Source: a virus. Taken from it: a stretch of DNA of 64,000 nucleotides. The stretch's first letter is position 1. Every line of letters begins with the position of its first letter. Below the pieces are notes generated by a model. That model was given only the letters and a program-made list of their open reading frames with translations. It had not been told where the DNA came from and did not search any database. The stretch spans positions 1-64,000 of the IMG/VR virus record IMGVR_UViG_3300006735_000022; one strand, written 5' to 3'. Below are positions 1 through 64,000 of the stretch, in pieces. The position numbers were made by a program, and so were the translations under genes.

Positions 1-6
1 TATACA

Positions 7-28
7 CTAAATAGGTATTCGTGCCTAT
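7..28 (+). promoter_or_regulatory. Late-promoter-like element with hairpin
   Basis: CTAAATA (7-13) resembles the T4 late promoter octamer TATAAATA. It overlaps an inverted repeat, ATAGGTA (11-17) and TGCCTAT (22-28), which closes a TTCG tetraloop with one T-G wobble. It lies about 100 bases upstream of the first exported mini-protein gene. The same octamer-plus-hairpin arrangement recurs elsewhere in the window, so this is probably a real promoter and 5' leader, but the assignment is by pattern only. Confidence 0.45.
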
Positions 29-112
29 GTCACGAAACTTTACAGAGACACGTCGAGTCTCTTCAAATCTGCGGGTAACCATTCCGCAAGTAACTAAAGG
101 TATTTTATTCTC

Positions 113-484
113 ATGATCAAATCTGTATTCGCAGTTCTGTCTGCTTCCGCACTCTCCGCAGGCGCTGCCCTTGCAGGTCCCTACGTCAACGTAGAGGCCA
201 ATTCTGGTTTCCAAGGAACTGATTATTCCGGAACCACCACTGACCTTCACGTGGGCTACGAAGGCGCTCTTGGCGATGCTGCTTCTTACTACGTTCAGGC
301 TGGCGCTAGCGTAGTCTCACCTGATGGTGCCGAATCCGACACCGTTCCTTCTGGTAAAGCAGGTCTCGGCGTTGCTGTGACTGACTCCCTGTCTGCCTAT
401 GGTGAAGTTTCCTTCATCGGTTCTGGCGACAAGGACATCGACCGTGGTTATGGAACCAAAGCAGGTCTGAAGTACAACTTCTGA
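113..484 (+). CDS. Exported beta-barrel-like mini-protein (paralogue 1)
   Basis: This 123-residue protein starts with a clear signal peptide: M-I-K, then a hydrophobic Ala/Ser/Leu stretch ending at ALAG near residue 22. The mature part alternates polar and aromatic residues (YVNVEAN, LHVGYEG, YYVQAGA, LSAYGEVSF) and ends in KYNF. A terminal Phe is typical of bacterial outer-membrane beta-barrels. It is much shorter than a normal porin, about enough for six to eight strands. The next gene is a paralogue with the same signal peptide end (ALAGPYV) and the same Tyr-x-Phe ending. I infer export to the periplasm or outer membrane of the host; function unknown. Confidence 0.8.
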   Translation: MIKSVFAVLSASALSAGAALAGPYVNVEANSGFQGTDYSGTTTDLHVGYEGALGDAASYYVQAGASVVSPDGAESDTVPSGKAGLGVAVTDSLSAYGEVSFIGSGDKDIDRGYGTKAGLKYNF

Positions 485-522
485 TCTACACCTCCTAGCA
501 AAATATAATTTTACATTTACAG

Positions 523-891
523 ATGAAAGCATTCGCAATTGCCCTTGCTGCTGGTGCAGCTGCCCTCTCTGCTGCTCCTGCCCTCGCTGGTCCTTACGTA
601 AAGACCAAGCACGAATTCGTCGGCACTGACGACGACTACTCCAAAGGTACCCATCAACTTCGTATCGGTTACGGCACGAAGCTTGGTCGCTTCTCTCCCT
701 ATGTGGAAGGTGGCGTGGGTCGTGCTTACAGCGACAACACCGGAGCAGAAGAGGACTTCAGCGTGATTCAAGTCGGTAGCGGTTTGAAGATCACTGATAA
801 TCTCTCTGGTTATGGTAAGTGGATCAACACCTTCAAGGAAAACGATACTCGTGCCTGGAAGGTTGAACTCGGAACGAAGTATTCGTTCTGA
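523..891 (+). CDS. Exported beta-barrel-like mini-protein (paralogue 2)
   Basis: This 122-residue paralogue of the preceding gene follows it after a 38-base gap. The N-terminus (MKAFAIALAAGAAALS...ALAGPYV) is a signal peptide with an Ala-x-Ala type cleavage region. The mature part has beta-strand-like repeats (LRIGYGTKLG, YVEGGVG, VIQVGSGLKI) and ends with KYSF, an outer-membrane-type C-terminal Phe. It shares the LSGYGK/LSAYGE and LGTKYSF/AGLKYNF segments with its neighbour, which indicates tandem duplication. A strong intrinsic terminator follows at 907, so the two genes probably form their own transcript. Function unknown; small porin-like or surface-masking roles are possible. Confidence 0.8.
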   Translation: MKAFAIALAAGAAALSAAPALAGPYVKTKHEFVGTDDDYSKGTHQLRIGYGTKLGRFSPYVEGGVGRAYSDNTGAEEDFSVIQVGSGLKITDNLSGYGKWINTFKENDTRAWKVELGTKYSF

Positions 892-906
892 TAACTGATA
901 ATGCTC

Positions 907-932
907 AAGGGGGACTTCGGTCCCCCTTTTTT
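907..932 (+). terminator. Intrinsic terminator after the mini-porin pair
   Basis: AAGGGGGAC (907-915) pairs with GTCCCCCTT (920-928) around a TTCG tetraloop and is followed by a run of six T. It starts 15 bases after the stop of the second exported protein, a textbook rho-independent terminator. Confidence 0.92.
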
Positions 933-966
933 CATGCCTATATAGAAAGCATACTATTGGTCTGTC

Positions 967-1635
967 ATGGTCTTCCCAAACAAAGGGAATGAACCAGTAT
1001 CTAATCAGGCACCTGAGAAACGTGGGTCTTCCCCTATCAAATGGTTTGCCGTTGGACTCGGCGGACTTATTGGTCTTTCTCACTTTGCCATGATTGGAAT
1101 GCTTGTGAATAACAAGCAGATGGTTTACCCCAATCTCAATCTTCCAGTCAGTGAGTATTCGTCCTATGAAGCAGAAGTAGGACCACAAGGTTACCGAGTA
1201 AGATATAACGCTAACGATCCTAAAACTCTAAGTCGTATTCAAGAACTTGACTTAGACAAACATCAACAACGACCGAGTGGTCTATTTGGTACTGGTAACC
1301 CCAGAACATCTTCAGAGAGACGTAGACAACGTACGATTGAAGAATATACTATGGAGGGGACCCTCAATATGGATAATGCATCCGCTGAGTCTCTCCCAAA
1401 GATCGGAACAGCATCGACGATCGGAGGAGCCGATGTCGCGTGTATAGAGGCGGTAGGTGGTGGAAAGTCTCAGGGCAGGTTCCTGGGTGCTAGTCTCGGT
1501 GCTGTAGGTGCGGGTACCCTAACGGGTATTCCTTTTGTTGGACCGCTTCTAGCGGGTGCTCTTACCATGTTCTCCAGTGATAAGGCATCAGAAATCGGTG
1601 GTAACATCGCAGAGAACTTCTCAAAAGACTGTTGA
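967..1635 (+). CDS. Membrane-anchored protein of unknown function
   Basis: This 222-residue protein has a short polar N-terminus, one transmembrane segment at about residues 25-47 (KWFAVGLGGLIGLSHFAMIG), an acidic and basic middle part, and a Gly/Ala-rich C-terminus (residues 160-205: GGGKSQGRFLGASLGAVGAG...PLLAGAL). The last region resembles the glycine-zipper segments that insert in membranes. There is one Cys pair candidate (VACIEA and the terminal KDC). I do not recognise the family. It follows the terminator at 907, so it must have its own promoter, but no convincing -35/-10 pair was found in the 34-base gap. Two membrane-associated ends suggest an envelope protein; function unknown. Confidence 0.75.
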   Translation: MVFPNKGNEPVSNQAPEKRGSSPIKWFAVGLGGLIGLSHFAMIGMLVNNKQMVYPNLNLPVSEYSSYEAEVGPQGYRVRYNANDPKTLSRIQELDLDKHQQRPSGLFGTGNPRTSSERRRQRTIEEYTMEGTLNMDNASAESLPKIGTASTIGGADVACIEAVGGGKSQGRFLGASLGAVGAGTLTGIPFVGPLLAGALTMFSSDKASEIGGNIAENFSKDC

Positions 1636-1638
1636 CTG

Positions 1639-1647
1639 TGTTATGAT
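1639..1647 (+). promoter_or_regulatory. Candidate extended -10 promoter
   Basis: TGTTATGAT fits an extended -10 box (TGN followed by TATGAT), 20 bases upstream of the ATG at 1668. The same stretch forms an inverted repeat with the start-codon region (ATGATGG 1643-1649, CCATCAT 1663-1669). No good -35 box accompanies it, so the call is tentative. Confidence 0.3.
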
Positions 1648-1667
1648 GGTCGGGTCTACTGCCCATC

Positions 1668-1850
1668 ATGAAACGTATTATTGAGAATCCGGTCACGCAA
1701 TTCAATTTGCTGTTGATTGGTACTCTGATGGTTATTCAGCTTGTGCACATTCATGCCCATCACAAGATGGATGTGGATGTGCATTCGTATGTCTTCAATT
1801 TCTGCAGGAACAACCCTGATCAGTGCAAGAGGATGCTGTCGGAGTATTGA
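1668..1850 (+). CDS. Small single-span membrane protein
   Basis: This 60-residue protein has one predicted transmembrane segment (residues 11-28, QFNLLLIGTLMVIQLVHI) followed by a His-rich stretch (HIHAHHKMDVDVHSY) and two Cys in a polar tail. It is not recognised. Its stop codon (1848-1850) sits inside the -35 box of the strong promoter that starts the hli cluster, so the two transcription units abut. The ATG lies in the 3' arm of an inverted repeat with 1643-1649. The His cluster could bind metal, but there is no further support for that. Confidence 0.6.
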   Translation: MKRIIENPVTQFNLLLIGTLMVIQLVHIHAHHKMDVDVHSYVFNFCRNNPDQCKRMLSEY

Positions 1851-1875
1851 CAAAACTTCATCTTTCCTATATAAT
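1847..1875 (+). promoter_or_regulatory. Consensus sigma70 promoter for the hli cluster
   Basis: TTGACA (1847-1852) and TATAAT (1870-1875) are separated by exactly 17 bases, a perfect match to the housekeeping sigma70 consensus. It lies 28 bases upstream of the hli start at 1904, as expected for an early promoter read by host RNA polymerase. Confidence 0.92.
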
Positions 1876-1903
1876 TATGTAACAGTTCGCAACACTCCAA
1901 ACA

Positions 1904-2134
1904 ATGACTCGTTCAAGCACCGTGACAATTGAAGACGGCGGACGTACAAACATGTGGGCAACAGAACCACGTATGTACATCGATCAGACTGCAGCAGAAC
2001 GCTACGGTTACGAAACCCATGCCGAACGTGCAGAGAAATTGAATGGACGCACTGCTATGCTTGGATTTGTTGCTGCTGTTGTTTCTTATAGTTTCAGTGG
2101 TAGTCTATTTTTCTTTGGTATCTTCGGATTCTGA
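1904..2134 (+). CDS. hli: High-light-inducible protein (HLIP)
   Basis: This 76-residue protein carries the Hlip/Lhc helix signature ERAEKLNGRTAMLGF (residues 44-58), where Glu and Asn-Gly-Arg bind chlorophyll, followed by a hydrophobic helix ending in FFFGIFGF. Hlips are single-helix thylakoid proteins that dissipate energy or carry chlorophyll during photosystem repair, and many cyanophages carry them. The N-terminal extension (residues 1-40) is polar. The gene is first in a tight cluster under the consensus promoter at 1847 and is followed after two bases by another membrane protein. It is likely expressed early to protect host photosynthesis. Confidence 0.92.
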   Translation: MTRSSTVTIEDGGRTNMWATEPRMYIDQTAAERYGYETHAERAEKLNGRTAMLGFVAAVVSYSFSGSLFFFGIFGF

Positions 2135-2136
2135 AC

Positions 2137-2415
2137 ATGATTGAACTTTTGACGCAGACTGAGTTTACTTGGGCTGCCAACCATACCATTGCAGAATTCC
2201 TTGCGGGTTATGTATTTGGTGCGGCACTTATTATTGGAGCACCAGGAGTATTTTTCTTCATTGCTTTCATGCCTGCACTGCAGCGCACCAAAGGAGCAAT
2301 GGTTGGGTATAGTGATCACAAGACCTATGGCGATTCCTCTACCTACGAGAACACACCTAGTTCACAACTGGACTATTCAAAAGCATACTTACAACTATCA
2401 ATTCTAGAACAATGA
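2137..2415 (+). CDS. Small membrane protein in the hli cluster
   Basis: This 92-residue protein has one long hydrophobic segment (residues 22-47, LAGYVFGAALIIGAPGVFFFIAFMPAL) and a polar C-terminal tail rich in Tyr, Ser and Thr. It starts two bases after the hli stop, and its TGA overlaps the ATG of the next, very short Hlip (ATGA at 2412). The context of Hlips and other single-span proteins suggests a thylakoid membrane location. I do not recognise a named photosystem subunit and give no function. Confidence 0.75.
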   Translation: MIELLTQTEFTWAANHTIAEFLAGYVFGAALIIGAPGVFFFIAFMPALQRTKGAMVGYSDHKTYGDSSTYENTPSSQLDYSKAYLQLSILEQ

Positions 2416-2519
2416 ACGAAAGAGCAGAACGCTTCAATGGTTGGGCAGCAATGATCGGCATCATTGCCGCATTCGGTTCCTACGCAACGACAGGTCAACT
2501 GATTCCTGGACTCTGGTGA
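2412..2519 (+). CDS. hli: Minimal 35-residue high-light-inducible protein
   Basis: The 35-residue product is little more than the Hlip helix: ERAERFNGWAAMIGIIAAF followed by GSYATTGQLIPGLW. The Glu, Asn-Gly and Met residues of the chlorophyll-binding signature and the C-terminal TGQ-IPG motif typical of cyanobacterial and phage Hlips are all visible. The ATG overlaps the previous stop (ATGA) and the TGA overlaps the next ATG (TGATG), so translation is coupled on both sides. It is shorter than most Hlips and easy to miss in automated annotation. Confidence 0.88.
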   Translation: MNERAERFNGWAAMIGIIAAFGSYATTGQLIPGLW

Positions 2520-2584
2520 TGGGATTCTTAGTAGCAGCTTTGCTGATGCTAATACCTATCGCAGTAGTAGCTGGAAGATCATGA
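2519..2584 (+). CDS. 21-residue hydrophobic micropeptide
   Basis: A 21-residue ORF that is almost one transmembrane helix (FLVAALLMLIPIAVVAG, ending RS). It starts at the TGATG overlap with the mini-Hlip and its stop overlaps the next ATG (2581, ATGA). The exact coupling on both sides and the membrane-protein context support it as a real gene in the style of the tiny photosystem subunits (PsbM, PetN and similar). The sequence does not match any of them well enough to name it. Confidence 0.5.
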   Translation: MGFLVAALLMLIPIAVVAGRS

Positions 2585-2727
2585 CTTACGATTGGACATT
2601 GCTTCAAACACTAATCTTTGTCATTACTCCCTACTTCGTCATGCTTGCCTTGGCAAACAAAGACGATGAAGACGACGGTCCACCAGACGGTGGACTCATG
2701 ACACCAATATTCCAAGGGGCTACTTGA
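2581..2727 (+). CDS. Small membrane protein with acidic PPDGG tail
   Basis: This 48-residue protein has one hydrophobic segment (residues 8-25, LQTLIFVITPYFVMLALA) followed by an acidic linker (KDDEDDGPPDGG) and a short tail. It overlaps the previous micropeptide by four bases. Its stop codon lies within the terminator stem at 2715-2742 and within the -35 box of the clamp promoter. The acidic Pro-Pro-Asp-Gly-Gly tail looks distinctive and I believe similar small proteins occur in other cyanophages, but the function is unknown. Confidence 0.7.
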   Translation: MTYDWTLLQTLIFVITPYFVMLALANKDDEDDGPPDGGLMTPIFQGAT

Positions 2728-2742
2728 GTAGTCCCTTTTTTT
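2715..2742 (+). terminator. Intrinsic terminator closing the hli cluster
   Basis: AAGGGGCTACT and AGTAGTCCC form a stem with one G-T wobble and a TG turn, followed by seven T. It ends the small-membrane-protein operon and overlaps the promoter of the sliding-clamp gene. Confidence 0.85.
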
Positions 2743-2752
2743 ATGCTATACT
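2724..2752 (+). promoter_or_regulatory. Sigma70-type promoter for the sliding clamp gene
   Basis: TTGAGT (2724-2729), a 17-base spacer and TATACT (2747-2752) preceded by TGC give a good sigma70 match with an extended -10. The -35 box lies inside the terminator hairpin, so termination and initiation are packed into 30 bases. It precedes the gp45 start by roughly 20-40 bases. Confidence 0.78.
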
Positions 2753-2789
2753 TGAGCCAGTAAACTTCATCATGAAACTACGAGACCCA

Positions 2790-3458
2790 ATGAGACTGTC
2801 CGACAAGACTCTGAAGATTCTTCAAAACTTCACGACGATCAATCAGTCTCTCTTTTTCAAGGAAGGCAACAAACTCCGTACGATCTCTGTAATGAAGAAC
2901 GTCCTTGCAGAGGCGGAGATCGATGAGTACATTCCTAGGGACTTTGCGATCTATGATCTGCCTCAGTTCCTGAATACACTGTCCCTGTATCAATCTCCAG
3001 AGGTAGACGTGTCTACAAACACGTCACATGCTCTGATCAAGGATGGAAACAATCGTGCTAAGTTCTTCTTTAGTGATCCTAGTGTGATCATTGCTCCCCC
3101 TGAGAAGGAGATGCAACTCCCTAGCGAAGATGTTTCTTTCAAACTGACTGAAGCAGACCTGACTCGTATTCTCAAGTCCTCCTCCATCATGCAACTGCCA
3201 GACATGTCGGTTGTAGGTGAGAACGGTGCTGTAAGATTGGTGGTGTCTGACCGTAAGAACGACACCTCTAACGAGTATTCGATTGCTGTGGGAGAAACTG
3301 ACCGCGAGTTCTCATTCAATTTCAAGATTGAGAACATGCGTTTGATTCCTCGCCCTTATGAGGTATTGATTTCTTCTAAGAACCTTGCTAAGTTCTACAA
3401 TCCAGACTTCAAACTTACCTACTTCATCGCTCTTGAACCAGACTCCACGTGCGACTAA
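2790..3458 (+). CDS. 45: DNA polymerase sliding clamp, gp45
   Basis: The 222-residue product begins MRLSDKTLKILQNF-TTINQSL, matching the start of T4-type gp45 clamps, and has the expected length (T4 gp45 is 228). Clamps form a ring round DNA that tethers gp43; in T4 the clamp also activates late transcription by linking sigma gp55 and gp33 to DNA. I chose 2790 because homologues begin at MRLSD; the in-frame ATG at 2772 would add MKLRDP. A consensus promoter lies just upstream at 2724. It is the first gene of the replication module, with the clamp loader following after four small genes. Confidence 0.9.
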   Translation: MRLSDKTLKILQNFTTINQSLFFKEGNKLRTISVMKNVLAEAEIDEYIPRDFAIYDLPQFLNTLSLYQSPEVDVSTNTSHALIKDGNNRAKFFFSDPSVIIAPPEKEMQLPSEDVSFKLTEADLTRILKSSSIMQLPDMSVVGENGAVRLVVSDRKNDTSNEYSIAVGETDREFSFNFKIENMRLIPRPYEVLISSKNLAKFYNPDFKLTYFIALEPDSTCD

Positions 3459-3510
3459 TCATATCAACCGGAACCCTAGTTCCGAGTTAGATAAACCTTT
3501 CCCCAAGAAG

Positions 3511-3669
3511 ATGTATCTACAGTTGATGCGTCGCCCACCATTCTGGAGACTCTGTATCCTTCCTGATGAGGTACAGAAACTAACTCTCCAGCAATGGATG
3601 GACATCTGTCCAGACCTTCCTAAGTTCAAAGAGATTTTCTTTTGTGACGACCCCGAATCCCACTACTGA
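3511..3669 (+). CDS. Small protein of unknown function after gp45
   Basis: A 52-residue ORF starting MYLQLMRRPPFWRLC and rich in Trp, Pro and charged residues (LTLQQWMDICPDLPKFKEIFF). The reading frame is open further upstream, so a non-ATG start nearer the gp45 stop at 3458 is possible. AAGAAG just before the ATG could act as a weak ribosome-binding site. Its 3' end overlaps the next small gene by 26 bases. I do not recognise it. Confidence 0.5.
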   Translation: MYLQLMRRPPFWRLCILPDEVQKLTLQQWMDICPDLPKFKEIFFCDDPESHY

Positions 3670-3823
3670 ACCGTGGCGTACTGCTACGAATAAAATTATT
3701 GCTAGACAACAACTAGACAATGTTGCCTCCTTGCTCAATGGGAAGTGGTATCAGGTTGAAGTTGTTGATTCTTATGGTAAGAGAACCACACGACTTATTG
3801 TTGAATACACTCCTGAAGAATGA
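3644..3823 (+). CDS. Small protein of unknown function (GTG start)
   Basis: A 59-residue ORF starts at GTG 3644 and ends at TGA 3821-3823, where it overlaps the ATG of the next gene (ATGA). AAAGAG lies 10 bases upstream of the GTG as a possible ribosome-binding site. The C-terminal half (SLLNGKWYQVEVVDSYGKRTTRLIVEY, given here in parts: NGKWYQVEVV, RTTRLIVEY) looks like a small beta-sheet domain. The exact coupling supports it; function unknown. Confidence 0.5.
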   Translation: MTTPNPTTEPWRTATNKIIARQQLDNVASLLNGKWYQVEVVDSYGKRTTRLIVEYTPEE

Positions 3824-4092
3824 CTATGCACAATGCCTGGGAAGAAAATGGTCTCATGGATCAGATTCAAGAAACCATCAAAGATCTTGGTTGGAAGGAA
3901 GGTGATGATATCGTAGTAGAGATTGGTGGTACATCCATCTATGAAATTGATGGAGCAGGTACCAAGTGGGCACCTTTGAAAGGCACCCGTAAGTACAACA
4001 AAGATGCCTTCATTGTCATCAAACAAAAAACCCCTGTAATTTCCAGTAATGCACCCGTTTCGTCAGAACAAGAAAGACCTGATCAAAAATAA
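3820..4092 (+). CDS. Small protein of unknown function
   Basis: This 90-residue protein starts at the ATGA overlap with the preceding ORF (ATG 3826 is an alternative). It contains LGWKEGDDIVVEI followed by a short beta-rich part. This is reminiscent of the Gly-Trp-x-x-Gly-Asp turn of AbrB/MazE-like swapped-hairpin domains, and a clearer relative lies at 33324. The resemblance is short and could be chance. The gene overlaps the next one by 44 bases. Position between clamp and clamp loader is the only functional hint. Confidence 0.6.
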   Translation: MTMHNAWEENGLMDQIQETIKDLGWKEGDDIVVEIGGTSIYEIDGAGTKWAPLKGTRKYNKDAFIVIKQKTPVISSNAPVSSEQERPDQK

Positions 4093-4366
4093 TATCTTCA
4101 AATATAACGAGTTATTTGAGGAACACATTGGTGCCAAAGATGATTGGGTTGCTCTACAACAGCAACGCCAACTTTTTCAAGAGAAGAAGAAAGAATATGG
4201 ATACTTCTGTCATGAGGATGACTATGATGTCAATGCATATTTTGATTTTATTCAAAAAGTAGATGCTCTCCTTCCAAGGAGTAGGGCAAAGGTTGCCTTC
4301 AGAGCTGCTATACTTGACGCACGTCTGATTGACATCGAGCATATGGTTGAGGTTTCTTGTGAGTGA
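4049..4366 (+). CDS. Conserved-looking hypothetical protein upstream of gp44
   Basis: This 105-residue, mainly alpha-helical, charged protein (LFEEHIGAKDDWVALQQQRQLF, in parts; then Asp/Tyr-rich FCHEDDYDVNAYFDF) has no recognised motif. It overlaps the previous gene by 44 bases. The gp44 start (GTG 4359) lies within its last codons, so the two are probably translationally coupled. A role in the replication module is an inference from position only. Confidence 0.65.
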   Translation: MHPFRQNKKDLIKNNIFKYNELFEEHIGAKDDWVALQQQRQLFQEKKKEYGYFCHEDDYDVNAYFDFIQKVDALLPRSRAKVAFRAAILDARLIDIEHMVEVSCE

Positions 4367-5303
4367 GGACTTTCTTTGGGTTGAGAAGTATCGACCCAAG
4401 ACAATTGATGAATGTATTCTGCCTAAGTCTGTAAAGCAAACGTTTGCAGATTTTGTAAATAGTGGTGAACTCCCTAATTTGTTACTGGCAGGACCACCTG
4501 GTGTTGGTAAAACAACAGTTGCTAAAGCACTTTGTAATGAACTTGGGGCAGACTATTACGTCATCAACGGGTCAGATGAAGGACGGTTTCTGGACACGGT
4601 TCGTAACCAAGCAAAGAATTTTGCTGCAACTGTATCTCTTACGTCAGAATCTAAGCACAAGGTCATCATCATTGATGAGGCAGATAACACTACGCATGAT
4701 GTACAACTCCTTCTCCGAGCTAACATCGAAACCTTCTACAACAACTGTAGGTTCATCTTCACCTGTAATTACAAGAACAAAATTATTGAACCTCTCCACA
4801 GCAGATGTGCGGTGGTCGATTTCGGACTTACAGGGAAAGACAAGCAAATAATTGCTGCCGCTTTCTTCAAGCGTCTGACACAGATTCTTACCCTTGAGGG
4901 TATTGAATACGAACCCAAGGTTGCAGTAGAACTTATCAACAAACACTTCCCTGATTGGCGACGTGTGTTGAATGAGTGTCAAAAACACTCAACTAGTGGT
5001 AAAATAGACGTAGGTGTTCTCGCATCGTTTACTAATGTTCAGACTGATGAGTTAGTCTCGTACATTAGTAAGAAGCAGTTCCCTAATGTCCGTAAGTGGA
5101 TTGTCCAAAACTTAGACAATGATCCTAATACTATCCTTAGGAAATTGTATGATTCAATCTATGATCATATGAAACCAAAGTCTATCCCTGAAGCGGTATT
5201 GATTATTGCAAAATACCAGTACCAGTCTGCCTTTGCTGCAGACCAGGAGATCAATCTACTAGCAGCAATGACTGAAATCATGGTCAACTGCGAATTCAAG
5301 TAA
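4359..5303 (+). CDS. 44: Clamp loader large subunit, gp44 (AAA+ ATPase)
   Basis: This 314-residue AAA+ protein has Walker A GPPGVGKT, Walker B VIIIDEAD, the SRC motif with arginine finger (HSRCAVV) and the N-terminal VEKYRP box shared by RFC/DnaX loaders. With gp62 it opens and loads the gp45 ring at primer ends. I chose GTG 4359 because TGAGG (4348-4352) gives a good ribosome-binding site at the right distance and the protein then begins VSEDFLWVEKYRP like its relatives; the frame extends upstream to 4329. gp62 is not adjacent as in T4 but 3.8 kb downstream. Confidence 0.95.
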   Translation: MSEDFLWVEKYRPKTIDECILPKSVKQTFADFVNSGELPNLLLAGPPGVGKTTVAKALCNELGADYYVINGSDEGRFLDTVRNQAKNFAATVSLTSESKHKVIIIDEADNTTHDVQLLLRANIETFYNNCRFIFTCNYKNKIIEPLHSRCAVVDFGLTGKDKQIIAAAFFKRLTQILTLEGIEYEPKVAVELINKHFPDWRRVLNECQKHSTSGKIDVGVLASFTNVQTDELVSYISKKQFPNVRKWIVQNLDNDPNTILRKLYDSIYDHMKPKSIPEAVLIIAKYQYQSAFAADQEINLLAAMTEIMVNCEFK

Positions 5304-5326
5304 ATAGAACGTCTGATTTTTTTCTT

Positions 5327-5410
5327 ATGACTGCTGTCATCATTGTTTACGGCTCACTCTTTCTTGCCGTTATCCTCTGTTCAGTTTGGTTGATTGGTAA
5401 AGGTAAATGA
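5327..5410 (+). CDS. 27-residue membrane micropeptide
   Basis: MTAVIIVYGS followed by LFLAVILCSVWLIGKGK is a 27-residue ORF that forms one transmembrane helix with a basic end. Its TGA (5408-5410) overlaps the ATG of the epimerase gene (ATGA at 5407), the arrangement used throughout this genome. It follows gp44 after 23 bases. No named counterpart is recognised; it could be a real small protein or a leader ORF for the epimerase. Confidence 0.45.
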   Translation: MTAVIIVYGSLFLAVILCSVWLIGKGK

Positions 5411-6294
5411 AATGTCTGGTCACAGGCGGTGCTGGATTTATCGGATCCCATATTGTATCTCGCCTATTGCATGATGATCACGAAGTAGTTGTCATTGACA
5501 ACGAATCAGCAGAATCTAATGATGCCTTCAACTGGTACGAAGATGATGCAGAGAATCACGTAGTTGATATCAGAGACATTGATGCTTGCCGCCCTGCATT
5601 TGAAGGTGTAGAAGCAGTCTTTCACCTGGCAGCACAGTCCAGAATCCAACTTGCTATGAATGACCCGTTTGATTGCGTTCAGACGAACGTGATGGGCACT
5701 TGTAACATGCTTGAATTGGCACGTGAGGCAGGCGTAGAGCGGTTTATCAATTCATCAACGTCATCCTGTTATGGATTGAACAATACTCCACCCCTTGTGG
5801 AGTCCATGCCTACAGATTGTTTGAATCCATACTCTGCAAGCAAAGTATCTGCAGAGAAGTTTTGCTATATGTACTACCGTCTGCATAAACTGCGGACAAT
5901 CACCCTAAGATACTTCAATGTCTATGGTCCTAGGCAACCTTTGAGGGGTGCGTATGCCCCTGTAATCGGTTTGTTCCAGGAGCAGGCACGGAGAGGCGAA
6001 CCACTGACGATTGTCGGTGACGGAACACAGCGTAGAGACTTCACCCATGTTGATGACGTGGTAGAAGCAAACATGTGTGCCCTGAACAACACGCTCTCTG
6101 GCATTGCTGTCAATATTGGAACGGGAACGAACTACTCAGTAAACGAGATCGCTGCCATGATCTCTGACAACGTGACGTACATCGCTCCACGTAAAGGTGA
6201 GGCACACGAGACTCTTGCCGATAACACAAAAGCAAGAAACATGCTAGGATGGGAACCTACAATCGACCTTAGGTCCCAACTTTCCAATGTTTGA
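5407..6294 (+). CDS. NAD-dependent sugar-nucleotide epimerase/dehydratase
   Basis: This 295-residue extended SDR enzyme has the NAD-binding GGAGFIGSH motif at residues 7-15, the catalytic Ser/Thr region SSTSSCYG, and the YSASK (Tyr-x3-Lys) pair. RRDFTHVDDV and NIGTG match UDP-glucose 4-epimerase and related enzymes. The C-terminus is short: it stops about at LRSQL and lacks the last helix that usually follows. Substrate cannot be fixed from sequence; UDP-glucose/UDP-GlcNAc 4-epimerase is the best guess. It lies in the replication module, far from the sugar island at 43300, and is flanked by ATGA overlap upstream and an 8-base overlap downstream. Confidence 0.88.
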   Translation: MKCLVTGGAGFIGSHIVSRLLHDDHEVVVIDNESAESNDAFNWYEDDAENHVVDIRDIDACRPAFEGVEAVFHLAAQSRIQLAMNDPFDCVQTNVMGTCNMLELAREAGVERFINSSTSSCYGLNNTPPLVESMPTDCLNPYSASKVSAEKFCYMYYRLHKLRTITLRYFNVYGPRQPLRGAYAPVIGLFQEQARRGEPLTIVGDGTQRRDFTHVDDVVEANMCALNNTLSGIAVNIGTGTNYSVNEIAAMISDNVTYIAPRKGEAHETLADNTKARNMLGWEPTIDLRSQLSNV

Positions 6295-6805
6295 CATTGA
6301 CCGCATCAACCTCGAAGAGTTCTTTGGTTGTGTAGCAGCAACCAATACGACTCAGATGAAGTCGAATGCCTTCAAGACCATCCGCACTTGGTTGCAGGAG
6401 AAATCCTTTGCCAAGTGGAGTGATGGTCAGTTGCGGTATGTGGGTGATTATAAGGACGGTATGGACTTTGAGTCTGATGAGCATGCCTATGAGATGAAAG
6501 GCAAACTCAAGATGTTCAATAAGAATGGCAGCACTTCTGCTGTAGACTTGAAGAACTTCCGTGGTGAGAGTAAGGTAGTTGATAAGACCTTCGACTACAT
6601 GATCCTTGTGGACACCTTGTCCATGAGTATTGCTATCACTGATTGGGAGACTATCGAGAAGCGTGTTTACTTCACTGAGAAGTCACCTGTTGCTAAGTTC
6701 AAACTGCAACCAGGCGAGTACACTATGCTTGCAGAGAACATCACCCCTTCAGAGAAAACCATGTCGTCCTCTGAAATTCTGGAAAACCTTCAGCAGATCC
6801 TTTGA
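6287..6805 (+). CDS. Unknown protein coupled to the adenine methylase
   Basis: The 172-residue protein is not recognised. The first third is helical (INLEEFFGCVAATNTTQMK); the middle has charged beta-strands with YEMKGKLK and AVDLKNF, then FDYMILVD. The spacing of an acidic residue and a later Asp-x-Lys resembles the PD-(D/E)XK nuclease core, but this is a weak visual resemblance. Its stop overlaps the start of the DNA adenine methylase (TGATG at 6803-6807), so the two are translated together. A partner role with the methylase, or a restriction-like or modification-related nuclease, is possible but unproven. Confidence 0.7.
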   Translation: MFDIDRINLEEFFGCVAATNTTQMKSNAFKTIRTWLQEKSFAKWSDGQLRYVGDYKDGMDFESDEHAYEMKGKLKMFNKNGSTSAVDLKNFRGESKVVDKTFDYMILVDTLSMSIAITDWETIEKRVYFTEKSPVAKFKLQPGEYTMLAENITPSEKTMSSSEILENLQQIL

Positions 6806-7626
6806 TGGCACTTGCCAAAACTCCTCTTCGATATCCAGGTGGCAAATCCCGTGCAGCGACCAAGATTTATTATCACATGCCTCGTCTGTCTGAGTACAGC
6901 GAGTATCGTGAACCTTTTCTGGGAGGTGGATCGATGGCAATCTACATATCCCAGATGTACCCCACCCTCCCAGTCGTCTGCAGTGATCTGTACGAACCCC
7001 TAGTCAACTTCTGGATCCATTTGCGTGACGATGGTGAGCAAATGGCAGAGGATCTATTGAAGATCAAGCGAGAGCACAACACACCTGACGCTGCTCGCGA
7101 ACTTTTTATTGAATCTAAACGTCTTATCAATGAAGAATCCACCTCCAACAAAGATCGATCTCGTTATTTTTGGGTTAGCAATAAGTGTTCTTTCAGTGGT
7201 CTCACTGAGTCATCTAGTTTCTCAAAACAAGCAAGCATCTCCAACTTCAGTGAACGCAACATCATGCGTTTGCCCACAATCAGCAAAGTAATTCGTAACT
7301 GGAAGATTCTACATCAGTCTTACGACAAACTATTGCAGGGAGATGACAAAGCATTTGTCTATCTTGACCCGCCGTATGATATCAAGGATAATCTATATGG
7401 CAAACAGGGTAACATGCACAAAGGATTCGACCATGATCAATTCGCTATTGACTGCCAACAGTCTTCTAATGACTGCATCATCAGTTATAACGCTGATCAG
7501 TTTGTCAGTGATAGATTCCCTGACTGGAGGGCAGCAGACTTTGATCTGACATATACTATGCGTTCGGTTGGAGAATATATGAAAAACCAAACAAAGAGGA
7601 AGGAACTTCTTCTAATGAACTACTAG
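6805..7626 (+). CDS. dam: DNA N6-adenine methyltransferase (Dam type)
   Basis: The 273-residue protein has the class D12 alpha-group order: PLRYPGGKS (motif X) at the N-terminus, FLGGGS (motif I, S-adenosylmethionine binding) and VYLDPPYDI (catalytic motif IV, DPPY). The DPPY motif comes late, at about residue 190, as in T4 Dam. It probably methylates adenine in a short site such as GATC; the target cannot be read from the sequence. ATG 6805 is preferred to the TTG at 6802. Coupling to the unknown upstream gene suggests a shared job such as protecting phage DNA. Confidence 0.93.
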   Translation: MALAKTPLRYPGGKSRAATKIYYHMPRLSEYSEYREPFLGGGSMAIYISQMYPTLPVVCSDLYEPLVNFWIHLRDDGEQMAEDLLKIKREHNTPDAARELFIESKRLINEESTSNKDRSRYFWVSNKCSFSGLTESSSFSKQASISNFSERNIMRLPTISKVIRNWKILHQSYDKLLQGDDKAFVYLDPPYDIKDNLYGKQGNMHKGFDHDQFAIDCQQSSNDCIISYNADQFVSDRFPDWRAADFDLTYTMRSVGEYMKNQTKRKELLLMNY

Positions 7627-7648
7627 ATAGAATGGTATATACCTGACC

Positions 7649-8164
7649 ATGAGAAGACTGAATTCGTTTTTCCTAAACGTAACTGTCGCGATCCTGGACT
7701 ATCTCTACAAAGGTAGAGACTATCAACGATTTTGGGTGCTTGAGGAAATTGCTCGTGCACCCTATTTTGCTTTCTTGAGTGTGTTGCATTTCCGAGAAAG
7801 CATGGGTCTCCGAGGTCCAGATCACTTATACTTGATGAAGCAGCACTTCGAGCAAAGCGTCAATGAAACCGAACATCTGGAATACATGGAGAGCAGGGGC
7901 GGTAATTCTTATTGGATTGACCGTTTTCTCGCAAGACACCTGGTCCTTTTATACTATTGGACCAATGTGGTGTATTACTGGTTGGCTCCTAAGTCAGCGT
8001 ACCATCTATCGTATGAGGTAGAGGTCCATGCTGCCCATACCTATGAGAAGTATATTCGGGACAATGGAGAAGATGAAAGGATTCTAGAGATCCTGAACGA
8101 TGAAATTGAACATTCTCTTGAACTGAAAGACGCAATGGAAAAGTCCCTAGATAGTAGTGTCTGA
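7649..8164 (+). CDS. ptox: Plastoquinol terminal oxidase (PTOX)
   Basis: The 171-residue alternative-oxidase-family protein contains all four di-iron ligand boxes: LEE in VLEEIARAPYF, NETEHLEYM (Glu-x-x-His), YEVEVHAAH (Glu-x-x-x-His) and NDEIEHSLEL (Glu-x-x-His). A hydrophobic stretch (RHLVLLYYWTNVVYYWL) anchors it to one membrane leaflet. PTOX oxidises plastoquinol and reduces oxygen to water, relieving over-reduction of the thylakoid chain. Cyanophage PTOX is known and is thought to keep photosystem II turning over while carbon fixation is shut down. It is slightly shorter than plant PTOX, which has extra N-terminal sequence. Confidence 0.93.
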   Translation: MRRLNSFFLNVTVAILDYLYKGRDYQRFWVLEEIARAPYFAFLSVLHFRESMGLRGPDHLYLMKQHFEQSVNETEHLEYMESRGGNSYWIDRFLARHLVLLYYWTNVVYYWLAPKSAYHLSYEVEVHAAHTYEKYIRDNGEDERILEILNDEIEHSLELKDAMEKSLDSSV

Positions 8165-8173
8165 CTCAATAGT

Positions 8174-8473
8174 ATGCTGTCAACTCAGTACCGCCTGCGA
8201 CTGGAAGAAATCTGCAGGAAGATTGTGAATCGGGAAGAGGTTCCTTTAGCAGATATGATATGGGCAAACAAACTTGCTAAAGCAAACACTACTGCTAGAA
8301 CATGGTTGAACCGTGCTAGGAGGGAGGTGTTGAATCCTAAAGACGATTTTTTCAATGATCTAAATCTTGGTTCACCGGACCCGACCGAGCACAAGCAGAC
8401 ATTTGATGGGGCAGATGATATAATGGAATGGTTCCGCACTGATCGTTGTGATGACTGGCGTCAAAGAGACTAG
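8174..8473 (+). CDS. Hypothetical protein, basic helical N-terminus
   Basis: The 99-residue protein has a charged helical first two thirds (YRLRLEEICRKIVNREEV, then WANKLAKAN and RTWLNRARREVLN) and an acidic tail ending in MEWFRTDRCDDWRQRD. It has no recognised domain. It begins nine bases after PTOX and overlaps the next gene by 23 bases. The basic helices could bind nucleic acid, but there is no firm motif. Confidence 0.7.
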   Translation: MLSTQYRLRLEEICRKIVNREEVPLADMIWANKLAKANTTARTWLNRARREVLNPKDDFFNDLNLGSPDPTEHKQTFDGADDIMEWFRTDRCDDWRQRD

Positions 8474-8906
8474 ACTCCAGAATTGGTTTGAGATGCTAAC
8501 CAAACCTAGTGCGGCGTTTGGTGGGTTTCCTCCATGCCCATTTGCTAAGTCTGCTTTTTTGAGGAAGAAGGTGGAGGTAATAGACTATGATAATTTTTCT
8601 CAGATAACTGGTTTGATGTCACAACCCTGGACTAAGGAGGTTGTGATTTTTGTTATTGATAATCAATCTGCAGACGATGTTACTAAACTTGCGGAGAAGT
8701 GTAACACGATCTACCCAGACTTCTTGTTCCTAGAAGAGCATCCTGACCTCGTAGAAGAGGTGGGAGGACAACACCTGAACAGTGGAATGGTTTTGCTGTT
8801 GGTACAGTTGAGGAAGGAGTTAGAGGATGCTAGGAACGAACTAAAGGGAACTCCATATTATGATAAGTGGACAAATGAACTGAAAGAAAGAATTTTCAAC
8901 CGATAG
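8451..8906 (+). CDS. Hypothetical protein with GGFPPCPFA motif
   Basis: The 151-residue protein (GTG 8448 also possible) contains a striking GGFPPCPFAK segment near residue 30, then an alpha/beta region (KEVVIFVIDNQSADDVTKLAEK; LFLEEHPDLVEEVGG) and a C-terminal helix. The Pro-Pro-Cys-Pro element could be a redox or metal site. I do not recognise the family. It lies just upstream of the gp62-regA promoter. Confidence 0.7.
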   Translation: MTGVKETRLQNWFEMLTKPSAAFGGFPPCPFAKSAFLRKKVEVIDYDNFSQITGLMSQPWTKEVVIFVIDNQSADDVTKLAEKCNTIYPDFLFLEEHPDLVEEVGGQHLNSGMVLLLVQLRKELEDARNELKGTPYYDKWTNELKERIFNR

Positions 8907-8921
8907 ATAATGTGGTATACT
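8893..8921 (+). promoter_or_regulatory. Candidate sigma70 promoter for the gp62-regA unit
   Basis: TTTTCA (8893-8898), a 17-base spacer and TATACT (8916-8921) preceded by TGG form an extended -10 promoter. It lies 21 bases upstream of the small ORF at 8942 that leads into gp62. Confidence 0.55.
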
Positions 8922-8941
8922 GTTGGAATTCATTGTTCCTA

Positions 8942-9085
8942 ATGGAAAAACCAACCGACCTGTGGCAAGACATGGCGACCCTCAATACTTTGTATGAGGA
9001 GTTATGTTGGGATCCGGATGAAGTTTTAGAGTTCGTCCCAGACTACGACAACGATTGTATTATTATTCGTAAGAAGAATGCCTGA
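8942..9085 (+). CDS. 47-residue acidic hypothetical protein
   Basis: The small ORF (MEKPTDLWQDMATLNTLYEE...) is acidic and Trp-containing and ends in the basic IIIRKKNA. It directly follows the promoter at 8893 and overlaps the gp62 start by eight bases. Size, promoter and overlap support it as a real gene; function unknown. Confidence 0.65.
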   Translation: MEKPTDLWQDMATLNTLYEELCWDPDEVLEFVPDYDNDCIIIRKKNA

Positions 9086-9461
9086 ATTGAAAGATTGGTT
9101 GAAGTCAATCAACGAGACCAAGACCAATCTAATTGAAGAAGATCCACTCCTAGAGTCCAAGTATCTTCCCTACATTATCAACCGCTGTTTGTCTGGGCAC
9201 ATCGACTCCTTGATGTACGCCAATGAGATGAATATCTACCACCAACTTGATAATAAGTTACAATACGACTTTTTACTAAATACTCTGAGATCGAAGAAGA
9301 GATTCTCTCCTTGGGTCCGCAAAGATGAGCTAGTGAATCTCCAACTCGTCAAAAAATACTACGGTTATTCTGACGAAAAGGCGAAGCAAGTGCTCCCTCT
9401 TCTTTCCAGTGAAATGCTGGATCATATTACTAAAAAGCTTGACACCGGAGGGTTGCAATGA
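9078..9461 (+). CDS. 62: Clamp loader small subunit, gp62
   Basis: The 127-residue protein contains the features of T4-like gp62 as I know them: PYIINRCLSGH, the DSLMYANEMN and LQYDFLLNTLR segments, and KKRFSPWVRK followed by LVKKYYGYS. It forms the hetero-pentameric clamp loader with gp44. It is shorter than T4 gp62 (187 residues), as is usual in cyanophages. Its TGA overlaps the regA ATG (9458), and a GGAGGG ribosome-binding site for regA lies in its last codons. Confidence 0.9.
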   Translation: MPELKDWLKSINETKTNLIEEDPLLESKYLPYIINRCLSGHIDSLMYANEMNIYHQLDNKLQYDFLLNTLRSKKRFSPWVRKDELVNLQLVKKYYGYSDEKAKQVLPLLSSEMLDHITKKLDTGGLQ

Positions 9462-9892
9462 ATAGTAGTGAACCCATTTATGAATGGTCATCTGCTAAGA
9501 TGATTGAAGTGGTTCTTCAAGAACCAGATGATTTTCTAAAAGTTCGTGAGACTCTAACTCGCATTGGAGTTGCATCTCGTAAAGAAAAGAAACTGTATCA
9601 GTCCTGTCATATTCTTCATAAGCAGGGAAGATATTTTATTGTCCATTTCAAAGAACTGTTTGCTCTGGACGGTAAGAGAGCAAACCTGACTATCAATGAC
9701 GTTCAACGTCGTAATAGAATTGTAAATCTCCTCGTAGATTGGGGATTGGTTTTGATTTCTGATGAGGCACTGCAAAATATTGCTGATGTATCCCCATTGA
9801 ATCAAATCAAAGTCATCTCATTCCGCGAGAAGTCTGAATGGACACTAGAGACGAAGTATAACATTGGTAAGAAGAGGGTCCAGGAGAACTGA
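9458..9892 (+). CDS. regA: Translational repressor RegA
   Basis: The 144-residue protein matches T4 RegA along its length: MIEVVLQEPDDFLKVRETLTRIG, then LYQSCHILHKQG-Y-IVHFKE and the C-terminal VISFREKSEW. RegA binds ribosome-binding regions of early phage mRNAs, including those of replication genes, and shuts off their translation. The product has 14 extra N-terminal residues compared with T4 if translation starts at 9458; the in-frame ATG at 9500 would match T4 exactly. I prefer 9458 because it has GGAGGG upstream and the ATGA overlap. Confidence 0.95.
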   Translation: MNSSEPIYEWSSAKMIEVVLQEPDDFLKVRETLTRIGVASRKEKKLYQSCHILHKQGRYFIVHFKELFALDGKRANLTINDVQRRNRIVNLLVDWGLVLISDEALQNIADVSPLNQIKVISFREKSEWTLETKYNIGKKRVQEN

Positions 9893-9901
9893 CGGTTCTC
9901 C
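9883..9901 (+). other. Hairpin spanning the regA stop codon
   Basis: GGAGAAC (9883-9889) pairs perfectly with GTTCTCC (9895-9901). The loop TGACG holds the regA stop codon. No T run follows, so it is not a standard terminator. It may protect the 3' end of the early transcript or be a processing site ahead of the late promoter at 9927. Confidence 0.5.
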
Positions 9902-9926
9902 GAACCTCTAAAATTCCCAGATGTGC

Positions 9927-9960
9927 TATAAATAAGTGTGGATGCCTTCGGGGTCCACAC
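9927..9960 (+). promoter_or_regulatory. Late promoter octamer and leader hairpin of hsp20
   Basis: TATAAATA (9927-9934) is an exact T4 late promoter octamer. Two bases later GTGTGGA (9936-9942) can pair with TCCACAC (9954-9960), with an inner CC-TTCG-GG tetraloop helix. The same seven-base stem reappears downstream of the psbA late octamer at 62008. The hsp20 start lies 30 bases after the hairpin. Confidence 0.75.
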
Positions 9961-9989
9961 AACACAATCTGCCTATTAGGGGATTTACC

Positions 9990-10418
9990 ATGTCTAACAT
10001 CGAGAAATTTCGTGCAGCTGGTCTGCCGGATCTGATTGATCGTATCAACAAAAATTCTATTGGTTGGGACACACACTTCAACCAATTCTGGGAGTCCAAC
10101 ACTGTTGGAAACTTCCCTCCATACAATATCCTTCAACTCAGCAACCACGAGACACGCCTAGAGATCGCACTGGCGGGGTTCAAGAAGGATGAGGTCAAAG
10201 TATACTCCGAGTACGGTAAACTTATCGTAGAAGGGAAGCGTGAGAAAGCATTGGATGGTGAATACATCCATCGTGGAATGGCAAACCGCGACTTTGAGCG
10301 TGCTTGGACCATCGCAGAGGATGTCAACATCGACACAGTGTCCTTTGAAGACGGACTTTTGATCGTGACGTTGAAAAAAATCGTCCCTGATCACCATGCC
10401 CGCAAGGACTACCTCTAA
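9990..10418 (+). CDS. hsp20: Small heat-shock protein Hsp20
   Basis: The 142-residue protein has an alpha-crystallin domain: PPYNILQLSNHETRLEIALAGF, then YGKLIVEGKRE, and the conserved beta-strand GLLIVTLKK. Small heat-shock proteins hold unfolding proteins; cyanophages commonly carry one, possibly as a virion assembly chaperone. The ATG at 9990 was chosen over the longer frame from 9936 because TAGGGG precedes it and the upstream part lies in the leader hairpin. The exact late octamer points to late expression. Confidence 0.93.
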   Translation: MSNIEKFRAAGLPDLIDRINKNSIGWDTHFNQFWESNTVGNFPPYNILQLSNHETRLEIALAGFKKDEVKVYSEYGKLIVEGKREKALDGEYIHRGMANRDFERAWTIAEDVNIDTVSFEDGLLIVTLKKIVPDHHARKDYL

Positions 10419-10437
10419 ATAATACGATGACAGTCGT
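10415..10437 (+). promoter_or_regulatory. Late-promoter-like CTAAATA with short hairpin
   Basis: CTAAATA (10415-10421) overlaps the hsp20 stop codon and is followed by a four-base inverted repeat, ACGA (10424-10427) and TCGT (10434-10437). It lies 23 bases before the GTG of the nucleotidyltransferase gene. The hairpin is weak. Confidence 0.4.
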
Positions 10438-10443
10438 AAATTA

Positions 10444-11184
10444 GTGTACAACAGGGTCCTTCATCATATAAAAGCGTCAGATTTGCGGGAAACCGCAGGT
10501 CTGACTTTGCGTTTTCGGGAAGATTTGAACCCTAAGTTCTGGTTTGGGACTAAACTCAAACCAGAAGTGCGTAAAGCACTGATGAATTTTGCGAAAGCGT
10601 TCGCAGATTTCGTTGAACTGGATGATTCTGCTGTCACTGACGTGCTTATGTTGGGCGGCAACGCCGGATACAACTACACACAGTTCAGTGACATCGATGT
10701 ACACCTGGTAATTGACCCTGCACTTGTCCCAAAATGCGATCCGGAACTAATTTCGGACTATTTTATGGACAAGAAGACGCTTTGGGAACTCACACATGAT
10801 GTAAAGGTCTATGGTGCACCCGTAGAACCATACATTGAACGTCCTGGGGTCACTAGAAAGAAGAGTCAGGGTGTCTATAGTGTCCTGAAGAACAAATGGG
10901 TGCAAGAACCAGAGAAGAATGAGAGTGAGATCGATGAATTTGAACTCACTAAGAAGACAAACAACTTGAAGGCGAAGATTGACACGCTTATTCAGACAGA
11001 AAAACCTGAAGCACTCAAGTCAATCGTCAAAAAACTCCGGGCGGGACGTGCCTCATCCCTTGAGAAGTTCGGAGAGTATGGGTTTGAGAACCTGGTGTTC
11101 AAAGAATTGAGAAATTCTGGGTACATCGACAAGATTCGCAAGTCCATGGTAGAATTGAAGAACCGAAGACTGTCGCTTCCATGA
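10444..11184 (+). CDS. Nucleotidyltransferase-fold protein
   Basis: The 246-residue protein carries the Pol-beta-type nucleotidyltransferase core: LMLGGNAGYNYTQFSDIDVHLVID (parts: LMLGGNAG and SDIDVHLVI). A Gly-Gly turn followed about ten residues later by Asp-x-Asp gives the two metal-binding carboxylates. The rest is charged and helical. Family members transfer NMP to nucleic acids, proteins or antibiotics; the substrate here cannot be read. The only visible start is GTG 10444, with no clear ribosome-binding site. The stop overlaps the next gene (ATGA at 11181), which in turn overlaps gp43. Confidence 0.8.
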   Translation: MYNRVLHHIKASDLRETAGLTLRFREDLNPKFWFGTKLKPEVRKALMNFAKAFADFVELDDSAVTDVLMLGGNAGYNYTQFSDIDVHLVIDPALVPKCDPELISDYFMDKKTLWELTHDVKVYGAPVEPYIERPGVTRKKSQGVYSVLKNKWVQEPEKNESEIDEFELTKKTNNLKAKIDTLIQTEKPEALKSIVKKLRAGRASSLEKFGEYGFENLVFKELRNSGYIDKIRKSMVELKNRRLSLP

Positions 11185-11447
11185 TCCAGATTTTATTATT
11201 GAAGAACGAAACAGTTCTAATCTCACGAGTCGAGGAAGTTGGTTCTGAGATGGGAGAACCAGACTGTAAACTGATCAAACCCTATAAGATGGTGCTGCAT
11301 GACGACTGCACCGAGAATGTCACGTTCGAGTCTTGGCCTTCTTTCACTGATCAAAACGAACTGATGATCCATTCTGATAGTATTTTGACTATCGTAGAAC
11401 CAAACAAGTTTCAACTGGAAAAGTATCAATCGGTCACCGCTGAATGA
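11181..11447 (+). CDS. Small beta-rich protein upstream of gp43
   Basis: The 88-residue protein begins MIQILLLKNETVLISRVEEVG and continues with strands (CKLIKPYKMVLH; NELMIHSDSILTIVEP). The layout, in which a short strand is followed by Glu-Pro-Asp-Cys-Lys-Leu, looks like the small LSM/SH3-like phage proteins found in many marine phages, which I recall only by pattern. It overlaps both neighbours by four bases (ATGA), so it is translated in step with DNA polymerase. Function unknown. Confidence 0.78.
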   Translation: MIQILLLKNETVLISRVEEVGSEMGEPDCKLIKPYKMVLHDDCTENVTFESWPSFTDQNELMIHSDSILTIVEPNKFQLEKYQSVTAE

Positions 11448-13939
11448 GATTTTACACGAATATCCAGATGGTCGGCAACGACTTTCTGGTGCGTGGGTAT
11501 GAAAACGGTCGCCCGATCAAAACCAGAGAGAGTTACCAACCCACATTATTTGTTCCGTCGCGTAAGAAAACCAAATTCAAAACACTGGACGGCAAATATG
11601 TCCAGAGTATCCAACCAGGCACAGTCAAAGATTGCCGTGAGTTCTACAAAACTCATGGTGAAGTAGAGAACTTCGATATCTACGGCAATAATAGGTACGT
11701 CTATCAGTATATCTCTGATAAGTATCCTGAGGATGAGATCAAGTTTGACATCAAAAAGATGAAGGTGGTTACCATCGACATCGAGGTGTCTGCTGAGAAG
11801 GGATTCCCCACGGTAGAGAACTGTGATGAGGAAATGCTCTGCATTACCCTGCAGAACTATGCCACAAAGCGTATTCTTACCTTTGGTGTGGGTCCTTATA
11901 ACAACAATGACCCTATGGTCAAGTACGTGCAGTGCAACGATGAGTATGATTTGTTGCAGCACTTCATCAACTACTGGTCAAGTGACACCCCTGACGTGGT
12001 AACTGGGTGGAACTGTCAGTTATATGACATTCCGTACCTGTGTAAGCGTATCACTCGTGTACTGGGTGAGAAGGCATGCAAGAAGATGTCTCCATGGGGT
12101 CTAGTGACTGCTGAGGAGATGTTCATCATGCACCGTGAGCGTCTGATCTATGACATTGCAGGCGTCACTGTCCTTGATTACCTTGATCTGTACAAGAAAT
12201 TCACCTACAAAGCACAAGAAAGTTATAAACTTGATTACATCGGTGAAGTCGAACTAGGTGAGAAGAAGTTAGATCACTCAGAATACGACAGTTTCAGGGA
12301 GTTTTACACTAAAGACTGGCAGAAATTCGTTTCATACAACATCCAGGACGTTAGACTGGTTGACTCCCTTGAGGAGAAGATGAAACTGATTGAACTCGCT
12401 GTCACTATGGCATATGACGCCAAGGTGAACTTCACAGACGTGTTTTATCAGGTCCGAATGTGGGACATGATCATCTACAACGACCTGAAGAAGAAGGGTA
12501 TCGTCATTCCACCCAAGGCAGACGAGGTAAAGAATGAAAAGTATGCCGGTGCTTACGTAAAAGAACCAAAACCAGGCATTTATGACTGGGTTGTGAGTTT
12601 TGACTTGAACTCACTGTACCCACACCTCATCATGCAGTACAATATCTCACCAGAGACTTTGTTAGACGACAGATATCCCTCTGTAAGCGTCGATAAACTG
12701 CTGGATAAGGAGGTAGATCTATCTGGTCTTGAGGACGTTACTGTGTGCCCTAACGGTGCCATGTTCACCACCAAAACCCGTGGATTCTTGCCCAAATTGA
12801 TGGACAAAATCTACAGTGAGAGGGTGGTCTTCAAGAAAAAGATGCTCCAAGCAAAGAAGGAGTACGAGAAGACGCCTACAAAGGCGTTGGAGAAGGAGAT
12901 TGCCAGGTGTAACAACATCCAAATGGCAAAGAAGATCCAACTCAACTCTGCTTATGGTGCCATTGGCAACAACTACTTCCGGTATTACAAACTAGAGAAC
13001 GCTGAGGCAATCACTATGGGTGGTCAGTTCAGCATTCGCTGGATTGAGAACCGGATGAACCAATATCTAAACAAACTACTCAAAACTGAGGACCACGACT
13101 ATGTTATTGCTTCCGATACTGACAGTATCTATCTGTGTCTTGATCTACTTGTCCGTAGTGTATTTGATGTACACAAAGTTTCTAAAGAGAGGATTGTCGA
13201 ATTCCTCAATGATGCCTGTGAGAAGCGATTTGAACCATACATATCGAAATGCTACGCGGAACTCGCGACGTATGTGAATGCATACGAGCAGAAGATGTTC
13301 ATGAAGCGAGAAACCATCGCTGAGCGTGGCATCTGGACTGCTAAGAAGCGATATATTCTCAACGCATGGGACATTGAGGGTGTGAGGTTTGCTGAACCGA
13401 AACTCAAGATCATGGGTATCGAAGCAGTCAAGTCATCCACCCCTGCACCCTGTCGTCAGATGATCAAAGACGCTCTGAAGATCATCATGAGCAAGACTGA
13501 GGATGATGTTATCAAATACATCGATGACATGCGTCGTGAGTTCAAAAAGATGGACCCTGCTGCTGTTGCATTCCCACGATCCTGCAACAATTTGGACAAA
13601 TATAAGAGTAGTTTGTCCATTTATAGTAAAGGTACACCTATCCATGTACGAGGTTCACTTCTCTACAACCATTACTTGAAGAAGCATAACCTTGACTCTA
13701 AATATAATGCGATCAACAATGGCGACAAGGTAAAATTCTGCTATTTGACTAAACCGAATCCAACCCAAGAGAATGTAATCTCATTTGTCGGTGATTTCCC
13801 CAAAGAATTGGGTCTAGCAGGATATGTTGACTATATGTTGATGTTCGATAAGTCTTTTGTAGAACCGCTTAGGGCGGTTCTGGACGCTATCGGCTGGTCA
13901 GTAGAAAAGACAGCAACTCTGGATCTTTTCTTTGTCTGA
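11444..13939 (+). CDS. 43: DNA polymerase gp43 (family B)
   Basis: The 831-residue enzyme has exonuclease motifs TIDIEVS (Exo I, about residue 110), GWNCQLYDIPYL (Exo II) and YNIQDVRLV (Exo III). It also has polymerase motifs SFDLNSLYPHLIMQ (A), KKIQLNSAYGAIGN (B) and IASDTDSIYL (C, the Asp-Thr-Asp catalytic pair). It is the replicative polymerase, held on DNA by gp45. Length is a little below T4 gp43 (898). No intron or intein interrupts it. The C-terminus ends in SVEKTATLDLFF; T4-like polymerases use a C-terminal Phe-containing peptide to bind the clamp, which fits LDLFFV. Confidence 0.98.
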   Translation: MRFYTNIQMVGNDFLVRGYENGRPIKTRESYQPTLFVPSRKKTKFKTLDGKYVQSIQPGTVKDCREFYKTHGEVENFDIYGNNRYVYQYISDKYPEDEIKFDIKKMKVVTIDIEVSAEKGFPTVENCDEEMLCITLQNYATKRILTFGVGPYNNNDPMVKYVQCNDEYDLLQHFINYWSSDTPDVVTGWNCQLYDIPYLCKRITRVLGEKACKKMSPWGLVTAEEMFIMHRERLIYDIAGVTVLDYLDLYKKFTYKAQESYKLDYIGEVELGEKKLDHSEYDSFREFYTKDWQKFVSYNIQDVRLVDSLEEKMKLIELAVTMAYDAKVNFTDVFYQVRMWDMIIYNDLKKKGIVIPPKADEVKNEKYAGAYVKEPKPGIYDWVVSFDLNSLYPHLIMQYNISPETLLDDRYPSVSVDKLLDKEVDLSGLEDVTVCPNGAMFTTKTRGFLPKLMDKIYSERVVFKKKMLQAKKEYEKTPTKALEKEIARCNNIQMAKKIQLNSAYGAIGNNYFRYYKLENAEAITMGGQFSIRWIENRMNQYLNKLLKTEDHDYVIASDTDSIYLCLDLLVRSVFDVHKVSKERIVEFLNDACEKRFEPYISKCYAELATYVNAYEQKMFMKRETIAERGIWTAKKRYILNAWDIEGVRFAEPKLKIMGIEAVKSSTPAPCRQMIKDALKIIMSKTEDDVIKYIDDMRREFKKMDPAAVAFPRSCNNLDKYKSSLSIYSKGTPIHVRGSLLYNHYLKKHNLDSKYNAINNGDKVKFCYLTKPNPTQENVISFVGDFPKELGLAGYVDYMLMFDKSFVEPLRAVLDAIGWSVEKTATLDLFFV

Positions 13940-13948
13940 TGCTATAAT
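13940..13948 (+). promoter_or_regulatory. Extended -10 promoter after gp43
   Basis: TGCTATAAT is a perfect -10 hexamer with the TGN extension, overlapping the gp43 stop and 21 bases upstream of the small ORF at 13969. No clear -35 box is present, which extended -10 promoters can tolerate. Confidence 0.6.
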
Positions 13949-13968
13949 CAAAACACTACTGGGGTACT

Positions 13969-14139
13969 ATGGAACTTCCTATCAACGATCAAGAACTTGA
14001 AACCATCGTAAAGGCACTGAGACTGGGTGGTGACACGGCTCTTTATCAAAAACTCAACAGGGTCAAGGATGTTCGTGATGCTAATCCTGGTGGACCATAC
14101 AAAAGGATCGTTAGAGAGCAGTTTGGTTACGTCATCTGA
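13969..14139 (+). CDS. 56-residue hypothetical protein
   Basis: The small helical protein contains DQELETIVKALRLGGDTALYQKL and ends EQFGYVI. The LRLGGDTALYQKL part looks like a conserved helix. It sits directly behind the TGCTATAAT promoter and overlaps the cytidylyltransferase start by one base (TGATG at 14137-14141). These features make it a likely real gene; function unknown. Confidence 0.7.
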   Translation: MELPINDQELETIVKALRLGGDTALYQKLNRVKDVRDANPGGPYKRIVREQFGYVI

Positions 14140-14597
14140 TGTTTTTTGAAAAAGTGAGCCTGGTTACAGGCGGATTTGACCCTATTCATAGTGGTCATCT
14201 ACATTATTTTGGTCGTGCCAAGGACTTCTCTGACTACCTCGTGGTAGGACTGAACGGTGATCCTTGGTTGAAGCGTAAAAAGGGTCAGTATTTCCAGTGT
14301 TGGACTGAACGTGCCGACATTGTGAGGCATCTTGACATGGTTGATGCTGTTATTTCCTGGGATGATGCAGATGATAGTGCTTGTGGTGCTATCGAGAAGT
14401 GTCTGGACATAGCAGAGACTGTTGTCTTCTGCAATGGAGGGGACAGGGGTGCATCTAACACTCCAGAACTAGAGAAGTATAAAGATAACGAACGAGTTGT
14501 CTTTGAGTGGGGTGTTGGTGGACAGAACAAGATGAATAGCAGTTCCTGGATCCTTCATGGATACTTTGAAAGGCAACGAAAACTACTAGGTATTTGA
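14139..14597 (+). CDS. Cytidylyltransferase-like nucleotidyltransferase
   Basis: The 152-residue protein has the family signature TGGFDPIHSGHLHYF (the HxGH nucleotide-binding motif, residues 10-24) and YLVVGLNGDPWLKRKKG. This fits the C-terminal domain of HldE/RfaE (ADP-heptose synthase) or glycerol-3-phosphate cytidylyltransferases. NKMNSSSWILHGYF stands in for the usual IxSTTxI motif. It would activate a sugar or alcohol phosphate with a nucleotide. It lies between gp43 and uvsX, and may feed the glycosylation genes elsewhere in the window, but the substrate is unknown. Confidence 0.85.
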   Translation: MFFEKVSLVTGGFDPIHSGHLHYFGRAKDFSDYLVVGLNGDPWLKRKKGQYFQCWTERADIVRHLDMVDAVISWDDADDSACGAIEKCLDIAETVVFCNGGDRGASNTPELEKYKDNERVVFEWGVGGQNKMNSSSWILHGYFERQRKLLGI

Positions 14598-14598
14598 C

Positions 14599-15609
14599 AT
14601 GGATTTTTTCAAGGACATTATCAAGGAAATCGGTGATGATTACACAAAACTTGCATCGGATGTAGATGATACAGAGCGGTATGTTGACACTGGTTCTTAC
14701 ATTTTCAATGCTCTTGTTAGTGGTAGCATTTATGGAGGTATCAGTGGGGACAAGATCACCGCTATTGCAGGAGAGACCTCCACAGGTAAGACCTTCTTCT
14801 CCCTTGCGGTAGTAAAGAATTTTCTTGAGAAGCATCCTGACGGTGGTGTCATGTATTTTGACACTGAGTCTGCTATCAAGAAAGGTATGCTGGTTGAGCG
14901 TGGCATTGACTTGGAAAGGTTTGGTCACGTGCAGGTGGTCACTATCGAACAGTTCCGTAACCGGGCACTGAAGATTGTTGACAAATATCTTGGTTTGGAT
15001 GAAAAGGATCGCAAACCCATGATGTTTGTACTAGACTCTCTGGGAATGCTCTCCACTGAAAAGGAGATCAAGGATGTCCTTGAGGACAAACAGACCCGTG
15101 ACATGACAAAAAGTCAACTAGTCAAGGGTGCATTCAGAATGCTTACACTCAAACTCGGTCAAGCGAATGTTCCACTCATTGTCACCAATCATACATACGA
15201 TGTCATCGGAGCTTACGTACCAACTAAAGAGATGGGAGGAGGTTCGGGACTCAAGTATGCAGCGAGTACAATCATCTATCTCAGCAAAGCAAAGGAGAAG
15301 GATGGAACGGAAATCGTCGGAAACATTATCAAGGCTAAGACAGTCAAGTCACGTTTGAGTCGTGAAAATAAGACTGTTTCTATTCGTTTGTATTACGATG
15401 AGCGTGGTCTTGATCGATATTTCGGTCTTCTTGAACTCGGTGAGAGCACTGGGGTAATCAAGAAAGTCGGAAATCGATATGAGATTGACGGCAAGAAAGT
15501 TTATGGTAAAGAGGTCTACTCTAACCCCGAGAAGTATTTTACTGAGGAGTTGATGGCAAAGATTGATGATGCAGCACAGAGTGAGTTTACTTACGGCGGT
15601 GGTGAATGA
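14599..15609 (+). CDS. uvsX: RecA-like recombinase UvsX
   Basis: The 336-residue protein has Walker A GETSTGKT (about residues 58-65), the YFDTES strand, the Walker B-like MMFVLDSLGML and the C-terminal KYAASTIIYL segment typical of T4 UvsX. It forms filaments on single-stranded DNA and drives recombination-dependent replication. Its TGA overlaps the gp41 ATG (15606), so recombinase and helicase are translationally coupled. Confidence 0.96.
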   Translation: MDFFKDIIKEIGDDYTKLASDVDDTERYVDTGSYIFNALVSGSIYGGISGDKITAIAGETSTGKTFFSLAVVKNFLEKHPDGGVMYFDTESAIKKGMLVERGIDLERFGHVQVVTIEQFRNRALKIVDKYLGLDEKDRKPMMFVLDSLGMLSTEKEIKDVLEDKQTRDMTKSQLVKGAFRMLTLKLGQANVPLIVTNHTYDVIGAYVPTKEMGGGSGLKYAASTIIYLSKAKEKDGTEIVGNIIKAKTVKSRLSRENKTVSIRLYYDERGLDRYFGLLELGESTGVIKKVGNRYEIDGKKVYGKEVYSNPEKYFTEELMAKIDDAAQSEFTYGGGE

Positions 15610-16994
15610 GTGAAAGGATCCCACTAACGATCCTCAATAACTTGGTACATGATGAGAGCTATGCTAGGCAGGTTCTCCCGTTTATTGAACCCGATTACTT
15701 TGAAGAAAGGACTGATCGGGTAGTCTTTGAACAAATTGCCACGTTCTTGTCTCAGTATGATGCTCTCCCTAGTCCGGAGATCCTTCATATTGAGATTGAT
15801 AAGAGGACTGACATCACTCAGGATGAACTCACCACTATCACACAGTTGGTTTCTTCCCTTGAAGAGAGTGAGTCAGAGACTCAGTGGTTACTTGACACCA
15901 CTGAGGACTGGTGTAAGCAACGTGCCATTTACTTGGCACTAATCAAGAGTATCCAAGTCGCTGATGGTGGTGATGACAAACTTACTCCCGATGCCATTCC
16001 AGGTATCCTTTCCGATGCTCTTGCGGTCGGGTTTGACCAGAGTGTGGGGCACGATTACCTCGATGATTCCGAGGATCGCTATGCATATTATCACCGGGTC
16101 GAGAATAAAATCCCCTTTGATCTTGAATACTTCAATAAGATTACTTCGGGTGGACTCAGTGATAAAACGCTCAACGTCGCTCTCGCTGGCACTGGCGTCG
16201 GTAAATCTTTGTTTATGTGCCACGTCGCTGCCAGTGTTCTCCTCCAAGGAAAGAACGTTCTATACATCACAATGGAGATGGCTGAAGAGAAGATTGCAGA
16301 AAGAATTGATGCTAACCTTCTCGATGTCAACATCCAGGACATACAGGAACTACCTGAACAAGTCTTCTCAAAGAAGATTGCAAAGATCGCCGCGAAGACT
16401 ACGGGACACCTGATCGTCAAGGAGTATCCTACTGCTTCTGCCCACGTGGGTCACTTCCGTGCCTTACTGCAGGAACTGAAGTTGAAAAAGACGTTCATTC
16501 CTGATATAATATTCGTGGACTATCTCAATATCTGTGCCTCTTCTCGGTATAGGGGTGCAGCAAACGTGAATTCTTATTCTTATGTCAAAGCAATCGCAGA
16601 AGAGCTCAGGGGTCTCGCGGTCGAAGCCTCTGTCCCAGTGGTCTCAGCTACGCAGACTACTCGCTCTGGTTTTTCTAGTTCAGATCCTAATCTTACTGAT
16701 ACTTCTGAATCATTTGGCCTTCCAGCTACCGCTGATCTTATGTTCGCTTTGGTTTCTACCGAAGATATGGAGAACCTTAGCCAGATAATGGTCAAGCAGT
16801 TGAAGAACCGCTACAACGATCTGAACATGAACAAGAGGTTTGTAGTGGGCATTGACCGTGCTAAAATGAGACTGTACGACTGCGAACAAACTGCTCAGGA
16901 TGACCTGATGGAGGACATCGTAGAAGTACAGTACACGTCTAAAGAAGACAACAACAAATCCAAATCCAAATTCGACGATTTCAAATGGGAGTAG
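15606..16994 (+). CDS. 41: Replicative helicase gp41 (DnaB-like)
   Basis: The 462-residue protein has a DnaB-type N-terminal helical domain, then the RecA-like core with Walker A ALAGTGVGKSLF (about residues 196-204), the EMAEEKIAERI helix, Walker B IIFVDYLNIC, and a Gln-sensor segment VVSATQTTRSG. It is the 5'-3' helicase of the T4-type replisome that travels with primase gp61 (found at 28441). The start codon ATG 15606 overlaps the uvsX stop. Confidence 0.96.
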   Translation: MSERIPLTILNNLVHDESYARQVLPFIEPDYFEERTDRVVFEQIATFLSQYDALPSPEILHIEIDKRTDITQDELTTITQLVSSLEESESETQWLLDTTEDWCKQRAIYLALIKSIQVADGGDDKLTPDAIPGILSDALAVGFDQSVGHDYLDDSEDRYAYYHRVENKIPFDLEYFNKITSGGLSDKTLNVALAGTGVGKSLFMCHVAASVLLQGKNVLYITMEMAEEKIAERIDANLLDVNIQDIQELPEQVFSKKIAKIAAKTTGHLIVKEYPTASAHVGHFRALLQELKLKKTFIPDIIFVDYLNICASSRYRGAANVNSYSYVKAIAEELRGLAVEASVPVVSATQTTRSGFSSSDPNLTDTSESFGLPATADLMFALVSTEDMENLSQIMVKQLKNRYNDLNMNKRFVVGIDRAKMRLYDCEQTAQDDLMEDIVEVQYTSKEDNNKSKSKFDDFKWE

Positions 16995-17386
16995 ATTTTA
17001 CAAACTATCAACGTTTTGTCAACGGAGTGACAAGCAAGGAATCTCAGGATTCTGATGCCTTTATCTACCGTTTGCAGGAACTCGGTGGTGAGATTGCAGT
17101 GCAACGCCTTCTTACTGCTGCTGTTGGTATGTCCGCAGAGGCAGGTGAGTTCACTGAAATCGTGAAGAAGATGATCTTCCAAGGCAAACCTGCCAGCGAA
17201 GAGAATTTGTTTCACTTGAAACGAGAACTGGGTGACATCATGTGGTATGTTGCACAAGCATGTATGGCACTGGAAGTTGACATGGATGAGGTGCTAGATA
17301 TGAATATCAAGAAACTGGAAGCACGTTTTCCTGAAGGCACTTTCAGTGAGTTCTACTCAGAGAATCGTAAAGATGGAGACATCTGA
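16985..17386 (+). CDS. mazG: MazG-type nucleotide pyrophosphohydrolase
   Basis: The 133-residue protein has the MazG metal-binding pattern: SAEAGEFTEIVKK (Glu-x-x-Glu) and, 20 residues later, KRELGDIMWYVAQ (Glu-x-x-Asp). MazG proteins hydrolyse NTPs or dNTPs to monophosphates. Cyanophage MazG was first proposed to lower host ppGpp, and later work suggests it recycles dGTP and dCTP from a GC-rich host. It overlaps gp41 by ten bases and the next gene by 14. Confidence 0.93.
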   Translation: MGVDFTNYQRFVNGVTSKESQDSDAFIYRLQELGGEIAVQRLLTAAVGMSAEAGEFTEIVKKMIFQGKPASEENLFHLKRELGDIMWYVAQACMALEVDMDEVLDMNIKKLEARFPEGTFSEFYSENRKDGDI

Positions 17387-18062
17387 CCTTTGCATCACCT
17401 GCATCAAGATTGGAGACAAGTTTGATGCAGAGTATGTAAACAAACTCTACAACATGGTGCGTCGTCAAACCGATGCACCATTTTTTTGCTTCACTGATAA
17501 CCCTAGTGGCATCAAAGAGGGTGTCACTGTGGTAGAAATCGATGTCTCTAAGTATGCTCAGTGGAAAAACTGGTGGGCAGCATGGTGGAAGATCAATATG
17601 TTTGTTCGTCCTGAAATTCAGGGGTTCAAACGTAAGTTGTTCTTCGATCTGGACGTGATTATCCATGGTGATATCACTAAGATTTTGGAAATCAATAGTC
17701 CATTTGCTCTAGTCTACTCCTCTTGGAAAGGACTCCCCTTTCAGGTCAAAAATCCAACCAAATCCTTGTTCAATTCCAGTGTAATTGCCTGGGATGATGC
17801 GAAGCACATTTATGATTACTGGGCACAAGATGCTAGGGGGTTTGTCGCTAAGTATGCTGGCACTGATGACTTCTATCACAACGAAAAGATAAAAAGATAT
17901 CGACTTCCTCCAATCATCTACTCATATAGAGATGGTTGTGCTCCAAAGCAGGAGAGTTCTTTGACGTTCAGACCTAAGATGGCACTTGCTATCCTACATC
18001 AACGTCCTAAAAACCACGAACTAGATCCTAGTGTTCACCCTATTGTAAAATACTGGGCATGA
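17373..18062 (+). CDS. Glycosyltransferase-like protein (GT-A fold)
   Basis: The 229-residue protein resembles nucleotide-diphospho-sugar transferases: an N-terminal ITCIKIGDKFDAEYVNKLY strand-helix, the DLDVIIHGDI motif (Asp-x-Asp for Mn and donor binding, about residue 93), and WDDAKHIYDYW later. The acceptor and donor are not evident. ATG 17373 is chosen; the frame continues up to a GTG at 17346. It is the last gene of the replication module and overlaps mazG by 14 bases. It could modify phage DNA or surface sugars. Confidence 0.75.
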   Translation: METSDLCITCIKIGDKFDAEYVNKLYNMVRRQTDAPFFCFTDNPSGIKEGVTVVEIDVSKYAQWKNWWAAWWKINMFVRPEIQGFKRKLFFDLDVIIHGDITKILEINSPFALVYSSWKGLPFQVKNPTKSLFNSSVIAWDDAKHIYDYWAQDARGFVAKYAGTDDFYHNEKIKRYRLPPIIYSYRDGCAPKQESSLTFRPKMALAILHQRPKNHELDPSVHPIVKYWA

Positions 18063-18063
18063 T

Positions 18064-18070
18064 CTAAATA
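18064..18070 (+). promoter_or_regulatory. Late-promoter-like CTAAATA
   Basis: CTAAATA lies 22 bases before the start of the first DctP-like gene. Unlike several other copies, no hairpin follows. Confidence 0.5.
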
Positions 18071-18091
18071 ATTTGGACAAGAGGAACTACT

Positions 18092-19153
18092 ATGGGATAT
18101 AAACCACCAGCACACCCCGAATCATACACTGTGAACTGGTTGATTTTGGATAATCAACCTGTAGATTATATTAGGAGGATTGCTGAGTCTTTTGAGGCAC
18201 AGATGACCCGGCGTATGCCAGGTAGAGTATCGTTCAATGTCCTTACCCATGATCAGTTTGAGAAAGAATATGGTAAACCCGCTAATTTAGACACTGCATT
18301 AGATTTTTTATATAAAAACACCATCCAGATAGTTGTTTACCCCACTGCTGTGTTGGGTGAAAAGATTAGGGAAGCAATTCATAGAAAGATGAATAAAATT
18401 CCAGAGAAAATAACCCCTTGGTTTACTGGTGAGACTGATTATACGGCACTTGATATGCCATATGCTTTCAGGAGTGAACAGCATGCCAACTCGTTCTTCC
18501 AGAGTGGACCAGGTGAAAAAGTTCTCTACTATAATAACTTTTTGAACATAAAATCCATGGCAATTGTGCCTTGGGGATCTCGTAGAGTCATCGCTGGAGA
18601 TAAACCATTCACAACTCCAGAAGATTTTGAAGGTGCCAAGATCAAAACTCAGTATGGGACTGCATTAGAGCAGGATATCTTTGAATCTCTGGGTGCTGAG
18701 GTTAGTGGCGATGCTGATGCATATGAAACTGATTTGGTGAACTTGGACTCGTCTAAGAAATATGTTACTGAGTTGAATCACAGTATCAATGGGTATGTTG
18801 TGCTAGCATCTCACCCATTCTGGAGACATTCTGTCAAGTGTGAGTGTGACTATAGAGATCACACCCCAGAAGAAGAGGATCATTGCTTGAGAAAGCAGAT
18901 GAAGCGAGCATGTAATGAAGCAGCACGTGCCACTAGTATTTGGAACGATAGTGATACAGAAAACCTGAGGAATGATCTGAAAGAGAAGGGTGTTCAATTT
19001 TTCTCGATCGATGACATTGATGCGTTCAAAGAAAAGACTAGGGGTGTATATGATAAATACATGAGCAAATTTACTCCAACTCTTTTCGATAATATAAATG
19101 AAACATGTGACCAAGAAGAGTCGGTATGGTGCGATAAGATGACAGTCACTTGA
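18092..19153 (+). CDS. DctP-like TRAP solute-binding protein, no signal peptide (1)
   Basis: The 353-residue protein has the layout of TRAP-transporter substrate-binding proteins: LDMPYAFRSEQHANSFF, then a WGSRRVIAGDKPFTTPEDFEGAKIKTQYG segment that matches the G-x-R...DLKGLKIR region (in parts). Normal DctP proteins are exported and deliver C4-dicarboxylates or other acids to a membrane permease. Here no signal peptide is seen (start MGYKPPAHPE), no permease gene is nearby, and the ligand-binding Arg of the GLKIR motif is Lys (AKIKT). An extra Cys/His/Glu-rich stretch (CECDYRDHTPEEEDHC) is present near residue 250. It has its own late-type promoter. Confidence 0.8.
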   Translation: MGYKPPAHPESYTVNWLILDNQPVDYIRRIAESFEAQMTRRMPGRVSFNVLTHDQFEKEYGKPANLDTALDFLYKNTIQIVVYPTAVLGEKIREAIHRKMNKIPEKITPWFTGETDYTALDMPYAFRSEQHANSFFQSGPGEKVLYYNNFLNIKSMAIVPWGSRRVIAGDKPFTTPEDFEGAKIKTQYGTALEQDIFESLGAEVSGDADAYETDLVNLDSSKKYVTELNHSINGYVVLASHPFWRHSVKCECDYRDHTPEEEDHCLRKQMKRACNEAARATSIWNDSDTENLRNDLKEKGVQFFSIDDIDAFKEKTRGVYDKYMSKFTPTLFDNINETCDQEESVWCDKMTVT

Positions 19154-19178
19154 CTTTGCCATCTCAACATCTTATAAT
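19150..19178 (+). promoter_or_regulatory. Sigma70 promoter for the DUF2061 gene
   Basis: TTGACT (19150-19155), a 17-base spacer and a perfect TATAAT (19173-19178). The -35 overlaps the stop codon of the upstream DctP-like gene. The downstream ATG is at 19245, leaving a leader of about 60 bases. Confidence 0.88.
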
Positions 19179-19244
19179 TACAGTGGAACGACGCCGCCAC
19201 CCAAATAAAAGATCGTCGGTAATATATTCAGTAAAACATTCAAA

Positions 19245-19499
19245 ATGTCTTTTGCATCCCCTAAGTGGTTTGAGCGTTTCCCTCGGACCATCGCCAAAGC
19301 CGTTACTTGGCGTTCCTGGATGATGGTCACCAACTCCGTGATTGGTTGGATCGTTGCCGGTAACCCTTGGAAAGGTCTTACCATCGGACTTATGGCACTT
19401 GTGATCAACTCAACGCTCTATCTGCTGCACGAGCGTCTGTGGAACCGTAACGACTGGAACCGTCGTACGACTTCTGCAACGGATCGTGTGGTCATCTGA
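19245..19499 (+). CDS. DUF2061 membrane protein
   Basis: The 84-residue protein fits the DUF2061 family: RTIAKAVTWRSWMMVTNSVIGW near the start and the C-terminal LLHERLWNR motif. Two hydrophobic segments (residues 24-42 and 46-64) suggest two membrane spans. Family function is unknown. It has a strong early-type promoter at 19150, while the flanking DctP-like genes have late-type elements, so it is probably expressed at a different time from them. Confidence 0.88.
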   Translation: MSFASPKWFERFPRTIAKAVTWRSWMMVTNSVIGWIVAGNPWKGLTIGLMALVINSTLYLLHERLWNRNDWNRRTTSATDRVVI

Positions 19500-19518
19500 G
19501 CCACATATCTAGCAGGGA

Positions 19519-19526
19519 TATAAATA
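19519..19526 (+). promoter_or_regulatory. Exact T4-type late octamer
   Basis: TATAAATA, 28 bases upstream of the second DctP-like gene. No hairpin follows. Confidence 0.7.
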
Positions 19527-19554
19527 CTTCTAACTGTTCAAGGATAACCTACTA

Positions 19555-20550
19555 ATGAAAAAAGTACGTTGGGTGCTAGCACACGAACCAATTGAGCTCT
19601 TCCTGAGAGCTGCAAGGAAGTTTGCCCATATGATGGAGATGCTTGATCCTGGTTATCTGGAAGTGGAAATTCTTACACTTTCCGAGTATGCCGACAAGTA
19701 TAATGATGGAGTTGCAATCTCCAAGCATGATATCTTGCAGTTGATGAAGGATGGTAAGATCGAAATGTCACAGATGTACACGTCCACTCTTGGACGTGAG
19801 CATAATACAGACCTTCGGGTCCTCGACATGCCCTATCTGTTCCGTGATCATGAGCACGCACAGAAGGTTCTAGAGGGTGACATTGGTCGCGAACTTCTCA
19901 GTGGTCTCGATGACGAGGCTAAGGGGCATCGTAGCGTTCATGGTCTGGCATTCACCTATTCAGGTGGATTCCGCATGATCCCTGCTAATAAAAAGATTGA
20001 AAAAATTGAAGATTTCCAAGGGCTTCCCCTTCGCTGTAACAACTCTGACATTGCCAAAGAAACACTGAAGGCAGTCGGTGCTGTTCCTGTTCCTATTGAA
20101 CTTGAGCAAATCAACGAAGGCGTGCAAGACGGCGACATTATTGGTGGTGAATCCACATACCCTCGTTTCTTCGGTTTGAAGCAAAACGAGTGCATGAACA
20201 CTATCAATGATGCAGAGCACTCTCTCTTCCTGACGACTATCATTGCAGAGAAGGATTTCTGGACATCTCTGCCCAGAGAAAAGCGCCTGCATATCAAGAG
20301 AGCATCAATTCTTGCAGCACGTGCTGAGCGTATCTGGTCTGTCGAAGACATTGATGTTGTAAAGAGTAAGTGCGTTGATGAGAACATCGAAGTTGTTACG
20401 ATGTCCGACTCCGAAAGAGCACGTTTCAAAGAGGCTACACTGCCCCTCTATGACCAGTTCAAGGACAGCTTCCCTGCCGGTATGGTTGATCGCATCCGTG
20501 CAGAAGAAGGTTGTGGCATGGAATTTGGTCTAGATGACGACGATTGTTGA
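19555..20550 (+). CDS. DctP-like TRAP solute-binding protein, no signal peptide (2)
   Basis: The 331-residue protein is a second, diverged DctP homologue: MYTSTLGREH, VLDMPYLFRDHEHAQKVL, GFRMIPANKKIEKIEDFQGLPLRCN (in parts) and VQDGDIIGGEST. The Arg of the GLKIR-type motif, which pairs with the substrate carboxylate in TRAP proteins, is kept (LPLRCN). There is no signal peptide (MKKVRWVLAHEPIELFL is amphipathic) and no DctQ or DctM permease in the window. It has an exact late octamer upstream and a terminator downstream, so it is a single-gene late unit. It may bind a metabolite in the cytoplasm or serve as a structural domain. Confidence 0.82.
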   Translation: MKKVRWVLAHEPIELFLRAARKFAHMMEMLDPGYLEVEILTLSEYADKYNDGVAISKHDILQLMKDGKIEMSQMYTSTLGREHNTDLRVLDMPYLFRDHEHAQKVLEGDIGRELLSGLDDEAKGHRSVHGLAFTYSGGFRMIPANKKIEKIEDFQGLPLRCNNSDIAKETLKAVGAVPVPIELEQINEGVQDGDIIGGESTYPRFFGLKQNECMNTINDAEHSLFLTTIIAEKDFWTSLPREKRLHIKRASILAARAERIWSVEDIDVVKSKCVDENIEVVTMSDSERARFKEATLPLYDQFKDSFPAGMVDRIRAEEGCGMEFGLDDDDC

Positions 20551-20568
20551 TCACAATCTGAGTGACCA

Positions 20569-20596
20569 AAAGGCAGGCGTTATGCCTGCCTTTTTT
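20569..20596 (+). terminator. Intrinsic terminator
   Basis: AAAGGCAGGC (20569-20578) pairs with GCCTGCCTTT (20584-20593) around GTTAT, with a T run beginning in the stem. It follows the second DctP-like gene by 18 bases. Confidence 0.93.
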
Positions 20597-20618
20597 ATTG
20601 TTTACGTAAGGCCCCCCA

Positions 20619-21755
20619 ATGAGTTTGAAGCGAGATTATAGTCAACGTATATGGGCTAACCATGATTGGGACCATAAGTATTGTCCTGACCCTATTAGAT
20701 TTCCTCCCGACATTCAAAAACAGAGAGATACATTCTTTGATAAAGAGAATGCTCTGAACACTTACTTCATGACACGCATGATATGTCGTGCAGGTAGACT
20801 TCGTACTCGAAAAAAATATACAATCCTATCTCCTATCCTTCCCCGTGATGACCGCCATACTGATATGGACTTCGGGGATTGTGCAGATGAGTCAGCACTA
20901 GAGTGTATTAGAAAGGCAGATAATAGAAATGTAAATGTCCTGTGGTCAGGTGGTATTGATAGTACCGCAGTATTTTGGGCACTACAAAAAACTGGTCACC
21001 CATTCAATCTGCACTTTGATCCTGTTGCAGAGACAGAGCATCCTTTTTTGTGGGATCTTCTCCATAAGAATAAGTTTCCCCAAGTAACTTTGTGTAATAA
21101 TTATGGGATGGGACTCATTGATGATTATGCCGATGACCCAGACCATTACTTTGTTATGGGTGAACCTGGAGATAATATACACGGTGCAGGTAGGTCATTT
21201 ATCTTCAGTAAAGAACAAAGGAATGCTCCATACCATGAGAATGTTCCAGAGTATATTGACAAGATGTTGTTTCAGTCAGTAATGGAGGTACTCAATAAAC
21301 CTGATGCTAATTTGAAGCAATGGCATTGGGCAATGAGTTACACGTGTAAATATCAATATTGTATGCTTCGTTCTATTAGAAACTTTCATCTGTATTGTTA
21401 CGACCGTCCTGGTATCCCGGCAAACCTTCATCTTTTTTATGACACCCCTAATTTCAACAGGTGGTCTATTACAAATCAAACAGAGAATAGTGCATGGCAA
21501 GAACATCGTGAGTATAAGATGCCCGCTAAAGACTATTGTCTAGTAAATGGTGACTCTCAAGATTATAGGGATAATAAATTGAAAGTCCCATCATCTAACA
21601 GGGAACGTTTGACTATGTTTACTAAACCTTGTTCTGGTATGGTTGTAGATGAGGATTGGATGTTGGTTATCAAAAGAACTTTTGGTTCTTCAGCACCTGA
21701 TATTGAATACGGTGGTAGAACTCTAAGGAACGGAGAAGTAAGTAGACTACCATGA
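20619..21755 (+). CDS. PP-loop ATPase (asparagine-synthetase-like)
   Basis: The 378-residue protein has a PP-loop pyrophosphatase motif, VLWSGGIDSTAVFWAL (about residues 106-121), which binds ATP in asparagine synthetases, ThiI, MnmA, QueC and similar adenylating enzymes. No glutaminase domain is present at the N-terminus. Conserved-looking features downstream include GEPGDNIHGAG and several Trp/Tyr-rich stretches. The product would adenylate a carboxyl or carbonyl group; nature of substrate unknown. It starts 22 bases after a terminator and is coupled (ATGA at 21752) to the next unknown gene. Confidence 0.8.
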   Translation: MSLKRDYSQRIWANHDWDHKYCPDPIRFPPDIQKQRDTFFDKENALNTYFMTRMICRAGRLRTRKKYTILSPILPRDDRHTDMDFGDCADESALECIRKADNRNVNVLWSGGIDSTAVFWALQKTGHPFNLHFDPVAETEHPFLWDLLHKNKFPQVTLCNNYGMGLIDDYADDPDHYFVMGEPGDNIHGAGRSFIFSKEQRNAPYHENVPEYIDKMLFQSVMEVLNKPDANLKQWHWAMSYTCKYQYCMLRSIRNFHLYCYDRPGIPANLHLFYDTPNFNRWSITNQTENSAWQEHREYKMPAKDYCLVNGDSQDYRDNKLKVPSSNRERLTMFTKPCSGMVVDEDWMLVIKRTFGSSAPDIEYGGRTLRNGEVSRLP

Positions 21756-22759
21756 AAAGATCTAACACTCGGTTAGCAGATGTCAATGAAATTTTTTGTA
21801 CATTTCTTCTGAATAACAGACAATTTCCTGACCCTGCTACCGAAAGGGAATTCAAAAGGAAAGTTACTTTACTATCTGATAAAGAAATTGCAGAGCAGAC
21901 TGGTCGTGCTCGTGTGATGGTAAAGGAGTTCTTGAGGATAGCAGGTGCTAAGGGATATCAGTTTCCCAAAGCAGTTTATTGGACTGCTAGACCTGGTTTC
22001 AACTTCCAACAATTATTGGGTGTCAAAATAAACCAGAACAAGTTCCCTGCTGACATCCTAGTGGAGTTTAGGGGTGGTGGATTCCTTGGGTTCTCTGCAA
22101 AATCAACTACCAGTGGTGATGTGGGATTCAAAAACCCTGGTATGGGAACAGTTGATAGGGAATTGGGTATCAACAATACAGATTACGTCACAAAGCAAGA
22201 GCAAGTTATACGAAACGTGTATAAGGACTTTGGGCGTTTGAGTAATGAGTTGAGATCAAACCAAATGAGAAAATGGAAAGAGGCTGCAGACCCTAAGTTC
22301 CTTGATATATCACGTAGGGGATCTAAAGTAGAGACATACTGTAGGAATAGGTTGCTTACACGTCTCAATCAAATGGTTACTCAAGAAGAACGCAGAGATT
22401 ATATTATTGGTAGTTGGTTAGATGCCACTGATGCATATCCTCCTTATCTAAAAGTGACTGGTAATGGTACAGCAGAAGAAGTTCAATTGCCCATACCACT
22501 TCCTCCTGTTCCGTTCGCTCAACAAATTCTAAATTTAGTATTTCCTCCTGGTTGGGGAGGTAGGTTCACTGCAACGGTGTATGATCCTATGCAGAACAGT
22601 AAGATGGATGCATTGAACACTAAAAAGATTACATTCACCAAAGCAGGTAGTAATAGTATTGCGGTGAAGGCAGGACAGAAACCTCTGTTCAATATGAGAT
22701 ATAAGTTTTCCGGTTACAAATTTGCTAGTAGTATGAAACTCTCAGGAGACCCACGATGA
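21752..22759 (+). CDS. Unknown protein with PAD...SAK motif
   Basis: The 335-residue protein is not recognised. Residues 98-118 contain FPADILVEF followed by GFLGFSAKST, which looks like the core of some PD-(D/E)XK-type folds (Asp then x-x-Lys on the next strand), though the Glu is replaced by Ser. The middle is rich in basic residues; the C-terminal part is beta-rich (FTATVYDPM, ITFTKAGSNSIAVK). It lies in a three-gene coupled cassette with the PP-loop ATPase and a small helical protein. A nuclease or a nucleic-acid-binding protein is possible. Confidence 0.7.
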   Translation: MKRSNTRLADVNEIFCTFLLNNRQFPDPATEREFKRKVTLLSDKEIAEQTGRARVMVKEFLRIAGAKGYQFPKAVYWTARPGFNFQQLLGVKINQNKFPADILVEFRGGGFLGFSAKSTTSGDVGFKNPGMGTVDRELGINNTDYVTKQEQVIRNVYKDFGRLSNELRSNQMRKWKEAADPKFLDISRRGSKVETYCRNRLLTRLNQMVTQEERRDYIIGSWLDATDAYPPYLKVTGNGTAEEVQLPIPLPPVPFAQQILNLVFPPGWGGRFTATVYDPMQNSKMDALNTKKITFTKAGSNSIAVKAGQKPLFNMRYKFSGYKFASSMKLSGDPR

Positions 22760-23058
22760 ACGAACTAATCGATTCCTTTATCGAAATTTATAGAGCAACA
22801 CCAGAGGGAAACCGAAGGATGTCGAAGAAGAGACAGATGGAAAGTTTCATGAGGTTTATACTCATGCTAACAGACAACAATAAATATAAGCAGTATCGCA
22901 CACCAATTTTGGTGTGGGTTCAGAACTATCAAAACCAAATTTACAGTAAACTCAGTGAAGAAGTTCTCGACCTTCATAACAGAAGCCAGAATAACAAAGG
23001 CATCGCAAGAAGCGAGGCGTTTGGGACTCGTCGGAGACGGTCACGGAGACTGGTATGA
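22756..23058 (+). CDS. Small helical protein with basic tail
   Basis: The 100-residue protein starts at the ATGA overlap with the previous gene. It is helical (NELIDSFIEIYRATPEGNRR; MESFMRFILMLTDN) and ends in a strongly basic TRRRRSRRLV tail. Its last third overlaps the next gene by 104 bases in another frame, so the basic tail may partly reflect constraint from that gene. A late-type promoter element with a hairpin (22879-22916) lies inside it. Function unknown. Confidence 0.6.
   Translation: MNELIDSFIEIYRATPEGNRRMSKKRQMESFMRFILMLTDNNKYKQYRTPILVWVQNYQNQIYSKLSEEVLDLHNRSQNNKGIARSEAFGTRRRRSRRLV
22879..22916 (+). promoter_or_regulatory. Late octamer with 8-bp hairpin inside a gene
   Basis: AATAAATA (22879-22886) is followed by a perfect inverted repeat, CACACCAA (22899-22906) and TTGGTGTG (22909-22916), with a TT centre. 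It lies in the coding sequence of the small helical protein and about 70 bases before the probable virion gene at 22955, which it may transcribe. Confidence 0.5.
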
Positions 23059-23851
23059 TCGTCAGGGCAACCTGAAAGCGAAGACTGTAAAGGGTGAACT
23101 GGAGATGTTCTCTGGTCGCAATTCTGATGATGATGAACTAGGTACTGCTGGATCAAAAGCTGCCTCTGTTGTTGCTAGACGCACCAAAGGGGACGGTGAT
23201 GATTACGCTAGGAAGGTTGCTACTGGTGGTCCTTCTTCTGCAGAACCCAATCCTAATTCCGCAAATGGTCAAGCTAAAGCGGCACTGCAGCAGGTGAGTC
23301 GTGAGAACCCACTCACCATTGCGTTCGATAAGTTTGACAAGGATGAAATTACTGCTAACATACTAACCACAGTGGAAGAAATTTCCGGTGGTACATACTA
23401 TTATGTGTTCCCTAGCAGGGACACGAACATTCAGGAACTAAAAGATGCATATCCTGAGGTTGGCGATGCCTTCGTTGACGACCCCAATGCCGAGACCATC
23501 TACGATGTCCTCTCGTCGCTCTATGAAAACGGTTTTGATGCAATTAGTATCGTTGTACGACAGTCAAGAGCAAAAGAAATCTCAGAGTTAGCACTCAAAG
23601 CTAACGGACAACTCTACAATTATGTGATGTTGAATGTCATCCCAGTAGATGAGCGTACTGTTCGTGAGCAGTACATCGCTGGAGACATTTTTCAGAACGG
23701 AACCATGATTGAATCTAACGGTAAAGTGGGTCAAGTTTTCCGTAGAGGTGCCAATCATTTGATTTGTATGGGAGAAAATAAACAGGTTTTTAGGGCATGG
23801 ATTTCTGATGCTAAGCAGGTAGATAAGTTTCTGTTACCCCAAGACTTCTGA
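22955..23851 (+). CDS. Probable internal head protein with capsid-targeting sequence
   Basis: The 298-residue protein begins MKKFSTFITEA. This closely follows the capsid-targeting sequence of T4 internal proteins (MKTYQEFIAEA), which directs them into the prohead and is cleaved after Glu by protease gp21. The predicted cleavage would be ITE/A at residue 10. The middle (residues 50-110) is Gly/Ser/Lys-rich and low complexity; the C-terminal half is a folded alpha/beta domain (YYYVFPSRDTNIQELKDAYP; ISIVVRQSRAKEISELA). The gene starts within the previous one (104-base overlap) and has a late-type octamer 70 bases upstream. Confidence 0.75.
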   Translation: MKKFSTFITEARITKASQEARRLGLVGDGHGDWYDRQGNLKAKTVKGELEMFSGRNSDDDELGTAGSKAASVVARRTKGDGDDYARKVATGGPSSAEPNPNSANGQAKAALQQVSRENPLTIAFDKFDKDEITANILTTVEEISGGTYYYVFPSRDTNIQELKDAYPEVGDAFVDDPNAETIYDVLSSLYENGFDAISIVVRQSRAKEISELALKANGQLYNYVMLNVIPVDERTVREQYIAGDIFQNGTMIESNGKVGQVFRRGANHLICMGENKQVFRAWISDAKQVDKFLLPQDF

Positions 23852-23856
23852 GCACA

Positions 23857-23884
23857 CTAAATAATTGAACGGTAAATAACGTTC
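23857..23884 (+). promoter_or_regulatory. Late-promoter-like CTAAATA with hairpin
   Basis: CTAAATA (23857-23863) is followed by GAACG (23867-23871) and CGTTC (23880-23884), with an 8-base loop that itself contains TAAATA. The start codon of the next gene is at 23890, directly after the stem. Confidence 0.5.
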
Positions 23885-23889
23885 GTAAG

Positions 23890-25590
23890 ATGAGCAACCC
23901 TTGGGCACAGTCTTTTGATGACTTGCGTCGTCCTTATCTTGAGGAGAAAAAGGATCGTGACGGCGACGGTAAAGTAGAGTCAGATTCTAAAGAGCATGCT
24001 GGATTAGTTCACAATGCTATTCAGCGTGCTAAGGGTGGCAAGCCTGACGGTAAGGACACTCGTAAAGAAGCCTTTACTATGGCTGCTGACCCTGAGAAGA
24101 GGGCAATTCCTCGTCCTACTAAGAAGGCAGAGGATAAGAAAGGTAAGAGTTTGAAGTCTCGTGCCATCAAGGCAGTGGGAACTCAGCGTCGTCAAGACAA
24201 AGAAGTTGGTATTTCTGGTACGAAGAAGGAAGAGACTGAGTTCGCTGGTAATTACGAAGGTCCCCTTTACGCTCCCTGGACTAAAGTAGAGGAAGGTAAG
24301 AAGAAAGGACTCTGGGACAACATCCATGCCAAGCGTAAGCGTGGTGAGAAACCTGCCAAGAAGGGTGATAAGGACTATCCCAAGACTCTGAACGTTGAGA
24401 ATCAGCAGGTGGATGAAGATCTGGCAGGTATGGTTGATAAGGCAACCAAAGCAGGTCAAGCTGGTCTAGAGAAAATTGGTGTAAAAATCAATCGCACTCC
24501 GAGATCCACTGCTCGTCCTTCTCGCAAAGCCAGCGAGGTGATGCGTCAGAATAAGATGAGTAATGAGGAGCAAGAGCATGCTGATCAGGTAGAACTTCAG
24601 GGTGAGGCATACACCATCACCAATGCTGATGTAAAGGGTAACACTCCTGCATACCGCAACTACAAGGCGGGTATGAAGAGCAAGACCACCGGCAAACCAA
24701 TGTACAACTTGGCACCCCATGTAAAAATGGCTGACTCAGTTGAGTTGGAAGGTGATGCAATTGAAGAAGGCAGCATGAAGGCAGCACGTAAGAACGTGGG
24801 CGCTAGCACCTGCTGGAAAGGGTACAAGGCAAAGGGCACCAAGATGAAGGGCGGTAAGACTGTCCCCAACTGTGTCAAGGAATACTCCGACTGGCGGGAG
24901 GAGATGGGCGAAGGTTTTTTTTCCGAAGCCGCTAAGCGTCAACAGTCACTAGACATCAAGACGAGCGGCGTAAAAAATAAGGTTGAGATCAATCCCGAAC
25001 TCAAGACCGAAGGTGCATGCTCCGATAAACCCATGGAACGTCTGAAGACTGACCGTGATGGTTATCGTGTTCCTCAAAAAGATGCCGATGCTGCTAAGGC
25101 ACGGATCATGGCGAAGACCAAGAAGAAGCGTGAGCAGGCAAAGGAAAACATCATGAAGGGTCCTCTCCTTCCTGGTGAAGGTCGCAAGGTGTACCCCAAA
25201 GGTGCTGCTCCCAAGGCAACTGGTGCCAAACTTCCTCTTGCTAACTCCTACAATCCAATGCTGGACTCTGTAGAAGAGCAAGCACTCCAGATGATTGAGC
25301 GTACTCGTTTCGCTAAAGAGAAGGGTACAGATTCTCAGACTGGTAAAGAGTCTAAGAAAGGTGGTAAGAAACCATCCGGTGCATTTGCTGCAGTCAGTGC
25401 TGGTCTTCGTAAGTCCGGTGGCATGATGTCCTCTAGGGGTAAAGCAATCGCACCTCAAGGAAAGAAAAAAGAAAAAGGTGCCAAGGGTCCTAAAGGTGTA
25501 ACTCCTGTGGATAAGATCAAGGGTCAACTTGCTAAGAAGAGAGCACCCAAACCCAACCCATACAAGGCACGTGCTGGGGAGTCCGACTGA
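23890..25590 (+). CDS. Large Lys-rich probable virion protein
   Basis: The 566-residue protein is highly basic and low in hydrophobic residues. Near the N-terminus (residues 22-30) DRDGDGKVE is a calcium-loop-like Asp-x-Asp-Gly-Asp-Gly motif. Residues 295-330 contain CWKGYKAKGTKMKGGK...VPNC, a Cys-flanked Lys/Gly module that I recall from other marine phage virion-associated proteins. Much of the rest is Lys/Gly/Ala/Glu-rich and probably disordered. The late-type element upstream and neighbours with capsid-targeting-like starts suggest it is packaged in or attached to the head. The TGA overlaps the next ATG (TGATG). Confidence 0.78.
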   Translation: MSNPWAQSFDDLRRPYLEEKKDRDGDGKVESDSKEHAGLVHNAIQRAKGGKPDGKDTRKEAFTMAADPEKRAIPRPTKKAEDKKGKSLKSRAIKAVGTQRRQDKEVGISGTKKEETEFAGNYEGPLYAPWTKVEEGKKKGLWDNIHAKRKRGEKPAKKGDKDYPKTLNVENQQVDEDLAGMVDKATKAGQAGLEKIGVKINRTPRSTARPSRKASEVMRQNKMSNEEQEHADQVELQGEAYTITNADVKGNTPAYRNYKAGMKSKTTGKPMYNLAPHVKMADSVELEGDAIEEGSMKAARKNVGASTCWKGYKAKGTKMKGGKTVPNCVKEYSDWREEMGEGFFSEAAKRQQSLDIKTSGVKNKVEINPELKTEGACSDKPMERLKTDRDGYRVPQKDADAAKARIMAKTKKKREQAKENIMKGPLLPGEGRKVYPKGAAPKATGAKLPLANSYNPMLDSVEEQALQMIERTRFAKEKGTDSQTGKESKKGGKKPSGAFAAVSAGLRKSGGMMSSRGKAIAPQGKKKEKGAKGPKGVTPVDKIKGQLAKKRAPKPNPYKARAGESD

Positions 25591-26651
25591 TGAAAAGTTT
25601 TAGGGAATTCCGCGAAGACGTAGAACTTACTGATGCATATGGTGATACCTTTGCCGTCATTCAGGATGTGGTAAAGGTAGAACCAATGAAACCCACATGG
25701 CAGGGCAACACAGACCTGCCTTATGCTCCAGTTTTTGACGATGGTCCTCCTTTGCAGGAGAACAACCCTCGTCGAACCGGAATCCCTAACAACCCTAATA
25801 TCCTACAGAGAATTGATGCAATGCTTCCGGGCAATGCAATGACATATCAGGGTTTCAGACAGCAAACTTACTCTCCCACCCCCTATAAAAGTCCTTATAC
25901 TGGACCAAACTATACGGGTAATAGGGTAGACGTTGATAACTATCGTGCTGGTGGTGGTAATGCTGCCATGGCAGGTGGTCAGACTGCTGATCAAGTTAGA
26001 GCACAGGGTGCTAAGAATTTGAAAGCAAGACCTAAGCAACCCAATGTTCATAATTGGACAGACAATGGCGTAAAAAATTATGCCGGTAGTCCTCCAATGA
26101 GATTCAAAGTGGGTGAATCTATCGTCCGTGAAGGAGTTGCCAAGTCACTTCAAGAAAAACCAGGTGATGGTTATCTTGGACCAACGATGAAGATCGGTGG
26201 CAAACCATATGGGATTCCAAATCCTATTCGTATCGCTCAAGATTACTCAGATACTAGACAAAGTATAGACCAAGCAAAGGTAGATTTCGCCAGGCGTCAT
26301 CGTGTTGGCAACGCATCAATGCCAAAATGGAAACCTTATAACAAACAAAACAGCACTGCTACTAAGGTTCTGCTTCCTGGTTTTGAGAAAGCTCGGCAGA
26401 AGGCATCGCAATATGAATCTGCTGCATGGCAGCGTAAGGAAGGTAAGAATAAGAAGGGTGGATTGAATGAAAAAGGACGCAAATCCTACGAACGCGAGAA
26501 TCCTGGTTCTGATCTCAAGGCTCCTCAACCTGAAGGGGGTCCTAGAAAGCGATCCTTCTGTGCGAGAATGGGTGGAGTCAAAGGACCAATGAAAAAACCT
26601 AACGGTGAACCTACTCGTAAGGCATTAGCACTTAGGAAGTGGAAGTGCTGA
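25590..26651 (+). CDS. Probable virion protein with C-terminal CARM/RKWKC domain
   Basis: The 353-residue protein begins MKSFREFREDVEL, similar in pattern to the capsid-targeting start of T4 internal head proteins. The middle is Pro/Asn/Tyr-rich. The C-terminus (residues 290-353) has GLNEKGRKSYERENPGSDLKAP, then KRSFCARMGGVKGPM and TRKALALRKWKC (in parts). I recognise this as a small phage domain (DUF6321-like) with two Cys that could bind metal. It is coupled to the preceding Lys-rich protein. Function unknown; head or packaging association is an inference. Confidence 0.75.
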   Translation: MKSFREFREDVELTDAYGDTFAVIQDVVKVEPMKPTWQGNTDLPYAPVFDDGPPLQENNPRRTGIPNNPNILQRIDAMLPGNAMTYQGFRQQTYSPTPYKSPYTGPNYTGNRVDVDNYRAGGGNAAMAGGQTADQVRAQGAKNLKARPKQPNVHNWTDNGVKNYAGSPPMRFKVGESIVREGVAKSLQEKPGDGYLGPTMKIGGKPYGIPNPIRIAQDYSDTRQSIDQAKVDFARRHRVGNASMPKWKPYNKQNSTATKVLLPGFEKARQKASQYESAAWQRKEGKNKKGGLNEKGRKSYERENPGSDLKAPQPEGGPRKRSFCARMGGVKGPMKKPNGEPTRKALALRKWKC

Positions 26652-26683
26652 GTTGATATATAGTTTGATGTCCGCATCAATGA

Positions 26684-26887
26684 ATGATGGGTTTCCTACT
26701 TCCTTTAGCATCTAAAATTGTGATGGATGCTGTTGCCAAGATCCCCGAGAACGAGGAACTGGGCGAGATGATGATCAACGTTTGTGTCGCTATCCTTCGC
26801 AAAGCAGTTGCAATGACTAAAACTGAGATGGATGACATCCTTCTCGAACAAGTTGTTGCTGCTATCAAAGCAAAGGACGAGGACTGA
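26684..26887 (+). CDS. Small acidic helical protein
   Basis: The 67-residue protein (second ATG at 26687) is helical and ends acidic (KAKDED): FLLPLASKIVMDAVAKIPEN; MMINVCVAILRKAVAMTKTEMDDI. It has a slightly hydrophobic N-terminus but no clear membrane span. It is separated from the next structural gene by a late-type octamer. Not recognised. Confidence 0.65.
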   Translation: MMGFLLPLASKIVMDAVAKIPENEELGEMMINVCVAILRKAVAMTKTEMDDILLEQVVAAIKAKDED

Positions 26888-26888
26888 C

Positions 26889-26895
26889 ATAAATA
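26889..26895 (+). promoter_or_regulatory. Late-promoter-like ATAAATA
   Basis: ATAAATA, 26 bases upstream of the structural protein gene at 26922. No hairpin follows. Confidence 0.55.
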
Positions 26896-26921
26896 TCTAA
26901 ACGACTAACCACGAGAAACAC

Positions 26922-27488
26922 ATGGCACTTTGGGGAGCATCGGACGCAGACGAATCTAAGCCAAAGAATTTGACTGCTACCGAGAAGAAAGAAGTTTATG
27001 CTACCGACGCAGGTTGGGTCCTTCGGGGTGGGTCTGCGCTGACTGGTTGTGACAATACTGATGCTACTCCTGAATTGCTCGTGGCAATCAGTGGTCTGTC
27101 CGTGTCCGTTGGTGCTGCTGACATCACTAACATTGATCTTCTGACTACCTCCTTCAGCAAGGCTGCTGGTGGTACGTTGTCTGTCCGTGTGACATTCAAC
27201 GAAGAAGTCGATGTTACTGGTACACCTCAACTCGAACTTGACAACGATACCAATAGCAACCACACCCTGTCTTACGCCTCTGGTACAGGTACCTATCGTC
27301 TCCTGTTCACGCTTGCCCTCGGTGCTGGTGCTGCTGCAACGGATGCAGATGACGTTCTCTCCGTTGGCGCTGATGCTATTTCCTTGAACGGTGGCACAAT
27401 CAAGGACAAAGGTACTAACACTACCTCTACTATCACTAACTCCGCCGCTATTGGTACTGCTGCAGGGTCACTTACCGTTGCTGCATGA
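26922..27488 (+). CDS. Virion structural protein with Ig-like (SwmB-type) domain
   Basis: The 188-residue protein begins MALWGASDADESKPK, a start I recall from cyanophage structural proteins. Its second half has the beta-sandwich pattern seen in cyanobacterial SwmB-type repeats: VRVTFNEEVDVTGTPQLEL, then YASGTGTYRLLFTLALG and ALSLNGG-type ISLNGGTIKDKG. One repeat is present, with Ala/Thr/Asp-rich loops. A late octamer lies just upstream. It is probably a surface decoration or neck/tail-associated protein of the particle. Confidence 0.78.
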   Translation: MALWGASDADESKPKNLTATEKKEVYATDAGWVLRGGSALTGCDNTDATPELLVAISGLSVSVGAADITNIDLLTTSFSKAAGGTLSVRVTFNEEVDVTGTPQLELDNDTNSNHTLSYASGTGTYRLLFTLALGAGAAATDADDVLSVGADAISLNGGTIKDKGTNTTSTITNSAAIGTAAGSLTVAA

Positions 27489-27495
27489 TTACTAA

Positions 27496-27870
27496 ATGCG
27501 ATTTGATGAACTAAATGATGATAACTATTTGTTATTTGCCATAAAATATTACGAAAATCCTCTTGCGGCAACAATGGAGGATTTTCAAAACGATATGAGG
27601 CGATTCAAATATATCAAAAGGTTATTGAAGAAGTATCAAACTCAAGGTGGTGAACTAAAGTATCATCTAATCTTGAATCACTTGATCATTTGCTTCAACA
27701 TCTTTGATGAAGGTGCTGTTCCCTTGTTATTCTACAAAATTGATCAGGAATACTGGTCAATGCTCAAGACATTTCTGCTTTTCCTGAACAGAATTCCAGA
27801 GTATCCTAAGTCTGGATTGGATGATCTACCAATCGATCAGGAAGTATACGACATTCTGAACACAATCTAA
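27496..27870 (+). CDS. Conserved phage protein (LNHLI family)
   Basis: The 124-residue helical protein contains YYENPLAATMEDFQNDMRRF, KYIKRLLKKY and ELKYHLILNHLIICFNIFDEGAVPLLFYK (in parts), ending FLNRIPEYP. This pattern of Asn-Pro, Arg-Phe-x-Tyr-Ile-Lys and Leu-Asn-His-Leu-Ile is one I associate with a small protein widespread in T4-like and other marine phages (DUF7207-like). Its function is unknown. Its stop TAA overlaps the next ATG (TAATG). Confidence 0.82.
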   Translation: MRFDELNDDNYLLFAIKYYENPLAATMEDFQNDMRRFKYIKRLLKKYQTQGGELKYHLILNHLIICFNIFDEGAVPLLFYKIDQEYWSMLKTFLLFLNRIPEYPKSGLDDLPIDQEVYDILNTI

Positions 27871-28052
27871 TGGATGATTCTAAGTTAGAACGTATACTAA
27901 ATATTATCCGAGAGGATGTTCCCACGAATAGTATTTCGGGGGGAAAGATTGCAGGTTCTGAGGAAGCAGGTGATGATCCTCCGGTAAGGAGAAAGAAAAA
28001 AAAGTATGCTTACCTTGGTCCCCGTTCACGTAAGACCTGGATGCCAAAGTGA
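27870..28052 (+). CDS. Small basic protein
   Basis: The 60-residue protein has an acidic helical start (DDSKLERILNIIRED), a Gly/Ser linker (TNSISGGKIAGSEEAGDDPP) and a basic end (RRKKKKYAYLGPRSRKTW). The PPVRRKKKKYAY part recalls short basic tails in cyanophage structural regions. It overlaps both neighbours by one to four bases. Function unknown. Confidence 0.65.
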   Translation: MDDSKLERILNIIREDVPTNSISGGKIAGSEEAGDDPPVRRKKKKYAYLGPRSRKTWMPK

Positions 28053-28429
28053 TCAACGATCAGGTAAACACAGCCATACTTGAGAGACTGGAAAAAGTTG
28101 TAGAGTCACTTCAGGATAACTCCGTGAAGATGGGTCAACTTCTTGCTGTTCATAATGAAAAATTAGATAAACAAGATAGAATTGATGCAGTCCTCTTTGA
28201 TAAAGTGGAGGAACTGCGAACTGAATTTCATGCTGAAGCAGATATTATAAAGAAGGGGTGTGAGCGAGACATACGCCTCATTGATGTTCGCTTGAGAACT
28301 TTAGAAAAGAAAATGTGGAGTATTGCAGGATCGCTAGCAGTGATCAGTGTCCTGGTATCTCCTATAGGTCAGAGAATGGTGGGAGCTTTGACTGGACAGA
28401 CCTCTAGTGCTATAGTGAACCCGAAGTAA
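28049..28429 (+). CDS. Coiled-coil protein with C-terminal membrane anchor
   Basis: The 126-residue protein (GTG start at 28049, overlapping the previous stop) has a long heptad-like coiled coil (residues 5-85, ILERLEKVVESLQDN; LRTLEKKMW) and a single hydrophobic segment near the end (SIAGSLAVISVLVSPIG). This architecture is like XhlA-type haemolysin/holin accessory proteins. A role in lysis or in membrane attachment is possible, but no endolysin is found in the window to support it. Confidence 0.65.
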   Translation: MINDQVNTAILERLEKVVESLQDNSVKMGQLLAVHNEKLDKQDRIDAVLFDKVEELRTEFHAEADIIKKGCERDIRLIDVRLRTLEKKMWSIAGSLAVISVLVSPIGQRMVGALTGQTSSAIVNPK

Positions 28430-28440
28430 CTCTAAGCACC

Positions 28441-29412
28441 GTGCTACACATCGACAGCAAGTATATCGCGTTGGTGTCTGCTCGCTTGAAGAAGTTCAAG
28501 AAGACTAAGGACGACCTGTATACATTCAGGTGTCCTTATTGTGGCGACTCCAAGAAGAATAAGAATAAGACTAGGGGATACCTCTACAAGATAAAGACCG
28601 ACTTCAACTTCAAGTGTCATAACTGTGGTGAGTCAAGGTCTTTTACATACTTCCTGAAGCACATGGACTCCAGGTTATATGATCAGTATGTGATGGAAAG
28701 GTATAAGCAAGGCATCACAGGTATAGCATCAAATACACCTGATCCTGTCTACACTGGTAGGAAACCGGTATTCAAAAGGAAATTAGATCTACCTAAAGCG
28801 TCAGAGAATGCCACAGCAGTAGCGTATTTGACCAAACGTTCTTTGGATCCTGACAAATATTTCTACGCTGAAAATTTTCAAAGATTTTGTAATACATTCA
28901 AACCAACGTATGAAAAAATCTATAAAGATCATGCAAGAATTATCATTCCAATGTATGATGTAGACAAGAAACTTATTGGGTTTCAGGGGAGGGCGTTGGA
29001 CAGCAATGTACAACCTAAATATCTCACCATGATGCTCGATGAGGACCATCCTAAAGTATATGGCTTAGAAAAAATTGACAAAGAAAAGACTGTATTCGTT
29101 ACAGAGGGACCGTTCGACTCCGACTTCCTTGCCAATGCTATTGCTATGTGTGGTAGCGATGTTGACCTTAGCAGTATGGATTATAGATTCGTATTCGTAT
29201 ACGACAACGAGCCCCGTTCCAGGGAAATCGTCTCTAAAATTACTAAGACCATCGACAAAGCCTTACCGGTGGTAATCTTCCCCTCAAATGTGCATGAAAA
29301 AGATCTGAACGACATGGTTCTCGCTGGACACGATGTCCAAAACCTGATAGAATCTAATACTTACAAAGGATTAGAAGCAAAACTAAAACTTCAAACGTGG
29401 AAAAGAGTATGA
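28441..29412 (+). CDS. 61: DNA primase gp61
   Basis: The 323-residue protein has an N-terminal zinc ribbon (CPYCGDS, then CHNCGES about 30 residues later) and a TOPRIM domain with FVTEGPFDSDFL (catalytic Glu) and FVYDNEP (Asp). It synthesises RNA primers for the lagging strand with gp41. The start is GTG 28441. The stop overlaps the nrdA ATG (29409, ATGA), so primase and ribonucleotide reductase are translated together. Confidence 0.94.
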   Translation: MLHIDSKYIALVSARLKKFKKTKDDLYTFRCPYCGDSKKNKNKTRGYLYKIKTDFNFKCHNCGESRSFTYFLKHMDSRLYDQYVMERYKQGITGIASNTPDPVYTGRKPVFKRKLDLPKASENATAVAYLTKRSLDPDKYFYAENFQRFCNTFKPTYEKIYKDHARIIIPMYDVDKKLIGFQGRALDSNVQPKYLTMMLDEDHPKVYGLEKIDKEKTVFVTEGPFDSDFLANAIAMCGSDVDLSSMDYRFVFVYDNEPRSREIVSKITKTIDKALPVVIFPSNVHEKDLNDMVLAGHDVQNLIESNTYKGLEAKLKLQTWKRV

Positions 29413-31730
29413 CGAACGGTACAAAGGTGGTCAAGCGTAATGGTTCTATTGAACCTCTTGATCTTGATAAGATGCACATTATGGTAGAACGTGCATGTGA
29501 AAACCTTGCAGGTGTATCTGCTTCTCAAGTAGAGATCCAATCAGGCATCCAGTTTTTTGATGGTATCACAACAGCAGAGATTCAGGAGATTCTGATCAAG
29601 TCTGCTAGTGATTTGATTGATCTTGATCACCCCAACTATCAGTTCGTCGCTGCTAGATTGCTATTGTTTAGTGTTCGTAAGCAACTGTATGGTCTTATTG
29701 AGGACATCCCACCACTATCAGAGCACATCAATGATTGTATTGAGCGTGGTGTATATGATTCCGGCATCCTAGATAAGTACAGTGAAGAAGAAATTGCTAC
29801 GCTGAGTGGTTATATTGAACACTCACGTGATTATTTGTTTACGTTTGCTGGTCTCCGTCAGGTTGTTGATAAGTATCTTGTACAAGATAGAAGCAACGGG
29901 ATGGTCTTTGAGACCCCGCAGCAGATGTATATGATGATTGCTGCAACTCTGTTTGCTAATTATCCCCAAGAGAATCGCCTGTCATATGTCAAACGATACT
30001 ACGACGCAATCTCCCGACACCGAATCAACATCCCAACGCCAATCATGGCAGGAGTGCGAACGCCCCTTAGACAGTTTGCTTCTTGTGTCCTTGTTGATAT
30101 TGATGACACCCTCGATAGCATCTTTAGCAGCGATATGGCTATTGGTAAATATGTTGCACAGAGGGCGGGTATCGGCATCAACGCGGGTGCAATCCGTGGC
30201 ATCAACAGTAAGATCCGAGGCGGAGAGGTTCAACACACAGGTGTGGTCCCCTTCCTCAAAAAGTTTGAATCAACTGTACGATGCTGCACACAAAACGGTG
30301 TCCGAGGTGGGTCAGCGACTGTCCACTTTCCAATCTGGCACCAAGAGATAGAGGACATCATTGTCCTGAAGAACAATAAAGGTACAGAAGATAATCGTGT
30401 CCGGAAACTGGACTACTCTATCCAGTTCAGCAAACTATTCTACGAACGGTTTATCAAGAACGAAACGATTTCATTGTTCAGTCCTCATGTTGTTGAGGGT
30501 CTGTTTGATGCATTTGGCACGGATGAGTTTGATCAACTTTATGTACACTACGAGCAAGATGAGTCCATTCCACGGACTACTATCAATGCACAAGATCTTA
30601 TCCTTGCAATCCTAAAGGAAAGGGCAGAGACTGGTCGTATTTACATCATGAATATCGACCACTGTAATACCCATTCCTCGTTCACTGACAAGGTGTCGAT
30701 GAGTAACCTGTGTCAGGAGATTACCCTGCCCACAGACCCCATCCAGCACATCGATGGAGCGGGTGAAATCGCCTTGTGCATCCTGTCTGCTATCAACGTG
30801 GGTAAGGTGAGGTCTGACGAGGAACTGGAGGACTTGTGTGAGTTGTCTGTCCGTGGTTTGGATGAACTGATCGAGTATCAGGAGTATCCTGTCAAGGCAG
30901 CAGAGATCAGCACAAAAGCACGTCGCTCACTGGGTGTTGGGTTCATTGGTCTGGCACACTACCTTGCTAAACTTGGTTACAACTATGACAGTCAAGAGGC
31001 ATGGGATGCAGTTCACCAACTGACTGAATCTTTCCAGTATTATCTTCTCAAAGCATCCAACAAACTGGCACAGGAGAGGGGTGCATGTGAATACTTCTCT
31101 AGAACTAAATATTCTCACGGTCAACTTCCGATAGACCATTACAAGCGAGACGTTGACGAGATCACAACTGCTGAGTTGCAACATGATTGGGATAGTCTTA
31201 GGTCATCTATCTCCGAGCATGGACTACGGCACAGCACACTGTCCGCACAAATGCCTTCGGAGAGCAGTTCCGTTGTGTCAAATGCCACAAACGGAATTGA
31301 ACCACCCCGTGACTTCTTGTCCATCAAGAAGTCGAAGAAAGGTCCACTCAAGCAAGTGGTCCCACAATACCAACGATTGAAGAATAATTACACGTTGCTC
31401 TGGGAGATGAAAGGCAACCGAGGATACATCAATGTAGTCTCGGTCATGCAAAAATTCTTCGACCAAGCAATCTCTGGTAACTGGTCTTACAACCCTATCG
31501 ATTACGACAACAACGAAGTACCCGTGTCCGTCATGGCGAACGATTTGTTGACAACATACAAATACGGTTGGAAAACTAGTTACTACCAGAATACTAATGA
31601 CCTCAAGTCGGACGAGATGGAAGAACCGGCACACTCCATTGGATGGAAAGATGATGTACCTGAAAAGGATGCACTCATCGCCTCTATTCAAAACGAAGAC
31701 GAAGAAGCCTGCGAATCCTGTGCAATTTAG
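29409..31730 (+). CDS. nrdA: Ribonucleotide reductase alpha subunit NrdA (class Ia)
   Basis: The 773-residue enzyme has an N-terminal ATP-cone (KVVKRNGSIEPLDLDKMH), the catalytic cysteines in FASCVLVDIDD, NLCQEITLPT and ALCILSAINVG, and a C-terminal redox pair in CESCAI. It reduces ribonucleoside diphosphates for phage DNA synthesis. ATG 29409 overlaps the primase stop and has AAGAG upstream; an in-frame GTG at 29397 is less likely. Together with nrdB it is a standard cyanophage gene pair. Confidence 0.97.
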   Translation: MTNGTKVVKRNGSIEPLDLDKMHIMVERACENLAGVSASQVEIQSGIQFFDGITTAEIQEILIKSASDLIDLDHPNYQFVAARLLLFSVRKQLYGLIEDIPPLSEHINDCIERGVYDSGILDKYSEEEIATLSGYIEHSRDYLFTFAGLRQVVDKYLVQDRSNGMVFETPQQMYMMIAATLFANYPQENRLSYVKRYYDAISRHRINIPTPIMAGVRTPLRQFASCVLVDIDDTLDSIFSSDMAIGKYVAQRAGIGINAGAIRGINSKIRGGEVQHTGVVPFLKKFESTVRCCTQNGVRGGSATVHFPIWHQEIEDIIVLKNNKGTEDNRVRKLDYSIQFSKLFYERFIKNETISLFSPHVVEGLFDAFGTDEFDQLYVHYEQDESIPRTTINAQDLILAILKERAETGRIYIMNIDHCNTHSSFTDKVSMSNLCQEITLPTDPIQHIDGAGEIALCILSAINVGKVRSDEELEDLCELSVRGLDELIEYQEYPVKAAEISTKARRSLGVGFIGLAHYLAKLGYNYDSQEAWDAVHQLTESFQYYLLKASNKLAQERGACEYFSRTKYSHGQLPIDHYKRDVDEITTAELQHDWDSLRSSISEHGLRHSTLSAQMPSESSSVVSNATNGIEPPRDFLSIKKSKKGPLKQVVPQYQRLKNNYTLLWEMKGNRGYINVVSVMQKFFDQAISGNWSYNPIDYDNNEVPVSVMANDLLTTYKYGWKTSYYQNTNDLKSDEMEEPAHSIGWKDDVPEKDALIASIQNEDEEACESCAI

Positions 31731-31749
31731 AAAAAGCGCCTCCAATGAT

Positions 31750-32895
31750 ATGTCTGTAAAAGGCATGACGGTGTTCAATGACACTCGCGTTGACACCAAA
31801 ACACAACCTATGTTCTTTGGGGCACCCCTTGGTGTCCAACGCTACGATTCATATAAGTATCCACAGTTTGAAAAACTGACCAATCAGATGCTTGGATACT
31901 TCTGGCGTCCAGAAGAGGTGTCTCTTCAAAAAGATCGTGGAGACTATAAGACTCTACGTCCTGAGCAGAAGCACATCTTTACTTCTAATTTGAAGTATCA
32001 GATCCTCCTTGATTCTGTGCAGGGTCGTGGTCCTGGTATGGCATTCTCCCCATACTGTGCTCTTCCTGAACTGGAAGGTGCAATGAACGTGTGGCAGTTT
32101 ATGGAGATGATCCACTCACGTTCTTACACATACATTATCAAGAACGTGTATCCTGACCCTGCTGAGGTCTTTGATACTATTCTTGATGACGAACGTATCT
32201 TGGCACGTGCTAAGAGTGTCACCAGAGCGTACGATGAGTTCCTGCATGTCGCAAACGAGTGGGGTGCTGGTAGTATGTGGACAGCAGACTATGCTGATTC
32301 TCCTACCGCTGTCTACACCCGTAAGGAACTGAAGCGTCGTCTGTATCTGGCAGTATCAAACGTCAATATCCTTGAGGGCATTCGTTTCTATGTGTCCTTT
32401 GCATGTTCGTTTGCCTTTGGTGAACTGAAACTGATGGAAGGATCTGCTAAGATCATCTCTCTGATTGCACGTGATGAGAACCTGCACACTGTGTTGACTC
32501 AGCAGATCATCAAAGCCTGGCAAAAGGGTGATGATCCTGAGATGGTAGAGATCGTCAAGGAGGAAGAGCAGACTGTCATCGATATGTTTGCTCAGGCAGT
32601 GGACGAAGAGAAAGAGTGGGCACAGTATCTGTTCAAAGATGGAAGCATGATCGGTCTCAATGACAAACTCCTCGTCAAGTATGTGGAGTGGATCGCTAAC
32701 AAGCGTATGAGAGCGATTGGTTTGACCCCTCTGTATGACGCTCCAGTGCACAACAACCCACTTCCCTGGACCGAGCACTGGATCTCCTCTAAAGGTCTCC
32801 AGGTCGCCCCACAGGAGACGGAAGTGGAGTCCTACGTGGTTGGTGGTATCAAACAGGATGTGAAGAAGGATTCGTTCAGTGGATTCCAGTTGTAA
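31750..32895 (+). CDS. nrdB: Ribonucleotide reductase beta subunit NrdB
   Basis: The 381-residue protein has the di-iron ligands (ELEGAMNVWQFMEMIHSRSY: Glu, Glu-x-x-His) and keeps the radical Tyr in HSRSYTYI, followed by RDENLHTVLTQQ (Glu-x-x-His) in the second helix pair. The C-terminus ends DSFSGFQL; in this family the tail binds NrdA. Starts at 31750 (MSVKGMTVFND) and 31765 (MTVFND) are both possible; the frame extends upstream inside nrdA, which is probably noncoding. Confidence 0.96.
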   Translation: MSVKGMTVFNDTRVDTKTQPMFFGAPLGVQRYDSYKYPQFEKLTNQMLGYFWRPEEVSLQKDRGDYKTLRPEQKHIFTSNLKYQILLDSVQGRGPGMAFSPYCALPELEGAMNVWQFMEMIHSRSYTYIIKNVYPDPAEVFDTILDDERILARAKSVTRAYDEFLHVANEWGAGSMWTADYADSPTAVYTRKELKRRLYLAVSNVNILEGIRFYVSFACSFAFGELKLMEGSAKIISLIARDENLHTVLTQQIIKAWQKGDDPEMVEIVKEEEQTVIDMFAQAVDEEKEWAQYLFKDGSMIGLNDKLLVKYVEWIANKRMRAIGLTPLYDAPVHNNPLPWTEHWISSKGLQVAPQETEVESYVVGGIKQDVKKDSFSGFQL

Positions 32896-33088
32896 AGAGT
32901 TCTATGACTTCGGTGGGCGACCTGTAGAGTGCCAATATCTTCTTTTACTCATCAGTGAGATGGAGGGTACATACCAACATCTCAAATTCATGGGATTCAA
33001 AGAAGATATGGAGACTCTAGAGGAGATGAAGAAGAGGTATTATAAACTCTACTTCAAAACTCTGAAGGAGGAGAAGGCAAAAGCATGA
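32879..33088 (+). CDS. Small helical protein after nrdB
   Basis: The 69-residue protein (GTG 32879, overlapping nrdB by 17 bases) is charged and helical with EMKKRYYKLYFKTLKEEKAKA at the end and one CKEFYDFGG...VECQ segment at the start. I do not recognise it. The two N-terminal Cys might pair or bind metal. Position suggests co-transcription with ribonucleotide reductase. Confidence 0.55.
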   Translation: MDSSCKEFYDFGGRPVECQYLLLLISEMEGTYQHLKFMGFKEDMETLEEMKKRYYKLYFKTLKEEKAKA

Positions 33089-33154
33089 ACCTTTGCAACG
33101 AAAATGGGTTTGCCCTTGTGTGGTAAGATAATATAGATTGTACGGGAAACCAAA

Positions 33155-33322
33155 ATGTATTTTCTAGCAAATCCACCAGTCTATTTCCTGCCTGGTACAT
33201 GGGAGACCGTGCATACCAGCATATATGATCCAGTATTTGGTTTGCTCTCCTTCATGTTGGTCGTTGCATCTGCAACTCTAGTGTCATCACTAGCAATGAA
33301 GAGGTCAAGAAAAAGAGTTTAG
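33155..33322 (+). CDS. 55-residue membrane protein
   Basis: The ORF encodes MYFLANPPVYFLPGTWETVH followed by one transmembrane segment (FGLLSFMLVVASATLVSSLAM) and a basic end, KRSRKRV. The N-out/C-in charge pattern is typical of single-span proteins. The 66-base gap before it contains TGGTAAGAT (33121-33129), a weak extended -10. Function unknown. Confidence 0.65.
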   Translation: MYFLANPPVYFLPGTWETVHTSIYDPVFGLLSFMLVVASATLVSSLAMKRSRKRV

Positions 33323-33323
33323 T

Positions 33324-33470
33324 ATGAACACTACATTGACTGTACATGATGATGGTGTGCTTACATTCCCTCCTGAATTCCTAGAAAAAGTTGGATGGCA
33401 GGAGGGAGATGTGTTAGAATGGATAGATAACCATGACGGTTCTTGGACTTTGACTAAGAATAATGACTGA
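33324..33470 (+). CDS. AbrB/MazE-like small protein
   Basis: The 48-residue protein fits the swapped-hairpin AbrB fold: LTVHDDGVLTFPPEFLEKVGW, then QEGDVLEW and GSWTLTKNND. The pattern of Pro-Glu, x-x-Val-Gly-Trp and Glu-Gly-Asp-x-Leu matches DNA-binding MazE/AbrB N-terminal domains. It starts one base after the previous stop and overlaps the next gene by eight bases; no toxin partner is visible. It could be a small transcription regulator of phage or host genes. Confidence 0.72.
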   Translation: MNTTLTVHDDGVLTFPPEFLEKVGWQEGDVLEWIDNHDGSWTLTKNND

Positions 33471-33675
33471 ATGGAGAGAAGAGTATAAGCAGTTCACTAG
33501 TAATAAAAAAGAACTTGAATTACTAGAGAACGGACCAAAAAGTCTTGCACAGTCATGGCACTTGCAAGCAATGTATAATCAGTGGAAGAAGATCAAGGGT
33601 ATAAAGGATCCTGAACCACCTGATTGCCAAAGTAGCATGAGGGAATGGGAACAATCAATCAAGAAGTATCAATAG
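33463..33675 (+). CDS. Small charged helical protein
   Basis: The 70-residue protein (TEWREEYKQFTSNKKELELLEN; WHLQAMYNQWKKIKG) is rich in Trp, Lys and Glu and probably all-helical. It overlaps the AbrB-like gene by eight bases. Not recognised; size and coupling support it. Confidence 0.65.
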   Translation: MTEWREEYKQFTSNKKELELLENGPKSLAQSWHLQAMYNQWKKIKGIKDPEPPDCQSSMREWEQSIKKYQ

Positions 33676-33677
33676 AA

Positions 33678-34382
33678 ATGAAATTTTATTTTGACGGCGA
33701 CTCATTTACCTATGGTGGAGGTTTAGAACGCCTAGCCGTAAGGCGAGAAGATTATAGGTGGTCTAAGTTAGTATGTGATCACTTCGGAGCTGAGGAAGTA
33801 AACCTATCATATGGTGGTGCTTGTAATGAAAAAATTATGAGGCACCTGTTTACTAAACCACCTACTGAGGTTTATGATTTCTACTTTCTTCAAACTACCG
33901 TTCCTATTAGGAATGAGTTTTATGATAAGAAAAAGAAGAGGTGGACAGGATATTCACATGAACGTGATAAGCATGGTAGTGTTTATGACAGATGCATATT
34001 CAGATGGGGAGATGTAGAGGGACCTCGGTTTGCTGAGTGGATAAACTTTGGACTTAGTAGGGTTTACTCTGATGAATATGGAAGGGCTAAAGAGAGTGTT
34101 ACACTCAACGCAATGAAAGCATACGTTGCATCTGTGGGACGATCAAACAGATCTTTTTTTAGCACACTACTAAAACCTATAGAGACTGACAACAAATATG
34201 ACATGTACTTCAAAGGTACACACGATGCTGAACGTGGTGAAACTGAATGGCCTCCAGGACTATTCCGTTATGATAAAATACCCAACGATGGACATCCTTC
34301 TATAGAAGGTCATAAGACCATAGCAAAATATGTTATAGATATTGTAAGTGACAGATTACGTAATGAGGGTTCAGTCTGCTAA
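33678..34382 (+). CDS. SGNH/GDSL-type hydrolase
   Basis: The 234-residue protein has the SGNH hydrolase blocks: GDSFTYGGG at residues 6-14 (nucleophile Ser), NLSYGGACNEK (Gly and Asn of the oxyanion hole region) and DGHPSIEGHKTIA near the C-terminus (Asp-x-x-His catalytic pair). Such enzymes are esterases or acyl-transfer enzymes on sugars and lipids. ATG 33678 is chosen over 33645 because the protein then begins at the first strand. A role in trimming host polysaccharide or phage glycans would fit the sugar island, but this is inference. Confidence 0.82.
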   Translation: MKFYFDGDSFTYGGGLERLAVRREDYRWSKLVCDHFGAEEVNLSYGGACNEKIMRHLFTKPPTEVYDFYFLQTTVPIRNEFYDKKKKRWTGYSHERDKHGSVYDRCIFRWGDVEGPRFAEWINFGLSRVYSDEYGRAKESVTLNAMKAYVASVGRSNRSFFSTLLKPIETDNKYDMYFKGTHDAERGETEWPPGLFRYDKIPNDGHPSIEGHKTIAKYVIDIVSDRLRNEGSVC

Positions 34383-34698
34383 GGCAAAGGGTAGGAGACT
34401 ACAGCAGTGGGTAAGAACTAAACTTATAGAAATGTTAGAGGTTCACCCTGAGGATGTAGAGTCTAGATCAATGGGTGCAGGTGGTGAGGATATCATCATG
34501 GCACGTGCAGCTAGACAAAAGTTTCCTTTCAGTGTAGAATGCAAGAACACAGAGAGACTAAACGTTTGGGATGCATACGACCAAGCGTGTGCTAACTCTG
34601 GTGATTACGAACCAATTCTCTTCATAAAAAAGAATGGCAGACGACCTCTCGTTGTCCTCGATGCGGAAAGCTTTATTGGATCCCAGCGACATGAATGA
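34363..34698 (+). CDS. PD-(D/E)XK nuclease-like protein
   Basis: The 111-residue protein has a basic helix (KAKGRRLQQWVRTKLIEML) followed by a restriction-endonuclease-like core: GAGGEDIIM (Asp) and, 13 residues on, FSVECKN (Glu-x-Lys). The order, spacing and small size resemble phage VRR-NUC or Holliday-junction-resolvase-type nucleases. It overlaps the SGNH gene by 20 bases. Target structure cannot be told. Confidence 0.8.
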   Translation: MRVQSAKAKGRRLQQWVRTKLIEMLEVHPEDVESRSMGAGGEDIIMARAARQKFPFSVECKNTERLNVWDAYDQACANSGDYEPILFIKKNGRRPLVVLDAESFIGSQRHE

Positions 34699-34927
34699 CT
34701 GGAGATACTCTGAAGAGCGTATGCAACTTCGTGCTGAAGTATTTCGTGCGTTGTCTCATCACCTAAATGATCATTGCAGACTTGTATATGAGTTTTGTCA
34801 TGACTGGGTGAGTCAGGGTAACAAAACAACCATTGGAGTTGAACAAAGATTCCAAGAGTTCATTCGTAATCGTGCCGAAACTTTGTACACACTAACCCCC
34901 ATGGAGGAACATGCAGAAAATTCTTAG
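34691..34927 (+). CDS. Small conserved helical protein
   Basis: The 78-residue protein begins MNDWRYSEERMQLRAEVFRAL and has NDHCRLVYEFCHDWVSQGN in the middle, a pattern I associate with a small protein common in cyanophages. Start 34691 overlaps the nuclease stop by eight bases; the frame is open to 34634 but that would give a long overlap. Function unknown. Confidence 0.72.
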   Translation: MNDWRYSEERMQLRAEVFRALSHHLNDHCRLVYEFCHDWVSQGNKTTIGVEQRFQEFIRNRAETLYTLTPMEEHAENS

Positions 34928-35150
34928 TCTCATGTCCATCTTTTCATTCGTAACTAGCGTAGGTGTAGTTGGCACTGCTGGTTATGTGTATGTAAACCAA
35001 GACAAAATCAAAGAGAACATCAAAGAGCAGGTCACCAAAGGCGTTCAAGATGCTGTCGTAAGTAAATTCAATACACCTGCTCTGCCTAAAGCGACTGGTG
35101 GTGTGCTTCCTGCCATGCCTAAGGTCACTGGAGGAGCTATTCCATTCTAA
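34911..35150 (+). CDS. Small membrane-anchored protein
   Basis: The 79-residue protein has one N-terminal hydrophobic segment (ILSLMSIFSFVTSVGVVGTAGYVYV), an amphipathic helix (DKIKENIKEQVTKGVQDAVVSKF) and a Pro/Gly-rich end. It overlaps the previous gene by 17 bases. Its last codons overlap a late-type element (CTAAATA 35147). Function unknown. Confidence 0.7.
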   Translation: MQKILSLMSIFSFVTSVGVVGTAGYVYVNQDKIKENIKEQVTKGVQDAVVSKFNTPALPKATGGVLPAMPKVTGGAIPF

Positions 35151-35172
35151 ATACAGCCAGCTATATCCTGGC
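35147..35172 (+). promoter_or_regulatory. Late-promoter-like CTAAATA with hairpin
   Basis: CTAAATA (35147-35153) is followed two bases later by GCCAG (35156-35160) and CTGGC (35168-35172) with a 7-base loop. The next start codon lies at 35175, right after the stem. Confidence 0.55.
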
Positions 35173-35174
35173 GT

Positions 35175-35681
35175 ATGACTGATAAGACACCAGATTCTCC
35201 TCCAGAAAAGGAGGAGAAACGAGGTTTGTTTGGTTTAGGTAAGAAGAAACCTGAGACTAAACTAGATAAGGATAAGAAAAAGGAAGAAGAGGATAAAGAT
35301 CCTGATGAAAGAATGGCAGCGTTGTCTACGCTGGTTCGTCTAGGTATCTTGATTTGGTCAGGTGGTATTCTCACACTGGCATACGTCGATCTTCCAAAGG
35401 CACTCAATTTTCCTAAGCAGGATCTCGATCCGACTTTCATAGCCTCGGTCTTCACTGGGGTTTTAGCTACGTTCGGGGTTCAAACTGCTAAGAAAGGTGC
35501 CATGGCTAATGGTGGTGGTGGCATCACCAAGGCAGATATGGAACGTCTTATCGCTGCTGCAGCACAAACAGCACCTGCACAAACCATTCGTATTGAACAA
35601 GCTCCGTTGACAATCGGAACTCAACCTCCTAATGTATCAGAAGATGGTGCCCCTCCCGTTGTGCCCCCTAAAAAATCGTGA
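35175..35681 (+). CDS. Two-span membrane protein with charged N-terminus
   Basis: The 168-residue protein has a long Lys/Glu/Asp-rich N-terminal tail (residues 1-48), two hydrophobic segments (LVRLGILIWSGGILTLAYVD, residues 52-71; PTFIASVFTGVLATFGVQ, about 84-101) and a Gly/Ala/Pro-rich tail. Two spans with charged ends is a holin-like layout, and the upstream late-type element fits late expression. No endolysin is near, so the call stays open. Its stop overlaps the GTG of the next micro-ORF. Confidence 0.7.
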   Translation: MTDKTPDSPPEKEEKRGLFGLGKKKPETKLDKDKKKEEEDKDPDERMAALSTLVRLGILIWSGGILTLAYVDLPKALNFPKQDLDPTFIASVFTGVLATFGVQTAKKGAMANGGGGITKADMERLIAAAAQTAPAQTIRIEQAPLTIGTQPPNVSEDGAPPVVPPKKS

Positions 35682-35809
35682 CTTTCGCTGATGTCCTTCT
35701 TTGGACAGCAATACCCTTTGTTCTATCCACAATATATTTCGGGATACGAAAGGGTCATAATAACTACTACGACTCAGAAGATTATGATGGAAATGGAACG
35801 GCTCACTAG
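35678..35809 (+). CDS. 43-residue membrane protein (GTG start)
   Basis: A 43-residue ORF starts at GTG 35678, overlapping the previous stop (GTGA). It has one hydrophobic segment (VLLWTAIPFVLSTIYFGI) and a polar tail (KGHNNYYDSEDYDGNGTAH). The Tyr/Asp tail and the coupling support it as real, and I believe similar small proteins occur in other cyanophages. It overlaps the likely zwf start by 26 bases. Confidence 0.6.
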   Translation: MTFADVLLWTAIPFVLSTIYFGIRKGHNNYYDSEDYDGNGTAH

Positions 35810-37127
35810 ACGCATCGTTATCTTCGGTGCGACTGGTGACCTTTGTAAGAGGAAACTTATTCCAGCACTGTACCAGTTGTGGAAGAAAGATCTTCTCCCT
35901 AAAGAACTTCTGATCGTAGGGTGCTCACGTCGTGAGTATACACGTGATACTTGGTTGGAATATATTGGAGACTACCCTTTAGAGTTTACTCACTGGTTAG
36001 ATTTTCAATGTGCTGACCTTGATAAAAAAGAATCTCTGATGACACTGCACGATAAGAGTGCAGATACAACATATTTCTTATCTGTTCCACCGGAGAGATA
36101 CGAGAATGCAATCATCAACCTCAAGGAAGCAGGGTTTCTGGATGACCCTGACCACTCCAGAGTGGTTATCGAAAAACCCTTTGGATACGACTATAAATCT
36201 GCTGATCATTTACAGTCAGTGGTGGAGCGACATATACGCGAGAAACAAGTTTATCGCATTGACCATTATCTTGGTAAAGATACTGTCAATAACATCCTTG
36301 CCACTCGGTTTGGCAATGTACTACTTGAACCACTCTGGAATCGCCAGTACATAGAAGAGGTTCAGATCTTTGCGACTGAAACTATTGGATGCGAAGGTAG
36401 ATCACAATACTATGAAGACGCAGGTGTTGTACGTGACATGTTGCAGAACCACATGCTACAGGTTCTGTCTCTAATTGCGATGGAAGCACCGTGTCGTATG
36501 AGTGCTGTCGAAATTCGTAGGGAGAAGGTAAAGGTTCTTGCTGCCGCACGTCTTGGTGGTAAGTTTATTACTGGTCAGTACCTAGGATACCGTGAAGAAC
36601 AGGGTGTGGGTCCTGAGTCTATGACCCAAACTTATGTTGCAGGTGATATTTACATTGATAACTGGAGGTGGGAGGGTGTACCTTTCTACTTCATGACAGG
36701 TAAGAAGATGCCTTATCAGTGTGTTGAGGTTGTTATCAAGTTGAAAGCACCACCTGTTGGACTGTTTGAGGGTGAAACTCCTGGTCGTATTGTGATGCGT
36801 CTGCAACCACATGCACACCTCGACATTCAGATTGATGTGAAGTCACCTGGACTTGGTGAAAATGTTGAGTTGGCAACACTCACTCACAGATATCCTGACT
36901 GGTTGGGTGTAGATGGTTATGAAAAACTATTATATGATGCTCTTCATGGGGATCAATCTCACTTTGTTCATGCAGAAGAGGTGTTGGAATCATGGAGAAT
37001 CGTTGACAATCTTCTTTGTACTGGTAAGCAGTGTCCTATCAGGACAGCACCATACGTTTACCATGAAGGACAGTGGGGACCAACTCATAAGACAGACATG
37101 ATTACCAAATGGGACTATCCGGAATAG
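35784..37127 (+). CDS. zwf: Glucose-6-phosphate dehydrogenase
   Basis: The 447-residue enzyme has the NADP-binding GATGDLCKRKL motif near the N-terminus and the active-site peptide RIDHYLGKDTV (Asp-His pair, Lys). It oxidises glucose-6-phosphate and makes NADPH at the head of the oxidative pentose phosphate path. It is somewhat shorter than bacterial Zwf (about 490). ATG 35784 was chosen (35787 and 35793 also in frame); the upstream part to 35691 is in the micro-ORF region. Cyanophage zwf, gnd and talC are known to boost NADPH and ribose for nucleotide synthesis. Confidence 0.95.
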   Translation: MMEMERLTRRIVIFGATGDLCKRKLIPALYQLWKKDLLPKELLIVGCSRREYTRDTWLEYIGDYPLEFTHWLDFQCADLDKKESLMTLHDKSADTTYFLSVPPERYENAIINLKEAGFLDDPDHSRVVIEKPFGYDYKSADHLQSVVERHIREKQVYRIDHYLGKDTVNNILATRFGNVLLEPLWNRQYIEEVQIFATETIGCEGRSQYYEDAGVVRDMLQNHMLQVLSLIAMEAPCRMSAVEIRREKVKVLAAARLGGKFITGQYLGYREEQGVGPESMTQTYVAGDIYIDNWRWEGVPFYFMTGKKMPYQCVEVVIKLKAPPVGLFEGETPGRIVMRLQPHAHLDIQIDVKSPGLGENVELATLTHRYPDWLGVDGYEKLLYDALHGDQSHFVHAEEVLESWRIVDNLLCTGKQCPIRTAPYVYHEGQWGPTHKTDMITKWDYPE

Positions 37128-37288
37128 CACACAGTGCAGCTAAATTTGCTGCACACGTTCTAAATAACCCTTATACTCTGGGTCTTATGGCGTGGGTATT
37201 AGTTTTCGTTCCTGTCTTAGGTATGTGGGCAGTCCACAAATACGGATGGGAGCACTGGGAACCATTTACTAAGCGTCATGACACATAG
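37109..37288 (+). CDS. 59-residue membrane protein between zwf and gnd
   Basis: The ORF (MGLSGIAHSAAKFAAHVLNN...) has one hydrophobic segment (LGLMAWVLVFVPVLGMWAV) and a polar, Trp/His-rich C-terminus (HKYGWEHWEPFTKRHDT). It overlaps zwf by 19 bases and the next gene by 11. A CTAAATA element with a weak ACCC/GGGT hairpin (37160-37183) lies inside it. Function unknown. Confidence 0.65.
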   Translation: MGLSGIAHSAAKFAAHVLNNPYTLGLMAWVLVFVPVLGMWAVHKYGWEHWEPFTKRHDT

Positions 37289-37532
37289 GTGTACTGAAAT
37301 CATCCCCGAACACACTGTGACAAAAGCAGAAGTACAGGAGATGATTGATGATGCCATCAGGCAACACAATCGTAATGCATCAATGATTAGTATGGTCCTT
37401 GGGATTATATTTTTCGCCCTCTTTGCTGATGGATTCTTTAGAGTCATTGGTATGATTCCTCCCTTCCTGGGAATCGATGTCAATATTATCAAAGAAGTTG
37501 TACGGGAAGTTATTGAAAAAATTCAATCATGA
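37278..37532 (+). CDS. Small membrane protein upstream of gnd
   Basis: The 84-residue protein has an amphipathic N-terminal half (VTKAEVQEMIDDAIRQHNRN), one transmembrane segment (ISMVLGIIFFALFADGFFRVIGMI) and an amphipathic C-terminal helix (IIKEVVREVIEKIQS). Its stop overlaps the gnd ATG (37529, ATGA). Function unknown. Confidence 0.68.
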   Translation: MTHRCTEIIPEHTVTKAEVQEMIDDAIRQHNRNASMISMVLGIIFFALFADGFFRVIGMIPPFLGIDVNIIKEVVREVIEKIQS

Positions 37533-38566
37533 AAGTTGGAATCATTGGTCTAGGTAGGATGGGCGAGGGTATGTCTCGCCGCATGCTAGCAGCAGGCATC
37601 GAAGTCCATGGATACAGAAACAACTACTCAAAAGCACAGGAACAATTTGAGAAGGGTTATCTTAGTGGGGTCACCACTTCTATTCAAACCCTGACTGAAG
37701 TAGTTCATCAATCAGATAGTCAGGTTGGCAAGGCACCTGGCATCTTCATGATGGTAGTCCCTGCAGAAAACGTTGAGGGAACCATCGATGAGTTACTACA
37801 GTTTTGTGGTGAGGGTGATATTATTATTGATCACGGCAATAGCAACTTTGCGGATTCTCGACGGAGAGCAGAAAGGCTTTCTAAGTTGGGCATCCAATAT
37901 CTTGACTGTGGCACTAGTGGTGGTGTGTATGGTTTGGACCGTGGATACTGTCTTATGGTTGGTGGTTCAGATCATGCAGTATCCGTCTGCTCTCCAATCT
38001 TTAGAGCACTCGCACCTGGTATTGCCTCTGCACCCCGTACAGATCCACTCACCCATGCAACCTCTGCAGAGTATGGGTGGTTACATTGCGGGGGTCCTGG
38101 AGCAGGTCACTTTGTGAAGATGGTCCACAACGGTGTGGAGTATGGTATAATGCAAGCGTATGCTGAAGGATTCAACATCCTAAATGCAGCAAACGATGGT
38201 AGTTCTTATGTGAAAGAGGGTGATGCAGAGGTCGCTCCGATGGCGAATCCAAAGGACTACCAATACGATATTGACTGTGCTGAGGTCGCTGAGTTATGGC
38301 GTCGTGGCAGCGTGGTTGGTAGTTGGTTATTGGATCTTACTGCGGATGTATATCGAAGCGATCCAAAGCTTGATAAGTTCCCTGGAGGAGTTTCCGACTC
38401 CGGTGAGGGTCGCTGGACTGTTCATGCCGCTGTCGATCTGGGTGTCCCCGCTCCTGTTATTACTGAAGCGTTGTATCAACGTTTTGGTTCTCGTAAACTG
38501 GGCGATTACGCGAACAGGGTACTGAACGGTATGCGTTATATGTTCGGTGGGCACAATGTTAGATAA
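37529..38566 (+). CDS. gnd: 6-phosphogluconate dehydrogenase
   Basis: The 345-residue protein has the NAD(P)-binding GIIGLGRMGEGMSRRML, the substrate-binding LDCGTSGG and the catalytic HFVKMVHNGVEYG (Lys and Asn), followed by the ELWRRGSVVGSWLLDL helix. It belongs to the short, YqeC-like decarboxylating type rather than the long dimeric type. It converts 6-phosphogluconate to ribulose-5-phosphate, following zwf. A gene for 6-phosphogluconolactonase was not seen; that step can be spontaneous or host-made. Confidence 0.95.
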   Translation: MKVGIIGLGRMGEGMSRRMLAAGIEVHGYRNNYSKAQEQFEKGYLSGVTTSIQTLTEVVHQSDSQVGKAPGIFMMVVPAENVEGTIDELLQFCGEGDIIIDHGNSNFADSRRRAERLSKLGIQYLDCGTSGGVYGLDRGYCLMVGGSDHAVSVCSPIFRALAPGIASAPRTDPLTHATSAEYGWLHCGGPGAGHFVKMVHNGVEYGIMQAYAEGFNILNAANDGSSYVKEGDAEVAPMANPKDYQYDIDCAEVAELWRRGSVVGSWLLDLTADVYRSDPKLDKFPGGVSDSGEGRWTVHAAVDLGVPAPVITEALYQRFGSRKLGDYANRVLNGMRYMFGGHNVR

Positions 38567-38750
38567 ATCTATTATATTAGTTGCATGTTTCACCCCACTC
38601 GTAATAATTTTTATCGTTATGAAGTTAGCAGTGTGGGTTAGTGCAACCTGGTCTGAAGAGAAGTATGTCGAAGCAGAATCCAGAAAACAACACGGACCTT
38701 ATGTGGCAGATGCATATGCAGATGTTGACGAGGAGGAAGAGGAATATTGA
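38556..38750 (+). CDS. Small membrane protein with acidic tail
   Basis: The 64-residue protein has one hydrophobic segment (IILVACFTPLVIIFIVMKLAVWV) and an acidic tail (DADEEEEEY-like: DVDEEEEEY). ATG 38556 overlaps gnd by 11 bases; a GTG at 38547 is also in frame. Single-span, cytoplasmic acidic tail. Function unknown. Confidence 0.6.
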   Translation: MLDKSIILVACFTPLVIIFIVMKLAVWVSATWSEEKYVEAESRKQHGPYVADAYADVDEEEEEY

Positions 38751-38892
38751 AGTAGCAAGAATTATAGATGATGCGATTACTGATTACTACTCTTCTCTAG
38801 GTCTACCTGTTCCTAATTGGAAGACAAAAAAAGACCCTGAGTGGTGGACTAGATACCTTATAGACTTGGGTATTGAACCCCGTAATCCTTGA
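38665..38892 (+). CDS. Small hypothetical protein
   Basis: The 75-residue protein has a polar, Met-rich start and a more structured end (VARIIDDAITDYYSSLGLPVPNW; DPEWWTRYLIDLGIEPRNP). GAAGAGAAG just before ATG 38665 gives a good ribosome-binding site; 38701 is another start. It overlaps the previous gene by 86 bases. Not recognised. Confidence 0.6.
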   Translation: MSKQNPENNTDLMWQMHMQMLTRRKRNIEVARIIDDAITDYYSSLGLPVPNWKTKKDPEWWTRYLIDLGIEPRNP

Positions 38893-39032
38893 ACTTATTA
38901 TTACGACCACTTGACAATGTAACTGACCCAGTTTGGAGTGTGATTATATCAATCATACTCCTTCTTGTTGCTGTTTTATATGTTGTGATCTATATACTAA
39001 AGATTGACCAGAAAGAAAGTGGAGATCCCTAA
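38889..39032 (+). CDS. 47-residue membrane protein (TTG start)
   Basis: The ORF starts at TTG 38889, overlapping the previous stop (TTGA), and encodes LRPLDNVTDPVWS followed by one transmembrane segment (VIISIILLLVAVLYVVIYIL) and a polar end, KIDQKESGDP. TTGA coupling is used elsewhere in this genome (56874), which makes the unusual start plausible. Function unknown. Confidence 0.45.
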   Translation: MNLLLRPLDNVTDPVWSVIISIILLLVAVLYVVIYILKIDQKESGDP

Positions 39033-39786
39033 TATATCAGTAAGGGGTTTTGGTATTCCAACCTTACAGGTAGGACAACTGGACATCAGAGATATCAGAA
39101 CGCAGTCACCACCTGCTTGGTCTATCTCTCCACCCACGGCAGTGCCCATCTACCCACCAGTCACTGAGAGTGTGGGTGTTCCCATTGTCAATGTTCCTGG
39201 ATGTGTTGAGGCACACAGGGATAGTGGTGAGAATCAGAATCTAAAGAACGAGGATAAAGAGGGGACCTTAGTATATTGTGATGCTGGCACACCTTCTTTC
39301 AGTCCTATTGACTATGATACAAATAAACTAGACATCAAACAGGGGACACCTCCTCCCCCTATTGTTCCACCTAGTAAGACACCGGAGCAGACGACACCAC
39401 AGACTCCAGGCATACCAAAACGACCCTCATGTAAAGAGGGTGAGCAGTATAATCAAGCAAAGAGAGTTTGTGAGATCATTCAGGTACCTCCTAAGGTAGA
39501 AGAAGAGATACCTTGGACTGAGCAGTACCTACCGTCACCAGCAGCGGTAACTACTACCGCCTCAATCGCTGTAGTTGCGACGACTTCTGCACTGCTCGCA
39601 AAACCTCTCGCTGATCTTCTGTTGAAAGTGGTGAAACCTGTAACGAAGAAGATTGTGAAGAAGATTGCCGCAATACGGAAGAAGAAGATCCCGGTACTAT
39701 CGGTTTCGTCTCGCCGGGCTGAACAACGGGAGCGGAACCAGGCGATTCAGAAGTTGAAGTCCGCCCTCCGCCAGCGGAAGAGATAG
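39019..39786 (+). CDS. Pro-rich protein with membrane segment and basic tail
   Basis: The 255-residue protein (GTG 39019; TTG 39004 also in frame) begins VEIPNISVRGFGIPTLQVGQ. It has a Pro/Thr-rich middle with a Cys pair (SCKEGEQYNQAKRVC), one hydrophobic segment (TTTASIAVVATTSALLAKPLADLLLKV) and a very basic C-terminus (KKIVKKIAAIRKKK; LKSALRQRKR). It resembles a conserved cyanophage protein that I know only as hypothetical. Its last 233 bases are antisense to the 3' end of the minus-strand gene at 39554. Possible membrane-penetrating or virion role; unknown. Confidence 0.75.
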   Translation: MEIPNISVRGFGIPTLQVGQLDIRDIRTQSPPAWSISPPTAVPIYPPVTESVGVPIVNVPGCVEAHRDSGENQNLKNEDKEGTLVYCDAGTPSFSPIDYDTNKLDIKQGTPPPPIVPPSKTPEQTTPQTPGIPKRPSCKEGEQYNQAKRVCEIIQVPPKVEEEIPWTEQYLPSPAAVTTTASIAVVATTSALLAKPLADLLLKVVKPVTKKIVKKIAAIRKKKIPVLSVSSRRAEQRERNQAIQKLKSALRQRKR

Positions 39787-40591
39787 GTTGTGGAATAGTA
39801 TGACGGTGTGGTCTAATAGCATCAATACTATCTACCATTACATCTGCACAGATGGCAGCATACTTTGTTCCAGGTCTAAAATAAATTCCTGCCTTCTTCA
39901 ATTCGCCACAATTTTTTAGTCTCGCAATCTCAAAGTCGAGACGTTTGTTGGCAACCAACTGTTCCTGTAATGAGATTTGAGTCTCTGCTGCTCTCTTACA
40001 ACGTGCCTGTAATCCTCCATCTAGAGGTAGAGATAGTGTGGCAGAGAGACCAATGCTAGTGCTATAGTTATCTTTCTGTCCTGTGCGAACTGGTTTCCTC
40101 CAGACTTCACGTCCAGGATTGTCTGGGATACCATCTCCTTGCATCTCCATGACAGTGATAGTCATGTCTGCACCATCTTCAAACCACCTAGTACCATCTT
40201 CTTTGGTGGTGGTGTTGTAGTGTGGTTCCCAAGGATAGTTTTTTACATTTCTCTGAACCTCAACTAACCGTCCATCAAAATCGGTCATGTCATATTGAGG
40301 TTCAAAGTACATTGACTCGAACGGATCCTTCTTGGATTGTGCGTGTGTAATGTAAGGTGTAAAGTTGGCAGTGGGACCTTGGCAACTGATCCCTCCGCCA
40401 TAAGTGTTAGTAATATATGGACCTTGTAATACCTGAATGGCTTGGTTGGTCACCGAGCCAGAGCTATTCGCTATCGGATTTGCTGTTGCACTTACACCCC
40501 CGACACCTTCCGCCAGTGTGGCAGGGGCAATCGCAAGTTGAGTTAGACATAGGACTACTGGGTAAAGATACTTGTGGTGTCGGTTACGCTT
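39554..40591 (-). CDS. Secreted protein of unknown function, start codon unclear
   Basis: The frame is open from 40849 to 39554 on the minus strand, but only the part from about 40600 reads like protein. It has a signal peptide (KYLYPVVLCLTQLAIAPATLA/EG), then SSGSVTNQAIQVLQGPYITNTYGGG, a Cys-containing body (ISCQGP; CKRAAETQ; LKNCGELKKAG; AAICADVM) and a Ser/Pro-rich tail. No ATG, GTG or TTG occurs in frame between the 40849 ATG and the signal peptide, so the start given is approximate. The next in-frame start is GTG 40453, which would remove the signal. The 3' end overlaps the plus-strand gene by 233 bases. I recall similar exported proteins in cyanophages. Confidence 0.65.
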   Translation of the reverse strand, partial: KRNRHHKYLYPVVLCLTQLAIAPATLAEGVGGVSATANPIANSSGSVTNQAIQVLQGPYITNTYGGGISCQGPTANFTPYITHAQSKKDPFESMYFEPQYDMTDFDGRLVEVQRNVKNYPWEPHYNTTTKEDGTRWFEDGADMTITVMEMQGDGIPDNPGREVWRKPVRTGQKDNYSTSIGLSATLSLPLDGGLQARCKRAAETQISLQEQLVANKRLDFEIARLKNCGELKKAGIYFRPGTKYAAICADVMVDSIDAIRPHRHTIPQPISSAGGGRTSTSESPGSAPVVQPGETKPIVPGSSSSVLRQSSSQSSSLQVSPLSTEDQREVLRAVQKSSQLQRLRR

Positions 40592-41007
40592 GTAACCTCG
40601 GTCACTCTTTGGATGACCGTTTGATTTGAAATGCCCGGACCTCGATACGTTTGAGTGAACTGAAACGCTTCTCCGGGATTTGTTATTTTGAACTGAGGTG
40701 AGTTTGCGAAATCCAAAGCCGACTGGGTTGAGGTTACCTGTCCTTCGACTCCTCCCATTGGACTCACTGTCACTGTTGATGTATTGGCTGGTGGTGCTAG
40801 AGAACTGTTCCCGTTGTCCACGTTCACGCCGGTTACGGAGTATTCCCATCCTGTTGAATAATCTATAGAGTTGATCGTTTCAGTCACCTTTGAAGTGGTT
40901 TCCGTGTGACTAGTCATGCTTCCTTGTGTAAAATTAGGCACAACTGGCACGGAATACCCTGGCGAAGCAATACTAAGCAACGCCAGTGTTGCTAGTATCT
41001 GTTTCAT
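40555..41007 (-). CDS. Secreted Thr/Ser-rich protein
   Basis: The 150-residue protein has a clear signal peptide (MKQILATLALLSIASPGYS/VP) and a mature part rich in Thr, Ser, Val and Gln (MTSHTETTSKVTETINSID; VTEVTSVTDTTSIF). Beta-rich, low-complexity composition suggests an exported adhesin-like or matrix protein. It starts two bases after the previous minus-strand gene and its end overlaps the likely N-terminal region of the next one in another frame. Confidence 0.78.
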   Translation of the reverse strand: MKQILATLALLSIASPGYSVPVVPNFTQGSMTSHTETTSKVTETINSIDYSTGWEYSVTGVNVDNGNSSLAPPANTSTVTVSPMGGVEGQVTSTQSALDFANSPQFKITNPGEAFQFTQTYRGPGISNQTVIQRVTEVTSVTDTTSIFTQ

Positions 41008-41009
41008 TT

Positions 41010-41504
41010 TTACCGTACGGTAACTTCGGTAACAAATTGGCCGGTGGCACTTGTACCAGCTCCACCCGGCGTCAAGGTAACAACACCTGCTGAAGTAATA
41101 GTACCGGCGAGGTCACCTGCAGATCCTGCTGCCGTACTAGTTTGACTAGAGTAAGGACTCACAGCACCAACGGAAGGAGCTGTTGTGGTGATGGCATCTC
41201 CGGCAGTGTAAGAAGAACTGAAGGAGAAAGCACTACCAGCGGTTTGCTGAGTAGCAGTGATAGTTGCAGGAGCAGCAACACCATTCGACCCGATGGTTCC
41301 CAGTCCTCCCACTACACCAGCCGTGGTGCCGTCTGAAGTCGTCACGCCGTTTCCGGAAATCGCAAGTGAGTTACCAATTCGCTGCACATTAGTTGCAGCA
41401 GCATCAACGGTGAGTTGTGTAGAGGTAGTCATGCGGTGCGTTAGGTCTGCCTTTGCGGCACCACCCATAGCCAGCAGAGCTACAATAAAAAGTAATCCTT
41501 TCAT
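41010..41504 (-). CDS. Secreted Ala/Thr/Gly-rich protein
   Basis: The 164-residue protein starts with a signal peptide (MKGLLFIVALLAMGGAAKA/DL) and is otherwise Ala/Thr/Gly/Ser-rich with almost no charged residues. It ends VTEVTVR, echoing VTEVTSVTD in the next gene. It is the first gene of the only minus-strand operon in the window. Such composition is seen in secreted or surface-exposed beta-structured proteins. Function unknown. Confidence 0.8.
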   Translation of the reverse strand: MKGLLFIVALLAMGGAAKADLTHRMTTSTQLTVDAAATNVQRIGNSLAISGNGVTTSDGTTAGVVGGLGTIGSNGVAAPATITATQQTAGSAFSFSSSYTAGDAITTTAPSVGAVSPYSSQTSTAAGSAGDLAGTITSAGVVTLTPGGAGTSATGQFVTEVTVR

Positions 41505-41564
41505 TGATACTCAGATATTATGCTGTACTGTATATATGATATATAGATGGCGCTCTTCATTATT
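41505..41564. promoter_or_regulatory. Divergent intergenic region
   Basis: These 60 bases separate the minus-strand operon from talC and must hold both promoters. The stretch TATATATGATATATAG (41531-41546 region) is A/T-rich and palindrome-like and could serve as a -10 for either strand; no confident -35 was found. Confidence 0.4.
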
Positions 41565-42218
41565 ATGAAAATTTTTCTGGACACTGCGGATACTGAAGTC
41601 ATCAATCGCCACATGCACACTGGATTGATTGATGGAGTTACAACTAACCCCACATTGATGCTGAAGAGTGGTAGATGTCCTGACGATGTTTACCAGGAAC
41701 TCATTGACATGGGTCTCACCGATGTCAGCATGGAGGTGGGTGGTAATGCAATGGAGATGCATGAAGAAGGTTTCCGTCTCGCCAAAAAATTCGGATCCTG
41801 TGCTACAATCAAAGTTCCATGTACCCCTGATGGTCTCTGGGTATGTAAGCAACTTTCAAGAGAACTGATCAAGGTCAACGTCACCCTGATCTTTAGTGCT
41901 GCTCAGGCAATCCTTGCTGCCAAAGCAGGTGCTACATACGTTTCCCCATTCGTGGGTCGCTATGATGACAACAGCATTAGTGGTCTCGAACTTGTCCGAT
42001 CTATTAGTGAGTTGTATGCTCGCCAAAGTGTGAGGACTAAGGTGCTTGCAGCATCTCTCCGTGATGTGTATAAGGTTACTCGCTGTTTCTATAATGGAGC
42101 AGACATTGTGACCATGCCGCCAGCAATTTTTGAGAAGATGTATAACCATGTTCTGACTGACGCTGGGTTGGCAATCTTCAACGATAACTTGGACGAAATC
42201 CGTAATGCGAATCATTGA
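41565..42218 (+). CDS. talC: Transaldolase TalC
   Basis: The 217-residue protein is a short, fructose-6-phosphate-aldolase-type transaldolase: MKIFLDTAD start, GVTTNPTLM, VSMEVGGNA, TIKVPCTPDG (Schiff-base Lys), NVTLIFSAAQA and TYVSPFVGRYDD. It moves a dihydroxyacetone unit between sugar phosphates in the pentose phosphate path. Cyanophage TalC belongs to this type and is known to be expressed during infection. The start is ATG 41565; 41547 is in frame but lies in the promoter region. Confidence 0.95.
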   Translation: MKIFLDTADTEVINRHMHTGLIDGVTTNPTLMLKSGRCPDDVYQELIDMGLTDVSMEVGGNAMEMHEEGFRLAKKFGSCATIKVPCTPDGLWVCKQLSRELIKVNVTLIFSAAQAILAAKAGATYVSPFVGRYDDNSISGLELVRSISELYARQSVRTKVLAASLRDVYKVTRCFYNGADIVTMPPAIFEKMYNHVLTDAGLAIFNDNLDEIRNANH

Positions 42219-42759
42219 TTATCCTGTTTCTGAAGATTTGATCGACCAATGTATTGGAGAGATCAATAGTAAGAAGAAACATGATTGCTGGGGAGTCAGC
42301 AAGTGGAAGTGGGGTGCCACACTCCAGACTCTTTCTATGAAGAGTTTTTGTCTGTCGGCAAAACCATGCACAGATATCTACAAGCGGTTGAGGAATGAGA
42401 CCTCACCTTGGTTACCATTTGTGCCTACTGCTATCAACTACCATGTGTGGTTGCCTGGTTCTGGTATCAACTGGCATAATGATGGTGACTATGTGTATGG
42501 TGCCACTCTCCACTTGACTGATTGGCCTGCTGAACATGGTGGTCTCTTCTTGTGGAAGGATCATGATGATAAGTTGCATACAATTCAACCCAAAAGAAAC
42601 ATCCTAGTAATCAATGAGGGTGAAGAAAGGCATGCAGTGACACCTACATGTGTTACTGAGAAAGAAGCTGGTCTTAGAATGTCAGTACAACTATTCTGTA
42701 CAAAGGAATCTGCTTACCGTATTAGAGGAACTAACACCGGAGGAGGTACGAAGGTCTAA
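42205..42759 (+). CDS. 2OG-Fe(II) oxygenase (1)
   Basis: The 184-residue protein has the double-stranded beta-helix iron site: INWHNDGDY (His-x-Asp), EERHAVTP (second His) and GLRMSVQLF (Arg for 2-oxoglutarate). HVWLPGSG and LFLWKDHDD are typical surrounding strands. Such oxygenases hydroxylate protein, nucleic acid, sugar or lipid. It overlaps talC by 14 bases and ends in TAATG with the next gene. It opens a run of sugar-related genes. Confidence 0.88.
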   Translation: MRIIDYPVSEDLIDQCIGEINSKKKHDCWGVSKWKWGATLQTLSMKSFCLSAKPCTDIYKRLRNETSPWLPFVPTAINYHVWLPGSGINWHNDGDYVYGATLHLTDWPAEHGGLFLWKDHDDKLHTIQPKRNILVINEGEERHAVTPTCVTEKEAGLRMSVQLFCTKESAYRIRGTNTGGGTKV

Positions 42760-43022
42760 TGGAACATAGATTCAAATGCTTGCAATGTAATAAAGAAATG
42801 GAAGACCTCGGTAGGTTTACTACCTGTGGTTGCCCTAATGTGATGTCGTATTATAATGGTAAGATTACTGCCATGGATCTTGAGATGGTGGTTGAGGTAG
42901 CAATCCCTCAGCGTACCCCTGAGGTCCATAAACCATCCAGTTATCTGAAACCCGAAGACCTCCAGTATCAGGAGCAAAGGAAGCAGAGGAAGGTACGTAG
43001 ATTGCAATATGATGTGCGATAA
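42759..43022 (+). CDS. Zinc-ribbon-like small protein
   Basis: The 87-residue protein has FKCLQCNKEM and TTCGCPNVM, a Cys-x-x-Cys then Cys-x-Cys arrangement of a small zinc ribbon, followed by a charged helix ending KQRKVRRLQYDVR. Phage proteins of this kind are common and mostly uncharacterised. Its stop (TAA) sits in the late octamer GATAAATA at 43018, so it ends at the start of the next unit. Confidence 0.75.
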   Translation: MEHRFKCLQCNKEMEDLGRFTTCGCPNVMSYYNGKITAMDLEMVVEVAIPQRTPEVHKPSSYLKPEDLQYQEQRKQRKVRRLQYDVR

Positions 43023-43054
43023 ATATTGACAAGACCCCTTGGGTCTACTATACT
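43018..43054 (+). promoter_or_regulatory. Overlapping early and late promoter of the sugar island
   Basis: GATAAATA (43018-43025), identical to the psbA octamer, directly precedes TTGACA (43026-43031), a 17-base spacer and TATACT (43049-43054). The spacer holds a perfect palindrome, AGACCC-CTT-GGGTCT (43032-43046), which could be an operator for the sigma70 promoter or the first hairpin of the late transcript. The following gene at 43076 leads into the long glycosylation operon. Confidence 0.8.
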
Positions 43055-43075
43055 ATTGTCAAATACGCTCTCCCA

Positions 43076-43303
43076 ATGTCCAGAGGATTATTCCTTTCCA
43101 AGTTCAAAAACTACACTCAAATCTTGGTTGCTGCTGTAGAGGAAAAAACTGATCTAGAATTTGATCACCCCTCCCTCTACGAAAACTTGATTACTCACTA
43201 CAAAGATCAAGAAGTTTACTTCTATGAGGATCAAGAAAAAAACTACGATGTAGTGATCGACAAGTTGGAGTATGATCTTTTGAACTCAGGTGTAATGGGA
43301 TGA
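43076..43303 (+). CDS. Small protein heading the sugar operon
   Basis: The 75-residue protein is helical and acidic (FLSKFKNYTQILVAAVEEKTD; YYEDQEKNYDVVIDKLEYDLL-like). It sits immediately behind the double promoter at 43018 and overlaps the cupin gene by four bases. No motif is recognised; a regulatory or chaperone role for the operon is possible but unsupported. Confidence 0.7.
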   Translation: MSRGLFLSKFKNYTQILVAAVEEKTDLEFDHPSLYENLITHYKDQEVYFYEDQEKNYDVVIDKLEYDLLNSGVMG

Positions 43304-43659
43304 GGGAAGATCGCCCTTGGGGTTGGTATGAAACTATTGAGGATGGCGAAGGATACAGAGTAAAAAAAATCCACGTCAATCCAGGGCAACGTTTCTCACT
43401 ACAATTCCATAGAAAAAGATCCGAACATTGGGTCATCATTGATGGTTCAGGTATGGTAACTCTTGGCAACTGTGACCACGATGCTAGACCTGGCAGTTGC
43501 TTTACCATAGGTATTGAGCAACGGCATCGTGCCACAGCAAGTGAGGATGGTCTCACTTTTATTGAGGTGCAAAGAGGTGAGTGTAGTGAGAGAGATATTG
43601 TTAGACTAGAAGATGACTACGGTCGTCACGCACCGACCTTTCTGGAATTGTTGACATGA
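43300..43659 (+). CDS. Cupin, mannose-6-phosphate isomerase type II-like
   Basis: The 119-residue protein matches the C-terminal cupin of bifunctional ManC/AlgA enzymes: RPWGWYETI, VNPGQRFSLQFHRKRSEHWVI (metal His and Glu; in parts), PGSCFTIGIEQRHR and FIEVQRGE. It would interconvert fructose-6-phosphate and mannose-6-phosphate. The guanylyltransferase half of ManC is missing, so GDP-mannose must come from the host. It is the first enzyme of the island and points to a mannose-derived precursor, consistent with the GDP-mannose 3,5-epimerase downstream. Confidence 0.88.
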   Translation: MREDRPWGWYETIEDGEGYRVKKIHVNPGQRFSLQFHRKRSEHWVIIDGSGMVTLGNCDHDARPGSCFTIGIEQRHRATASEDGLTFIEVQRGECSERDIVRLEDDYGRHAPTFLELLT

Positions 43660-44600
43660 CATATATGGTGACCGGCGGTGCCGGGTTCATCGGGAGTAAC
43701 TTCTTACACTTCCTTCGTAAGAGAACTGATGAAGAGATTGTTGTTATTGATAACCTGACATATGCTGCTGACCTGAGGTTCATCCCTAGGTCACAGCAGT
43801 TCAAGTTTGAATGGTGTGACATTACAAATGAAGAGCATGTTCACTTCTTATTTGAGAAGTATGCTCCAAGAAAGATATGGCACTTTGCTGCTGAGAGTCA
43901 TGTAGATAATAGTATTACCAACTACAGACCATTCTTAGAATCAAATGTTGTTGGTACTATCAATCTACTCAACGCATCCCTGAACATGGGGATCGAAAAG
44001 TTCCATCACATTTCTACTGATGAGGTGTATGGATCTCTTGAGTATGATGACATAGAACTCTTTACTGAAGAGACTCCATACAATCCTAGGAACCCATACT
44101 CTGCGAGCAAGGCAGCATCAGATCATTATGTCAAGACATGGCACAACACATATGATCTACCGTATCTGATTACCAACTGTAGTAATAACTATGGAAGGCA
44201 TCAGCACGAAGAGAAACTGATTCCTAAGATTATCAAACGTGCCATGAAGGATAACATCACCTACATGTATGGTGGTGGTCAACAGATTCGTGACTGGTTG
44301 TCTGTGGTAGATCACTGCAAAGCAATCTGGTCTCTGGAAGAACACGGTATCATCAACGATCAATTCAATATTGGTGGTGGATGTGAGATGAGAAACATTG
44401 ATGTCACCAAGATGGTGCTTGATATTATCGATAAACCTTATGGTCTTATTGGTATCTCAGATCAAAGACCGGGACAGGACAAGCGGTATGCCATAGATCA
44501 TGGTAAAATAACAAGGACTACGGGGTGGGAACCCGAAATTGAATTTGAACTTGGATTGCGAGCAACTGTATCATGGTACTTAGAAAGATGGGGAATGTGA
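43656..44600 (+). CDS. NDP-glucose 4,6-dehydratase (RmlB-like)
   Basis: The 314-residue extended SDR has GGAGFIGSN, AAESHVDNSI, HISTDEVYG (the Asp-Glu catalytic pair of 4,6-dehydratases), NPYSASKAASD (Tyr-x3-Lys), NNYGRHQHEEKLIP and IRDWLSVVDH. This is the dTDP-glucose 4,6-dehydratase pattern, giving an NDP-4-keto-6-deoxy sugar, the substrate of the E1-type enzyme two genes downstream. Nucleotide (dTDP, CDP or GDP) cannot be read directly. ATGA overlap with the cupin gene; 13-base overlap with the next. Confidence 0.92.
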   Translation: MTYMVTGGAGFIGSNFLHFLRKRTDEEIVVIDNLTYAADLRFIPRSQQFKFEWCDITNEEHVHFLFEKYAPRKIWHFAAESHVDNSITNYRPFLESNVVGTINLLNASLNMGIEKFHHISTDEVYGSLEYDDIELFTEETPYNPRNPYSASKAASDHYVKTWHNTYDLPYLITNCSNNYGRHQHEEKLIPKIIKRAMKDNITYMYGGGQQIRDWLSVVDHCKAIWSLEEHGIINDQFNIGGGCEMRNIDVTKMVLDIIDKPYGLIGISDQRPGQDKRYAIDHGKITRTTGWEPEIEFELGLRATVSWYLERWGM

Positions 44601-45424
44601 AATCATTCAACAGTCCAGTCACTCTCTACGGTCCTGGGTTTGTTGGCGGTAGGTATGCTGAGATGTATCCTGACACCTTGATACAGGAACGTGATGAATA
44701 CAAACCAAAGACTAAGAAGATCCTCTACATGATCTCTACTGTGGACAACTACAACGTCCACAAAGAAGTTGGTTTAGATGTTGATACTAATCTCCGTGTG
44801 TTATGTGATGTCCTAGAGCATTGTCGTAACGAGGACATAGAGTTCAACTTCATTTCATCCTGGTTTGTTTATGGTAAGGGTGGCGAGGTTCCTGCGTTTG
44901 AGGAGTCTCTATGTAATCCTACTGGGTTCTATAGCATCACTAAAAAGTGTGCAGAAGACTTGATCAAGTCTTTCTGTGATGTATACGACATGAAGTATCG
45001 TATTCTTCGCTTGTGTAATGTGTTGGGAGATGATCCCAAAGCATCAAAGCAAAAGAATGCAATCATGTGGATGATCAATCAACTCAAAGTTGACAAACCA
45101 ATCAATCTATATGATGGTGGTAGTCATCGTCGTGACGTTATGCATGTCGATGATGTGTGTCGTGCTATCAAGATGGTGATTGATGACGGGGATTTGAATA
45201 CCACATACAACATCGGGTCAGGTAAACCTACCACCATTGCTGATCTTATTGATACTGCTGCTGCTTGCCTGGGTACTAGATCTCATATAGATAGCATCGA
45301 ACCACCAAAGTTTCACAAGGATGTCCAGACTCAGGACTTCTATCTAGATACAAGTAAACTACAGGAGTTGGGGTTCAAACCCTCCATGGATCACGTTGAG
45401 ATTGTTGAGTCACTATGTCTCTGA
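44588..45424 (+). CDS. NAD-dependent epimerase/reductase (SDR)
   Basis: The 278-residue protein is an atypical extended SDR: YGPGFVGGRY for the dinucleotide loop, FISSWFVYGKGG, FYSITKKCAED (Tyr-x3-Lys) and HRRDVMHVDDV. The nucleotide-binding loop lacks the usual third Gly spacing and the N-terminus is short. It follows the 4,6-dehydratase, so a 4-keto reductase or epimerase for the same sugar is likely. It could provide the reduction step missing from the E1 enzyme, but this is speculative. Confidence 0.85.
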   Translation: MGNVKSFNSPVTLYGPGFVGGRYAEMYPDTLIQERDEYKPKTKKILYMISTVDNYNVHKEVGLDVDTNLRVLCDVLEHCRNEDIEFNFISSWFVYGKGGEVPAFEESLCNPTGFYSITKKCAEDLIKSFCDVYDMKYRILRLCNVLGDDPKASKQKNAIMWMINQLKVDKPINLYDGGSHRRDVMHVDDVCRAIKMVIDDGDLNTTYNIGSGKPTTIADLIDTAAACLGTRSHIDSIEPPKFHKDVQTQDFYLDTSKLQELGFKPSMDHVEIVESLCL

Positions 45425-46716
45425 AGAATAAGGTCGCAGAGTTCGTCGAATACTTAGAAGGAGACGGAGAAAAACTATTCCCCTACATGGCAAATAAGGG
45501 GTGGAAGCATGGTGACAATGTTTATTATTCTGGTCCCTATTGGGATGAGAAAGAACCCATTGCTGCTATCACCACCCTGCTAGAGGGTAAGTGGTTGCCT
45601 GCTGGTGAAGAAGTCAACAAATTTGAACGTGCTTTCTCTAAGCAGTTTGGATTTGGTCACTCAATCATGGTGAACAGTGGATCATCTGCCAACCTGGTGA
45701 TGATTGCTGCTCTCAAGAAGTATTTTGATTGGCATGATGGTGACGAGATCATCGTCTGCACCTGTGGTTTCCCTACCACTATCAATCCCATCATCCAGAA
45801 CGGTCTCAAACCAGTATTTGTAGACATCAACTATGATGATCTCAACTGGGACCTTGATCAACTAGAGTCTAAGATCACTCCCAGAACCGTGGCGCTTTTT
45901 TCTTCGCCTGTTCTGGGAAATCCCTATGACTTCGATAAGTTCATCGAGATTGTCGATAGGAATAACCTGAGGTATATCGCTGACAACTGTGACTCGCTCG
46001 GTTCCAAGTGGAGAGGAGAGTTGCTTACCAAACATGCCGTCGCAGCGTCTTGTTCTTTCTATCCAGCGCACCATATCAGCACGATTGAAGGCGGGATGGT
46101 TTCCTCCAACATTGAGGAGATCGTCCAGATCGCCAGGTCTTTTGCCTGGTGGGGGCGAGGTTGTTATTGTGTAGGATCCCAGAACAAACTGGCCGGTGGT
46201 GTCTGCGGTGCCAGATTCGATAGATGGTTGGAAGGGTACGACCAAGATGTCGATCATAAGTATGTCTTTGGCGTTCAGGGATACAACCTCAAGCCTGCCG
46301 ATTTGCAGGGGTCTATTGGGTTGGTACAACTGACTAAGCAAGACGAGATACATCGCATCCGTCGTAGCAACAAAGCTAGACTTCACGAGATCTTCAGTCA
46401 AATTCCTGGTGCTCGGGTTATTGAAGAGAAAGAGCATGCAGAGACAAGCTGGTTCGGTGTTCCCATCGTGTGTGATGATCACAAACACCGTCTTGTAAAA
46501 TATTTAGAGGACCATAAGGTCCAAACAAGAAACTATTTTGCAGGAAATATCCTAATGCATCCTGCATATAGGCACATTGAACCGGCAAGAAACTATCCCA
46601 ACGCATGTAAAGTCCTTGACAATGTATTCTTTGTTGGGTGTAGTCCGGTTATCACTGAACCTATGTTAGAATACATAGGTGAGGTTGTTTCTAATTACGT
46701 ATCTGAAAATTACTGA
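45415..46716 (+). CDS. E1-type CDP-4-keto-6-deoxyglucose 3-dehydratase (RfbH-like)
   Basis: The 433-residue DegT/StrS-fold protein has catalytic His in FYPAHHISTIEGG (residue 220) where aminotransferases have Lys, the mark of 3-dehydratases. Four Cys, at 192, 250, 252 and 264, give a C-x57-C-x1-C-x11-C pattern that matches the [2Fe-2S] ligands reported for Yersinia E1 (C-x57-C-x1-C-x7-C, as I recall). E1 uses PMP to remove the C3 hydroxyl, giving 3,6-dideoxy sugars. Its reductase partner (E3) is not present in the window. The start overlaps the previous gene by ten bases. Confidence 0.9.
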   Translation: MSLKNKVAEFVEYLEGDGEKLFPYMANKGWKHGDNVYYSGPYWDEKEPIAAITTLLEGKWLPAGEEVNKFERAFSKQFGFGHSIMVNSGSSANLVMIAALKKYFDWHDGDEIIVCTCGFPTTINPIIQNGLKPVFVDINYDDLNWDLDQLESKITPRTVALFSSPVLGNPYDFDKFIEIVDRNNLRYIADNCDSLGSKWRGELLTKHAVAASCSFYPAHHISTIEGGMVSSNIEEIVQIARSFAWWGRGCYCVGSQNKLAGGVCGARFDRWLEGYDQDVDHKYVFGVQGYNLKPADLQGSIGLVQLTKQDEIHRIRRSNKARLHEIFSQIPGARVIEEKEHAETSWFGVPIVCDDHKHRLVKYLEDHKVQTRNYFAGNILMHPAYRHIEPARNYPNACKVLDNVFFVGCSPVITEPMLEYIGEVVSNYVSENY

Positions 46717-47816
46717 TGGCAAGACAAAAGCGAGCTTTGGTATTGGGTGCCGGTGGTTTCATTGGCAGTCATATGGTGGCAAGACTGAAGACAGAAGGAT
46801 ATTGGGTGCGTGGTGTAGACATCAAGTTCCCTGAGTTCTCAAAGACAGAAGCAGATGAATTCGTTCAGGGAGATCTAAGGGATCTCCGATTCGTTGAACG
46901 AATCATTGAGTACAAGGGAACGCAAGGTAACTTCTATGAGTCAGTGCCTTACCAGTACATCGATACGTTTGATGAGATCTATCAGTTTGCTGCCGACATG
47001 GGTGGTGCTGGTTACATTTTCACTGGTGAGCATGATGCTGACATCATGCATAACTCTGCCAGCATCAATCTGAACCTGCTGGAGTCTGTTCATAAATTCA
47101 ATCAGACTTTTGATGGTCGTGAACGGGAGTGGACAGAAGCAAACAGACCTGCTAAAACACAACCTACGAAGATCTTCTATAGTTCTTCGGCATGTATGTA
47201 CCCTGAGTACAACCAACTAGACCCCGACAATCCTGATTGTCGTGAAGAATCAGCATACCCTGCAGCACCAGACTCAGAATATGGGTGGGAAAAACTTTTT
47301 AGCGAACGACTTTACTTTGCTTATAACCGTAATTACGGTATTCCTGTTCGGGTCGCTCGCTATCACAACATTTTCGGACCCGAAGGCACCTGGGATGGTG
47401 GAAGAGAGAAAGCACCGGCTGCGATCTGCCGCAAAGTTGCTTACCTCCCGCTCTCAGGTGGAGCAATCGAGGTGTGGGGAGACGGCTTACAGACTCGTTC
47501 CTTCCTGTTCATTGATGAATGCATTGAAGCGACTCGAAGACTGATGCAGAGTGACTTCATGGGTCCCGTCAACATCGGTTCAGAGGAGATGGTTACTATT
47601 GACCAACTGGTTGATACCGCTGCTGCAGTGGCACGTAAAGACGTGCAGAAGATCCACGTAGATGTTCCTCATACTGGTGTCCGTGGACGCAATTCCAACA
47701 ACGATTTGATCCGAGAGAAGTTGGATTGGGATTACTCACAATCACTTGAAGAAGGGATTGCGAAGACTTATAATTGGATCGTGTCTCAAATCGGAAAGAA
47801 CCTAGAGGGTCAATGA
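46716..47816 (+). CDS. GDP-mannose 3,5-epimerase (GME-like)
   Basis: The 366-residue SDR has LGAGGFIGSHMV, the FAADMGGAGYI loop, SSSACMYPEYNQ (Ser/Cys), EYGWEKLFSE (Tyr-x3-Lys) and YHNIFGPEGTWDGGREKAPAAICRK (in parts). The last two are close to plant GDP-mannose 3,5-epimerase. The enzyme makes GDP-L-galactose (and GDP-L-gulose). GDP-L-galactose is a close analogue of GDP-L-fucose, so it could feed the GT10 and GT11 enzymes downstream. TGATG overlap with the E1-like gene. Confidence 0.93.
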   Translation: MARQKRALVLGAGGFIGSHMVARLKTEGYWVRGVDIKFPEFSKTEADEFVQGDLRDLRFVERIIEYKGTQGNFYESVPYQYIDTFDEIYQFAADMGGAGYIFTGEHDADIMHNSASINLNLLESVHKFNQTFDGREREWTEANRPAKTQPTKIFYSSSACMYPEYNQLDPDNPDCREESAYPAAPDSEYGWEKLFSERLYFAYNRNYGIPVRVARYHNIFGPEGTWDGGREKAPAAICRKVAYLPLSGGAIEVWGDGLQTRSFLFIDECIEATRRLMQSDFMGPVNIGSEEMVTIDQLVDTAAAVARKDVQKIHVDVPHTGVRGRNSNNDLIREKLDWDYSQSLEEGIAKTYNWIVSQIGKNLEGQ

Positions 47817-48475
47817 ATACAACTTACAACTATGAGCGGGACACACTAGTCCATCCCTTCTCAGGTCACACTAAAATCTTTGACAACTTCTCTCAAGCAT
47901 ACCAGGACATCTTTGTCCTCAGTATGCTCAAGGGGAAGCGTAAAGGAAAGTATGTTGAGGTTGGTGCTAACCACCCTCAGGTCATGAGCAACACCTTCCT
48001 ACTGGAGACTGCTTTCGCTTGGCGTGGGTTCTCTGTGGAGATTGAGAAGTCTATGTGTGAGGTGTTCAATGGTGACATGGCAAGGCAGAACCATTGCTAT
48101 GAAGCAGACGCTACCACGTTTGACTTTGCAGATGCTATTGCTAAGGAGAAGTGGCAGGGACGTGTAGATTATTTCTCTGTTGACTGTGAACCACCTGAGG
48201 TTACTTTCAAAGCACTGAAAGCATTCCCACATGATACCTTCCGTGCCAGTGTCATTACGTTTGAGCATGACTCATACAAGGATGGTGATACCATTCGCGA
48301 TCACTCACGTAAGTTCTTGGAAAAACTTGGTTACCAATTAGTGTGTGCCAGTGTATGCAACGGTGGTAATCCATACGAAGACTGGTGGGTTGATCCTAAA
48401 GTTGTATCGGAAGAGATCTGGAAACCATTTGAGTGTGTTGACCAGGAAGCCAAGAGTATTATCATTGGTCAATGA
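47813..48475 (+). CDS. FkbM-family methyltransferase
   Basis: The 220-residue protein has the FkbM pattern: FSQAYQDIFVLSMLKG, YVEVGANHPQVMSNTFLLE (SAM-binding Gly loop), FSVEIEKSM, VDYFSVDCEPPEVTFKAL and ITFEHDSY. It O-methylates a sugar or polyketide-like hydroxyl. ATG 47813 overlaps the previous stop. In this context it probably caps or decorates the phage-made glycan with methyl groups. Confidence 0.9.
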   Translation: MNTTYNYERDTLVHPFSGHTKIFDNFSQAYQDIFVLSMLKGKRKGKYVEVGANHPQVMSNTFLLETAFAWRGFSVEIEKSMCEVFNGDMARQNHCYEADATTFDFADAIAKEKWQGRVDYFSVDCEPPEVTFKALKAFPHDTFRASVITFEHDSYKDGDTIRDHSRKFLEKLGYQLVCASVCNGGNPYEDWWVDPKVVSEEIWKPFECVDQEAKSIIIGQ

Positions 48476-49245
48476 AGTTATCTCATTGGTATGGCAGACT
48501 GGGTAATAATATCCAGCAGACAGCGATAGGTTTGATGTGTGCCCAAGCATATCAAACAAAATTTATTCAACCATTGGAGCATGACATCATCGGAAGGTGG
48601 GAGCAACCCTTTGGGGTCAAACCTTCTGGGGTTCAAGGAAAGTTTTTTTATTACAACGGACCTTTTCATGAAGTTCCTATTGATGCTGGAAAAGTTTATA
48701 CTGAGATGCGTGCGTTCTGTAAAGAATACGTTCGTCCGTATCTTTGCTTACCGAGAGTGGATGTTGATCCTGATACTCTTGTCATTCATATTCGGAGTGG
48801 AGATGTTTTTGACCAAAGGGTTGATAACCCTGGTCAATATGTTCCTAATCCTTATTGTTTTTACAGTACATTACTTGAGAGCTTTGATCGTGCAATCGTC
48901 GTTACGGAACCTGACCAATTCAATCCGATTGTTGAGGAACTCAAGTGGGATCCTAAGGTTACGGTCCAGTCTAAAAGTGTTGCGGAAGACTTCGCGACGC
49001 TGATGGCAGCAAAGCATGTTGCAACCTCTGGTGTAGGAACCTTTGCTATGGCAGCAGTATTGTGTAGTGAAAATATCACTGACCTTTACTGCACAAATAT
49101 TTGCATCGAAGAGCATCTAAACTATAAGATGCTTTATAATACTGATGTTACCATCAACATGATGGTCCTGCAGGACTACATCAAGACCGGAGAATGGGCA
49201 AACACTGATGAACAAAGAGAATTCCTCTTTAGTTACAAGGTATAG
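48472..49245 (+). CDS. GT11-like fucosyltransferase (1)
   Basis: The 257-residue protein has the N-terminal YGRLGNNIQQ motif and the LVIHIRSGDVF motif (His-x-Arg-x-Gly-Asp) that binds the GDP-sugar in GT11/GT23-type fucosyltransferases, plus AAKHVATSGVGTFAMAAVL near the end. It would add L-fucose or a related sugar in alpha-1,2 linkage. It is more diverged from classical GT11 than the copy at 53607. ATGA overlap with the methyltransferase. Confidence 0.8.
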   Translation: MKLSHWYGRLGNNIQQTAIGLMCAQAYQTKFIQPLEHDIIGRWEQPFGVKPSGVQGKFFYYNGPFHEVPIDAGKVYTEMRAFCKEYVRPYLCLPRVDVDPDTLVIHIRSGDVFDQRVDNPGQYVPNPYCFYSTLLESFDRAIVVTEPDQFNPIVEELKWDPKVTVQSKSVAEDFATLMAAKHVATSGVGTFAMAAVLCSENITDLYCTNICIEEHLNYKMLYNTDVTINMMVLQDYIKTGEWANTDEQREFLFSYKV

Positions 49246-49750
49246 ACTCAAGGTTACTCATCAGAAATTGATTGAGAACTTGTGTTATGATATGCCCTAC
49301 TATTTTTTCAAGGACTGTGCCTATGGCAACAAAGATCATGCCTTGAGAAAGGATATGAATCCGTACTTCAGTCATACGTTACTCCATGTCAATGGCACAA
49401 CGTCTGACTTTTTCTACAAGATACCTTGGGATGAAATAGGTAAGGCAATCAACATGCCTAATGCCAAGATGACCAGGGCACACATGACCTTACAGTATCC
49501 AAGACCTGATGCTATAGGTGTACCACACAACGCTCACGTTGATGATCACAGACCACACATAGTGGCACTGTATTATCCCAATGAATCAGATGGGGAGACA
49601 TACTTTTTTGACTCCTCGGGTAACGTGATACATACAGAAGAACCTGAACGTGGTAAGATTGTAGTCTTCGATGGCAAGACTTTACACTCTAGTTCTTCAC
49701 CCTCATCTAATGTTCGATTCTCTTTGAATATAAATTATGGCAATCTATGA
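49208..49750 (+). CDS. 2OG-Fe(II) oxygenase (2)
   Basis: The 180-residue protein has PHNAHVDDHRPHIVALYYPN (iron His-x-Asp; in parts), FDGKTLHSSSSPSSNVRFSLNIN with the distal His and Arg. It belongs to the same fold as the oxygenase at 42205 but is clearly a different subgroup. The ATG overlaps the previous gene by 38 bases, longer than usual here, so a later start is possible. Substrate unknown; hydroxylation of a glycan or its carrier protein is a reasonable guess. Confidence 0.82.
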   Translation: MNKENSSLVTRYRLKVTHQKLIENLCYDMPYYFFKDCAYGNKDHALRKDMNPYFSHTLLHVNGTTSDFFYKIPWDEIGKAINMPNAKMTRAHMTLQYPRPDAIGVPHNAHVDDHRPHIVALYYPNESDGETYFFDSSGNVIHTEEPERGKIVVFDGKTLHSSSSPSSNVRFSLNINYGNL

Positions 49751-50582
49751 TGTCTTTACGTTCTACAATGAACTTGATCTCCTGGAACTGAGGATGAACA
49801 TCCTTGGTAATGTAGTAGATTACTTTGTTATCAACGAAGCAAACATTACCTTCACCGGCAAACCCAAACCCATGTACTTTGCCGAGAACCGTAAGCGGTT
49901 CAAGAAGTGGGAAGACAAAATCATCTATCGCGAGACGATTGATGACAATGAAACCCTAGAAAGTTATTGGAAGGATGTTCCTTATCATAGGAGCATGATG
50001 GAGGAAGACATCTACAAACTGCCACTGCCTTATCAGAGGGCATGCTTCCATAAAGACAGTGCCATCTATGCCCTGCTAGGCAAGGCAAAGGATGACGACA
50101 TCATCCTTACGAGTGATGCCGATGAGATTGCTAACCCAGAGGCACTGAAGTGTATTGAGGAGTGGTTTGATCCTGCTCACCACTATGTCCTTACTGGTCC
50201 TCTGTATTACTACTACCTCAACGTCAAGTGTGAGGATCAGTGGATGGGAACACGAGTGTGTGACTTCAAGACACTGAAGACGATGAGTGTTGATAAACTC
50301 CGTCAGTCACACCAGGATGCATACAAACTTGCCAATGCCTCATGGCACTGGAGTTTCTTTGGTGACGCTGACACCGTGCGGCAGAAGATGGATGCCTATG
50401 AGCACCAGGAGAACAACACTGAGGAGTTCCGTTCCAGTATGGAGGACAGGATCAAGCACAACCTTGACCCATATGGACGCACCTATCTCTACCAACCAAC
50501 TGTTGTGGAGATCGACGACACCTTCCCTTCATATGTGAGGGCACAGAAGAATCGTAAACTGAAAAAGTTTGTGAAAGTATGA
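49737..50582 (+). CDS. GT17-family glycosyltransferase
   Basis: The 281-residue protein opens with YDVFTFYNELDLLELRMNIL, the hallmark of GT17 (beta-1,4-GlcNAc transferase III-like), followed by VDYFVINEANITFTGKPKP, DDDIILTSDADEIANP (metal Asp-x-Asp) and WHWSFFG. It transfers a sugar, probably GlcNAc, in inverting fashion. GT17 genes are found in marine phages and giant viruses. It overlaps its upstream neighbour by 14 bases and its downstream neighbour by four (ATGA at 50579). Confidence 0.9.
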   Translation: MAIYDVFTFYNELDLLELRMNILGNVVDYFVINEANITFTGKPKPMYFAENRKRFKKWEDKIIYRETIDDNETLESYWKDVPYHRSMMEEDIYKLPLPYQRACFHKDSAIYALLGKAKDDDIILTSDADEIANPEALKCIEEWFDPAHHYVLTGPLYYYYLNVKCEDQWMGTRVCDFKTLKTMSVDKLRQSHQDAYKLANASWHWSFFGDADTVRQKMDAYEHQENNTEEFRSSMEDRIKHNLDPYGRTYLYQPTVVEIDDTFPSYVRAQKNRKLKKFVKV

Positions 50583-51484
50583 AACTAATTTCGGGACCAG
50601 CGGTTGCAGACCTCTGTGATTATAGTTTTGGTGATCAGGCAGGTATGGTAGGGGGTGTCTACGGTGCCTTTATGAATGATGCAAACTCATCTAACACTGA
50701 GTTCTTGTGTGACAAGGAAGTCATCAAACTATTCATTGACAATGTGAGGTTGTACCATAGACCAATTAGGTGTGGTAATAAAAAAGATCAGGTGTGGATC
50801 AATGGTCTACAGAAACGTAATGATCTTATGAAACTATGTGCACAACATCCTGATAAAAAATTCATAGTCTTCTGTAACAACGAAGATACTCCTGTCAATT
50901 CTGACATCGAAATTCCTGACAATGTGTTGGGAATTTTTGCTGCAAATGCAGTGGGATTCAAAGATAAGTTATATCCATTCCCCTATGGTGTGGGTAGGAA
51001 ATTGAGTGCTAATGATGAACGCCAAAGGATTCTACTCTCTGCTATGGAGAACGATCCGAAACCCAGAAAACTTCTGTACATCAATCATGCAGAGCACACT
51101 AACCTCAGTGAACGTGGTAACATCCGTCAGATGTTCAACGACAGATCCTATGCCACCGTCTCAGACCGAACAGACTACGCCACATATGTCAGATCAATCC
51201 AAGACCACAAGTTCATGATCTGTCCTCAGGGTAATGCCGTGGACTGTCATCGTAACTGGGAGGTTTTATACTTGAGGCGTGTCCCTATCATGCTAAAGAA
51301 TGATTATCTTCAGGAGTTATACAAGGACTATCCTGTCATGTGGGTAGATGACTTTGGTAAAATCAATAAAACTATTCTGACAGATGGTCAAGAACTAGTA
51401 GACCGGGCTAGGAATATCGACATCAATCTGCTAGACTTGTACTCAGTATTCAACAGAGCAGTGAAACGTGCAAAAAATTCCTGA
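50579..51484 (+). CDS. GT47/exostosin-like glycosyltransferase
   Basis: The 301-residue protein has a C-terminal donor-binding segment HKFMICPQGNAVDCHRNWEVLYLRRVPIML (in parts: FMICPQGN, HRNWEVLYLRRVPI), typical of exostosin/GT47-like and RXYLT1-like enzymes. The N-terminal part is a divergent GT-B half (KKFIVFCNNEDTPVNSDIEIPDN). Donor sugar unknown. ATGA overlap with the GT17 gene; 17-base overlap with the next. Confidence 0.78.
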   Translation: MKLISGPAVADLCDYSFGDQAGMVGGVYGAFMNDANSSNTEFLCDKEVIKLFIDNVRLYHRPIRCGNKKDQVWINGLQKRNDLMKLCAQHPDKKFIVFCNNEDTPVNSDIEIPDNVLGIFAANAVGFKDKLYPFPYGVGRKLSANDERQRILLSAMENDPKPRKLLYINHAEHTNLSERGNIRQMFNDRSYATVSDRTDYATYVRSIQDHKFMICPQGNAVDCHRNWEVLYLRRVPIMLKNDYLQELYKDYPVMWVDDFGKINKTILTDGQELVDRARNIDINLLDLYSVFNRAVKRAKNS

Positions 51485-52139
51485 TGTCACACTGCTGATG
51501 CTTGCTGACGTAGACATTCCTGAAGCTGTCTATGCGGTAAATAAGTCATGCGAGTCTATTGAATGGGGTGCTGTCAAATTTCTCGGCAGCAAAGGAAGAC
51601 CGGAAGGTCTTTGTGATCAAGCACAGTATGAGGAAACTTATCCAATTCAGAGCATCAATGATTTCAATTTTTATTGCATATATAACCTTATCAATCATAT
51701 TCAGTCCACGCATTGCCTCCTTATTCATCCTGATGGTTTTGTTATTAGACCTTGGCTTTGGGATAGCACGTGGTTACAGTACGACTACATCGGTGCCCCC
51801 TGGAGAGACGACCCTACCGCCTTCCTCGATCCCTGGGGTAAGAACCAACGAGTCGGCAATGGGGGATTTTCCCTACGTTCCAGAAAACTACTGGAGGTCC
51901 CCAAGCGTGTAGTAATACCTTGGGAAGTCAACGAAGGAAACTTCTACAAGCATATGAATGCCGGACTATATAATGAGGACGGAAACATATGCGTTCACAA
52001 CCGGCATCTTTTTGAGGAGCAGGGATGCGTCTTTGCTCCAGTGGAAGTTGCCGCTAGGTTCTCTAAAGAAGTAGAGTGCCCAGAACACGAAGGTGTTGAG
52101 ACCTTCGGTTTTCATTATCATTTTCAAGAAATCCGATGA
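51468..52139 (+). CDS. DUF5672-family glycosyltransferase-like protein
   Basis: The 223-residue protein (GTG start) matches DUF5672: CLLIHPDGFVIRPWLW (His-x-Asp-Gly), YDYIGAPWRDDP and RVGNGGFSLRSRKLLE. These proteins have a GT-A-like fold and are thought to be glycosyltransferases. Its position among confirmed transferases supports that role. ATGA overlap with the following GT10 gene. Confidence 0.82.
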   Translation: MQKIPDVTLLMLADVDIPEAVYAVNKSCESIEWGAVKFLGSKGRPEGLCDQAQYEETYPIQSINDFNFYCIYNLINHIQSTHCLLIHPDGFVIRPWLWDSTWLQYDYIGAPWRDDPTAFLDPWGKNQRVGNGGFSLRSRKLLEVPKRVVIPWEVNEGNFYKHMNAGLYNEDGNICVHNRHLFEEQGCVFAPVEVAARFSKEVECPEHEGVETFGFHYHFQEIR

Positions 52140-52927
52140 CAGTCAAATATTATCCTCTGTGGTGGAACCCCTGGCAAGACAAGCATCTTGATCTAGGTTC
52201 AAAGACTGTCAGTATCTCTATTGATAATCTTGATTATGATCCGCAGGCAGACGTAAAGATTCTGTTCCTGGCAGAACCATACTCCATCCTCCCTACAGTC
52301 ACTGAGGGAGCACTCCGTGGTGCTTATCACTTTGATAAGATCTACACGTTTACGGAGAGGATGCTAGATGAATACCCTCAAGCAGAATTGTTTGAGTGGG
52401 GATCTAGTTGGTTGAACTTCCCTGACTTGCTTATCGACAAAGGTAACAACGTTACCTTCGTAACTAGTGAGAAGAATCAGACTGTGGGTCACCGCATGCG
52501 TCTGGATATTTTTGAAATGCTCAAAAATATTGACGTATCAAACGGACTCCAGTATTATGCTCATAAGTCTCCTCCTTTTCACCAAAGGAGAAATGACTTC
52601 TTCGAGAATGCGAAGTTCCATATTGCAGTAGAGAATTCTAGACAAAAGAATTACTTTACTGAGAAGGTCATTGATTGTTTTGCATCTAAGACTGTTCCTA
52701 TCTACTATGGGTGTGACAACCTTGGTGATTGGTTCAACATGGATGGAGTGATTGTCTTCCACGACATGGAAGAACTTGAACTTATCCTGAAGCATCTGGA
52801 TTCAGACAAGTATGACTGGAGGAAGGATGCTATTGAGGAGAACTATGAAATTGCCAAACGATTCCATAGTGACAATGATGTTGTTCCTAGGTTGACTAGG
52901 AAAATAAAGGAATTCGTAGGCAAATGA
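52136..52927 (+). CDS. GT10 fucosyltransferase-like
   Basis: The 263-residue protein has the conserved GT10 block: FENAKFHIAVENSRQKNYFTEKVIDCFASKTVPIYYG (in parts: FHIAVENS, YFTEKVIDCF, VPIYYG), which binds GDP-fucose in alpha-1,3/4-fucosyltransferases. It is short and lacks any membrane anchor. Together with two GT11-like genes it points to an L-fucose- or L-galactose-containing glycan. No GDP-fucose synthesis genes (gmd, fcl) are found, so GDP-L-galactose from the epimerase at 46716 is an attractive donor. Confidence 0.9.
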   Translation: MTVKYYPLWWNPWQDKHLDLGSKTVSISIDNLDYDPQADVKILFLAEPYSILPTVTEGALRGAYHFDKIYTFTERMLDEYPQAELFEWGSSWLNFPDLLIDKGNNVTFVTSEKNQTVGHRMRLDIFEMLKNIDVSNGLQYYAHKSPPFHQRRNDFFENAKFHIAVENSRQKNYFTEKVIDCFASKTVPIYYGCDNLGDWFNMDGVIVFHDMEELELILKHLDSDKYDWRKDAIEENYEIAKRFHSDNDVVPRLTRKIKEFVGK

Positions 52928-53610
52928 GGGTAAGCTATTGCATCCCAACGCATGACAAAAACCCAAGGTGTCAGCAGTATCTGTTTGACATCTTTCACAG
53001 TCTGTCACTGCAAAAAGATATGAACTTCAATGTTTGGGTGTCAGATCATGGCACATCAAACAAAGTTCTCCGTGCGTGTGAAGAGTATGATGATCTCTTT
53101 GAGATCAATTACGTTCAGAACCCAACCAAGATCGGTAACATTTCTGCCAATACTAATAACGCTATGCGTTTGGCAGATGGTGATATCTTGAAAATTATGT
53201 TTAGTGATGATATGATTCTAACCAAGAATCTTACATCAGAATTAGACCGTGTGTTTACTGATGATGTAACCTGGGCAGTGACTGGGTATGCTCACACTTT
53301 AGATGATGGTAAGACCCATTACAACCCTAAGATTCCTGTCTATAACAACCGTCTGCTAGAGGGTGTCAACACCCTCAGTTCTCCATCTATTCTTGCTCTC
53401 CGTAATGGTTGTGGTGAATACTTCGATGAAGAACTCACCATGCTGATGGATTGTGACATGTTCTACAGGTTGTATGAAAATTATGGAGAACCTGTAGTGT
53501 TACCCCACTACCACATCTCTAATCGTGAACATCCACATCAAACCCAGAGGCAGTATGAGCATCTGATGGAATCTGAACTTGCATATTTGAAGGAGAAGCA
53601 CAACACATGA
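52924..53610 (+). CDS. GT2-family glycosyltransferase
   Basis: The 228-residue protein is a GT-A family 2 enzyme: VSYCIPTHDKNPRC at the N-terminus, FNVWVSDHGTSN, MRLADGDILKIMFSDDMIL (Asp-Asp metal site) and LLEGVNTLSSPSILALRNG. Inverting transferase with unknown donor and acceptor. ATGA overlaps on both sides. Confidence 0.88.
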   Translation: MRVSYCIPTHDKNPRCQQYLFDIFHSLSLQKDMNFNVWVSDHGTSNKVLRACEEYDDLFEINYVQNPTKIGNISANTNNAMRLADGDILKIMFSDDMILTKNLTSELDRVFTDDVTWAVTGYAHTLDDGKTHYNPKIPVYNNRLLEGVNTLSSPSILALRNGCGEYFDEELTMLMDCDMFYRLYENYGEPVVLPHYHISNREHPHQTQRQYEHLMESELAYLKEKHNT

Positions 53611-54395
53611 TTGGATTCAATCACCTAGGTCGTCATGGTCGTTTGGGAAACCAGATGTTCCAGTATGCAGGTCTCCGTGGTATTGCTGCTAAGCATGGGT
53701 ATGATTTTTGCATCCCACCCAGTGACTTCAAAGATGAGTGGACAGACCATCAACTGTTTGAGTGTTTCAAACTCCCTGGTCTGACAAACATCGCAGTTTG
53801 TCCTGGACCCTACGTACAGGAAGGACACTTCCACTTTGATCAGAAATTGTTTGACAACATGCCTGATGGGCATAATGTCTACGGGTATCTACAGAGTGAG
53901 AAGTGGTTCATGCACATTGAATCAGAGATCCGTGAGGACTTTGAATTCAAGAACAATATCAAGGACCCATGTCAAGAGATGATTGGTTCGGTTGACCGAC
54001 CCATTGCTCTTCATGTTCGTCGTGGTGACTACATAACTAACTGCGACAACCATCCACCTTGTACAAAAGAATATTATGATCGTGCACTTTCGCACTTTGA
54101 TGATAGTAGGACTGTTGTTGTTTTTTCTGACGATCCTGCTTGGTGTAACGAACAATTTGTAGATGATCGTTTCTTGATCTCTGAAGGTGGCGACAATGTT
54201 GCTGACCTGTGTATGATGAGTCTCTGTACTGACTTCATTATTGCCAACTCTTCATTTTCCTGGTGGGGTTCGTGGTTGAGCACAAATCCAGACAAGAAAA
54301 TTATTGCCCCGAGTAAATGGTTCGGGACAGGATATACCAAAAACCATAACACCTCTGACCTTTATTGCACTAACTGGGAAGTTATCGATGTCTGA
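53607..54395 (+). CDS. GT11 alpha-1,2-fucosyltransferase-like (2)
   Basis: The 262-residue protein is a canonical GT11: GRHGRLGNQMFQYA near the start, ALHVRRGDYITN (His-x-Arg-Arg-Gly-Asp-Tyr) and NSSFSWWGSWLS, all used for GDP-fucose binding. It is closer to bacterial FutC/WbsJ types than the copy at 48472. Eight-base overlap with the next gene. Confidence 0.93.
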   Translation: MIGFNHLGRHGRLGNQMFQYAGLRGIAAKHGYDFCIPPSDFKDEWTDHQLFECFKLPGLTNIAVCPGPYVQEGHFHFDQKLFDNMPDGHNVYGYLQSEKWFMHIESEIREDFEFKNNIKDPCQEMIGSVDRPIALHVRRGDYITNCDNHPPCTKEYYDRALSHFDDSRTVVVFSDDPAWCNEQFVDDRFLISEGGDNVADLCMMSLCTDFIIANSSFSWWGSWLSTNPDKKIIAPSKWFGTGYTKNHNTSDLYCTNWEVIDV

Positions 54396-55350
54396 AACAA
54401 TTCAACAAGAAGGACTAGAAATTCAAGACTTAGGAATGTACGAGGATCTTCAGATCCAACCTGTAAATTCCTGGGATCTTACTAAGACTACATTCATCAT
54501 TCCTCTGAGGATTGAGAGTGTTGATCGGATGCGTAACATCACGACGACACTGATCTATCTTCTGCGTAACTTTGACACACAGATCATTATCAAGGAGCAA
54601 GATGTTGAGTCTATCTTCTTGAAGAATGTGGTGCCAATGCTTGATCAAGCATTGTCTCCTGAGAAGATGACAAAGATCCATCACATCTTTGAGGAGAGTG
54701 ATGAGGTAGTCTTCCACCGCACTCGTTTGATCAACGACATGTTGATGCTGGTTGAGACTCCTGTGGTCTGCAACTATGACTGCGATGTTCTGTTGCCTAT
54801 GAACAACTACATCCTGGCACAGAATGCTATCCTCTATGGTTGGATCCCACCTAATGATCCTGGTGCAATTCCTGAACCTGTGAAGTGTGTCTACCCTTAT
54901 GGGTATGGTGACTATCAGTATCAACTGCGAGTGACTGATGAAGACTGCACTCGATTCATCAACAGCAACTTCAACTTCAATGCATTCCAGAAGAATGCAA
55001 ACCTGTATGATGCCAAGTTTGGTTTCGTACAGTTCTTTGACACTAAAGAATACCTCCGACTTGGTGGTGAGAATGAAGGGTTCATTGCTTATGGTTATGA
55101 GGATGACGAACGATACATTCGTTTCAACACCTGCTCACAGGTGCTGCGTCTGAATGATCTCATCTACCACATGGAGCACCGTCGTACTCCTAACTCCTGG
55201 TTCAACAACCCCCACATCGAAGAGAACCGTCAACTGTGGGAAGAACTTCGTAACTTTGGTAAGACAAAGTTTGAAGAGTATTATAAGAATCCTGCATACC
55301 TCAAGTATCGTGGTGTTCTCAACGGCAAGCGCCGGGGTATGAATGACTGA
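54388..55350 (+). CDS. GT-A glycosyltransferase, galactosyltransferase-like
   Basis: The 320-residue protein has FIIPLRIESVDRMRNITTTLIYLL, VVCNYDCDVLLP (Asp-x-Asp) and GGENEGFIAYGYEDDERYIRF followed by YHMEHRRTPNSWFNNPH. This is the C-terminal block of beta-1,4-galactosyltransferase (GT7)-like and chondroitin synthase-like enzymes. ATG 54388 is chosen; the frame upstream lies in the GT11 gene. Donor likely UDP-galactose or a related sugar, by family only. Confidence 0.82.
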   Translation: MSETIQQEGLEIQDLGMYEDLQIQPVNSWDLTKTTFIIPLRIESVDRMRNITTTLIYLLRNFDTQIIIKEQDVESIFLKNVVPMLDQALSPEKMTKIHHIFEESDEVVFHRTRLINDMLMLVETPVVCNYDCDVLLPMNNYILAQNAILYGWIPPNDPGAIPEPVKCVYPYGYGDYQYQLRVTDEDCTRFINSNFNFNAFQKNANLYDAKFGFVQFFDTKEYLRLGGENEGFIAYGYEDDERYIRFNTCSQVLRLNDLIYHMEHRRTPNSWFNNPHIEENRQLWEELRNFGKTKFEEYYKNPAYLKYRGVLNGKRRGMND

Positions 55351-56146
55351 TAGGAACAAGTCTATCGACAAACTCAAAGGGTTCCCTAAAGTTCTTTGGA
55401 TCAACCTAGATCGTGTGCCCCAACGTCGGGCATACATGGAAGAACAACTGAACTACTGGGGACTCAGTGACAACCACCGCATCAGCGGTGTTGATGGTGA
55501 TGAGTATGAAGAGTACCTAAAAGGTTCTGTTCCTCATAACATGAACAAGGGTGAGATTGCATGTGTAATGTCTCACCTGAATGCTTTACGATACTTTGTC
55601 GAAGAGACTGACCTGAATGAAATCTTCATCATGGAAGATGACATCGATCTGTCTACTGTCAAGCATTGGACTTTCACTTGGAAGGATGTAAGGAAGAGAC
55701 TCCCTATCAACTGGGACTGTCTCCAACTAACCATCATCAACCCTAATGGTATTACTCTGAAGTTACACCAAAGGTTTATCAATGACTTCTCTGCTGCTGG
55801 ATACCTGATCACCAGACACCATGCAACTAAAGTTCTCAGGTGTCATCAGCGTGGTAACCAGTGGAAACTGGATCAGAACATCAGACCTCGTGCAGTATCT
55901 GAAGACTTGATCCTTGACAGTGGCAAGTCATACTCCACTCCTCTGTTCAACTATCGTTTGGACATGGGTTCTGCTATTCATGAAGAGCACATTGACATCT
56001 TCCATAAGGGCAGTAACGAAGCACTAGCACAGTTCTGGGAGAGGGATGCTAGAGAGCACACCATCGATCAGATCATGGAACTAGACGAATATTGTGGTAG
56101 AATTCCACCATCGGTTTACCTTGAGCAAGCAGCACAACAACAATGA
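55343..56146 (+). CDS. GT25-family glycosyltransferase (LPS type)
   Basis: The 267-residue protein fits GT25: KVLWINLDRVPQRRAYMEEQL, RISGVDGDEY, NKGEIACVMSHLNALRYF and IFIMEDDIDLS. GT25 enzymes add galactose in lipo-oligosaccharide cores or collagen. ATGA at 56143 couples it to the third oxygenase. An LPS-like acceptor would suit a phage that remodels or mimics the host surface. Confidence 0.92.
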   Translation: MTDRNKSIDKLKGFPKVLWINLDRVPQRRAYMEEQLNYWGLSDNHRISGVDGDEYEEYLKGSVPHNMNKGEIACVMSHLNALRYFVEETDLNEIFIMEDDIDLSTVKHWTFTWKDVRKRLPINWDCLQLTIINPNGITLKLHQRFINDFSAAGYLITRHHATKVLRCHQRGNQWKLDQNIRPRAVSEDLILDSGKSYSTPLFNYRLDMGSAIHEEHIDIFHKGSNEALAQFWERDAREHTIDQIMELDEYCGRIPPSVYLEQAAQQQ

Positions 56147-56877
56147 CAGAGCAACCCGATTTCACATCACCCAAATTCTTTGACCACATCGGTGTGTTTG
56201 AGAACTTTGTCAAGTGGGAGTTCTGTGATTCCCTTGTAGACGTATTTGAATATTGGTATAAGAAAAAGCATTTTGTTGGGGAAGACTCAAGTCATACAGT
56301 AACCACTATTGGAGAGGCAGACTTCACCATTGATCACTTCAATGATGGTGAGTCACAATTTCCTAAAGGTGGCATGGGTCGTAAGGATCATCAACTCTAT
56401 CTTGAGGTGTGTGACACAGCGATGACTGCTCAGGTCAACCAAGCAATTGGTCAGGCGTTTGAGATGTATGTGCAGAAGTATAAAGGTTTGGTTGACTCAT
56501 GTGATCCCATCTCTTCATGGACATGTAAACTCCAACGCACAGATCCTGGCGGTGGATACCATGTATGGCATTGTGAGAATGGTAACTTCCTGTACCGTGA
56601 CCGTGTGCTGACGTGGATGATCTATTTGAATGACATCCCTGCTGAGAATGGTGGCGGCACTGACTTCTATCATCAGGAAAAGACTTTCCATCCCAAGAAG
56701 GGAACCATTGTTCTCTGGCCTGCTACTTACACCCACATGCACAGAGGTGCATTCCTTACGGGTGATAAATCTAAGTACATTGCTACTGGATGGTTCCTGA
56801 GAGAACCAGGTAACGTGACTAACCGTACCGTCAGTGAAGCAATCGGCAAGACACAACCTATTGATAAACTAAATTGA
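56143..56877 (+). CDS. 2OG-Fe(II) oxygenase (3), prolyl-hydroxylase-like
   Basis: The 244-residue protein resembles P4H-type oxygenases: GGGYHVWHCEN (His and acidic ligand), LTWMIYLNDIPAENGGGTDFYHQ and GTIVLWPATYTHMHRG (distal His). It is the third such oxygenase in the island. The product could be a hydroxylated amino acid used as glycan attachment point, or a hydroxylated sugar. Its TGA overlaps the TTG start of the next, large gene. Confidence 0.88.
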   Translation: MTEQPDFTSPKFFDHIGVFENFVKWEFCDSLVDVFEYWYKKKHFVGEDSSHTVTTIGEADFTIDHFNDGESQFPKGGMGRKDHQLYLEVCDTAMTAQVNQAIGQAFEMYVQKYKGLVDSCDPISSWTCKLQRTDPGGGYHVWHCENGNFLYRDRVLTWMIYLNDIPAENGGGTDFYHQEKTFHPKKGTIVLWPATYTHMHRGAFLTGDKSKYIATGWFLREPGNVTNRTVSEAIGKTQPIDKLN

Positions 56878-59366
56878 TTTTCTATACGTGCATCACCAAC
56901 GGATACGACTCAGTTCCTGACGCATATGTTGAGGATGGTTGTAGGTATGTTCTGTTCCATGATGGAAGCATCCCTACAACCAAGGGACCGTGGGAGTATG
57001 TGCATTTAGAAGATATTGATATGGAGGAACAACTTCCTGACTGCCCTGTCAGGAAATCATATCTCCTCAAGCACAGACCTAATTTATATTTCACTAGAGC
57101 GATAGACTTTACCGTATGGGTAGACGCCTCATATAATATCACCAAAGAGTTGGTAGATTATAGTAAAAAAGTACAAGAGACTGGTGCTTGTGTTGTACTT
57201 CAAGATCATCCTGAACCAAGGAGTTTGTTAGAGGAGTTCAACAAATTATATGCTGATGGATTTTCCAGTGCAGATGAGATACTCCGCATGTCAGAGGCAA
57301 TGCTGTATGGCAGAAATCCATACCCAAAAAAGAATTATAAGCAGTCCATCAACTGTGTCATCTGGAGGCATAACCTCAATGAGACTAGGAAGTGGAATGA
57401 TGCGTGGGCATCATGGTATGAAAGAGGTGTCAACAGAGATCAGATCTCTAGTGAGGTAGCAAGTCATGAGACTGGTCTAGTCACAGGTCGTGTACCTATG
57501 CAGGTGAGTCTTGATAACACTAATAGAACTAAAACATATGATGAGTCTTATGAGATCAATAAACCATCTAACAAAGAAGTATTAGATTTTCAGGAGAGAC
57601 TGACTGTACTGTGGGATAAAGATATATCCTCAGCAAAACTGAAAGCAGCAACACCTACTCTACCTCATGAGTTTGGTGATCCCATATCTCCTAGTGATTT
57701 GTATGTGTATACATGCATCACCAATGAATATGATTGTCCACAGCACGAATATTTCGATTCGGATGCACGTTACTTCTTATTTCATGATGGTTCTATTGAG
57801 GTCCCTGATGGATGCCTAGACAGTAAGACTAGGGGTCGGTGGAATTATGTTGACGTGTCCCACCTGGGTATTGATAACCCAAGGGAGTTGGCATTCTATG
57901 TCAAAGCAAATCCCCATGAGTTTTTTCCACCTGATTCTTATACAGTATGGATTGATGGTTCATTCAATCACACCAAGGATTTTATTGACAACTCCCTGTC
58001 ATGTTTTCCATTCTCTGCACTACATCATGGAGGTGACTTCACGTTCTATGATGAGTTGCTGGAAGGATTTACATGTGCTTTCTACTCCTATAGTAATGCA
58101 ATCAATTACCTCCAAGCATTGAAGAATAGGGGTTACGATTTCACAAAGTATTCTAGTCCTCAGTGCAGTGCTATCTGGAGACAGATGACACCAGAGATTA
58201 TTGAGTTCAATAAGAGGTGGTACGAGGAAGGAACTCAGATAAACAGGGACACCATTCCATTTGATGCTGCCATACAATCCACTGGATTGACACCTAGATT
58301 TTATGACGACAGAGATGATTGTGGAATTGAATTTGGATTCAACAATAAAAAGAATCGACTGAAGAAGCATGAGCAACTGGGTGATAAAGAACAATACAAA
58401 AAGGTAGACCAGTTCCTCAAGGATTGTGATCAGGTCACAGGACTGAATGCCAAATTAGATGTTAGGTATAAACTTCATGAGTTTTACATGAAGTATTATG
58501 GTATTGGTGGTGACTTAGGATTGTCATTCAATTCATATCCATACCAGCAGGGTGTACGTGTTCCTAAGGAGTACGTGGTTATCTACACTGCTATTACCAA
58601 CGGTCATGATGAGATACCTGAGAAGAATTATTATGATCCTAACATCAGGTATGTTTGTTTCCATGATGGTACCATTGACACCACCAAAGGACCGTGGGAG
58701 TACATCAAATTAGATTTACCTATCGATGACCCACGTGATCTAGCATTTTATCCTAAGTGTAATCCACATGAGTTCTTCCCCTTGGGAACCTATACTGTGT
58801 GGGTGGATGGTTGCTTTGTACATACCAGAGAGTTTGTGGAGAAGAGTTTGTACTCCTTCCCCTTCACTACACTCAGGAACATTAGTAAGTTCTCATACTA
58901 TGATGAGTTGCTGGAAGGATTTACATGTGCATTCTTCCCCTACGATGGTGCTATCAAGTTGACTGAGGCACTGTCTAATACAAACTATAAGTTCAGCAAT
59001 TACTCTAGTCCTCAGTGCTCTATAGTGTGGAGATATCTGTATGATGACACGGTAAAATTCAATAAAGAGTGGTATAATTGGAGTCAACAGGGGATCAATA
59101 GAGATAGCATCCCATTTGATGCTGCCATGCATATGACAGGTCTCAAACCACTGTTCTATGAGAATAGATCTGACTCTGGAATCAAGATGGGGTTCCAACA
59201 TAAGGTCGGAAGGATCAAAAAGCATCCTCAACATGGTGACAAAAAACAATACACCTATGTGGATCAGTTCATCAAAGATCTAGAACGCATTACTAAACTA
59301 AAACCACTCCTGTATATCAAGTACAAGTTTCATGAGTTCTACATGAAACACTACGATATTATATGA
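56874..59366 (+). CDS. Triple-domain DUF616 glycosyltransferase-like protein
   Basis: The 830-residue protein is three tandem DUF616 (TOD1/MUCI70-like, GT-A-type) domains, at about residues 1-230, 276-545 and 566-830. Each repeats the same blocks: YTCITNGYD / YTCITNEYD / YTAITNGHD; FHDGS or FHDGT; FTVWVDAS / YTVWIDGS / YTVWVDGC; QSINCVIWR / YSSPQCSAIWR / YSSPQCSIVWR; and NRDQISSE / NRDTIPFDAA / NRDSIPFDAA. Domains 2 and 3 are clearly closer to each other and share a 33-base exact DNA repeat. The start is TTG in a TTGA overlap. A multi-domain phage enzyme may add several sugars in series. Confidence 0.9.
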   Translation: MIFYTCITNGYDSVPDAYVEDGCRYVLFHDGSIPTTKGPWEYVHLEDIDMEEQLPDCPVRKSYLLKHRPNLYFTRAIDFTVWVDASYNITKELVDYSKKVQETGACVVLQDHPEPRSLLEEFNKLYADGFSSADEILRMSEAMLYGRNPYPKKNYKQSINCVIWRHNLNETRKWNDAWASWYERGVNRDQISSEVASHETGLVTGRVPMQVSLDNTNRTKTYDESYEINKPSNKEVLDFQERLTVLWDKDISSAKLKAATPTLPHEFGDPISPSDLYVYTCITNEYDCPQHEYFDSDARYFLFHDGSIEVPDGCLDSKTRGRWNYVDVSHLGIDNPRELAFYVKANPHEFFPPDSYTVWIDGSFNHTKDFIDNSLSCFPFSALHHGGDFTFYDELLEGFTCAFYSYSNAINYLQALKNRGYDFTKYSSPQCSAIWRQMTPEIIEFNKRWYEEGTQINRDTIPFDAAIQSTGLTPRFYDDRDDCGIEFGFNNKKNRLKKHEQLGDKEQYKKVDQFLKDCDQVTGLNAKLDVRYKLHEFYMKYYGIGGDLGLSFNSYPYQQGVRVPKEYVVIYTAITNGHDEIPEKNYYDPNIRYVCFHDGTIDTTKGPWEYIKLDLPIDDPRDLAFYPKCNPHEFFPLGTYTVWVDGCFVHTREFVEKSLYSFPFTTLRNISKFSYYDELLEGFTCAFFPYDGAIKLTEALSNTNYKFSNYSSPQCSIVWRYLYDDTVKFNKEWYNWSQQGINRDSIPFDAAMHMTGLKPLFYENRSDSGIKMGFQHKVGRIKKHPQHGDKKQYTYVDQFIKDLERITKLKPLLYIKYKFHEFYMKHYDII
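58046..58930 (+). repeat. 33-base direct repeat in the DUF616 triple gene
   Basis: An identical 33-base stretch occurs at 58046-58078 and 58898-58930, 852 bases apart, in equivalent places of domains 2 and 3 (encoding YDELLEGFTC). The flanking DNA is far less alike. This points to recent gene conversion or to a preserved duplication edge between the domains. Confidence 0.9.
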
Positions 59367-60310
59367 TCCTCTACACTGCTATCACTAACGGATACTTTCA
59401 GTTACCACCCAATACTACTGGTAGAAAGTTCATCTGTTTCCATGATGGCAGTGTAAATCAGCAGGAGGGGTGGGAGTTGAGATACATTCCTGGGTTCTCT
59501 TCTTGCCCAGTCAGGATGTCACGTCTTGTCAAAATGCAATGTCCTTTTGACGAACCCAATGTTTATATTGATGCATCCAAACTCCACACCTTGAATGAAA
59601 AATTCTTTGAGGTTAGTGAGTACATCTTATCGATGGATAAGTTTGTTGTCATGGAACATCCTCATAAGCACAGGTACCTTGAGGAATGTGCTGAGTATGT
59701 GTGCCGTGGACTGGTTCCCTTTGAACAGATCTATGACTTCACAGTTGCTGCTAAAGAGGTAGGATTCAACTTCAAAGATTATTCATCACCTCTCTGTACA
59801 GTTATTTGGAGAAGAGGTAAAGAAAAGTTTGATGAACTTTGGTGGCAGTGGTATTCTAAGGGTGGTAAAAGAGATCAACTCTCCTTTGCAGTGTCACTAG
59901 AGCAGTCTAGGATCGCCTACGAGACCATCCCCGCCCGTGACCTGATCAATGTATGGTCGGATGCATCTGAGGGTGGTTCCTGGTGGTTGAACAAGGGTGG
60001 TAGGTATGGTGCTAGGTTCCATTCCAATCCTGAATGGGCAGTTGATATATTATGCGAACTTACAGGACTGGAAAAGAACTCTAGAAACTATCGCTGTGCA
60101 GTTCAGAGAGAGGAAGGTCAACCTCTACGCTGGTTGTTCGGTGATATGTCTGATGACTTCGACTATAAGTATAGGGGGATTGAAATTATGAATCCCTTCC
60201 ACAGTCTTCTCTGGTATACAAACCGAGACACTGGTGTTATGCGAAGACCTCCACGAACAATTAGATCACACTTCGACGATCCTTTCTTTTTCCCACAAAA
60301 TTCATCATGA
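59363..60310 (+). CDS. DUF616 glycosyltransferase-like protein (domain 4)
   Basis: The 315-residue protein has one DUF616 domain: YTAITNGYFQLPP, ICFHDGS, VYIDASKLHT, YSSPLCTVIWRRG and GKRDQLSFAV. It is the most diverged copy and has an extra C-terminal part (residues 215-315) containing WWLNKGGRYG and MNPFHSLLWYTN. ATGA overlaps on both sides. The start (MILYTAITNGY) has no signal or membrane segment, so it probably acts in the host cytoplasm. Confidence 0.88.
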   Translation: MILYTAITNGYFQLPPNTTGRKFICFHDGSVNQQEGWELRYIPGFSSCPVRMSRLVKMQCPFDEPNVYIDASKLHTLNEKFFEVSEYILSMDKFVVMEHPHKHRYLEECAEYVCRGLVPFEQIYDFTVAAKEVGFNFKDYSSPLCTVIWRRGKEKFDELWWQWYSKGGKRDQLSFAVSLEQSRIAYETIPARDLINVWSDASEGGSWWLNKGGRYGARFHSNPEWAVDILCELTGLEKNSRNYRCAVQREEGQPLRWLFGDMSDDFDYKYRGIEIMNPFHSLLWYTNRDTGVMRRPPRTIRSHFDDPFFFPQNSS

Positions 60311-61122
60311 TTATCTACACCTGTGTCACAAACGGATATGACAAGTTTGCTGACGAGCACTACTATGACCCTACTGTTAGGTATATTGCTTTTACAGATG
60401 GTACTGTTGATGTACCGGAGCAATGGGAAGAGTACCCAATCAAGGTAGAGCATGAGTGTCCTCGGAGACTGTCTGCTCACCCCAAAATATGTCCCCACCT
60501 TTACTTTGACATGGGTGAGGCAGTGGTATGGATTGATGGGTGCTATGTAATCACCAAAGAGTTTGTAGACACATCTAAAAGTATCCTGAGTCGTAGCAAC
60601 CAGACTCATATGATTCATCCTTGTCGCTTCAATTTTGTTGAGGAAGTGATGGAAGGTTACGTGTCCTCATTCAACACCAAGGAACAGATGGTGGAGATCA
60701 TGGAGGTATTGAAGGAAGCAAACTATAACTTCAAAGACTATTGCAGTCCTGTACTAGCATCAATTTGGAGACGTATTACTCCTGAGATCAGTAAGTTTGG
60801 TGACATGTGGTGGAAGTATTCTTTGATTGGTCCTAACCGTGACCAGATTTCCTTTGACACCGCACGTCAGTTGACTCACCTGCAATGGAATACAATCAAA
60901 CATCCAGCACAGAACCACTGGCCTGAGGTTGGTATTGATTTCGACCACCGTACAGGTAAGAAGAACCGTCTGGGTAAGCACCCACAGGCAGGAGACCTGG
61001 AGCAGTACAAGCGTGAGGATGAGATGCTGAAGGAGATCCGTAGGTGCACTCGTTTGATTCCAAGGTTGTACTACAAGCACAACTTCCAGTCAATGATTGA
61101 TGCAAACGTATTGAACCGATGA
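60307..61122 (+). CDS. DUF616 glycosyltransferase-like protein (domain 5)
   Basis: The 271-residue protein has the motifs YTCVTNGYDKF, AFTDGTVDVPEQWE, VWIDGCYVITKEFV, YCSPVLASIWRR and GPNRDQISFDTA, ending LIPRLYYKHNF. It is nearest to the next gene, with which it shares WIDGCY, NTKEQ and NRDQISFD. A clean single-domain enzyme. ATGA overlaps on both sides. Confidence 0.9.
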   Translation: MIIYTCVTNGYDKFADEHYYDPTVRYIAFTDGTVDVPEQWEEYPIKVEHECPRRLSAHPKICPHLYFDMGEAVVWIDGCYVITKEFVDTSKSILSRSNQTHMIHPCRFNFVEEVMEGYVSSFNTKEQMVEIMEVLKEANYNFKDYCSPVLASIWRRITPEISKFGDMWWKYSLIGPNRDQISFDTARQLTHLQWNTIKHPAQNHWPEVGIDFDHRTGKKNRLGKHPQAGDLEQYKREDEMLKEIRRCTRLIPRLYYKHNFQSMIDANVLNR

Positions 61123-61979
61123 TTATCTACTCTTGCATCACCAACGGATACGATGAGATCCCGGACGAGAATTACTACGATCCGGATGTCAAGTATGTGA
61201 TGTTTGCTGATGATACTGTTGAAAGGAAAGGACCATGGGAGTTCCGAGAGATCCCATGTGATCATCCCTGTCCTCGTATCCGTTCTTCCTACGTCAAGAT
61301 CAACCCCCATAAGGTATTTGATGAGGGTGAGGAGGTTGTTTGGATTGATGGTTGCTACATCATGAACAAACAATATGTGGAGAACTGTAAGAGATACTTC
61401 GAGGAGAGTTCTTTCACAGTCATCCGTCATGTGAATCGTTACTCATACTATGACGAGATCCTGGAGGGTTTTATGTCCTCCATGAATACTAAGGAACAGC
61501 AACTAGAGATTACCCGAGTCCTGAAGTGGATGAACTATGACTTCAAGAAGTACAGCAGTCCTGTGCTGGGATCTATCTGGCGTCGCCTAGAAAACTATGA
61601 AGAGTTTGGTGATCTGTGGTGGAAGTATGCACAGATTGGACCCAACCGAGATCAGATTTCCTTTGATGCTGCCAAGCAGTTCACCAATAAGCAGATGACT
61701 TTCATCGAGGACGGGTGGCATGAGGTATGGAGAGACCAGAGGGGGAAGTATTTGCATCGACCAGGCAGTTGTGGTATACTTTTTGGGCAACAGGGAAAGA
61801 AGTATCGTCGCAAACGTCATCCACAAGCAGGTCATCAGACTCAGTGGAGAGAGCGACGTGCTATCCTTGAAGAACTTAGAGAGATCACTGGGTTGCACCC
61901 CTTTGTGTTTGCAAAGCATGATCACTCGGAGTTTGTCGAACGTAATGTGATTGCTCCTACTTTGCCTTTACAAAGATGA
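61119..61979 (+). CDS. DUF616 glycosyltransferase-like protein (domain 6)
   Basis: The 286-residue protein is the last gene of the island: YSCITNGYDEIPDENYYDPD, VMFADDT, VWIDGCYIMNKQYV, YSSPVLGSIWRRL and GPNRDQISFDAA, then a C-terminal HPQAGHQTQWRERRAIL as in domains 2, 3 and 5. No terminator is seen between its stop and the late octamer of psbA 13 bases later, so the operon transcript may run into psbA. Confidence 0.9.
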   Translation: MIIYSCITNGYDEIPDENYYDPDVKYVMFADDTVERKGPWEFREIPCDHPCPRIRSSYVKINPHKVFDEGEEVVWIDGCYIMNKQYVENCKRYFEESSFTVIRHVNRYSYYDEILEGFMSSMNTKEQQLEITRVLKWMNYDFKKYSSPVLGSIWRRLENYEEFGDLWWKYAQIGPNRDQISFDAAKQFTNKQMTFIEDGWHEVWRDQRGKYLHRPGSCGILFGQQGKKYRRKRHPQAGHQTQWRERRAILEELREITGLHPFVFAKHDHSEFVERNVIAPTLPLQR

Positions 61980-61992
61980 GAATTTATGTTAC

Positions 61993-62023
61993 GATAAATA
62001 AATCACGGTGTGGATTTCCACAC
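61993..62023 (+). promoter_or_regulatory. psbA late promoter octamer and leader hairpin
   Basis: GATAAATA (61993-62000) is followed by GTGTGGA (62008-62014) and TCCACAC (62017-62023), a perfect stem around a very small turn. The stem is identical to that downstream of the hsp20 late octamer (9936-9960). Confidence 0.78.
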
Positions 62024-62027
62024 TTTC

Positions 62028-62099
62028 TGTCGCCTCACCGAGACTAAACAGCGACACTAAACAACAGTCTCTCATACCTCACCTGGAGGGTAGGTGAGG
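62028..62099 (+). ncRNA. Structured psbA 5' leader, candidate regulatory RNA
   Basis: After the first hairpin the leader contains TGTCGC (62028-62033) pairing with GCGACA (62051-62056), and GAGACT (62040-62045) pairing with AGTCTC (62066-62071). These two helices cross, so they form a pseudoknot or exclude each other. CCTCACC occurs twice (62033-62039 and 62077-62083), and either copy can pair with GGTGAGG (62093-62099). In the hairpin with the second copy, GGAGGG lies in the loop and an in-frame GTG (62094) in the stem. This looks like a switchable leader controlling psbA. Confidence 0.55.
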
Positions 62100-62144
62100 A
62101 ATAATTTACCGGTGTTCCCCGCACTAATACATAACCCTTTTTCA

Positions 62145-63221
62145 ATGTCCGCTACTATCTCACGCTCCCGCCAATCAGGTTGGGAATCTTTCTGTGAGTG
62201 GACCACCAGCACAAATAACCGCCTCTATGTTGGTTGGTTTGGTGTGTTGATGATCCCCACACTCCTTGCAGCAGTTACCTGCTTCATCGTTGCCTTCGTG
62301 GCAGCACCTCCCGTCGATATCGACGGCATCCGTGAACCCGTTGCTGGTTCACTGATCTATGGTAACAACATCATCTCTGGTGCTGTTGTTCCTTCTAGCA
62401 ACGCAATCGGTCTGCACTTCTATCCCATTTGGGAAGCCGCTTCGCTTGACGAGTGGCTCTACAACGGTGGTCCTTACCAGCTCGTTGTCTTCCACTTCCT
62501 CATTGGCATCTTCTGCTATATGGGTCGTGAGTGGGAACTGTCCTACCGCCTCGGCATGCGCCCTTGGATCTGTGTTGCTTACTCCGCTCCCGTCGCTGCC
62601 GCATCGGCAGTCTTCCTTGTTTATCCTTTTGGACAAGGTTCTTTTAGTGACGGTATGCCTCTTGGTATTTCTGGCACATTCAATTTCATGCTGGTCTTCC
62701 AGGCTGAGCATAATATCCTTATGCATCCGTTCCACATGCTCGGTGTTGCTGGGGTATTCGGTGGATCTCTTTTCTCTGCTATGCATGGAAGTCTCGTTAC
62801 TTCCTCGCTTGTACGTGAAACCACTGAGAGTGAGTCCCAGAACTACGGTTACAAGTTTGGTCAAGAAGAGGAGACCTACAACATCGTTGCTGCCCACGGG
62901 TACTTCGGTCGTTTGATCTTCCAGTACGCGAGTTTCAACAACTCACGTTCACTGCACTTCTTCCTGGCTGCCTGGCCCGTTGTCGGCATCTGGTTCACCG
63001 CCCTTGGCGTGTCAACCATGGCCTTCAACCTGAACGGTTTCAACTTCAACCAGTCCATCCTTGATGGTCAGGGCCGTGTGCTCAACACTTGGGCAGACGT
63101 TCTGAACCGCGCCAACCTGGGTATGGAAGTTATGCATGAGCGTAACGCCCACAACTTCCCGCTCGACCTGGCTGCTGCTGAGTCAACTCCTGTTGCACTC
63201 CAAGCTCCCGCCATCGGTTGA
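62145..63221 (+). CDS. psbA: Photosystem II D1 protein
   Basis: The 358-residue protein is a full D1 with no intron: [17 protein letters not shown] start, [40 protein letters not shown]-type His ligand region ([17 protein letters not shown]), the quinone loop around [17 protein letters not shown] and the C-terminal [11 protein letters not shown] cleavage region. Residue equivalent to position 130 is Glu (GREWELSYR), the high-light D1 form. ATG 62145 is the normal D1 start; the frame is open 51 bases further up to GTG 62094, which has GGAGG in front but lies in a hairpin. Phage D1 replaces damaged host D1 during infection. Confidence 0.98.
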
Positions 63222-63240
63222 TCTAAAACGTTATAATATT

Positions 63241-63262
63241 GGGGTCTTCGGACCCCCTTTTT
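63241..63262 (+). terminator. Intrinsic terminator after psbA
   Basis: GGGGTC (63241-63246), loop TTCG and GACCCC (63251-63256), followed by C and a T run. It is 20 bases after the psbA stop and has the same TTCG loop as the terminator at 907. Confidence 0.92.
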
Positions 63263-63263
63263 C

Positions 63264-63548
63264 ATGAACAATCGTCGCAACATCCTTAGGCACTTGAAAG
63301 AACAGTGCATGATCAAGATCACAAGTCTTGACAAACAACTGGTCAAACTTCTTGACCATACTACTCTGCCACCTCACGTGGCAGCAGTGACACCTAACGC
63401 TGTTGATGCTGAAGTAGTTGACAAAGTTCAATCACTTATGGATCAAATCAGTAGGTACGAAGATCGCCTCAATCTAATTGAGACATATGATCTGGACTCA
63501 CTGAAGGAACACGACGATCTTTTGAATTACGACACTTATAGTAAGTAA
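63264..63548 (+). CDS. Small coiled-coil-like protein between psbA and psbD
   Basis: The 94-residue protein starts within a few bases of the terminator's T run. It is helical with heptad-like stretches ([46 protein letters not shown]). No motif is recognised. Its stop is followed one base later by the psbD start. It may be read by leakage through the terminator; TATAAT at 63232 lacks a -35 partner. Confidence 0.65.
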
Positions 63549-63549
63549 C

Positions 63550-64000
63550 ATGGTAGCCTCAACTCTTCAACAACAACGAAGGGGATGGTTTGATGTTTTA
63601 GATGACTGGTTGAAACGGGACAGGTTTGTTTTCGTTGGCTGGTCCGGCATCCTGCTCTTCCCAACTGCCTATCTGGCAATCGGTGGCTGGCTTACAGGCA
63701 CCACCTTTGTTACCTCCTGGTACACACACGGACTCGCGTCCTCATACCTGGAAGGTGCTAACTTTTTGACCGCTGCTGTCTCCACTCCTGGAGATGCCAT
63801 GGGTCACAGTCTCATGCTCCTCTGGGGACCTGAGGCACAAGGAAGTTTCGTCCGCTGGTGTCAACTGGGTGGACTCTGGAACTTCGTTGCACTGCATGGT
63901 GCTTTTGCACTTATCGGATTCATGCTCCGACAGTTTGAAATCGCACGACTCGTAGGAATTAGACCGTACAATGCTATTGCTTTCAGTGGTCCTATTGCTG
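63550..64000 (+). CDS. psbD: Photosystem II D2 protein (partial)
   Basis: The first 150 residues of D2 are encoded up to the window edge: an N-terminal [65 protein letters not shown] and [28 protein letters not shown]. The sequence continues beyond base 64000, so length, stop and ligands in the C-terminal half cannot be judged. D2 pairs with D1 in the photosystem II core; its presence with psbA is usual in T4-like cyanophages. Confidence 0.97.

Follow-up and report, generated by a model that had tools for sequence, protein, structure and literature searches.

The 2010 description of PhotoRC-II presents an RNA associated with psbA in marine samples and one cyanophage, and in its accessible part rates it 'Y' for being an RNA, 'y' for cis-regulation and 'n' (probably not) for being a riboswitch (PMC2864571). 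In later phage papers it appears as a cis-regulatory RNA that is common in T4-like cyanophages but untested (PMC9602691, PMC10665884, PMC9964418), and a 2020 covariation survey, in its accessible part, places it among the families with covarying pairs that are missing from the database structure (PMC7657543). High light proportionately raises just one gene of phage S-PM2, psbA; the 5′-UTR of this gene has a 36-bp inverted repeat, and structured 5′-UTRs have been suggested to affect psbA mRNA stability in this phage (PMC5931967). A double promoter architecture, combining a sigma-70-like promoter with a late box, has been reported for cyanomyoviral psbA (PMC5931967), and the late promoter of S-PM2 and Syn9 is NATAAATA (PMC2984593). 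On the host side, PhotoRC-I (RF01716) is likewise a psbA 5′-UTR element, which in the Synechococcus WH7803 psbA leader consists of two hairpins followed by a short pyrimidine-rich tract before the AUG.

The window, that is, the whole 64,000-nucleotide stretch of DNA analysed here, belongs to a virus record of 84,935 bases and carries a psbA gene preceded by a structured leader (Table 1). An Rfam scan of the whole window gave RF01717, PhotoRC-II, as its single match at curated cutoffs. The match is full-length, it lies upstream of psbA in cyanophage sequence, and the window has both hairpins of the model, P1 with 6 bp and P2 with 7 bp. In the Infernal alignment the first stem includes two non-standard pairs. 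The leader thus resembles PhotoRC-II in sequence, in P1 and P2, in its site upstream of psbA and in its marine cyanophage setting, and it is a further member of this published family, nearest to the leaders of the T4-like Synechococcus phages S-SM2, S-RSM2 and Bellamy. PhotoRC-I differs from it in sequence and structure, its model line contains no pseudoknot, and our tests gave no sign of homology: RF01716 had no match in the window, nor in positions 61900-62300 up to an E value of 10. The structure line of RF01717 shows two hairpins only. We add PK, a helix that crosses P1, and P3, which lies past the end of the model, although pseudoknots cannot be written in the structure line that Infernal prints, and the lack of PK there does not prove that the Rfam curators left it out. 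The novelty of the pseudoknot is modest, as it may already have been flagged in the 2020 survey, going by the part of that paper available to us (PMC7657543).

Table 1. Features of the psbA leader and its surroundings (window coordinates).
Feature	Position	Strand	Description	Basis
Promoter region	61967-62000	+	sigma-70-like TTTACA-17-TACGAT (61967-61995) overlapping T4-like late box GATAAATA (61993-62000)	sequence and scan
P0, 5′ hairpin	62007-62024	+	GGTGTGG-ATTT-CCACACT (62007-62013/62018-62024); predicted at or near 5′ end of late transcript	hairpin potential in relatives
RF01717 PhotoRC-II match	62016-62112	+	model positions 1-96	61.8 bits, gathering cutoff 39
P1, pseudoknot stem 1	62028-62056	+	TGTCGC 62028-62033 / GCGACA 62051-62056	37 distinct stems in 73 relatives at the corresponding place; first hairpin of Rfam model
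First CCTCACC copy	62033-62039	+	first base ends P1, rest is pseudoknot loop 1	pairing with GGTGAGG not conserved
PK, pseudoknot stem 2	62040-62071	+	GAGACT 62040-62045 / AGTCTC 62066-62071	pairing frequency and tree counts
P2 hairpin	62077-62099	+	CCTCACC 62077-62083 / GGTGAGG 62093-62099; GGAGGG 62085-62090 in loop	in Rfam model; covariation
In-frame GTG	62094-62096	+	candidate alternative D1 start, rejected	position not conserved; TAG 62091-62093 directly 5′
P3 hairpin	62111-62125	+	GGTGT-TCCCC-GCACT (62111-62115/62121-62125); C-rich loop, beyond Rfam model	swapped-arm control
psbA	62145-63221	+	D1 protein, 358 aa	start ATG 62145

Within the promoter region, the sigma-70-like pair is weak, the scan giving one match, which is about the chance expectation. 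The GATAAATA box matches the cyanophage late consensus NATAAATA (PMC2984593), and a late box also lies upstream of the leader in most relatives. Four neighbouring ORFs of 830, 315, 271 and 286 aa, all on one strand and with recurring YTCITNGYD-like starts, occupy positions 56874-61979. They have the look of a family amplified in tandem, which ends just 5′ of the psbA promoter; in a Pfam search the first of them matched the glycosyltransferase-like TOD1_MUCI70 (E 1e-6) and the other three had no match. Beyond psbA, a terminator-like hairpin, GGGGTCTTCGGACCCC, at 63241-63256 precedes a 94-aa ORF (63264-63548) that lies between psbA and psbD and was without a match in a Pfam search.

Leaders for comparison were collected by way of their psbA genes, blind to leader sequence. 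The 210 viral leaders obtained include some from contigs that were fetched twice; 125 of them matched the leader profile. The alignment comprised 73 non-redundant leaders. Leaders of one clade are not independent, and a tree-based count on D1 is the fairer measure. None of 80 cyanobacterial psbA leaders matched the seed profile, and a search of nine cyanobacterial genomes with RF01717, with G000 as positive control, likewise gave no match, so the distribution reported by the describers of PhotoRC-II, which has the element absent from cyanobacterial genomes, holds here too. The Synechococcus WH7803 psbA copy that we examined has PhotoRC-I in place of PhotoRC-II. As far as these searches reach, the element is found before psbA in T4-like cyanophages and is absent from the hosts tested.

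An earlier note on this DNA had listed four helices within 92 bases before psbA, two of them crossing, and had named covariation in other cyanophage psbA leaders as one check. All four helices were recovered where the note had placed them, and PK, P1, P2 and P3 show compensatory changes in the relatives that place the helices beyond chance. Pairing in the five-base-pair core of PK is kept in 99.2% of cells; both bases have changed in 27 cells, and these are distributed over four of the five pairs. Its commonest form, GAGAC/GTCTC, occurs in 52 leaders, and seven alternative helices occur in others: AAGAC/GTCTT (8), AGGAC/GTCCT (4), GAGAT/ATCTC (3), GAGGC/GCCTC (2) and, once each, GGGGC/GCCCC, GGGAC/GTCCC and GGGAT/ATCCC. 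The sole exception, L027 (AGGAA/CGTCC), could pair AGGA with TCCT after a one-base shift. On a tree built from D1 coding DNA, for which the leader was not used, each arm of PK changes about 17 times, and all 8 independent pairs located on well-supported branches show joint change of the two arms (p 0.008). In a global covariation ranking, which is blurred by clade structure, the PK pairs rank 12, 21, 40 and 112 of 7750, one pair hardly varying. The unrestricted search for P1 was noisy (own 6.2, swapped 5.5), and its place is fixed by a restricted search. Single-sequence folding was rejected as proof of structure, with unremarkable z values of -1.50 for the 181-nt leader and -1.56 for the 97-nt core. 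Such values speak for reading the pairings as chance, or as a by-product of promoter constraint on the DNA, to which we nonetheless assign a vanishingly small probability because diverse phages carry compensatory changes in all of PK, P1, P2 and P3; only the second use of CCTCACC, discussed below, is put down to chance.

The crossing of P1 and PK had been presented in the earlier note as a case of mutually exclusive pairings, typical of switches. In fact, P1 and PK occupy disjoint bases and both are kept in essentially every relative. Because they share no bases, the two helices can form together; crossing by itself does not make a switch. Loop lengths among the 73 leaders (loop 1, 3-9 nt, or 22-24 nt in six with an insert; loop 2, 2-6 nt; loop 3, 5-11 nt) suit an H-type pseudoknot. 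In L012, L034, L176, L068 and L194, an insert of about 15-20 nt is located in loop 1 and P1 reads CTTGGA/TCCAAG or CATGGA/TCCATG. We infer that P1 and PK form simultaneously as a permanent pseudoknot, although their covariation would fit alternating helices as well. RNAalifold, which cannot write pseudoknots, chose PK over P1 for its consensus fold. With helix energies evaluated singly, P1 plus P2 reached -17.7 versus -15.3 kcal/mol for the alternative with PK, and the full leader favoured P1 plus P2, although nested folding of the core in isolation slightly favoured the competing pairing. Further copies of the pseudoknot were not found elsewhere in the window. The SAM-II and preQ1-II riboswitches are H-type pseudoknots in bacterial 5′ leaders. 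They resemble the window leader in topology only, since no ligand is known here, no such expression platform was seen, and the Rfam scan of the window returned neither family.

The two copies of CCTCACC, said to compete for one GGTGAGG, are both present; so are GGAGGG in the loop of the last hairpin and, 51 nt before the ATG, a GTG in the D1 frame. The pairing of the first copy with GGTGAGG would be truly exclusive with P2, yet it is not conserved: in the 73 leaders the first CCTCACC copy pairs with the 3′ arm of P2 in 48.4% of cells, as compared to 48.8% in shuffles, and in S-SM2 P2 has become CCTGACC/GGTCAGG, yet the first copy is still CCTCACC. Competing use of CCTCACC was accordingly set aside as chance, and conserved helices sharing a strand, as looked for in a switch leader, were not found. 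A true riboregulator, in which P1 and PK (or pseudoknot and unfolded RNA) alternate in response to light or redox state, or on binding a metabolite or a protein of host or phage, and thereby alter psbA translation or stability, nevertheless draws on the conservation of both crossing helices and of certain unpaired bases. Of the latter, ACC, UCAUA and AGGG are invariant or nearly so and CCC is highly conserved, and they could reflect ligand or protein binding instead of mere protection. Weighed against the separate bases of P1 and PK, the unconserved strand-sharing alternative and the describers' own riboswitch score, as given in the accessible part of their report, such a riboregulator seems unlikely to us. 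What stands of the original proposal is a structured, probably cis-acting psbA leader whose paired bases are kept in related phages; its interpretation as a switch finds no support.

P2 is paired in 92.5% of cells across the 73 leaders, with compensatory changes on both sides in six of its seven pairs, and the AGGG of its loop is invariant in 73 of 73 relatives. A CsrA-type GGA loop was considered for P2 and rejected, as many relatives carry UGAGGG, UAAGGG or UUAGGG, with no GGA. A C-rich stretch also lies downstream of P2 in 73 of 73 leaders. The earlier note had missed one conserved helix, P3. It has just three Watson-Crick and two G-U pairs in the window; in the relatives it comprises 23 distinct stems around a C-rich loop and scores 5.10, as against 3.37 (sd 0.15) for stems given the 3′ side of another relative. 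Kissing between the loops of P2 and P3, AGGG or GGAGGG with CCC or CCUCC, might mask or position a distant ribosome-binding sequence and in this way set initiation at the AUG, some 58-68 nt 3′ of AGGG. Such a contact would be consistent with the invariant AGGG and the ubiquitous C-rich stretch, with loop complementarity of 3-5 bp in all leaders (reaching 5 bp, AAGGG/CCCUU, in P-SSM7), with the joint loss of P2 and P3 from four leaders, and with the finding that none of the 73 leaders has a Shine-Dalgarno-like 4-mer next to the AUG. However, own loops score 3.79 versus 3.78 for swapped ones, with 125 of 300 shuffles as high, and no covariation was seen beyond the invariant GGG/CCC. The missing Shine-Dalgarno sequence is in addition ordinary in the window, where, of 69 plus-strand ORFs that begin with ATG and encode at least 100 aa, only 14 have such a 4-mer; we do not regard it as special. 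Kissing of P2 with P3 is, on balance, quite unlikely.

The conserved start of psbA is the ATG downstream of the leader. A longer D1, initiated at the upstream GTG, had also been envisaged. The GTG is in frame with the ATG and has GGAGGG just 5′ of it, and for Syn9 and S-SSM7 the GenBank annotation uses longer psbA starts. However, in 49 of the 73 relatives an in-frame stop lies within the 51 nt upstream of the ATG, and the window is the only one of the 73 leaders with GTG at -51; an extended D1 is therefore not a conserved product, and that the window itself encodes one is highly improbable. GenBank psbA starts are inconsistent, being too early, within the structured leader, in Syn9 (L083, 388-1524) and S-SSM7 (L085, 352-1536) and too late in S-SM2 (L001, 4327-5235). 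The longer ones look like annotation choices.

The leader is also built of parts that can be lost separately. In the P0 region, mean MFE over 73 relatives was -9.1, as compared to -4.6 in dinucleotide shuffles. The leaders of L143, L189, L191, L195, L196, L198 and S-PM2 have a late box and a P0-like 5′ hairpin without the PhotoRC-II block, which makes P0 and PhotoRC-II separable. Within PhotoRC-II, both P2 and P3 are gone from S-SSM7, L069, P-SSM3 and P-RSM6. Because these four leaders retain PK pairing, the pseudoknot appears to be the core and the remainder a removable module. The reduced leader of P-SSM3 scores 37.2 bits, just below the RF01717 cutoff of 39, and that of P-RSM6 is not among the RF01717 matches listed. 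In the S-PM2 psbA leader, which contains only the promoter and the P0-like hairpin, the 36-bp inverted repeat sits right after the NATAAATA box and is a positional counterpart of P0; the PhotoRC-II block is missing. The light response of S-PM2 psbA (PMC5931967), which might be cited in favour of a riboregulator, thus also argues against one, since a light-responsive psbA that lacks the element indicates that the phage psbA light response does not require PhotoRC-II. For control by light or redox, as suggested in the earlier note, our comparison yielded no evidence. The podoviral psbA leaders examined had no PhotoRC-II, a weak 18-bit match in P-SSP2 lying elsewhere. In the cyanopodoviruses L086, L091 and L095, which have no PhotoRC-II before psbA, a match to the Glutamine-II riboswitch (RF01704) is found downstream of the gene.

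On the comparative evidence, P0, P1, PK, P2 and P3 are conserved as structures. We propose that a late (possibly also early) promoter at about 61967-62000 would start the transcript just before P0, which would be followed by the H-type pseudoknot formed by P1 and PK, by P2 with its AGGG loop and P3 with its CCC loop, and by a short unstructured tract preceding the AUG. The leader would then act as a 5′ scaffold, static and modular, slowing psbA mRNA decay and keeping the initiation region open, not as an on/off switch. Taken as a whole, this reading, which combines a transcript starting at the late box, joint formation of P1 and PK, and a scaffold serving message life and start-site access, has in our estimate a probability of roughly 60%. 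A more speculative idea, which we hold to be improbable, is that PhotoRC-II is a phage-specific pseudoknotted sensor, whose P1/PK domain, with its unpaired bases of high conservation, would bind a host or phage factor and set psbA translation during infection through loop contact between P2 (AGGG) and P3 (CCC).

Crossing helices spotted by eye, as in this leader, need not imply a switch. Phage psbA helps to sustain photosynthesis in marine cyanobacteria during infection. By providing a fuller anatomy of PhotoRC-II (5′ hairpin, pseudoknot, P2 and P3), together with phages that have the pseudoknot only and with the lack of the element in S-PM2 and the podoviruses examined, our analysis offers exact targets for studies of mRNA life, translation and light.
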